A stretch of DNA of 32,536 nucleotides, taken from contig JAUXNU010000181.1 in assembly GCA_030682655.1 (NCBI GenBank), forward strand, positions 1-32,536. Reading direction: 5' to 3'. Below the pieces are notes generated by a model. The model did no database searches and was not told where the DNA came from. It saw only the letters and a program-made list of their open reading frames with translations. The translations under genes were made by a program, and so were the position numbers. Shown one piece after another: positions 1 to 32,536 of the stretch. Numbering within the stretch: position 1 is the stretch's first letter; each line of letters opens with the position of its first letter. Source of the DNA: Actinomycetota bacterium. GTDB lineage: Bacteria; Actinomycetota; Coriobacteriia; Anaerosomatales; JAUXNU01.

Positions 1-1
1 C

Positions 2-550
2 AACGCAGAGGTGGACGTGCGAGAGCGACTGGCTCCCGACGTGCTGCAGGCCGCCGTGAGCATCCAGCTCCTGAGGACGGGCGAAGGCATCATACGAACT
101 GCTCCGCTGGTGGCCCGCAACCACCTGCTCCAAGGGGCGCCCGAGCCGACACGTGTGTTCTACGCCCGAGCTCTCATGACCGCGGGGATCGACGAGAACA
201 CGGCCGCCAGCGTGATGGTCAAGTCGTGTCGGGGCGACGAGCCGCTCGAGGCTACGGCGACCCGCATCGCGACCGTCTTCGCAGAAGCCCAAGCGCTCCG
301 CCCGTCCGAGTGGGCGGCGTGGCGCAACGAGAACGCGCTCCCCGAGCTCTCGGCGGGACTGCAGCAGACCGCGGCCACGCTCCACCTGCTCGAGCAGGTG
401 TCACGGCATCTGTCCCCACAGAGCTCGCCGGCGGCCCAGGAGGTTGCACGGATTGACTGGGGCAGGCTCGGACGAGCCACACGCCCGACAGGGCGCACGG
501 ACGGGGGTCGCGGCATGACGCTCGACCCACGCGACGGGCTGTCGTCTTAG
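2..550 (+). CDS. Hypothetical protein, probably 3'-end of a gene starting upstream
   Basis: The frame is open to the left edge of the window, so this is probably the C-terminal part of a larger protein; the first possible internal start is a GTG at 11. The visible 180 or so residues are mostly helical, rich in Ala, Leu, Arg and Glu, with no membrane segment, signal peptide or recognised motif. The last 30 residues are Gly/Arg/Thr-rich and look disordered. It lies 84 bases upstream of the chosen parA start and on the same strand, so it may belong to the replication or partition block of the element. Function is not recognised. Confidence 0.6.
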   Translation, partial: NAEVDVRERLAPDVLQAAVSIQLLRTGEGIIRTAPLVARNHLLQGAPEPTRVFYARALMTAGIDENTAASVMVKSCRGDEPLEATATRIATVFAEAQALRPSEWAAWRNENALPELSAGLQQTAATLHLLEQVSRHLSPQSSPAAQEVARIDWGRLGRATRPTGRTDGGRGMTLDPRDGLSS

Positions 551-621
551 AAGAACACTCCCGGAAAGGTAGTGCCAATGGCTGCTCGGTACGCTCAAGT
601 GGGCGCTGCCCGCGAATCGAT

Positions 622-628
622 GAAGGGG
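622..628 (+). promoter_or_regulatory. Ribosome binding site deciding the parA start
   Basis: GAAGGGG lies 6 bases before the ATG at 635. Another purine run (GGAAAGG, 563-569) precedes the alternative GTG/ATG starts at 572 and 578. The 635 start is preferred because ParA/Soj proteins normally begin about ten residues before the P-loop. Confidence 0.5.
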
Positions 629-634
629 ACACGA

Positions 635-1435
635 ATGCAGAGAACGACCAGGCGGATCGCCATCGCCTCGCAGAAGGGCGGCGTCGGGAAGACGACCACG
701 GCCTGGAACGTCGCGGCAGGGCTCACCGCCAAAGGACGCGACGTGCTCGTCGTGGATCTCGACGGCCAGTGCCACCTGACCACCGGCGTGCTCGGCGCAC
801 CGCCGGCGCGAAGCCTGTGGGACGTGTTGACGGATGGCATGACCGCAGAAGAGGCAATTGTGCCAGGCCCGGAGTTCGCCCTGCTTGCCGCCTCTGAGAT
901 GCTGTCTCGCGCCGACTACGATCTCGGTGGTCGGCCGGGCCGGGATTTCCTTCTCTCCCGCGCCCTGAAGGGCCGACGCGATCCAGGAAGCGGCACACGG
1001 GCGCCGGGTGTGCAGGACGCCTACGACTACATCATCTTGGACTGCCCGCCGTCTCTCGGCATCATGACCGCCAACGCGCTCGCCTACGCCAGTGAGGTCA
1101 TCGTTCCGGTCACACCGGGGCTCTTCGCCGTCAGCGGACTTGGGATGCTGGGCTCTGTCATCGCCGAGACGATCGACGCTGGCGTCAACGAGGACCTGGG
1201 AATAGCTGGCACCCTGCTCACCCAGTACGAGGGTGGTACGGGCCTGCACCGCAGTATCGCGTCAGCCGTCGAGGAGCAGTTCCCCGGGCTGCTCTACCCG
1301 CTCGCGATTCGCAAGAACGTGGCAATCGGCGAGGCGCACGCCGAGGGTCGAAGCGTGCTGTCCTACGCGCCGAAGAGCCATGGCGCGGCCGACTACACCG
1401 AACTCGTCGAGCATCTGATCAGGCAGGAGGGTTAG
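635..1435 (+). CDS. parA: ParA/Soj-family partition ATPase
   Basis: A 266-residue Walker-type ATPase that would segregate or position the element's DNA together with the ParB protein encoded next to it. The deviant Walker A motif KGGVGKTT is at residues 14-21, the A' segment DLDGQ at about 41-45, and the Walker B segment ILDCPPSLG about two thirds of the way along, followed by the usual ParA stretch TPGLFAVSGL. Length and motif order fit the chromosomal-type Soj/ParA family, with no N-terminal HTH extension. The parB start follows the stop by 2 bases, so the two genes are likely cotranscribed and translationally coupled. Longer starts at 572 and 578 are possible. A cargo-positioning or conjugation role cannot be excluded. 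Confidence 0.93.
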   Translation: MQRTTRRIAIASQKGGVGKTTTAWNVAAGLTAKGRDVLVVDLDGQCHLTTGVLGAPPARSLWDVLTDGMTAEEAIVPGPEFALLAASEMLSRADYDLGGRPGRDFLLSRALKGRRDPGSGTRAPGVQDAYDYIILDCPPSLGIMTANALAYASEVIVPVTPGLFAVSGLGMLGSVIAETIDAGVNEDLGIAGTLLTQYEGGTGLHRSIASAVEEQFPGLLYPLAIRKNVAIGEAHAEGRSVLSYAPKSHGAADYTELVEHLIRQEG

Positions 1436-1437
1436 GC

Positions 1438-2391
1438 ATGGGGCGACCGAGGATCGAGCGCGGCGCGAAGCAGGGCGATGTGATCAGGGATCGCGTGGCG
1501 GCCGTGGCCGCACGCTCCGCGCGGCCAACCAGCCTGCTCGGCCAGAGGACAGATAGGTCGGTGACCGTGCCCCTCGACCAGCTCCACCCGGACCCGCGCA
1601 ACAACGAGGTGTTCGAGCTCGGAGGCATCGAGGATCTGGCGCGCGATATAGAGGCCAACGGACTGGCCCACTACCCCGTCGTGCGTCCCCATCCCGAGCT
1701 CGAGGACGAGTACATGATCGTGGCTGGCCATCGCCGCCACGCGGCGCTCTCGCTGCTCGTCGAGCAGGGTCATGGTGGGCGCTTCGGGCAGGTGGCCTGC
1801 CACCTCGTGCCCTCCGATGACTTGGACTCCGGTGTGCTCATGCTCACCACCAATGTTCGGCAGCGCGACCTCTCCACACTGGAACGCATCCACACGATCA
1901 CCTTTGCCCAAAGCCTTGTCGCCGAGCTTCGCGAGGCGGGGCGCCTTGAAACGGGAACGACGACGGACGGCAAGATCGCCGAACTCGTCAACCTCGCGCC
2001 ACGCACCGTCGCTTACTACCGTTCGCTGACCAAGCTCATCGAGGGTCTTCGCGCATTGCTCGACGAGCGCCGTATCACGTTCACGACGGCACGAGAGCTC
2101 GCGCAGCAGCCCATCAATGTCCAAGAACGTGTGTTGGCACAGATCGAGTCGGGGGAAGACGGCGCGCTGAGCGGCGCGCAGGTCGCCGCGTTGACGGAGT
2201 CGGCGACGTCCAAGGAGCCGACCGTGACCAAGGCTCCCGACGCCGACAAGCTCATCACCGCGCTGGAACGTGCTGCCGAGAAGGTCTCGAACCTAGAGCA
2301 GACCACGCCAGATGAGATCGCCACGTTCACGCCACGCATCGCCGCCGTCGCCGATCTCCTGGATGCCATCACCGCCAAGAGAGGGATCTAG
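1438..2391 (+). CDS. parB: ParB/Spo0J-like partition protein
   Basis: A 317-residue protein that should bind centromere-like sites and stimulate the adjacent ParA. The N-terminal ParB/sulfiredoxin-like nuclease fold begins near residue 40 with PLDQLHPDPRNN, followed by the arginine-rich signature GHRRHAAL near residue 100, which in Spo0J proteins is the CTP-binding GERR motif; here the second residue is His. An HTH follows near residues 180-200 (GKIAELVNLAPRTVAYY). The C-terminal 70 residues are Ala/Glu/Lys-rich and helical and could mediate dimerisation. The ATG lies 2 bases after parA. No parS repeat was recognised by eye. Element-borne ParB-like proteins sometimes act as regulators instead. 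Confidence 0.9.
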   Translation: MGRPRIERGAKQGDVIRDRVAAVAARSARPTSLLGQRTDRSVTVPLDQLHPDPRNNEVFELGGIEDLARDIEANGLAHYPVVRPHPELEDEYMIVAGHRRHAALSLLVEQGHGGRFGQVACHLVPSDDLDSGVLMLTTNVRQRDLSTLERIHTITFAQSLVAELREAGRLETGTTTDGKIAELVNLAPRTVAYYRSLTKLIEGLRALLDERRITFTTARELAQQPINVQERVLAQIESGEDGALSGAQVAALTESATSKEPTVTKAPDADKLITALERAAEKVSNLEQTTPDEIATFTPRIAAVADLLDAITAKRGI

Positions 2392-2395
2392 CACC

Positions 2396-3484
2396 ATGGC
2401 TGAAGCATGGATCATCACCTGCGACGAGCGCCGGGCCGGAGCGCTCACGACCGGTACGCTCGAGGCCGGCGTCGTGCTCGCCGGCACGACCATCGCCAAC
2501 GTGGACACGCTGAAAGACGCGGGCGGCACTGCGGCAAACGCCGGGGTAAGCGTGCTCGTGCTTGATGCGGCGAGCAGTCCGTCAGAGACTGCGGTGCGCT
2601 CGACGATCGCGGCCGTGCGGCTGGTGCGCGGCGATGCCGTACGCATATTGCTCGTTGTCGACGAGTTCACGCGCCCTGGCGAGCCCCTCGTCATCTCGGC
2701 GCTGAACGACGGAGTCAGAGACATTGTGGCCGCGTCGCCGAGCGAGCTTGCAGCCACGCTTGCGATGGTGCTCTCGACCGAGACCAGCTACGCCGACGCG
2801 ATGCGTTGGCGAGGCGAGGACGCGCCGGCTCCAGCTAGGGGCGGCTTCATGTGGCCGGCGGCATCGGTCAAGCCACACGTGGTGGAGCGCGTCGTGGAGG
2901 TCGAGCGCGTCAAGTGGGTTGGAACGCCGGTCGTGACCGTCGCCGGAGCGCAGCGCCGCGTGGGCACCACGCACCTCGCGCTGTCTCTCGGCCGTGTGCT
3001 GCAGGCCCAAGGGCTGCGAGCGGCCGTAATCGTGCCGGCAGTCACGCTGGCGGCGCTGGGGGATACCTATGAGCTCGATTTCGACGGACTGGGCCGAGGG
3101 CAGCGCGCCGACTTCGACGGCCTGATGCTCGCAAGCGATGTCACACCGGGGGACCTGGTCGACGCCGAGGTCGTCGTGTGGGACACCGGCGTCTACGAAG
3201 ACTCTGCGGACACCTTCAAGCTCGGAGCGGTGCGTTGCCTTGTGTTCGGCGGGTGTGAGTGGGAGCTCGGCCCGATAAGCGAGATTGTCAGCAGCGAGCC
3301 CGAGGACGTGATCGCCGGCTTCACCTACTGCGTGACGCTTGCGACAGAGGACGATTTCGCGTTGTGTGTCGAGGATCTGGCGGGCTTGTCGTGCGTGCAG
3401 GTTGCCTTCCCGAGCGACTGGAAGGACGGGGCCTCGCGAGCTGACCTAGCCGCGATCGTTTCCGCGATCGGGCGGGAGGCCTAG
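2396..3484 (+). CDS. CpaE/TadZ-like MinD-superfamily protein with degenerate P-loop
   Basis: A 362-residue protein. The ATG at 2396 has a good purine run (AGAGAGGG) about 11 bases upstream and follows the parB stop by 4 bases; the frame is open further upstream, but that part overlaps parB. Residues 1-125 alternate short beta strands and helices like a receiver-type or pseudo-receiver domain. A ParA/MinD-like domain follows, with VTVAGAQRRVGTTH at about 180-193. This aligns with the deviant Walker A motif, but both lysines are replaced (GGVGKT becomes RRVGTT). A Walker B-like VVVWDTG comes later. Family knowledge: CpaE/TadZ proteins have this two-domain layout and localise secretion or pilus machinery. 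Here a role in placing the partition or transfer apparatus is inference, and ATP hydrolysis is doubtful. Confidence 0.7.
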   Translation: MAEAWIITCDERRAGALTTGTLEAGVVLAGTTIANVDTLKDAGGTAANAGVSVLVLDAASSPSETAVRSTIAAVRLVRGDAVRILLVVDEFTRPGEPLVISALNDGVRDIVAASPSELAATLAMVLSTETSYADAMRWRGEDAPAPARGGFMWPAASVKPHVVERVVEVERVKWVGTPVVTVAGAQRRVGTTHLALSLGRVLQAQGLRAAVIVPAVTLAALGDTYELDFDGLGRGQRADFDGLMLASDVTPGDLVDAEVVVWDTGVYEDSADTFKLGAVRCLVFGGCEWELGPISEIVSSEPEDVIAGFTYCVTLATEDDFALCVEDLAGLSCVQVAFPSDWKDGASRADLAAIVSAIGREA

Positions 3485-3486
3485 CG

Positions 3487-3798
3487 ATGCTCCCCACCCG
3501 CCGCCCGCGTTTGGTGGCGCAGCGCCGCGACAGGGATGCCCGCGCGGCACGTGCCGCTGCAGAGCAGCGAGCCGGCGAACTCGAGGCGCGCAAGGTCGCT
3601 GAGGCGATCGAGCGCGACCGCGCCCGCAGGCGCAGGGCTGCCACCCCGCTTGCGCGGGCTCTTGAGACGATCGGTGGCTGGGTCCTGTCGATCCTTGGCG
3701 CGCTTGCTGTCTCGCTCGCCCTTACCTGGCTTCTTCGCCACCCGCAAATGCTCGACTCGCTGACGAGCGCTGTGCGGTCGATCCTGCGCCTCAAGTAG
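3487..3798 (+). CDS. Small single-pass membrane protein with basic coiled-coil N-terminus
   Basis: A 103-residue protein. Residues 1-55 are very rich in Arg, Ala and Glu and look like a cytoplasmic helical or coiled-coil segment. Residues 62-83 form one clear transmembrane helix (IGGWVLSILGALAVSLALTW), and about 20 residues follow. The ATG comes 2 bases after the previous stop with a GGGAGG-type site upstream, so it belongs to the same operon. No family is recognised. Small membrane proteins of this kind are frequent in conjugation and secretion modules, where they anchor larger complexes; that role is inferred here from context only. Confidence 0.75.
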   Translation: MLPTRRPRLVAQRRDRDARAARAAAEQRAGELEARKVAEAIERDRARRRRAATPLARALETIGGWVLSILGALAVSLALTWLLRHPQMLDSLTSAVRSILRLK

Positions 3799-3885
3799 GA
3801 CGCCGCGCAGACGCGCCAAGGGGCGCTGAGCACAAAGTCAGAGACGGTCAGAGCGTTGACGTACGATTCCGCCGACAGGGAGCTC

Positions 3886-3893
3886 GAGGAGGG
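3886..3893 (+). promoter_or_regulatory. Strong ribosome binding site supporting a TTG start
   Basis: GAGGAGGG lies 6 bases before the TTG at 3900. It is the best Shine-Dalgarno match seen among the genes checked in this window, and the signal peptide begins immediately after, so the rare TTG start is well supported. Confidence 0.6.
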
Positions 3894-3899
3894 ATCTCA

Positions 3900-4820
3900 T
3901 TGCGGTTCGTTCGTTCAGGAGTGGCGATAGTGGTCGCGGCGCTGGTCTTCTGCGCGCCTGCGTTTGGCGCGGGTGGGCCAGTGACCCGTGAGGTTATCGG
4001 TGTAGCAGAGCCCGACGATGCGCTGTTCGCGCCGTCGGTCGAGGAGAGCGGCACGGTCTATGTGCTCGACAGGATCGAGTGGACGGAGCGGTTCGAACGC
4101 GACCGGAGCGTCTGGCACGAGGTCGAGTACGACTTTGGCGCGCAGGTGGGCCAGGTGGAGCCGCCGGCCACGCTTGCTGCGCTCTACCACGACGAGGTGA
4201 CGCGGGTCACGGTCGACGCGCCGCTTCGCTTCGAGCGGTTGGTGAGCGCCGGCGCGTCGACGCGCGGTCGGGAGATCGAGGTCTTCGTCCACACGAGCTA
4301 CGACACGGCGGCCTACGAGCTCGCGCCGGGGGTGTCGGTCCGCTTCGATGCGCCGACGCCACAGATCTCTGGTGTTGAGGTCTCGCGGGCGCTCCTCGAG
4401 GCGCTGCACTATGACCCTGCGGTCTACCGGCTGGTCGAGACCTCATGGACGGGGTCGGCGCGCAAGGACGGGGACAAGACTGTTCGCGAGGCGAGCTACA
4501 CCGTGGAGCGGGTCGCCGAGGTCCAGCGAGCGGTCTACGGCGGGGACGTGGCCCTGCCGGACGTGCTCGTCCACGACGGGATCGCCACCTACCGCTCTCC
4601 GACAACGGCGGAAGCTGTGACGAAGACCGCCGCTGAAGCTGTCGAGACGGCTGCCGACGACCCCGCCTCGCTCGTGCCGTGGATTGCGGCCGGGGCCGTT
4701 GCCGCGACGACGATCCTCGGGGTGCTCGTCTACTGGCGGCGGAGACGCCGCAGGGCGCTCGACGAGGATGACACCAGCTTGGAGCCCGGTGACGCTGAAA
4801 TGGAGGGCGAAGATGCGTAA
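3900..4820 (+). CDS. Exported, membrane-anchored surface protein of unknown function
   Basis: A 306-residue protein starting at a TTG. Residues 1-24 are a signal peptide (Arg-rich start, hydrophobic core, likely cleavage after AFGA). The ectodomain, about 25-255, is beta-rich and acidic, with recurring patterns such as WHEVEYDFG and REASYTVERV and no cysteine pattern or catalytic motif. Near the C-terminus are one transmembrane helix (about 259-279), a stop-transfer run of six arginines and an acidic cytoplasmic tail. There is no LPxTG motif, so it is held by its own helix rather than a sortase. The next gene overlaps its last codons, suggesting coupled expression with the other surface proteins. 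A mating-contact or adhesion role is possible but not shown. Confidence 0.75.
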   Translation: MRFVRSGVAIVVAALVFCAPAFGAGGPVTREVIGVAEPDDALFAPSVEESGTVYVLDRIEWTERFERDRSVWHEVEYDFGAQVGQVEPPATLAALYHDEVTRVTVDAPLRFERLVSAGASTRGREIEVFVHTSYDTAAYELAPGVSVRFDAPTPQISGVEVSRALLEALHYDPAVYRLVETSWTGSARKDGDKTVREASYTVERVAEVQRAVYGGDVALPDVLVHDGIATYRSPTTAEAVTKTAAEAVETAADDPASLVPWIAAGAVAATTILGVLVYWRRRRRRALDEDDTSLEPGDAEMEGEDA

Positions 4821-5523
4821 GCACCCGGTACTGGTCTCTGCTGTTCTCACCGCACTCGTGTGTGGGTGTGTGGCCGTGGCTGCATCCTTGAGTGCGCCAG
4901 ACGCCGGGAACGCCGGAGGTGCGGCGGGTAACACGCCGGATTCCACGTCCTCCGCGGTCTGGGGGTATGCGGTCTACTGGGACGAGTGGCCGGATACGGT
5001 GACAGCGGCCCCTGCCGAGGTGGTCGAAACCACCGAGATGGTCGTGGCCGTCGCGGCGCCTGAGGCGTCAGCCCCCGCGGGCGAGACCGGGTCTGCGAGC
5101 TCAGCGGGCAAGACGACTGCGCCGAGTCCGAGCAAGCCCGCTCCGGCACCTGCGCCGGCACCTGCGCCCGCACCTGCGCCCACACCGCCGCCCGCTGCGG
5201 CGGCACCCGAGGTCATCGGCGGGTATGGCGCGTCAATCGCGAGCTACATCAATCCGTCGGCGACCTATGACAGCACACTCCAAAGCCAGTGCATCGCCCA
5301 GGCGAAGCGCATGGCGCTTGCCTCGGCGCTATCGCACTCGAGCTACGCGCCGGAGAGCTGCGCCAGCTTCGGTGACGGCATGACAGCGCTTGGCGGGGGT
5401 GGGGGAGGCGTGGCCGGCGCTCTCTACGGTCACTGTCCGCAACTCGGCTCGTGCTCACGCCTCGGCGTGGGGCTCGTGCTCTACAACGGTACGCTCTGGG
5501 CTGTCGCGCAGGGCGGTGAGTAG
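4813..5523 (+). CDS. Exported protein with Ala-Pro linker and short CAP-like C-terminal domain
   Basis: A 236-residue secreted protein. The ATG at 4813 overlaps the upstream stop by 8 bases and follows GGAGGGCGA. Residues 1-25 form a signal peptide or lipoprotein-like leader containing two cysteines. A disordered acidic/Thr-rich part follows, then an Ala-Pro linker at about 108-131 that would span the cell wall. The last 100 residues contain AKRMALASALSHSS and a later GVGLVLYNGTLWAVAQ, resembling the first helix (with its His, H175) and last strand of a CAP/SCP domain. The domain is shorter than the usual 120-150 residues and lacks a clear central part, so it may be a degenerate or minimal CAP domain. 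Similar short CAP-like proteins occur in Gram-positive mobile elements. Its target is unknown. Confidence 0.7.
   Translation: MRKHPVLVSAVLTALVCGCVAVAASLSAPDAGNAGGAAGNTPDSTSSAVWGYAVYWDEWPDTVTAAPAEVVETTEMVVAVAAPEASAPAGETGSASSAGKTTAPSPSKPAPAPAPAPAPAPAPTPPPAAAAPEVIGGYGASIASYINPSATYDSTLQSQCIAQAKRMALASALSHSSYAPESCASFGDGMTALGGGGGGVAGALYGHCPQLGSCSRLGVGLVLYNGTLWAVAQGGE
5145..5180 (+). repeat. Three tandem 12-bp units encoding the Ala-Pro linker
   Basis: GGCACCTGCGCC occurs twice exactly (5145-5156, 5157-5168) and a third time with one change (5169-5180). The units encode alternating Ala-Pro dipeptides. The copy number could vary by slippage and so change linker length. Confidence 0.8.
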
Positions 5524-5527
5524 CTCC

Positions 5528-8200
5528 ATGGCAACACGCACGCTCACCACGCGCGCACTCCTTGCCCTCGTGCTGTTCTGCGGGTCGGCGGTCGGCCTGC
5601 CTGGCACGGCTTCGGCGGCCACCGTGTCGACGGGCGGCGCGGGGACGTCGTACTACGACGCATACTATTCGGGCTCATGGCACGATCTCCAGACGCCGCC
5701 CCACACAGTCGACGGGCAGGTTGCCTACTGTCTCGAGCAGGCGAAGGACTTCCCCCTCAACAACTCGACGTACGGCCTGTTCGACGCGGCCGCGCTCTAC
5801 AACTTCAATACGTACGTTGGTCTGCAGTCCATTCTTCACCGGGGGTACCCGTACGTGACCCCGGCCGGCCTGACCGAGACGCAGGCGCGCTACGCCACCG
5901 CGAACGCCATCCGTGCGTGGATGCGCGAGGCGGCCGGCGTCGGATACGTGTTCATGGACATGAGCACATACACGCAGGACGCTGCGACGTGGTCGCGGTT
6001 ACGGCCCGCTCCGGGTCTCGCAGGATCTGAGCAGATGTTCCGCTGGACAATCGACCTGGTGACGGGGGCGCGGAGCCGGGTCCTTCCGGCCCGGAGCGTG
6101 AGCGCCGCGGCCGTCACGCTCCGGCCGAACGCGGACTACACGCGGCTTGTCGGCCAGACGACGGTGTCGTTCAACGACCTCAACGGTTATTACACGGTCG
6201 CTGCGCCCGCCGGGGTCACCGTCACCGGCTACACGAGCTATGCCGGAGACGTGCTCACTGTCTCCGTGCCCTGCACCGCAGCCTGGATCGGCCGCTCGGT
6301 CTCGCTCACCCTCTACGGGTACGACAGCCGTGTGCCGGCCAACATCTTCTACTACGCCCCCGGTTCTTCGACCTACCAGCGCGTTGTATCCGCCCAGGCC
6401 GCCAGCTTCCAGGTCTCTGCTTCGGCCGCAGTTCCCGTTGGGTCCGGCTCCGGCGCTTTGCGGATCACCAAGACCGATGTGGTCGATGGCGCGCCGCTGG
6501 ACGGCGCTGTCTTCGAGCTCCTTTGGAACAGCACCGTCGTCGCTTCGGGCACGACGGACGCAGCGGGGGATCTCACGTTCACCGGGCTTGCCCCTGGCAC
6601 CTGGACGGTCAGGGAGCAGACTGCTCCGCAGGGCTACCTGCTCGATGTGACGCCGCATTCAGTCACGGTGCCCGATGGCGGCACCGCTGCGCTTGGGCTC
6701 ACGAACGAACGTGCCTTGCGGCCGGTCCGTGTGCTCAAGACAGGGGAGGATGGCGAACCTCTCGCAGGAGCGGTCTACGAGATCCGCGAGGCGGGGGGCA
6801 GCGTCGTCACCACTCTCACAACAGATACCGACGGCGCGGCTGAAAGCGAGCCTCTGCCGTTCGGCGACTACGAGCTCGTCGAGACGGTCGCCCCGCTCGG
6901 GCATGTGCTTGATCCCACCCCGTACGCGTTTTCCATCGACCGGACCACGCCGGTCACGCTCGAGATCTCGCGCACGGACGCCCGCACCCGTGGCACGGTC
7001 CGGATCGAGAAGCGCTCGGACGGGCAAGACGCACGGCTTCTGCCGGGCGCGGTCTACGAGATCTGGCGCGTGCGCGATACATCGCCGCTCGCCGCACCGT
7101 TCGATTCGGCCGAGGATCCGGCGGATCCAGCCGCGACGCTCACAACCGACGCCCAGGGCGTCGCACGATCCGAACCGCTCGAGTACGGGTGCTACTACGC
7201 GGTCGAGACGACCGCGCCTGTCGGCCACGCGCTCAATCCCACGCGTCACTTCTTTGAGATCCGCGAGGACGAGGCCGTGATCTCCCTTGAGCTCACTGAC
7301 GACGTTCTGCCGGTGAACCATGGCGGGGTGATGCTGCGGTACCGGAACATCTGGGATGGCACGGAGATCGCCAAAGCGTGGGGCTACAACGCTGAGATCG
7401 GCACCGAGTACATGCCGCGTGTCCGGGCCGAAGGCCTCGACAAGATGCCGATCGAGGGCTTCTCGTACGTGACAGCCGACTACGCACCCTATACCGAGCT
7501 CGTCGACGGCAAGCTGCTGGTCACGTACTGGTACCGGCAGACCCTCTCCGGGGGCTGGCTGAAGGTGCGCACCGGCGATGACGGCCGGGCGCGGCTCACT
7601 GCGAAAGACCGCGAGACCTACGGGCTGCTCTCGGATGCCGAGCTCTACTCCCGGCTCCTCGAGGCGAAGGCTGCGAACCCGGACGTGATCGGCTACCTCT
7701 CGATACCCGGCACCGACCTCCATGAGCCGGTGGTGCAGACGACGGACAACGTGAACTACCTCACACACGCGGCGGATGGCGATGCCGATGCGCGGGGCGC
7801 GATCTTCGCCGACTACCGCTCGCCGCGCTATGCGGGCGACAGCTCGCGGGCGACGCTGCTCCACGGTCACAACGTGCGGGACGGCTCGATGTTTGGCGTT
7901 CTCGCCTCATATGGGGACGCGGACTTCTGGGCGGCTCATCCCTTCATCCAGTACGTTGATGCAGCCGGCAACGGCGGGACGTGGCTCGTCTACTCGGCGC
8001 GTGTGGCCGATGGCTCCGACGACGCGTTCGCGTTCCCAGTCATGCGGCCGTACTCGGATCGCATTGCGCGCTGGGCGGATCGCTCGATTCTGGATCCAGG
8101 TTTCCGGCCGGATCCTGCCGGACGTACGCTCACGCTCTCCACGTGCGCGTATCACGTTGAGGACGGCAAGTTGCTAGTGCATGCCGAGCTGATCGACTAG
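5528..8200 (+). CDS. Adhesin-sortase fusion: thioester-like domain, three SpaA-like repeats, MucBP-like segment, class B sortase
   Basis: An 890-residue exported protein; the ATG at 5528 begins a clear signal peptide (cleavage near residue 30, TASA/A). Residues about 35-180 resemble the Cys-Gln thioester adhesin domain, with VAYCLEQ giving Cys68. The later TQxA-type motif reads TANA at 124-127, so the glutamine appears lost. Three SpaA/Cna-B-like prealbumin folds follow at about 309-395, 397-484 and 488-592, each with a GAVYEI-type strand and an AP(Q/L/V)G(Y/H) turn; repeat 1 keeps Lys315, Glu363 and Asn393 for an isopeptide bond. Residues about 598-672 look like MucBP. Residues about 700-890 are a class B sortase with HGHN (His781) and TLSTC (Cys873); the usual catalytic Arg position seems to be Lys881. 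No LPxTG or second membrane helix is present. Adhesin and sortase in one chain is unusual. Confidence 0.85.
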   Translation: MATRTLTTRALLALVLFCGSAVGLPGTASAATVSTGGAGTSYYDAYYSGSWHDLQTPPHTVDGQVAYCLEQAKDFPLNNSTYGLFDAAALYNFNTYVGLQSILHRGYPYVTPAGLTETQARYATANAIRAWMREAAGVGYVFMDMSTYTQDAATWSRLRPAPGLAGSEQMFRWTIDLVTGARSRVLPARSVSAAAVTLRPNADYTRLVGQTTVSFNDLNGYYTVAAPAGVTVTGYTSYAGDVLTVSVPCTAAWIGRSVSLTLYGYDSRVPANIFYYAPGSSTYQRVVSAQAASFQVSASAAVPVGSGSGALRITKTDVVDGAPLDGAVFELLWNSTVVASGTTDAAGDLTFTGLAPGTWTVREQTAPQGYLLDVTPHSVTVPDGGTAALGLTNERALRPVRVLKTGEDGEPLAGAVYEIREAGGSVVTTLTTDTDGAAESEPLPFGDYELVETVAPLGHVLDPTPYAFSIDRTTPVTLEISRTDARTRGTVRIEKRSDGQDARLLPGAVYEIWRVRDTSPLAAPFDSAEDPADPAATLTTDAQGVARSEPLEYGCYYAVETTAPVGHALNPTRHFFEIREDEAVISLELTDDVLPVNHGGVMLRYRNIWDGTEIAKAWGYNAEIGTEYMPRVRAEGLDKMPIEGFSYVTADYAPYTELVDGKLLVTYWYRQTLSGGWLKVRTGDDGRARLTAKDRETYGLLSDAELYSRLLEAKAANPDVIGYLSIPGTDLHEPVVQTTDNVNYLTHAADGDADARGAIFADYRSPRYAGDSSRATLLHGHNVRDGSMFGVLASYGDADFWAAHPFIQYVDAAGNGGTWLVYSARVADGSDDAFAFPVMRPYSDRIARWADRSILDPGFRPDPAGRTLTLSTCAYHVEDGKLLVHAELID
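6452..7303 (+). repeat. Three SpaA/Cna-B-like protein repeats
   Basis: Three consecutive prealbumin-like modules inside the adhesin-sortase gene. The matching pieces are LDGAVFEL / LAGAVYEI / LPGAVYEI at the start and APQGYLLD / APLGHVLD / APVGHALN towards the end of each. The lysine and glutamate positions for isopeptide bonds are kept in all three. The terminal Asn is obvious only in the first; repeats 2 and 3 show Arg/Thr/Asp there. The DNA is diverged, so these are old duplications. Confidence 0.8.
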
Positions 8201-8213
8201 AGGCCCCGCCGAA

Positions 8214-8246
8214 GCAGCACCCCCGGCCCCCCACCGGGGGTGCTGC
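8214..8246 (+). terminator. Strong GC-rich hairpin terminator after the surface-protein genes
   Basis: A perfect 13-bp stem (8214-8226 with 8234-8246) encloses a 7-base C-rich loop, 13 bases after the stop of the adhesin-sortase gene, followed by a pyrimidine-rich stretch (CTTCCCCTCT). It lacks a pure T run, as is common in high-GC genomes. It separates the element backbone from the defence genes. Confidence 0.75.
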
Positions 8247-8342
8247 GCTTCCCCTCTCGATCTCGGCCACCACCGCTCCTGTAGACTGGGATTCTTCACG
8301 AACGTGCTTTCGGGCACACTCGGGTGGGGTTGGGGGGGTCTG

Positions 8343-9158
8343 ATGCGTCGGGACATCGAGTGCCAGAGTCTGCACCGCCTGAAGGACCATCCAGACGTCT
8401 GCTCGAAGACGAGGATGGCCTCGGCGGCGGAGTCGGTTGTCGAGAACCTCGAAGCAATACTCGAGGCGACTCGCCGAGCGGTGCATAGGCGCAGTCGTTC
8501 GCAGGGCTTCCAGCTCGGTGCCACCACCACGCGGCTTTCTCCAGACCAGCTGGGGGTTTCCAAGGCAAGGCCAGGCGAGATTCGGCCTTCCGAAGAGACG
8601 CTTCTGGAGTTCGCTGTTCTTGAAGCCTACCGAGAGCGTCGTTCCGGAAGCGATATGCCATGGGACGTCTTTGTTGGTCGGCAGGTCCCGCTCATGGCAA
8701 AGAAGGACTCGGAAGGCTGGGGATCGATCGACCTTCTGGGCCTGGACTCGGGCGGGCGACCAGTTGTCATTGAGCTCAAGAAGGCGAGTAGTCCTGAGAC
8801 TCCACTGCGGGCGCTGCTTGAGGCAGCCGCCTATGCGGTTTCGGTTGAGGCGAACTGGACCGTCCTCTCGGATGAGATCCACCGCACATGGCCGAACAAC
8901 CACCCTGCCGAGTCGCCGCGTCCGGTTGGCATCGTGGTGGCAGCACCGGATCGCTATTGGCGGGATTGGGATCGTTGGAGCGCGACCGGACGAGGGGTTC
9001 CCGCAGGAACCAGAGCGTGCATTCAGGACACGGCTGCGGCGCTCGCTCAGGCGGGCATCCCATCTACCTTTGTGGAACTCACACACGGCGACTGGACGGG
9101 CGCTGAGCCACTTTCTGGGAGCGCCGTTTCATTCGCGCTGATCGAGCCCGGGGCCTAA
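8343..9158 (+). CDS. PD-(D/E)XK nuclease-like protein (NucS/DUF91-type core)
   Basis: A 271-residue protein if started at the ATG at 8343, which has a run of seven G 4 bases upstream; GTG 8304 and ATG 8415 are alternatives. The central part carries a restriction-endonuclease-like core: an acidic residue in a predicted helix (PSEETLLEF), then the Asp in GSIDLLGLD and the E-x-K pair in VVIELKKA, followed by a helix with ALLEAAAYA. This spacing is typical of NucS/DUF91-like and other stand-alone PD-(D/E)XK proteins. The N-terminus is basic and helical. It stands between the terminator at 8214-8246 and the defence operon, on the same strand, 87 bases from the next gene. It could be part of the defence system or an independent nuclease. 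Metal-dependent DNA cleavage is inferred from the motif only. Confidence 0.7.
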   Translation: MRRDIECQSLHRLKDHPDVCSKTRMASAAESVVENLEAILEATRRAVHRRSRSQGFQLGATTTRLSPDQLGVSKARPGEIRPSEETLLEFAVLEAYRERRSGSDMPWDVFVGRQVPLMAKKDSEGWGSIDLLGLDSGGRPVVIELKKASSPETPLRALLEAAAYAVSVEANWTVLSDEIHRTWPNNHPAESPRPVGIVVAAPDRYWRDWDRWSATGRGVPAGTRACIQDTAAALAQAGIPSTFVELTHGDWTGAEPLSGSAVSFALIEPGA

Positions 9159-9245
9159 CCAAACACCGTTTCATGTCGCACCCATAGGTTACGATGGAGT
9201 AAGCGCCGTCCGAGGGGTCGGCGTACCTCTTCCCCTGGGGGCAGT
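9159..9245 (+). promoter_or_regulatory. Leader of the defence operon with possible promoter and small hairpins
   Basis: This is the only gap of any size between the first nuclease-like gene and the eight packed defence genes, so an operon promoter is expected here. TACGAT at 9190-9195 could be a -10 box, but no convincing -35 is seen at the right distance. Downstream, CGCCG (9204-9208) can pair with CGGCG (9219-9223), and CCGA (9210-9213) can alternatively pair with TCGG (9218-9221) around GGGG. The two pairings exclude each other. The GTG start at 9246 follows TGGGGG with 4 bases between. Confidence 0.25.
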
Positions 9246-12200
9246 GTGGACGTATTTGAACTGCGCGAGCGACTCGTTGGCGACTTCTCGGAGTATGCCA
9301 AAAGCTTCATGAACATCGCGGATGACCGCATCCACGAGCTCGTCGATACCAAGCTCGAAGAGGGTCTTCTCTGGCCCGACCCCAAGGTTCAGCTGAACCC
9401 GGCATTCGAGCGCGGCGGCAGCGTCGATGACCTGGTGAACGCAGGCATCCTCCACTCCGAGTGCTCACGCATCTTCCGCCGCAGCAAGACCCCCGGCACT
9501 GGCCAGGGCTCTTTCGGTGAGCAAATGCATCTCCACCGTCACCAGGACGATGCGATTCGGGTTGCACGCAGCGCCGAGAACTACGTCCTGACTACGGGTA
9601 CCGGGTCCGGCAAAAGCCTCGCCTACATCATCCCGATTGTTGACCACGTGCTGCGTCGCGGGAGCGGCAAGGGCATCCAGACAGTCATCGTCTACCCCAT
9701 GAATGCACTGGCGAACAGCCAGTTTGGCGAACTTGAGAAGTTCCTGAAGCACGGCTATCCGCCAGGCGGCGAACCGGTGACATGGCGGCGATACACAGGC
9801 CAGGAGTCCGACGAGGAGCGGCGTGAGATCATCGCGAATCCTCCCGACATCCTGCTCACCAACTACGTGATGCTCGAACTCATCCTGACCCGTCCCGACG
9901 AAGGCAACCTCGTCAAGGCGATGCGTGGACTGCAGTTCCTCGTATTCGACGAGCTCCACACATATCGGGGGCGCCAGGGCTCTGACGTGGCAATGCTCAT
10001 GCGCCGCGTGCGCGAGGCATGCGAGTCGCCCACACTCCAGCACGTCGGGACATCGGCAACGCTTGCCGGCGAGGGCACCGTGGCGGCGCAGAAGGTCGAG
10101 GTAGCGCGGCTCGCGACGACGCTCTTCGGCGCTACAGTCAAACCTGAATGCGTCATCGGGGAGACCCTGCGGCGAGCCACATCGGGTTCTCCGACGGCAG
10201 CAGAACTCGGTGCCCGTCTCGGCGCCGGCGTCACCGCCCCGACGACCTACGAGGCGTTTGCGGCGGACCCGCTCGCTGCCTGGATCGAGACCACGCTCGG
10301 CCTGGCGGAGGAGCCAGGGACCGGCGTTATCATCCGCCAGACACCGCGAAACGTGGGCGAGGCCGCGGCACTGCTCGCCGAGCAGAGCTCGGTGTCCGAA
10401 GCACGCTGCGCGGAGGCGATCCGTGACTGCCTGATGACCGGCTACCACGTCCACGACCCCGACACCGACAGCCCGGTGTTCGCGTTCCGTCTCCATCAGT
10501 TCATCAGCCGCGGGGACACCGTCTACGCGACACTCGAACCGCCAGAATCGCGCGAGATCACGACGGAGCCACAGCGCTTCGCACCGAGTTCACGCGCAAA
10601 GGTTCTCATGCCCCTCGCGTTCTGCCGTGAGTGTGGCCAGGAATACTATGTCGCGCAGCTCGAATCTCATCCGGACGACCAGGATCGCATCGTCAAGCGG
10701 GAGATGAGGGACCGCGAGAAGACCGATTCCATCAGGCCGGGCTATCTCTACGTGAGCACCACGGCGCCCTGGCCCGATGACGATGAAGAGGAGCTGGTGG
10801 ACCTCGTTCCGCAGACGTGGACCGAGGAACACAACGGCGCAACCCGCCTCAAGCGACACTATCGGGACCAGCTCCCCAAGCGCGTCTACGTGAACGGCGA
10901 CGGCACTCTCGGCGAAGGCGGCACCGAGGCATGGTTCGTCCCAGCACCCTTCCGGTTCTGCCTCAAGTGCGGCGTCGCGCACAGCTCCAACATCCGCTCG
11001 GACTTCGGTAAGCTGGCCACCCTCGGCACAGAGGCTCGGAGCACGGCGACGACCATTCTCGCCATCACCGCGCTTCGCAATCTCCGAGCGGACGAGTCCC
11101 TCAGCCCCAAGGCCCGCAAGCTCCTGAGCTTCTCCGACAACCGCCAGGACGCCGCGCTCCAAGCGGGTCACTTCAATGACTTCGTCGAGGTGGGCCTGCT
11201 TCGCTCGGGTCTCTACCACGCCGCGCTGAATGCTGGCGAGGAGGGCCTCGGCCATCAGGAGCTCACCATGAGCGTGATGCACGCCATGGGCCTCACGCCG
11301 ATGGACTACGCCGCCGCGCCTGAGGCCAAGTTCGCCGCCGAGCGCCGCGCTCGCGAAGCTCTGCTCGACGTGATTGGCTACCGCCTCTACCGCGACATGC
11401 AGCGCGGCTGGCGTCTGACTTCACCGAACCTCGAGCAGTGCGGGTTGCTCCGCGTCGAGTACGAGGACCTCGCGGAGCTGTGCGCCGACGAGGAATCCTG
11501 GGCGGGCTGCCATGAGGCGCTTCTGAAAGCAGCACCTGAGCTGCGCGAAGAAGTCTCCAAAGCCCTGCTCGATCACATGCGGCGCGTGCTCGCCATCAAG
11601 GTCCAATTCCTCGACCCCAATCGGCTCGAGCAGATGAAGTCGCAGTCCTACACGAACCTGTGCGACCCCTGGGACTTCAGCACTGAGAACCTCGAATACG
11701 CGACTGTCGTGTTCCCGCGCACTCGGAGCAAGGCCGACGATCGATCCTATGAGTTCGTCTCAGGGCGATCCGGTTTTGCGCGCTATATCTCGCAGAACGG
11801 CAAACTCGGCGGAGGCGAGCCCCTCTCCCGAGATGACTGCCAGCTGATCATCGGCCAGATGTTGAATGTTCTCGCCAGCGCCGGTCTCGTTGAGCAGGTT
11901 ATCGATGCCGAACGGGACGAAGACGTTCCCGGGTATCAGCTTCAATCAGCGGCCATGCGCTGGATTCCGGGCGATGGAACCACGCCCGCCCATGACCCAG
12001 TGCGCGTGCCGCGGCTGCCTGCGGAAGGCGCGCGGGTCAACGAGTTCTTCGTGGATTACTACCGCACCAAGGCATCCACTCTCAAGGACATGCGTGCCGC
12101 CGAGCACACAGCGCAGGTCCTGAGCGAGGAGCGCGAGCGCCGCGAAGAGGCGTTTCGTGAGGCGAAGCTTCCGCTGCTGTTCTGCTCGCCCACGATGGAG

Positions 12201-14420
12201 CTGGGCGTGGATATCTCCGAGCTCAACTGCGTCAACATGCGCAACGTGCCGCCGACACCGGCGAACTACGCCCAGCGTAGCGGGCGCGCGGGACGAAGCG
12301 GTCAGCCGGCGCTGGTGTTCACCTACTGCTCGGCTGGCAGCCCGCACGACCAGTACTTCTTCCGTCGGCCGGAGGAGATGGTCTCCGGGCAGGTGACTCC
12401 GCCTCGATTGGACCTGTCGAACGAGGATCTTCTCAGGGCTCACGTCCACTCGATCTGGATACACGAGGCTGGCCTCGCATTGGGTCGCTCGCTCGGAAAG
12501 GTGCTCGATGTCGAGGGCGACACACCGTCCCTCGAAGTGCTGCCAGCGGTCCTGGAGAAGCTCGAGAACAGTACCGCCGCGTCGCGAACCATAGAACGCG
12601 CTCGCCGTGTGCTCGATTCCATCCCCGTGGAGATGCTGCCGGCCGACTGGAACGCCGAGCAGTGGCTGGGCGGGGTCGTTCGAGCGCTGCCGCGCGATTT
12701 CCAGGATGCGTGCGACCGGTGGCGTGAGCTCTATCGCGCCGCCATGGCGCAACAGGCCCGGGCCAACCGCACAATGCTCGACGCGTCGAGCTCGCAGAAG
12801 GACAAGAACAGCGCCAAGGCCGCTCGAGCCGAGGCGGAGGCGCAGCTTGGTCTCCTGCTGGCCTCCAACGACCGCATCATGCAATCGGACTTCTACAGCT
12901 ATCGCTACTTTGCGAGCGAGGGCTTCCTTCCGGGCTACAACTTCCCGCGTCTGCCGCTTTCCGCATTCATCCCAGGCAGGCGGGGAGGCAGGGGGACCGA
13001 TGAGTTCCTGTCGCGGCCGCGCTTCCTGGCGATCTCGGAGTTTGGCCCCAACGCCTATGTCTACCACGAGGGCCTGCGCTACCAGATTGTGAAGGCGGTG
13101 CTGCCCGTTGAGGCCGAGGGCACAGGCACCGAGCGGATCCTGAAGCGGAGCATCAAGCTCTGCTCCGAATGCGGATACCTGCATCCCATCGAGCAGATTG
13201 CGCCGGACACCTGCGCCAGCTGCGGTGCTGAGCTGCCAGCGCCCGTCGACCAGCTCTTCCGGCTCACCAACGTGGGCACGCGCCGTCGCGATCGGATCAA
13301 CAGCGACGAGGAGGAGCGTCAGCGCCAGGGATTCGAACTAACCACGGCGTTCTGCTTTGCCGAGCGCGAAGGGGAGCTCTCGAAGCGGACCGCGGTGGCC
13401 TCTGCAGGCGGGGAGCCCATCGCTGACCTTGCCTACGGCCATTCAGCAACACTGTGGCGCATGAATCTTGGGCTGAGGCGGCGCAAAGACCAGGCGGTCA
13501 AGGGCTTCCTCATCGACATCGATTCCGGGATGTGGGCCAAGTCGGAAGAGGTTGAGGACACCGCTGACAAGAACGAGACCGAGCCGCAAGCCAAGCGCAC
13601 CGAGCGGGTCGTGCCTTACGTTGAGGATCGCCGGAACTGCCTGGTGTTCACACCGACCGATGAATGGGATCCGACGATGATGGCCTCGCTCGCTGCGGCG
13701 CTCAAGAGCGCTATCCAGGTCACTTATCAGCTCGAGGACTCGGAGCTCGCCGTAGAGCCTCTGCCGGATCGCGCGGGCCGGCGGGCCCTGCTCTTCTACG
13801 AGGCGGCCGAGGGTGGAGCAGGTGTCCTTCGCCGCTTGGTCGAAGACCCGACCGCGCTTCCCCGAGTCGCGGCGCGCGCGCTTGAGCTCTGCCATTTCGA
13901 TCCCACCGGCAAGGACATGGGACACGCGCGTGGCGCCAAGGAGCCGTGCACGGCAGCCTGCTATGACTGTCTCATGTCCTACTACAACCAGCCGGATCAC
14001 GAGCTCCTGGACCGTTTCCAGATCGCGGAGCTGCTCGTCCAGCTATCTCAGTCAACGATCGATGTCTCACCTAACGCGCTGCCACGTGAGGAGCACTTCG
14101 AGCGCCTGATGCGGCTCACGGATTCGAGTCTCGAGCGGAAGTGGCTTGAGACGCTGCGCGACGCCAGCCTGCGCCTTCCCACCGGTGCGCAGCCACTGGT
14201 CGAGGCGGCGGGGACTCGTCCGGACTTTCTCTACCGCGAGCACTCCGTCGCGATCTTCATTGACGGACCGGTTCACGATGATGAGACCACCGCGGCAGAT
14301 GATTCGGTCAAGCGCGATGCCCTCGACGACCTCGGCTACACCGTGATCGTGTTCCGCTACGACGATGATTGGCCCGCAATCCTCAAGCGATTCCCCGAAG
14401 TCTTCGGAGGTTCCAGGTGA
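9246..14420 (+). CDS. Large DEAH-type helicase with DUF1998-like region and C-terminal Vsr/DUF559-like domain
   Basis: A 1724-residue superfamily 2 helicase. The Q-motif-like LHRHQ is near 97-101, Walker A TGTGSGKS at 117-124, DELH at 235-238 followed by the RGRQGSDVA stretch typical of MrfA/YprA helicases, a TSATLA motif III, then LGVDIS (about 982) and [11 protein letters not shown] (about 1012). Cysteine pairs CRECG (about 460), CLKCG (about 572), CSECG (about 1306) and CASCG (about 1323) suggest zinc sites. The DUF1998-type end has [13 protein letters not shown] (about 1518) and [15 protein letters not shown] (about 1568). The last 75 residues resemble a Vsr/DUF559 nuclease (RPDF, then FIDGPVH). 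It may combine the roles of DrmA and DrmB of DISARM, or resemble DruE of Druantia. DNA translocation on foreign DNA is inferred. Confidence 0.88.
14406..14410 (+). promoter_or_regulatory. Ribosome binding site deciding the SNF2-helicase start
   Basis: GGAGG lies 6 bases before the GTG at 14417, whose last two bases form the upstream stop (GTGA). This favours 14417 over the ATG at 14369 and implies translational coupling with the helicase-DUF1998 gene. Confidence 0.6.
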
Positions 14421-17242
14421 GCTTCTCTGTCGGCGCTCTCGTTCGTGCCCGCAATCGGGAGTGGGTCGTGCTACCCGATTCGACCGACGAGCTCCTTCTG
14501 CTCAGACCCCTCGGAGGCACCGACGAAGAGCGCGCCGGAGTGCTGACTTCCCTTGAGACTGTGGAGCCCGCCGCCTTCGGACTCCCGGATCCGGAGAAGG
14601 CTGGCGACTTCCAATCAGCCAAGCTGCTGCGCGACGCCCTGCGTCTCGGGTTCCGCTCCGGCGCCGGACCGTTCCGCTCGCTTGGGCGCATCGCGTGCGA
14701 GCCTCGGCCTTATCAGCTGGTGCCGCTGCTCATGGCGCTTCGACAGGACCCGGTCCGGCTGCTCATCGCCGACGACGTCGGCATCGGTAAGACCATCGAG
14801 GCAGGGCTCATCGCCCGGGAAATGCTTGACCAGGGGGAAGTAACGCGGCTCTCGGTCATCTGCCCTCCGCACCTAGCCGAGCAGTGGAAACGTGAGCTGT
14901 CCGAGAAGTTCCACATCGACGCCGAGCTCGTGTTGGCCTCCACTGCCCGTCGCCTGGAACGCGGTCTTGAGCACGGAGAGTCACTGTTCGACCGGTACCC
15001 ATGCACCGTGGTATCTCTCGACTTCATCAAGACCGACCAGCACCGCGACACCTTCCTGCGTGCGGCACCGGAACTCATCATCGTGGACGAGGCACACACC
15101 TGCGCCTTCGGTGCCCAAGAGCGAGGCAGGATGCAGCGCTTCGAGCTGCTTCAGTCTCTTGCGAAGGATTCCGAGCGCCACATCTTGCTCGTGACCGCCA
15201 CGCCCCACAGCGGCAAACAGAATGCGTTCCGCTCTCTACTTGAGCTGCTCGCGCCGTCGCTCGAGAACATGCCTGACGACCTCGCGGGCGCGGACAACGC
15301 TGTCTACCGACGAGAGCTCGCGAAGTACCTCGTCCAGCGGCGCCGAGGCGACATTCAGCGCTATCTCGAGACCGACACCGCGTTTCCCAAGCGCAAGGAC
15401 GCCGAGCTCACCTACGCACTCTCGCCCGAGTACCATCAGCTCTTCGAAGACGCCGTGGCCTACGCGAGGCACAGCGCCAGCAAGGGTGGCGACCAGCGCA
15501 CTCAGCGTCTGCGTTGGTGGGCGCTCGTCAGTCTCTTGCGGTCGATCGGGTCCTCGCCGGCTGCCGCTGCCGAGACGCTCCGCAACCGCGCTCCGGGTCT
15601 CGATACGGAGAACATCGATCAGCTTGACGAGCTGGGTCGCAGCATGGTGTTGGGCTTTGAAGAGGACGAGACCGAGTCCAGCGACGTGGTTCTGGGCGCT
15701 GAGCTCGACGAAAGGGTCGGCTTCAGCAGCTCCGAGCGCAAGCAGCTCCGTGAACTCGCAGATCGTGCTGAGCTGCTCAAGGGAGACAAGGACCCCAAGC
15801 TCGCCGGCGTCGTGAAGATCGTGAAGGACCTGCTGAAGGACGGCTTCAATCCCATCGTCTTCTGCTATTACATTCCGACTGCCGAGTACGTGGCCGAGGA
15901 GCTCCGATCGCGCCTGCCTAACAAGGTCGCGGTTGAGGCTGTCACCGGGAGGCTTGCACCCGAGGGTCGCGAGGCTCGCATCGAGGAGCTAGCCGAGCAC
16001 GAGCAGCGCGTCCTCGTCGCCACCGATTGTCTGAGCGAGGGCGTGAACCTGCAGAACGTGTTCGACGCCGTTGTTCACTACGACATGGCGTGGAACCCCA
16101 CCACACACGAACAGCGCGAGGGGCGGGTGGACCGCTACGGCCAGCTCAATCCCGAGGTGCGCGTGGTCACCTACTTCGGCAAGGACAACCCGATAGATGG
16201 AATCGTTCTGAAGGTGCTGATTCGCAAGCACAAGGCGATTCGCGATGCGCTCGGCGTGTCGGTACCGGTGCCCGCTGGATCCGAGACCGTCGTCGAGGCG
16301 ATCTTCGAGGGCCTTGTCATCCGCGAGGCGAGTGGGGCGCGGGGCGAGCAGCTCCAACTCGACATGGCGGAGTTCATCAAGCCCAAGCAGATGCAGCTCG
16401 ATGCCGAGTGGGACGCCGCCGAGCATCGCGAGCAGCACTTGCGCAAGACCGTCTTCGCACAGGAGACTATCAAGCCGGATGAGGTTGCTGCGAAGCTCTC
16501 AGAGGTGGTCGACCAACTAGGCTCCCAGGCGGAGGTTCGCGAGTTTGTGATTTCCGCGCTCAAAGCGGCCGGTGCACGCGTGACCGGCGTCGGCGTACTC
16601 TCGGTTGACCTACGCGAGGCAAGAATCGACCTCCGAGACCTCATCGGTCGTGAGAGGGAGAGTCTCGAGATCACCTTCGAGGACTCCGCCAAGCCAGAGC
16701 AGATCTACCTTCACCGCACTCACCCGATCGTCGAAGCCATCGCCACGTGGGTGCTCGATACCGCGCTGGACGATCTCGCCGTTGGGCCGGCGCACCGAGC
16801 CGGTGTGATGCGCACGGATGCGGTCTCTATGCGGACCACGCTTCTGCTCACGCGGTATCGATTCTCCGTTGATGTGAAGCGTGGAGATGCCGAGCGCCGC
16901 CTGCTTGCAGAGAGTTCGGGCATGCTCGCATTTCGTGGCTCACCAGCATCGCCTGAATGGCTTGATGCAGATGAGATCGCCGCGCTGCTGGCAGCGAGAC
17001 CATCCGGCAACGTTGTAGGCGCGAGCGAGTCGATCCGCCGAGTGTTGGATGCCTACCCCGGCCAGCTGGCGGCCTTCGTGGATGCCGATGCGGGGAAGCG
17101 GGCCACGGCGCTCAAGTCGGAGTACCGCGAAATGCGCGAGGCCGCTCGCCTGAAGGGCGTTAACTACCGAGTCACCCATTTGCCGCCGGATGTGCTGGGT
17201 GTCTACGTGTTTGTCCCGCTGACCGCCGGGCAGGTGAGCTAG
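14417..17242 (+). CDS. drmD: SNF2-family helicase, DrmD-like
   Basis: A 941-residue SNF2-type ATPase. The N-terminus (FSVGALVRARNREWVVLPDS) and the passage GPFRSLGRIACEPRPYQLVP match what I recall of DISARM DrmD proteins. The helicase motifs are DDVGIGKTIEAGL (about 116-128), ICPPHLAEQW, VDEAH (about 223-227), LVTATPHSG (about 258), a motif V region ATDCLSEGVNLQ (about 535) and motif VI QREGRVDRYGQ (about 565). About 350 further residues follow, as in DrmD, which is usually near 1000 residues. It would use ATP to move on or remodel DNA in the restriction complex. It sits between the fused helicase and the methylase; in class 1 DISARM drmD is likewise next to drmMI. The symbol is given by similarity. 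Confidence 0.87.
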   Translation: MSFSVGALVRARNREWVVLPDSTDELLLLRPLGGTDEERAGVLTSLETVEPAAFGLPDPEKAGDFQSAKLLRDALRLGFRSGAGPFRSLGRIACEPRPYQLVPLLMALRQDPVRLLIADDVGIGKTIEAGLIAREMLDQGEVTRLSVICPPHLAEQWKRELSEKFHIDAELVLASTARRLERGLEHGESLFDRYPCTVVSLDFIKTDQHRDTFLRAAPELIIVDEAHTCAFGAQERGRMQRFELLQSLAKDSERHILLVTATPHSGKQNAFRSLLELLAPSLENMPDDLAGADNAVYRRELAKYLVQRRRGDIQRYLETDTAFPKRKDAELTYALSPEYHQLFEDAVAYARHSASKGGDQRTQRLRWWALVSLLRSIGSSPAAAAETLRNRAPGLDTENIDQLDELGRSMVLGFEEDETESSDVVLGAELDERVGFSSSERKQLRELADRAELLKGDKDPKLAGVVKIVKDLLKDGFNPIVFCYYIPTAEYVAEELRSRLPNKVAVEAVTGRLAPEGREARIEELAEHEQRVLVATDCLSEGVNLQNVFDAVVHYDMAWNPTTHEQREGRVDRYGQLNPEVRVVTYFGKDNPIDGIVLKVLIRKHKAIRDALGVSVPVPAGSETVVEAIFEGLVIREASGARGEQLQLDMAEFIKPKQMQLDAEWDAAEHREQHLRKTVFAQETIKPDEVAAKLSEVVDQLGSQAEVREFVISALKAAGARVTGVGVLSVDLREARIDLRDLIGRERESLEITFEDSAKPEQIYLHRTHPIVEAIATWVLDTALDDLAVGPAHRAGVMRTDAVSMRTTLLLTRYRFSVDVKRGDAERRLLAESSGMLAFRGSPASPEWLDADEIAALLAARPSGNVVGASESIRRVLDAYPGQLAAFVDADAGKRATALKSEYREMREAARLKGVNYRVTHLPPDVLGVYVFVPLTAGQVS

Positions 17243-17244
17243 CC

Positions 17245-20200
17245 GTGGCCCGGACACAGAACACCTTCAGTACCGTCCGCACGGAGGGTTCGCTCCTGCC
17301 CGCGGACTTCCTCCAGCGCCTGCTGACACCCAAGTCAGATATCGAGGGGCTGCGTTCCGAGGACTACCATCTCGTGGGTCGCGAGCGGATTGACGACGCG
17401 GCCAGTCGTTCGTGGCTCAGGCTCGTTGGCGCCTGGGCGGCGTTTCGCGCCCAACTTCAGCGCCTGTCTGCCGATGACACCGCGACCACGATCACCCGCG
17501 AGAAGTGGCTGTACGTGCTCTTCTCCGAGCTCAACTACGGCCGGCTGGAAGCGGCCAAGGGCATCACCGCCGAGGGGAAGCCCTACCCGGTCTCCCATCT
17601 CGCAGGGAGTGTCCCGCTACACCTCGTGGGCGCGAACATCGACCTCGACAAGCGCACCCGAGGGGCTGTTGGAGCTGCGACGATGAGCCCTCACGGTCTC
17701 GTCCAGGAGCTGCTCAACCGTTCAGATGACTACCTCTGGGGCGTCGTTTCGAACGGTCGGGTCCTGCGTGTACTCCGTGACAACGCCGCGATGACGCGCC
17801 AGGCGTTCGTGGAGTTCGACCTGGAAGCGATGTTCGAGGGCCAGGAGTATCACGACTTCGTGTTGCTCTGGATGCTTCTCCACCAGTCGCGCTTCGAGGG
17901 GGAACGACCCGCGGAGTGTTGGATTGAGAAGTGGGTCGCCACCAGCCGCTCCCAGGGCACGCGCGCACTCGACGCCTTGCGCGGCGGCGTTGAGGCCGCC
18001 ATCACTGCCCTAGGCACCGGATTGGTCTCGCATCGAGGTAACGTTGCCTTGAAGGCCGCCCTGCGTGACGGTGACCTCGACAAGCATGATCTCTACCGAC
18101 AGGTTCTCCGCATCGTCTATCGTCTGATCTTCCTCTTCGCCACCGAGGACCGCGAGCTGGTGTTCTCCCCCGGGGCGACGCGTGAGGCGAAGGACCGATA
18201 TCTCAAGTACTACTCGGTCTCTCGTCTCCGCCGACTCGCGGAGCGCAGACGGGGTGACGGGCATTCCGATCTCTGGCAGCAGCTCCTGCTCACGTTTGAG
18301 CTGTTCGCAACCGGCGACGGCGAGGACTCTCTGGGGGTGCCCTTTATGGGAGGGCTATTCCGCGACAGCGATCCGCTGCTAGCGGATTCCCAAGTCTCGA
18401 ACCTCCACCTGCTCGAGGCGGTCCGTGCCCTTACCACAGTCTCCGATGGCCAAACGCGACGCCGCGTGGATTATCGGAACCTCGGCGCCGAGGAACTTGG
18501 GAGCGTCTATGAGTCACTTCTTGAACAGCACCCGAACCTAGACCTCCAGACCGGCTCCTTTGAACTCGGCACCGCCGCCGGGTCTGAGCGGAAGACCACT
18601 GGCAGCTACTACACGCCGAGCTCGCTGATCAGTCTACTGCTCGACTCCGCGTTGGAGCCGGTGCTTGGGGAACGAGTCCAGACAGCGCGCAAGGAAGGGC
18701 GTGACGTCGAGGAGGCCATTCTTGACCTCAAGGTGTGCGACCCGGCGTGTGGCTCGGGCCACTTCCTCATCGCCGCCGCGCATCGAATCGCTCGCGAACT
18801 CGCCAAGGTCCGCACCGGCGACGATGAGCCCTCGCCCTCGGCACAGCGCCATGCGCTGCGTGATGTAGTCTCGCGCTGCATCTACGGCGTGGATATCAAC
18901 CCCATGGCCGTCGAGCTTGCCAAGGTAGGTTTGTGGCTAGAGGCCATCGAGCCGGGAAAGCCGCTGACCTTCCTCGACCATCATCTCAAGCAAGGCAATT
19001 CGCTTCTCGGGGCCACGCCTGCGCTCATCAAGGGCGGCATTCCGGACAGTGCCTTTGATCAGATCGAGGGCGATGACAGGAAGGTTGCGTCCTCCTACAA
19101 GGCGCGGAACAAGGTGGCGAGAGGCGGCCAGCTAGATCTTCTCGCAGCAGAGGAGCCGGCCGACTACAGCGCCAGCCTCGCTGACCAGCTGGCTCGCATC
19201 GACGTGATGTCCGATGAGACGCCTGATCAGCTCGCCGCGAAGGAGAGGCTCTTTGCGAAGTTCACGAGTTCCCGAGAGTTCTCAACCACCTCCCTTGTTG
19301 CAGATGCGTATTGCGCAGCGTTCGTGTGGCCCGCGACTGCGGATGCTCCTCGACCGATTACCCAGGGTGTGTTCGAAGGCTTGTGCGATGGCACAGCGCT
19401 GCTTGGTGCTGAGATTGTCGGAACAGTGAGTCAGCTCGCCCAAACCTACGAGTGGTTCCATTGGCATCTCCAGTTCCCGGACGTATTCAGTTCGAGTACG
19501 CCCGCGACCGATGGCAGCTCGACCGGATGGATTGGTGGCTTCGACTGCATGCTCGGCAATCCGCCGTGGGAGCGGATCAAACTTCAAGAGAAGGAGTTCT
19601 TTGCGGCGCGCTCGCCGGAAATCGCGAATGCCGCGAACGCAGCAAAGCGTAAGGCGCTCATAGCTCGGCTCGTCGAGGAGCATCCGGTCCTCGCGGCTGA
19701 GTTTGCCGAAGCGAAGCGCCGCGCAGAGGGGGAGAGCCACGTTGTTCGCAGTTCGGGGCGATACCCGCTGTGTGGCCGTGGCGACGTGAACACATACACG
19801 ATCTTCGCTGAACTCAATCGCCAGCTGGTCGCTTCAACTGGTCGTACTGGGTGCATCGTTCCCACCGGAATCGCGACTGACGACACCACGAAGTACTTCT
19901 TCCGCGACACCATGGAGTCGGGCGCTTTGGTGAGCCTCATCGGATTCGAAAACGAGGAGTTCATCTTCCCCGGAGTCCATCATGCGACGAAGTTCTGTCT
20001 TCTGACGATGTCCGGAGCGGCCCGCAGAGACACCATCGCTGAGTTCAGCTTCTTTTTGCGGCAGCCCGCGCAAACCGCAGACCCGGAGCGCAGGTTCGAG
20101 TTGTCTGTTGAGGATATTGTCCTCATCAACCCGAACACCCGCACCTGCCCTATCTTCCGGACTCGCCGTGACGCTGAGATCACAAAGGGGGTGTATCGTC

Positions 20201-21174
20201 GCGTTCCAGTACTGATTGACGAGGAGGTCGGCGACGAAGGCAACCCTTGGGGAGTTCGATTCTTCACGGTGTTCCACATGGCGAACGACTCGGGCTTGTT
20301 CCGATCTCACGAGGAGCTTGAGGAAGAGGGTTTCGAACTCCAAGGCAACATCTTCTTGCGCGGGGCTTCGAGGTACCTGCCGCTCTACGAGGCGAAGATG
20401 ATGCACCAGTTCGACCACCGTTTTGGCACCTACGACGGCCAGACCGAGGCCCAGGCGAACCAGGGCAAGCTGCCCGAGCTCACGCCCGAGCAGCACGCAG
20501 ACCCTGACTTCGCGGCGCTGCCGCGATACTGGGTCGAGGAATCCGAAGTCGAGAAGCGACTGGATGGTATCTGGGATCGAGCCTGGCTCCTTGGATTCCG
20601 GGATGTCACTACATCGGTCTCACGGAGGACCTTGATTGCTGCGTTCTTGCCCAGACTCGCATTCGGCCACAAGCTGCCGCTAGTGATGCCCGCCGGAAAT
20701 GCCTCGATCGCTGCCTGCCTGCTCGCCTGTATGGATTCATTCTCAGTCGACTACATCGCCAGGCAGAAGACCGGTGGCATCTCGATGACGTACTTCGTCC
20801 TCAAACAACTCGCCGTTCCTGAGGCGAGTGCCTTCGACGAACGCCCGCGATGGGCCGCAAGTTCGATCGTTGATTGGGTTAGGCCCAGGGTCCTGGAGCT
20901 GGTCTATACATCACATGACATGGCGCCCTTTGCGCGGGACGTTGGCTACGATGGCGACCCGTTTGTGTGGGACGAAGATCGTCGATTTGAGCTACGCTCG
21001 GAGCTCGACGCCGCCTTCTTCCACCTTTACGGAATCCAGCGCGATGACGTCGACTACATCATGGACACCTTCTGGATAGTCAAAGCTGACGACGAGAAGC
21101 GTTTCGGCGATTACCGCACGAAGCGCCGCATCCTAGAGCTGTTCGACGAATACGCTGGGGACTCGCATGGCTAA
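17245..21174 (+). CDS. Adenine-N6 DNA methyltransferase, PglX/DrmMI-like
   Basis: A 1309-residue class I DNA methylase. A long N-terminal region (about 1-450) precedes the catalytic domain: the YYTP box typical of type I/Eco57I-like enzymes (about 455), SAM-binding motif [11 protein letters not shown] (about 498-507), [20 protein letters not shown] (about 547), and the catalytic NPPW motif IV (about 772), which marks an adenine-N6 (or N4-cytosine) enzyme. The remaining 530 residues probably hold target recognition and helical parts. Family knowledge: PglX in BREX and DrmMI in class 1 DISARM mark host DNA as self. Its place directly after a DrmD-like gene favours the DISARM role. The GTG start is 2 bases after the previous stop. 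No nuclease motif was seen in the N-terminal part by eye. Confidence 0.88.
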
Positions 21175-22171
21175 ACCCTATGTCTCCTATCGACGATTGG
21201 TGATGAACTCGAAGGCCGCGATGGTCGCCGCAATCGAGATCTACAACAAACCGACGATTCAGTATCGCGATGAGACGTTTGTCATTCTCGTTGTGAACGC
21301 GTGGGAGCTGCTGCTCAAGGCCATTCTGTGTAAGTCGAAAAGGACGGTCTTCTACAAGAAGAAGCGCAACGAGCCCCACAGGTCCTATGCGGTGAAGGAT
21401 GCTGTCGCGAGGTCTCGTGACCTCATCCCTGCGGGCCTGGCTCCGCCGAGCATGGTTGCAAACATCGAACACCTCGTTCTCTTTCGGGATAACGCTGTTC
21501 ACTTCTATAACCAGAGCGATTTCAGTGTTCTTGTCTATGCGCTTGGGCAGACCTCGGTGGTCAACTACAACGACGTACTGAAGGCGGTCTTTGGCCAAGG
21601 CCTTGAGGAGCAGATGGCACTCAGCCTGATGCCTATTGGCCTCAAGCCGCCAGTTGACCCGATTGCCTTTCTGGCGGGTGTCACCGGTGACGCTTCCGCC
21701 AACCCCGTGGTGGTCGAGTTTGTGCGGAGTCTGGCCGCCTCAACGAGGGACTTGGAGGCCGACGGGTCCGATACAGGTCGGCTGCTCACCTCCTACACGG
21801 TGTCGCTTCAATCAACCAAGAAGATTGCCTCTGCCGACCTGGTCGTTGGAGTCGACGGCGGAAGCAGCCCGGATCGAATGCTCGTGACTCAGATCTTCAA
21901 GGACCCAAACAAGGCGTACCCACTGCGCGAGAAGGATGTGCTCGCACAGGGGTTGGTCGTAGACGGGGTACCGATTGGGCAGTACGTGTTCCGTGCGATC
22001 GTGCGGAAGTACGATTTGAAGTCGGACCCGAAGTATTGCTGGGAAGCCGACGGTGGTGTTCTCACGAAGTACAGTTCGGAGGTAGTCCGGTTCTTGAGGT
22101 CGCTGGACGCCGCAGCGTTAGACCGGGCGAAGCGGGAGTACTCGGCGCGGTGCCAGAAGCTAGGGAGATGA
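21167..22171 (+). CDS. DUF3644-type protein
   Basis: A 334-residue protein. Its first 60 residues (LVMNSKAAMVAAIEIYNKP, then YRDETFVILVVNAWELLLKA) match the start of DUF3644 as I recall it: a helical domain with Lys-rich KSKRTVFYKKK following. Further on are NIEHLVLFRDNAVHFY, with the R-D-N-A-x-H pattern also seen in HEPN-like helical domains, and a C-terminal third with predicted winged-helix character (LREKDVLAQGLVV, GQYVFRAIVRKYDL). DUF3644 proteins are common beside restriction and abortive-infection genes but have no settled function. The ATG overlaps the methylase end by 8 bases with GGGGA just upstream. An HEPN-type RNase effector role is a guess resting on that motif. Confidence 0.75.
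   Translation: MAKPYVSYRRLVMNSKAAMVAAIEIYNKPTIQYRDETFVILVVNAWELLLKAILCKSKRTVFYKKKRNEPHRSYAVKDAVARSRDLIPAGLAPPSMVANIEHLVLFRDNAVHFYNQSDFSVLVYALGQTSVVNYNDVLKAVFGQGLEEQMALSLMPIGLKPPVDPIAFLAGVTGDASANPVVVEFVRSLAASTRDLEADGSDTGRLLTSYTVSLQSTKKIASADLVVGVDGGSSPDRMLVTQIFKDPNKAYPLREKDVLAQGLVVDGVPIGQYVFRAIVRKYDLKSDPKYCWEADGGVLTKYSSEVVRFLRSLDAAALDRAKREYSARCQKLGR
22162..22167 (+). promoter_or_regulatory. Ribosome binding site for the EVE-like gene
   Basis: AGGGAG ends 6 bases before the ATG at 22174. The in-frame ATG at 22168 is directly next to it and too close to be served by this site, so 22174 is preferred. Confidence 0.5.
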
Positions 22172-22173
22172 GA

Positions 22174-23109
22174 ATGCCAGCAGTTTGGTGGGTCAATCAG
22201 ACGAACCCGCAGTACACCATCGACCGCACGCGGGGCTATCGCTGGTCTCCATCCAAGACGAAGACCGGCGGGGTTCGCGAGGCCTGGCGCTGCCTTGAGG
22301 ACATGGCTCAGGGCGACATTTGGATCTGCTGGTCCAGCCAGTCCATCGATGCGCTCGGCCTGGTGAACCGGCCACCCGAACCTTCGCGGGACTGGCCTGT
22401 CGACCAAGCGAATCAAGATCTCGATGATTATCCCGATCACGCGGGGTACAGGGTGTTCTTTGACCTTCATCCGCTTGATCGTCCGATATCGGCCGGCGAG
22501 ATTCCTGACGAGTGGAAGCGGAAAGCGGGCCCGTTCCGGGCGAACTTGTGGGTCAAACTGTCGTCGGTTGAGCCCGTTGATCTATCGGCGGCCGACGAGC
22601 TCCGTGAGATGTTTGCCGACCGGTGGCCAGTGGGTTCGCCGTGGGGCGTCGACGCTCCGCCGGCCACCGCGCCACGCGCCACGCGCTACTGGCTCAGCAT
22701 CCACACGCCAGATTCTTGGGAACGGTTTCTGGCTGGCGATATCGATGTGGTGACGTCAAAGCACAAGACCGACAGCATCCAGCGTGGCGACATCTTCATC
22801 AACTTCGTTTCTGGCGACGGTGCTCGCTGGGTCTCGGCAGAGGAGGTCGTATCGGATGTGCGCCCATTGCGCGGCAAGCCCTATCAGGACTACGAGTCGC
22901 AATGGGAGTGGCAGATTCGGCCGCTGACCCCGAGGTTGGCATTGGATGAGGGAATCGTCGTAAGACCAACCACCGGACGGCTGGAGCTCTTTCGCGGGTA
23001 CGAGCGCAACTGGGGTGTCCGGGTGAGGAAGTCAGGCACGGAGCTCACCGAACATGACGCAGAGCTGATCATCGAGTGGATCGATCCACTTTCAGAAGGG
23101 ACACGCTGA
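22174..23109 (+). CDS. EVE/PUA-like protein, probably binds modified DNA
   Basis: A 311-residue protein with what look like two PUA/EVE-type units. The first opens with WWVNQTNPQYTIDRTRGYRW, the typical start of EVE-like modules paired with McrB-type ATPases, and continues with GDIWICW. The second opens with RYWLSIHTPDSWERFL near residue 170 and continues with GDIFINFVSGDG. EVE and related folds recognise modified bases, and EVE domains are often fused to or encoded beside McrB-type ATPases. Here the gene's stop overlaps the mcrB-like start (TGATG), and the McrB-like protein lacks an obvious EVE domain of its own. This protein is therefore probably the specificity subunit, supplied in trans. 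That partnership is inference. Confidence 0.75.
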   Translation: MPAVWWVNQTNPQYTIDRTRGYRWSPSKTKTGGVREAWRCLEDMAQGDIWICWSSQSIDALGLVNRPPEPSRDWPVDQANQDLDDYPDHAGYRVFFDLHPLDRPISAGEIPDEWKRKAGPFRANLWVKLSSVEPVDLSAADELREMFADRWPVGSPWGVDAPPATAPRATRYWLSIHTPDSWERFLAGDIDVVTSKHKTDSIQRGDIFINFVSGDGARWVSAEEVVSDVRPLRGKPYQDYESQWEWQIRPLTPRLALDEGIVVRPTTGRLELFRGYERNWGVRVRKSGTELTEHDAELIIEWIDPLSEGTR

Positions 23110-26030
23110 TGGCCAGGCTCAAACGAGAGGGCGCCGACAAGATCTACGCAGTGGCGGAACGTTTCCGAGAAGGTGCGCTCGACTCAGACGGATCGATCCT
23201 GACTCCTGGCAAGGAGGTCTGGGCCCCGCGATTGTTGGACGAGATGCACCGACGTTTCACTCTGGATCAGGATGGCGGCAAGGACTCCTTCATCGACAAG
23301 TTGGAGTGTCAACTGTCAGGCGCGGATGACGATGCGATTCAGCTGATGAGCGAGATCTTCCTGATGCATGTCCTCGTAACGATGAGCATCGGCGGGCCCT
23401 CCAAGCGCGAGACACTGGGTACGATCCTGGGGTGGATGAAGCAGCCGCCAGTGGTGCCAACTGACGTTGACGCAGCGCTGGATTACGGCGTGGCGGGCAC
23501 TGGGATGTTCTTCAACCAAGGTCGTGATCGCCAGATTCGCTTCATCATCGCCGCGATGCGCGCATGGAAGCTCCTCCCGGCGGAGACTCAGGCAAGCTCG
23601 GCTCGTGACCCATGGGCATTCAAGGAGCAGCTCTGGTCGATCGATGTGAACAGTGCCTGGATGCAGCGTAGCGCGCTGCTCCATCTGCTCTTCCCGGACA
23701 CGTTTGAGCGCTCAATGTCCAGGGATGACAAGTCGCAGATCGTCGCAGCATTCGCAGATCTCATCGGCGGCGCAGAACACGCGGGCCAGCTTGACGAGGA
23801 CCGCGCGCTTTTCGCGATACGTGAAGTGCTTGCTGCAGAATACGGAGCTGACTTCGACTTCTATGACACGCCTGAGGTGCGTGCCCGTTGGGACAGTGAT
23901 AACCCGGTGGGTGAGGTGCCGCTGCTTGACCGTGTGATGGCAGCCTATCCTGGATGGACCGGTTTCTTGGACCCGCGCTTCGTCAAGGACGAGAGCAACT
24001 ACAAGGCTGCTGCCTCTGAGAATGCGCGCTCCTTGCTCGGCGCAGAACCACTACGAGCCTTGATCGATGAGGGCAGGTTCTCCGAAGTGGTCTCTCGAGT
24101 GGAGAAGGTCGGTCAGTCCACCAACCTGCTGTGGCTGCAAGTTCCCAAGGATGGCGACCTCTCGCTGCTCTACCGACAGGGCCTTGACCAAGCTGAGTTC
24201 GCCGAGCAGCTCTACGACCTCCTCCATGGCGAAGGCGAGAGTCCAATCAGGCTCGGACGCTTCGCCGACTACACCACCGCGCGAGGGCTGCCGACCAAGT
24301 GGGCGCTTCCCACCTATCTACTGATGCTGCTTCACCCGGAGACCGACTTCTTCGTGAAGCCGAGAGCGACCAAATGGTTCCTCGGCGAGGTCGATGCTGG
24401 ATTCGACTTGAGCTCCAAGGCATTGGGGGAAGTCTACGCGAGGGTTCTCGACGAAGTCGGCGCGCTGCGAGAGGCGCTCGCGCCGTATGAGCCGCAGTCG
24501 ACGGTCGACGTGCAGGGCTACATCTGGGTGGCATTCCGCACCGACCCAGCCGTGGCGCACCTTGAGACCGTCCCTAGCGAAGGGATCGAATCCATGAACG
24601 ACCCGTCCTCCGTCTACGATCACATCGCCGAGGCGGGTTTCCATTTCCCGGACTGGCTCGTCACAGACTACGTGCTCTCTCTCGCGACCAAGCCGCTTGT
24701 GATTCTCTCGGGAATCTCCGGGACCGGTAAGACGAAGATGGCGCAGCTGGTGAGTGAGCACGTCGCGCCGGAAGTGATGGTACCGGTTGCTCGCGCGCTT
24801 CCGGAGCCTGACGAGGTGTCTATCCTGCACGAGGCCAAGCGTGTCCTGATTGAACACTTCTACGTCGCAATCAGGGCAAGACAGGCCGACTTGTTCCCGC
24901 TGCCGGAACGCGGATCGGGCCTCGATGTGGAGCTGCGCGCACCGGGTCTCGCGCCGATGCCCGGGCGGCTCCAAAGCATTGGAGGCGAGAGGGACGACGG
25001 CCTCACCCTCCGGCTCTATCTGAAGGGGCCCTCGCGCGACTGGGTGCGAAGCCAGTTCAAGCGTGGCGACTACATTCGAATCACCCCCGAGGGCCCGGAC
25101 TCGTCAGTGATCGGGGTGGAGCACATCGCCGTCGACACCGTGGAGACCCCTGCCCCATCGAAGCGCATCGCGTTTCTGTCAGTCCGCCCAGACTGGACTG
25201 ACAACCGCGCGTTGCTCGGGTACTACAACCCGCTCACTCAGAAGTACCAGTCGACTGAGCTTCTTCGACTCTTGCTTCGCGCACAGGCCAACCCGGATGA
25301 GCCACACTTCGTCATCCTCGATGAGATGAACCTGGCAAAGGTTGAGTACTACTTCTCGGACTTCCTCTCGGCGGTAGAGGCCGATTCCGAACTGGTGCTT
25401 CACGACGCCGGAGAAGACCTGATTCTCGAGGCGCTTGACGGCATGGGTGTGCCGCAGCGGCTGAAGGTACCCTCGAACGTCTTCTTCACGGGGACCGTAA
25501 ACGTGGATGAGACCACCTACATGTTCAGCCCCAAAGTCCTCGACAGGGCGAACACTCTCGAGTTCAACGAAGTCGACTTGGTTCAGTACGGTTCGGTTGT
25601 CGCTGGCGGCACGGGTGGCTACAGGCTGCGATCCGAGGTCTCAGTTGAGTCGTTGTTGGCCGCCTACCGCAAGCCACTGCCGCGGGACTGGCGCGATCTT
25701 CCTGCTCCGTATGCCGGCCACCTGCGCGCCCTCCACGGCCTCATGGCACAGCACAATCTCCACTTCGGGTATCGCGTTGCCAATGAGATTGCGCGCTACC
25801 TGAATCTCGCAGCCGAGTTCATCGGGCCTGACGCACTCGAAACCGCATACGACCTACAGGTGCTTCAGAAGATCCTCCCAAAGCTTTCCGGAAGTCGCGC
25901 GAAGCTGGAGGGTCCATTGACGGACCTTCTCGAGCACCTCGCCAAGGAAGACCTGCCGCTGTCGGCGGCCAAGGTGGGGCGGATGCTGAAGACGGTGCAG
26001 AACGTCGGCTTCGTGAGCTTCGTCGAGTGA
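23109..26030 (+). CDS. McrB-like AAA+ GTPase with large insertion
   Basis: A 973-residue protein. The ATG at 23109 has AGAAGGG 8 bases upstream. The N-terminal 530 residues are unlike E. coli McrB and include ALLHLLFPDTFERSMS, a pattern seen in long McrB-family ATPases. The AAA+ motor has Walker A LSGISGTGKTK (about 534-544), PDWTDNRALLGYYNP (about 692), Walker B FVILDEMNLAKVEYYFS (about 734-750) and the GTP-specificity-type motif TGTVNVDETTYMFSPKVLDRAN (residues from about 796). Walker A and B are 200 residues apart, against roughly 75 in E. coli McrB: about 120 extra residues (561-684) form a mostly beta insert. With the McrC-like nuclease it would form a type IV restriction motor that cuts modified foreign DNA. 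Confidence 0.87.
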   Translation: MARLKREGADKIYAVAERFREGALDSDGSILTPGKEVWAPRLLDEMHRRFTLDQDGGKDSFIDKLECQLSGADDDAIQLMSEIFLMHVLVTMSIGGPSKRETLGTILGWMKQPPVVPTDVDAALDYGVAGTGMFFNQGRDRQIRFIIAAMRAWKLLPAETQASSARDPWAFKEQLWSIDVNSAWMQRSALLHLLFPDTFERSMSRDDKSQIVAAFADLIGGAEHAGQLDEDRALFAIREVLAAEYGADFDFYDTPEVRARWDSDNPVGEVPLLDRVMAAYPGWTGFLDPRFVKDESNYKAAASENARSLLGAEPLRALIDEGRFSEVVSRVEKVGQSTNLLWLQVPKDGDLSLLYRQGLDQAEFAEQLYDLLHGEGESPIRLGRFADYTTARGLPTKWALPTYLLMLLHPETDFFVKPRATKWFLGEVDAGFDLSSKALGEVYARVLDEVGALREALAPYEPQSTVDVQGYIWVAFRTDPAVAHLETVPSEGIESMNDPSSVYDHIAEAGFHFPDWLVTDYVLSLATKPLVILSGISGTGKTKMAQLVSEHVAPEVMVPVARALPEPDEVSILHEAKRVLIEHFYVAIRARQADLFPLPERGSGLDVELRAPGLAPMPGRLQSIGGERDDGLTLRLYLKGPSRDWVRSQFKRGDYIRITPEGPDSSVIGVEHIAVDTVETPAPSKRIAFLSVRPDWTDNRALLGYYNPLTQKYQSTELLRLLLRAQANPDEPHFVILDEMNLAKVEYYFSDFLSAVEADSELVLHDAGEDLILEALDGMGVPQRLKVPSNVFFTGTVNVDETTYMFSPKVLDRANTLEFNEVDLVQYGSVVAGGTGGYRLRSEVSVESLLAAYRKPLPRDWRDLPAPYAGHLRALHGLMAQHNLHFGYRVANEIARYLNLAAEFIGPDALETAYDLQVLQKILPKLSGSRAKLEGPLTDLLEHLAKEDLPLSAAKVGRMLKTVQNVGFVSFVE

Positions 26031-27664
26031 TTCGACTACGCACAGGAACTGGGTTCGCTGAGGACGTCCCGATGGGCGCCGACGGCCGTATTCTGCTTTG
26101 GTGCTGGCAGGACTACCTAGTCGAGTCACCGGAGCAACCAGCACTACCAGTCTCGTGTGTGACACAGGAGCTGCCCTCGGAGGATGGATGGCGTGCGCTC
26201 GTCAACTTCGGCGACTACGTCGGGTTGCTCGATCTGGCAGGCGGATTCTGTGAGATACGGTCGCACAAGCTCGACAGTGAGGGCTTCGACAAGTTGCTGC
26301 TGGAGATATCCGCGCGCGTCGCCAACCTGCCCTTCGACGTCAATTCGCCGACGTTCGTCCCATTCTCTCGCGATGCCACCGACGAGCGCGATCGGCTCTA
26401 TCAGGCATTCGTCTACCTGCGCTGGGCGATGTGGTCCAGCAGCCCGTCCCTGTTCGAATCCTGGGCGACCATCGCGGCGGACCCGCATAGGGTGCTCGTG
26501 CGCGAGGAGCACCGCGAGACTCCTTGGGATGCGCGAGGAGTCACCCCTCGCACCCTCGAACGCATCGCCTCGCACCCGGAGGACTGGGTCGAGCTCGATT
26601 CCGACTCACCGTTGAGTTCGACGGCGTTGGCTCGCGCTCTCACAGACGATGCCGGCCGCGCTCACTTCCCACGCGAGGTGGTCGAGGTCATCGCCGAACC
26701 GACGCTCGATACCCCTGAGAATCGCTTCGCTCGCTACTTCCTGTCCACGGCCCACGAGTTGATCGAGCGGTTCCTAGTCGTTCTCGGCCAGCAATCCGCG
26801 GTCGATCTGGACCTGACCGCCGACGTCGACAAGCTGGCGCAGGAGCTCCGTGCCATGCAACAGGCACCGTTCCTGTGTGAGGTCGGAGACCTGCGCTCGT
26901 TCCCTGCGCAGTCCCAGGTCCTACAGAAGCGCGCAGGCTATCGAGAGCTGCTTCTCCATTTCCATGCTCTGTCACTTGCGTCTCGGTATCCCATCTCTGC
27001 TGCCGACCTGACTCGGATCATCGAGACAAAGAGCGCCAGTCTGCTCTACGAGTATTGGTGCTTCTTCGAGATGGCCGAGCAGATTCGGCGGCTGGGACTG
27101 CGACCCCTGCACGGAGTCCCGGTCGGCGGCGGTGAGATGTCAGCCACGCTCAATGAGGGAATCAAGCTGGTGTTCGAGGATGGGGTGGAACTCCACTACA
27201 ACCGAAGTTTCTCGCGCTCGAATCCCCAGTGGCGGTCGTACTCCGTCACGCTGCGTCCAGACATCGTCCTCAAGGTCGGGGACACGCTCCACCTGTTCGA
27301 TGCGAAGTTCCGCATCGACCGGTGGGCCATAGAGGACTTCGACGCGGACGCCGAAGCTACCGAGACTGTCGAGAACGACGACCGTGCCGGCCGCGCTTCG
27401 GCGATCTGGTGGAAGAACGCCGACATCCACAAGATGCACGCCTACCGGGACGCGCTGGGGCGCGATGGCGCCCATGTGGCGACCGTGCGCGTGCTCTATC
27501 CGGGGACGCAGGAGGTCTTCTACCCGTCGCAAGCTGGCGGGAAAGAGGGTGTCGGAGCGGTGCCGCTGATGCCGGGTGCGAGTGCCGACGAAATGCGCGG
27601 CGTGCTCTCCGGACTGTTGGTTGGCGACACAACGCAAAAGGCGGCCGTTGATGCTGCCGACTGA
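26027..27664 (+). CDS. McrC-like nuclease (DUF2357 plus PD-(D/E)XK)
   Basis: A 545-residue protein starting at a GTG that overlaps the mcrB-like stop (GTGA). The N-terminal and middle parts (CEIRSHKLDSEGFDKLLLEI, later RAGYRELLLHFHALSL and ETKSASLLYEYWCFFEMAEQ) match DUF2357-type McrC relatives. The C-terminal nuclease core is visible as Asp in LRPDIVLKVG (about 409), DAKFR (about 425) with the D-x-K pair, and a helix HKMHAYRDAL. The DUF2357 form is larger than E. coli McrC (348 residues). It should be the DNA-cutting partner driven by the McrB-like GTPase just upstream. The following gene overlaps its end by 14 bases. Confidence 0.85.
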   Translation: MIRLRTGTGFAEDVPMGADGRILLWCWQDYLVESPEQPALPVSCVTQELPSEDGWRALVNFGDYVGLLDLAGGFCEIRSHKLDSEGFDKLLLEISARVANLPFDVNSPTFVPFSRDATDERDRLYQAFVYLRWAMWSSSPSLFESWATIAADPHRVLVREEHRETPWDARGVTPRTLERIASHPEDWVELDSDSPLSSTALARALTDDAGRAHFPREVVEVIAEPTLDTPENRFARYFLSTAHELIERFLVVLGQQSAVDLDLTADVDKLAQELRAMQQAPFLCEVGDLRSFPAQSQVLQKRAGYRELLLHFHALSLASRYPISAADLTRIIETKSASLLYEYWCFFEMAEQIRRLGLRPLHGVPVGGGEMSATLNEGIKLVFEDGVELHYNRSFSRSNPQWRSYSVTLRPDIVLKVGDTLHLFDAKFRIDRWAIEDFDADAEATETVENDDRAGRASAIWWKNADIHKMHAYRDALGRDGAHVATVRVLYPGTQEVFYPSQAGGKEGVGAVPLMPGASADEMRGVLSGLLVGDTTQKAAVDAAD

Positions 27665-30600
27665 TTGGCAGGCCCGCCATCTGAAGTCGGTCGAGAGAAT
27701 CGCGGGGCCGAGATATGACCGAGTTCTGGACGTCGATGTTGATTTTGCATCGGTCTTCGCTGGTCTGGGACGAACAGACCAGTTTCGCGACGCCCTTGCG
27801 TCGGTGGGCAACCGGCTGGGCGCCGTCTTCAAGTACGGGCTGCGTGAGGGCCAGCCTGAGCAACTCGACTGCGTAGTCAAGACGGCTCAGTCAACGGCGG
27901 AGGCCCTCCTGAATGCATCCGCTTGCCCAGCCGATGGGAAGCTGGACTTCGCGCGGATTGTCGGCGACGCGCGCTCCGGGATGGACGCCGCGTGGGCGCT
28001 GAGAGGAACGCGGCGCGATTCCGATCGTGAGAAGGCCAACGATGGGATCTCCGAATTCGTCCTTCACGACGCCAACAAGGCGGCTGACCTGCTCAACGAC
28101 GCGGTTGAGTTGTGCGAGGGGCGGGACTCTCGGGCCGCCAGCGAGCAGATACTGCTTCTAACGGGCCCGGCGGGTGCTGGCAAGACCCACATGCTCGTTC
28201 ACATTGCCAACCAGCGCGCCACGAAGGGCCTGGCTTCGATCGTACTGTTCGGTGACCGATTCAGCGGGTTTGATCAAGTGCAGAGCTTCAGTGCGCGACT
28301 CGGCCGCGACGAGACGTACCCACTCCCACAGATCCTGGACGAGCTAGAGGTTGCGGGGGCAGCCACCGGTACCCGCTCGTTTCTCCTCATCGACGGAATC
28401 AACGAGACGTCTTCGTGCTCGATTTGGCAGGACGGGCTCAAGTGGCTAGCAGAGGCACTGCTCGACCATCCGCACGTGTGTGCGGTTCTGTCAGTTCGAG
28501 ACGGCTTCCAAGACGCCGTTGCGACTCGCGGGTTCCTTGAGTCGGCCTTGGTCGTGCAACACCCTGGATTCGCGCGCAATCTCTGGCAGGCCGTACAGCA
28601 GTTCTTCGCCTACTACCAAGTGCAGTGGCCGGAGGTGCCGCTACTTGGACCGGAGTTCGCGAATCCGTTGTTCCTCAAACTGTTCTGCACTGCGTTCGCC
28701 GGAGAGACTCCCCGCAGTTTTCGGGGACACGCCGGCGGAACGCATATCTTCGAGGCATATGCCAAGAAGGTCGGACCGGCGATCAACGTTGAGCTTGAGG
28801 CTCCGGGTGCCGCCTCCAACTACTGCTGGACCGCGCTGATCAAGCCTCTTGCGACTTGGATGGGCGAGAACGGAGTCCAGGAGATTCCAGTCGAGGAAGC
28901 CCTATCGATCGCCGACACCGCATACTCGGGACACGGCGCGCGCGCCCTCGCGTCCATGGAGAACCACGCGCTGATCATGAAGTCGCCTCGCTTTGATCGC
29001 GATGGCGAGGTGAGCCGATACGTGTACCGGTTCTCCTACCAGAAGTTCAGCGACCACCTGATTGTTCGGTTCCTTCTGAATCACCATTTCGATCCGACTG
29101 CTGCGGAACCTGGGAAGGCATTTGCGCAAGACACCCGGCTTGGACGTATCGCGAATCTTGATGAGGGCCGAGGGCTCTTGGAGGCGCTGGCTGCGCAGAT
29201 TCCGGAGCGAACGAATGGTGCCCGCGAGTTGACCAACTATGTGTCAGACGAAATTGCTCGGTCTTGGCTCATGAGCAGTGCGTTCCTAGACAGCTTGGTC
29301 TGGCGCAAGTCCGATGCACTCGGGCAACCGGCGATCGACTACATCAATGATGTCATCTTCGATGACACGCGGCTGCTGGAGGAGCTGTTCGAGGTTCTGC
29401 TGTGCGTCGCGAGTATTCCCGACTTCAGGTTGAATGCCAGGGGCCTCCACAAGCTACTCGCTGGCTGGACGCTAGCCGACCGGGACGGGATTTGGACCGG
29501 TTGGCTTCGATACCAGTACATGGACGAGGGTACTGCGGTCGATCGCCTTGTCTCGTGGGCGCGTACGGCTCCTGGCCGTGGGGAGGTCGTTCCAGAGGCC
29601 GCACTGCTGACTGCAACTGCGCTCTGCTGGCTCTTGGTCTCCCCAGACCGCTTTCTGCGGGACGATGCGACGAAAGCGGCCGTGGCGCTTCTGGAGCACC
29701 ACCCCAGGGTCGTGCCCGAACTCATTCGGATGTTCGAAGCGGTGGATGATCCCTATGTGCTCGAACGCACCTTGTGTGCAGCCCTCGGCGCTCTCACGCG
29801 CAATCCTGACCACGAGGCGCTCGTCGAAGCCTCAAGCGTACTGCTGGAGGGCTTCTTCGCAAGACGTGAGTGCACCCACGTGCTGACTCGCGACTACGCC
29901 CGGGGCATCGTGGAACTCGCCGTGTCCTCCGGAGTTCTCAACGAAGGCGATGTTGGACCGGCGCGGCCACCTTACGGCTCGACCTTCCCTGAAGATGTGC
30001 CGAGCAAGGAAGGACTGAAGGCGCTCTACGCCGACGCGGATGGTCACGTGAGTGACTACGGCTCGATCTGGCACTCCGTCATGGAGTGGGACTTCGGCTG
30101 GTACATCATCGGGACCAATTCCGGTAGCACGCCGTGGAGCAGTCGACGGCTGGGGGAGCCCCGTCCGCCGACGCTGAAGGAGCGGTGGGGGCAGTTCCAG
30201 GCGACGCTTTCAGAGGACGCTAGCAGGGCCTTTCTGGCGTGGGAGGAGTCAAAGACGATCGACTCTATGCGTCTGCTGACTGCTCAGGTGCGCAACGGAG
30301 GAGAGAGCCAGACAAGAGCCACCGAGCGCGAAGAGCCAGTCAGGGAGAGTGAGCTGCGTGCCCTGCTGACAGCAGAACAAGTGACGGAGTTCGACGGTCT
30401 GCGCTCATCGAGTGAGGAGCACGTCCGGGATGACACCTTCGACCTCAGAATCGAGCAGTCGTGGGTATTCCTGCGCTGCTTAGAGCTGGGTTGGACAAAG
30501 GAGCGATTCGGGACAGCCGACAGCCAGCAGGGGCGGAACCGCGGCGACACAAGAAAGACAGAGCGCATCGGCAAGAAGTACCAGTGGATCGCCCACTATG

Positions 30601-31607
30601 AGTTCTTAGGCCTGCTCGCTGACAACTATGCCTTGAGGCCGCCGTGGGGCTCGAGTGAGTCCCCTGTCTACAAGGGCCCGTGGCTCGACTTCCTGCGCGA
30701 CATTGACCCGACCTGCCTCTTGGATGGGCTCGCCCGCGCAGACGGTCCTACATGGTGCGCTACTCCCTCGTACGATCCAGATGCGTTGAAGGTAGACGAC
30801 GAGCCGTGGCTCGCGGTTCTGGATGACCTGGTTGACCCGGCACAGATCATCGAGCTGGTCGACGACGAGGGGGCGGCATGGGTCGCGCTAGAAGGCTTCT
30901 ACGAGTGGCGACCCCCCGTGGCTCCCGGGATCGAACCGCACTCGGTGCTTCATAGACACGTCTGGTACCAAGTCCAGTGCTACCTGGTTCCGGTGGATCA
31001 GGCGCATGTGTTCATGGAGTGGGCCTACACTCAGAATTTCATGGGGCGCTGGATGCCCGAGAATCGCGGATTCTCAGAGGTCTACCTGCGCGAGTACCCG
31101 GCAGCCCAGGCGTTCAGGGACCTGCTCATCGAGTCCGAGCCGGAGCGCACGGGGTGGGTGCAGGAGATACGTGGAGCGACGCTCGAAGTCCCGCTTCTGG
31201 TTGCGAGTGATAGTTACTCTGCGAGCTCGGCGGACAGGGATTGCTCTATCAAGGAGTCTTTCACCGTGGGCTTGCCAGCGCACTCGCTTGTTGAGGAGAT
31301 GGGTCTGGCGCCCGGTCCCGTGGATGGCAGTTGGTTGGTTGGTGGGCAACTCGTGGCACTCGATCCGTCTGTCGGCTCCGACGCTTCGACGTACGTGCTG
31401 ATTCGTCGGTCGTCCCTCCAGGAGCATCTCGCACGCGCTGGTCTCACAGCTGTTTGGACCGTGATGGCTGCAAAGGAGCTGTCTGGCGGTTGGCAGGATC
31501 GCGAGGGCAGACTCCCCGGCGCCGATGTGAACGGTGCCTACTGGCTGCAACCCGAAGGTGTCGTGGGCCGGCTGTGGATGGCTGGAGACGCCGCAGACAA
31601 GGCGTAA
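27651..31607 (+). CDS. Large STAND/NACHT-like P-loop ATPase, putative phage sensor
   Basis: A 1318-residue protein; the ATG at 27651 has AAAAGG 9 bases upstream, and a GTG at 27576 is an alternative. Residues 1-160 have no motif I recognise. The NTPase core has Walker A LTGPAGAGKTH (about 169-179), Walker B FLLIDGINE (about 244-252) and a sensor-like AVLSVRDGF, the R-D pattern typical of STAND/NACHT proteins. A winged-helix-like part (YQKFSDHLIVRFLL) follows, and then about 850 residues with helical, repeat-like stretches (LVSPDRFLRDDATKAAVALL) and a Trp-rich end (WYQVQCYLVPV, WAYTQNF). The layout recalls Avs-type antiviral STAND ATPases, in which the long C-terminal part senses phage proteins. 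No nuclease or TIR/SIR2 effector is visible, so the McrC-like protein or the unknown N-terminus may act as effector. Confidence 0.75.
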   Translation: MLPTDWQARHLKSVERIAGPRYDRVLDVDVDFASVFAGLGRTDQFRDALASVGNRLGAVFKYGLREGQPEQLDCVVKTAQSTAEALLNASACPADGKLDFARIVGDARSGMDAAWALRGTRRDSDREKANDGISEFVLHDANKAADLLNDAVELCEGRDSRAASEQILLLTGPAGAGKTHMLVHIANQRATKGLASIVLFGDRFSGFDQVQSFSARLGRDETYPLPQILDELEVAGAATGTRSFLLIDGINETSSCSIWQDGLKWLAEALLDHPHVCAVLSVRDGFQDAVATRGFLESALVVQHPGFARNLWQAVQQFFAYYQVQWPEVPLLGPEFANPLFLKLFCTAFAGETPRSFRGHAGGTHIFEAYAKKVGPAINVELEAPGAASNYCWTALIKPLATWMGENGVQEIPVEEALSIADTAYSGHGARALASMENHALIMKSPRFDRDGEVSRYVYRFSYQKFSDHLIVRFLLNHHFDPTAAEPGKAFAQDTRLGRIANLDEGRGLLEALAAQIPERTNGARELTNYVSDEIARSWLMSSAFLDSLVWRKSDALGQPAIDYINDVIFDDTRLLEELFEVLLCVASIPDFRLNARGLHKLLAGWTLADRDGIWTGWLRYQYMDEGTAVDRLVSWARTAPGRGEVVPEAALLTATALCWLLVSPDRFLRDDATKAAVALLEHHPRVVPELIRMFEAVDDPYVLERTLCAALGALTRNPDHEALVEASSVLLEGFFARRECTHVLTRDYARGIVELAVSSGVLNEGDVGPARPPYGSTFPEDVPSKEGLKALYADADGHVSDYGSIWHSVMEWDFGWYIIGTNSGSTPWSSRRLGEPRPPTLKERWGQFQATLSEDASRAFLAWEESKTIDSMRLLTAQVRNGGESQTRATEREEPVRESELRALLTAEQVTEFDGLRSSSEEHVRDDTFDLRIEQSWVFLRCLELGWTKERFGTADSQQGRNRGDTRKTERIGKKYQWIAHYEFLGLLADNYALRPPWGSSESPVYKGPWLDFLRDIDPTCLLDGLARADGPTWCATPSYDPDALKVDDEPWLAVLDDLVDPAQIIELVDDEGAAWVALEGFYEWRPPVAPGIEPHSVLHRHVWYQVQCYLVPVDQAHVFMEWAYTQNFMGRWMPENRGFSEVYLREYPAAQAFRDLLIESEPERTGWVQEIRGATLEVPLLVASDSYSASSADRDCSIKESFTVGLPAHSLVEEMGLAPGPVDGSWLVGGQLVALDPSVGSDASTYVLIRRSSLQEHLARAGLTAVWTVMAAKELSGGWQDREGRLPGADVNGAYWLQPEGVVGRLWMAGDAADKA

Positions 31608-31658
31608 GGCGACGGGCGCCTGTCTCACGAAGTGCGTTGCACAGCCCGCGTCGTCTCA

Positions 31659-31676
31659 GTGCGGCATGAGCCGCAC
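31659..31676 (+). terminator. Hairpin terminator at the end of the defence operon
   Basis: GTGCGGC (31659-31665) pairs exactly with GCCGCAC (31670-31676) around the loop ATGA, followed by GGTTCTTCAT, a modest T-rich tail. It lies about 50 bases after the STAND gene stop. In the other direction no T run follows, so it serves the + strand operon. Apart from this hairpin I see nothing in 31608-31751. Confidence 0.6.
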
Positions 31677-31751
31677 GGTTCTTCATCGAAGCACACGGGG
31701 TGGCCGAAACTGGTTAGAGCTCTGGGTCGCGTGACTTGTGCAGACGGACAA

Positions 31752-32536
31752 CTAGGGCGTCGGCTTCACCGTCGCCTTCCACGGCGGCCGCCGAATCGAT
31801 GCGATCGTGGAACTGCGCGCGGAGAGCTCCGAGATCTTCACGACATCGCCGGTGCGCGGCGCATGGACGTACTTGCCCCCGCCGATGTACATGCCGACGT
31901 GGTGGATGTGCCCCGCATCCCAGAAGATCATGTCGCCGGGCTGGATCTGCGACAGACTCACGCTCGTGCCGAGGCTGTTCCACATCCCGGACGTTGTGCC
32001 CCGGCCTGAGAAGTTGGCGTAGCGCCACATGATCCAGTCCACCAGCCCGGAGCAGTCGAACGTCTGCGGGCCCGTTGCGCCCCACACGTACGGGCAGCCG
32101 AGGACGGACAGGGCGAGCCGCACCGGCGGGAAGTTGACCGCGACCCCGGACCTGTCTAGTTTGCCCAGCACCTCAGGGGTGAGTGCCGTCGCGCCGGGGC
32201 CACCGGCGCCGTTGAGCCCGGAGGCATCCAGCACCTGCCCGTTCTCGTCGAACGTGCCCAGGATGGCGAGGTAGCGCTCGGCGGCCTGCCCGGCCTCCGC
32301 GCCCGTGAACGCCGCGCCAGCCGGGGCAAGCTTCGGCGCGAGGTCGGCGACCGGTGGGTACGTGCTCGTGGCGAGCACCGTGCTCGGACCCTCGGCTGTG
32401 TAGGTGTAGGCGATCGAGGAGCGCACAAGGTCGTAGACGGCGTTGGGGTCAGCCTTCGTGAAGTCCTGGTCGCACTGGACGGCCGACAGCGCCAGGAGAT
32501 AGCGCCACGTCGGCAGGTCGAGATCGGCGTTCACCG
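31752..32536 (-). CDS. NlpC/P60 cell-wall endopeptidase, N-terminus beyond window
   Basis: The frame runs open to the right window edge, so only the C-terminal 260 or so residues are seen. The last 125 form an NlpC/P60 (C40) domain: ALSVLGCPYVWGATGPQ, catalytic Cys in TFDCSGLVDW (visible residue 161), GDMIFWD, the catalytic His in HHVGMYIGGG (212) and a third polar residue in YVHAPRTGD (His224). The part before (WRYLLALSAVQCDQDF) resembles the linker region of element-borne lysozyme/NlpC-P60 enzymes such as Tn916 Orf14 relatives. It would cleave peptide stems of peptidoglycan to let the transfer apparatus through. It is convergent with the defence operon and probably the last gene of a - strand transfer operon lying to the right. 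Confidence 0.88.
   Translation of the reverse strand, partial: VNADLDLPTWRYLLALSAVQCDQDFTKADPNAVYDLVRSSIAYTYTAEGPSTVLATSTYPPVADLAPKLAPAGAAFTGAEAGQAAERYLAILGTFDENGQVLDASGLNGAGGPGATALTPEVLGKLDRSGVAVNFPPVRLALSVLGCPYVWGATGPQTFDCSGLVDWIMWRYANFSGRGTTSGMWNSLGTSVSLSQIQPGDMIFWDAGHIHHVGMYIGGGKYVHAPRTGDVVKISELSARSSTIASIRRPPWKATVKPTP

Follow-up and report, generated by a model that had tools for sequence, protein, structure and literature searches.

An adhesin-sortase fusion gene in the backbone of a conjugative element

The window, by which we mean the whole stretch of 32,536 nucleotides that was analyzed, carries on its forward strand a complete gene (positions 5528-8200) whose uninterrupted open reading frame contains no internal stop and translates into 890 residues. 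From N- to C-terminus, the encoded protein comprises a Sec signal peptide, a class II thioester domain, three SpaA/CnaB repeats, a MucBP-like segment and a class B sortase fold. A sequence-only reading of this DNA had placed adhesin and sortase in one polypeptide, which was confirmed by full-length homologues in other genomes. Because the single frame recurs at full length in six further MAGs (G031, G045, G059, G079, G113 and G071), an assembly or frameshift artefact is excluded, and with it a missed stop or start separating the sortase from the adhesin.

The ATG of the fusion gene lies 4 nt downstream of the stop codon of the preceding gene, and the fusion gene is therefore probably co-transcribed with two genes for small surface proteins upstream. 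The first of these (3900-4820, forward strand) encodes a 306-residue protein with a signal peptide, one C-terminal membrane helix and no family match. It overlaps the second (4813-5523, forward strand), which lies directly upstream of the fusion and encodes a small, secreted-looking protein of 236 residues without a Pfam or NCBIfam match; this product has a Pro/Ala-rich linker and a conserved, Cys-containing C-terminal domain. Farther upstream on the same strand, family profiles match a ParA-like ATPase (572-1435) and, below curated cut-offs, a ParB-like protein (1438-2391), both of which belong to the backbone of the element described below.

Synteny showed that positions 1-8205 and 31,779-32,536 of the window are conserved in other genomes (DNA identity about 87-95%). 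Between these flanks, 23.6 kb are replaced by unrelated DNA in each copy. This intervening region (8206-31,778) is a cargo hotspot that separates the fusion gene from the conjugation module, the first gene of which, encoding an NlpC/P60 wall hydrolase (31,752-32,534, reverse strand; synteny and family profile match), is cut by the contig end. A complete element is present in G045, where the tRNA-Glu end recurs as an exact 26-bp repeat that bounds the element (contig positions 34795 and 79914). It contains a tyrosine integrase gene overlapping the tRNA-Glu, followed by genes for a MobP3 relaxase, ParA and ParB, the fusion gene, cargo, and genes for NlpC/P60, VirB4 and VirD4 (CD1115 family). With an integrase at a tRNA gene, direct repeats, a relaxase, a coupling protein and VirB4, the element in G045 is an integrative and conjugative element (ICE); the window contig itself contains only a part of its copy. 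Since conserved flanks bracket the variable 23.6 kb, and given the gene order in G045, the fusion gene belongs to the element backbone, beside the cargo hotspot. The cargo of the window is a defense island (9246-31,607; PADLOC, E down to 8e-300) with a DruE/DrmA-like helicase, a DpdE/DrmD-like helicase, a DrmMI/type IIG-like methyltransferase, PDC-S19, a McrBC-like pair and an Avs2 homologue.

Homologues were sought in 398 genomes of the class Coriobacteriia. The linker and sortase matched at 92-97% identity in G031, G045, G059, G079, G113, G117 and G121, and at 67% in G071. Complete fusions, of about 890-1017 residues and with at least three SpaA repeats, are encoded by the six further MAGs, which belong to different genera and families; the three copies in G117 and G121 are cut by contig ends. 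Where named, the fusion-bearing genomes are MAGs called Actinobacteria or Coriobacteriia bacterium. All domains of the fusion are under purifying selection, with dN/dS (Nei-Gojobori) between 0.04 and 0.36 for every domain and pair; in the sortase domain the ratio is 0.09-0.24, and against the most divergent copy it is 0.17, the lowest of all domains.

A query spanning the junction found no adhesin-sortase fusion outside this element family in 296 Actinomycetota and 398 Firmicutes genomes, both sets being samples rather than all public data, and its Firmicutes matches were free sortases of 237-351 residues only. Two scans of viral contigs gave no relatives, and a plasmid scan gave matches to the SpaA repeats only, none covering 80%. 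Thirteen other long sortase frames in the class were followed without an adhesin fusion being seen; several of them are probably mere long open frames in G+C-rich DNA. No sortase-adhesin fusion was found in open-licence papers.

Thioester-domain head and SpaA stalk

The chain begins with a Sec-type signal peptide (residues 1-30, positions 5528-5617, forward strand), with a putative cleavage site placed by inspection only between ASA and ATV. In a hydropathy scan, the sole hydrophobic stretch of the protein is this N-terminal one (residues 6-30), and the 890 residues have no C-terminal sorting signal, that is, no LPxTG-like motif followed by a hydrophobic stretch and a basic tail. The earlier statement that the chain lacks both an LPxTG and a second membrane helix thus holds. 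The only two LPxTG-like strings are LPGTA (residues 24-28) and an IPGTD within the sortase fold. LPGTA was rejected as a self-sorting site, as it lies within the signal peptide and is unconserved in the copies L034 and L038, and a lipoprotein was likewise rejected, with no lipobox seen by inspection.

The head of the protein (residues about 31-306, positions 5618-6445, forward strand) was assigned to the class II thioester domains from Pfam, profile alignment, Foldseek and published motif definitions (PMC6194298). PF08341 (TED) matches residues 65-128 with 22.5 bits against a cut-off of 22. In class II domains the bond joins a Cys in a [YFL]C-hydrophobic-hydrophilic motif to a Gln that lies some 170-205 residues farther on in a weak hydrophobic-Q motif (PMC6194298). 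The predicted pair here is Cys68, in YCLE, and Gln284, in YQRVV, at a distance of 216 residues; both are invariant in 14 relatives, TIE-pLS20 included. Residues 124-127 read TANA where a TQxA motif is expected. We rejected this as a loss of the thioester Gln, since the TQxA-type helix motif is non-essential in class II domains, the bond-forming Gln sits in another motif (PMC6194298) and Gln284 is invariant. A model of the head alone, of moderate confidence (pLDDT 81.5, pTM 0.78), has its only significant PDB match in the class II domain 6fwy (Foldseek E 5e-8), at a modest TM of about 0.4. The thioester-like domain of the earlier reading is supported, and by its residues the head appears to be a thioester domain of the working type, with the bond-forming pair intact.

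The stalk (residues about 307-595, positions 6446-7312, forward strand) consists of three SpaA domains (PF17802, 174.8 bits), as had been claimed. Their predicted isopeptide triads are K315/E363/N393, K404/E452/D484 and K495/E560/D591, and these nine Lys, Glu and Asn/Asp residues are invariant across seven sequences. With the pair Cys68/Gln284 and all three isopeptide triads intact, the protein is a TIE-type adhesin. The stalk is followed by a linker (residues about 596-700, positions 7313-7627, forward strand) that had been described as MucBP-like. This segment is conserved in all fusions, but it goes unrecognized by Pfam (residues about 598-690, no match at E≤1), so that the label denotes a resemblance only. 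When the full chain was modeled, the mean pLDDT was 69.5 and the head was poor; the top PDB match was BaTIE (6fwv; Foldseek E 8.6e-38, 520 columns), with SrtB structures next.

A sortase domain with lysine in place of the catalytic arginine

The C-terminal domain (residues 701-890, positions 7628-8197, forward strand) has a class B sortase fold, as indicated by Pfam, NCBIfam, Foldseek and alignment. PF04203 (Sortase) matches residues 724-888 with 33.5 bits against a cut-off of 26.6, and in the full-chain model the domain resembles SrtB structures (Foldseek E about 1e-14, TMt up to 0.85). The class B profile TIGR03064 matches residues 711-884 (E 9.5e-29), but its 100.4 bits lie under the cut-off of 153.75. 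In Clostridioides difficile SrtB the catalytic residues are C226, H133 and R234, the Arg standing eight residues past the Cys (PMC4371152). The fused domain keeps Cys873 and His781, but the position of the catalytic Arg, 881, is occupied by Lys in ten of ten fused copies, leaving the His-Cys-Arg triad incomplete. In unfused class B-like sortases of Coriobacteriia and Firmicutes, by contrast, Arg is present in 46 of 46, with Cys and His again invariant, which marks the change as particular to the fusion. The class B assignment thus stands for the fold, while the family cut-off and the catalytic Arg do not bear it out. To judge from the alignment, the substitution is old enough to be common to a 57%-identical copy and has been kept under selection; Lys881 may abolish, slow or merely tolerate catalysis. 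As it replaces the canonical Arg in every copy, labeling the fused sortase an active enzyme is unsafe.

Directly downstream of the fusion gene, two copies retain degenerate fragments from a second class B sortase (L035, G045 contig 57474-57782; L039, 1121-1300), which are 68-72% identical to a sortase in locus L042 of genome G147. In L033, L034 and L037 the fusions have C-termini that resemble this second sortase, which suggests recombination. The L042 sortase itself (3910-4581) bears the Arg and is 51% identical to the fused one, but it is truncated, lacks a signal peptide and lies not far downstream of a tRNA-like sequence, and it may be what remains of another element; we therefore did not take it as proof of a free partner.

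Probable function in mating and comparison with known systems

Encoded by a conjugative element, the protein is a TIE adhesin that has its own Arg-less sortase domain built in. On balance, we favor the view that it serves as the mating-pair adhesin of the ICE, and that its sortase domain fastens it, through a covalent bond or by binding, to the donor envelope; a scaffold or anchor is our preferred reading of that domain. The chain would be secreted, and its thioester head would point away from the donor and bond to, or tightly grip, an amine on the recipient surface, as proposed for TIE-pLS20. Somewhat less surely, the sortase domain would replace the missing LPxTG tail by binding a sorting signal or a peptidoglycan precursor on the donor envelope, possibly, because of the Lys for Arg, as an acyl-enzyme that turns over slowly or is trapped. 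Full conservation of Cys and His would be superfluous in a pure binding module, which speaks against anchoring by binding, and no substrate or wall-binding motif recognized by the domain is known. It is unlikely, though conceivable, that the Lys-bearing sortase acts as a one-shot anchor, taking a sorting-signal protein or wall precursor and stalling as a long-lived acyl-enzyme that ties the adhesin covalently to the donor. Were this so, the fusion would be a natural case of an enzyme used as a wall tag in place of an LPxTG tail.

Three other explanations were weighed. The one that survives best, which we regard as possible rather than probable, is that the fused domain is a normal, active transpeptidase working in trans on surface proteins of the host or the element, the adhesin placing it at the contact and the Lys costing a tolerable loss of rate. 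The invariant Cys873 and His781, which the 46 unfused relatives share, purifying selection on the domain and a predicted fold near those of solved SrtB enzymes all fit an active enzyme; the catalytic Arg, however, is missing in all copies, the element yielded no open reading frame that carries a sorting signal, and where other class B sortases have a membrane anchor, the chain has none but a signal peptide that is probably cleaved off. The same search leaves the suggestion that the enzyme acts on a neighbor with no candidate, and the suggestion that it acts on itself is unsupported, there being no conserved sorting motif in the chain. Quite unlikely, in our view, is a catalytically dead remnant of a gene fusion, kept as a spacer only: the loss of the Arg and the decayed second-sortase pieces downstream in two copies would agree with it, whereas the Cys and His are invariant and the dN/dS of the domain is as low as described above. 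Least probable of all is a self-polymerizing pilin, with every sortase domain coupling the chain that bears it to a further one and so taking the place of a distinct pilin and its sortase. In its favor, Clostridial relatives are encoded in a pilus operon alongside a major pilin and a pair of class C sortases, and class B sortases of pili exist (4y4q, 3psq). Against it, the chain has no conserved sorting motif, no shaft pilin gene was found in the element backbone, and three or four repeats make a short stalk.

An anchoring role for the sortase domain also agrees with its place in the chain. Among the relatives of head and stalk that genomes yielded, the most remote are Clostridial thioester-SpaA adhesins (L076-L080; 33-42% identity over the head), which share the variant helix motif ATANAIR with the fusion head and lie in mobile-element-like loci. 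They are not fused, and where complete they terminate in an LPxTG-type motif (LPETG), a membrane helix and a basic K/R tail; a Coriobacteriia relative in G038 ends in a membrane helix and the basic tail KKFR. As unfused relatives carry these signals there, the sortase domain sits at the position of the sorting signal. Most of the Clostridial adhesin genes are followed by those for an LPxTG (LPQTG) major pilin and two class C sortases. The pilus operon of L076 lies between upstream ParA/ParB genes and a downstream VirD4-like gene; the thioester tip adhesin may serve mating there too.

Among characterized proteins, BaTIE of Bacillus anthracis (PDB 6FWV) has a class II thioester domain and three CnaB domains in the same order as the fusion, with Lys/Glu/Asn-Asp triads of the same kind. 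Unlike the fusion, it ends in an LPATG sorting signal through which a separate sortase anchors it, and it has no known conjugation role. Class B sortases (SrtB, TIGR03064, and the pilus forms) have the fold, Cys and His in common with the fused domain, but they are separate, membrane-anchored enzymes with a catalytic Arg, whereas the fused domain has no nearby membrane helix, carries Lys for Arg and scores below the family cut-off. Naturally occurring, conserved and kept under selection, a change from Arg to Lys in a sortase triad would tell the role of the Arg, and the Lys-bearing domain could yield a usefully stalling sortase.

The closest characterized relative in kind is TIE-pLS20 (p34) of the Bacillus subtilis plasmid pLS20, a conjugation-operon adhesin whose own Cys68 is needed for efficient mating, which a C68S change abolishes (PMC8092201). 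Like the fusion, it combines a class II thioester head, a stalk and the absence of an LPxTG on a conjugative element that also encodes a CD1115-family VirD4. It differs in lacking a sortase domain and in having an unrelated C-terminal region, and the similarity is detectable by profile only (hhalign probability 93.6, E 2e-7), with YCLE aligned to YCID and YQRVV to YQRLM. By eye, the TIE-pLS20 stalk after the thioester domain (L084, 6477-8780) is MucBP-repeat-like rather than CnaB. By analogy with TIE-pLS20, and with the gene in the backbone of an ICE, a function of the fusion in mating is the likely one, and the idea of a role in mating contact, like the fusion, the thioester character and the mobile-element link, is what stands of the earlier interpretation, in contrast to the self-acting and neighbor-acting enzyme. 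TIE-pLS20 does not need host sortases, and how it is anchored on the donor is an open question (PMC8092201). With its sorting tail swapped for an Arg-less sortase, the fusion makes the mode of retention of such an adhesin on the cell directly testable, and it points to the C-terminus as the attachment module of LPxTG-less Gram-positive conjugation adhesins.
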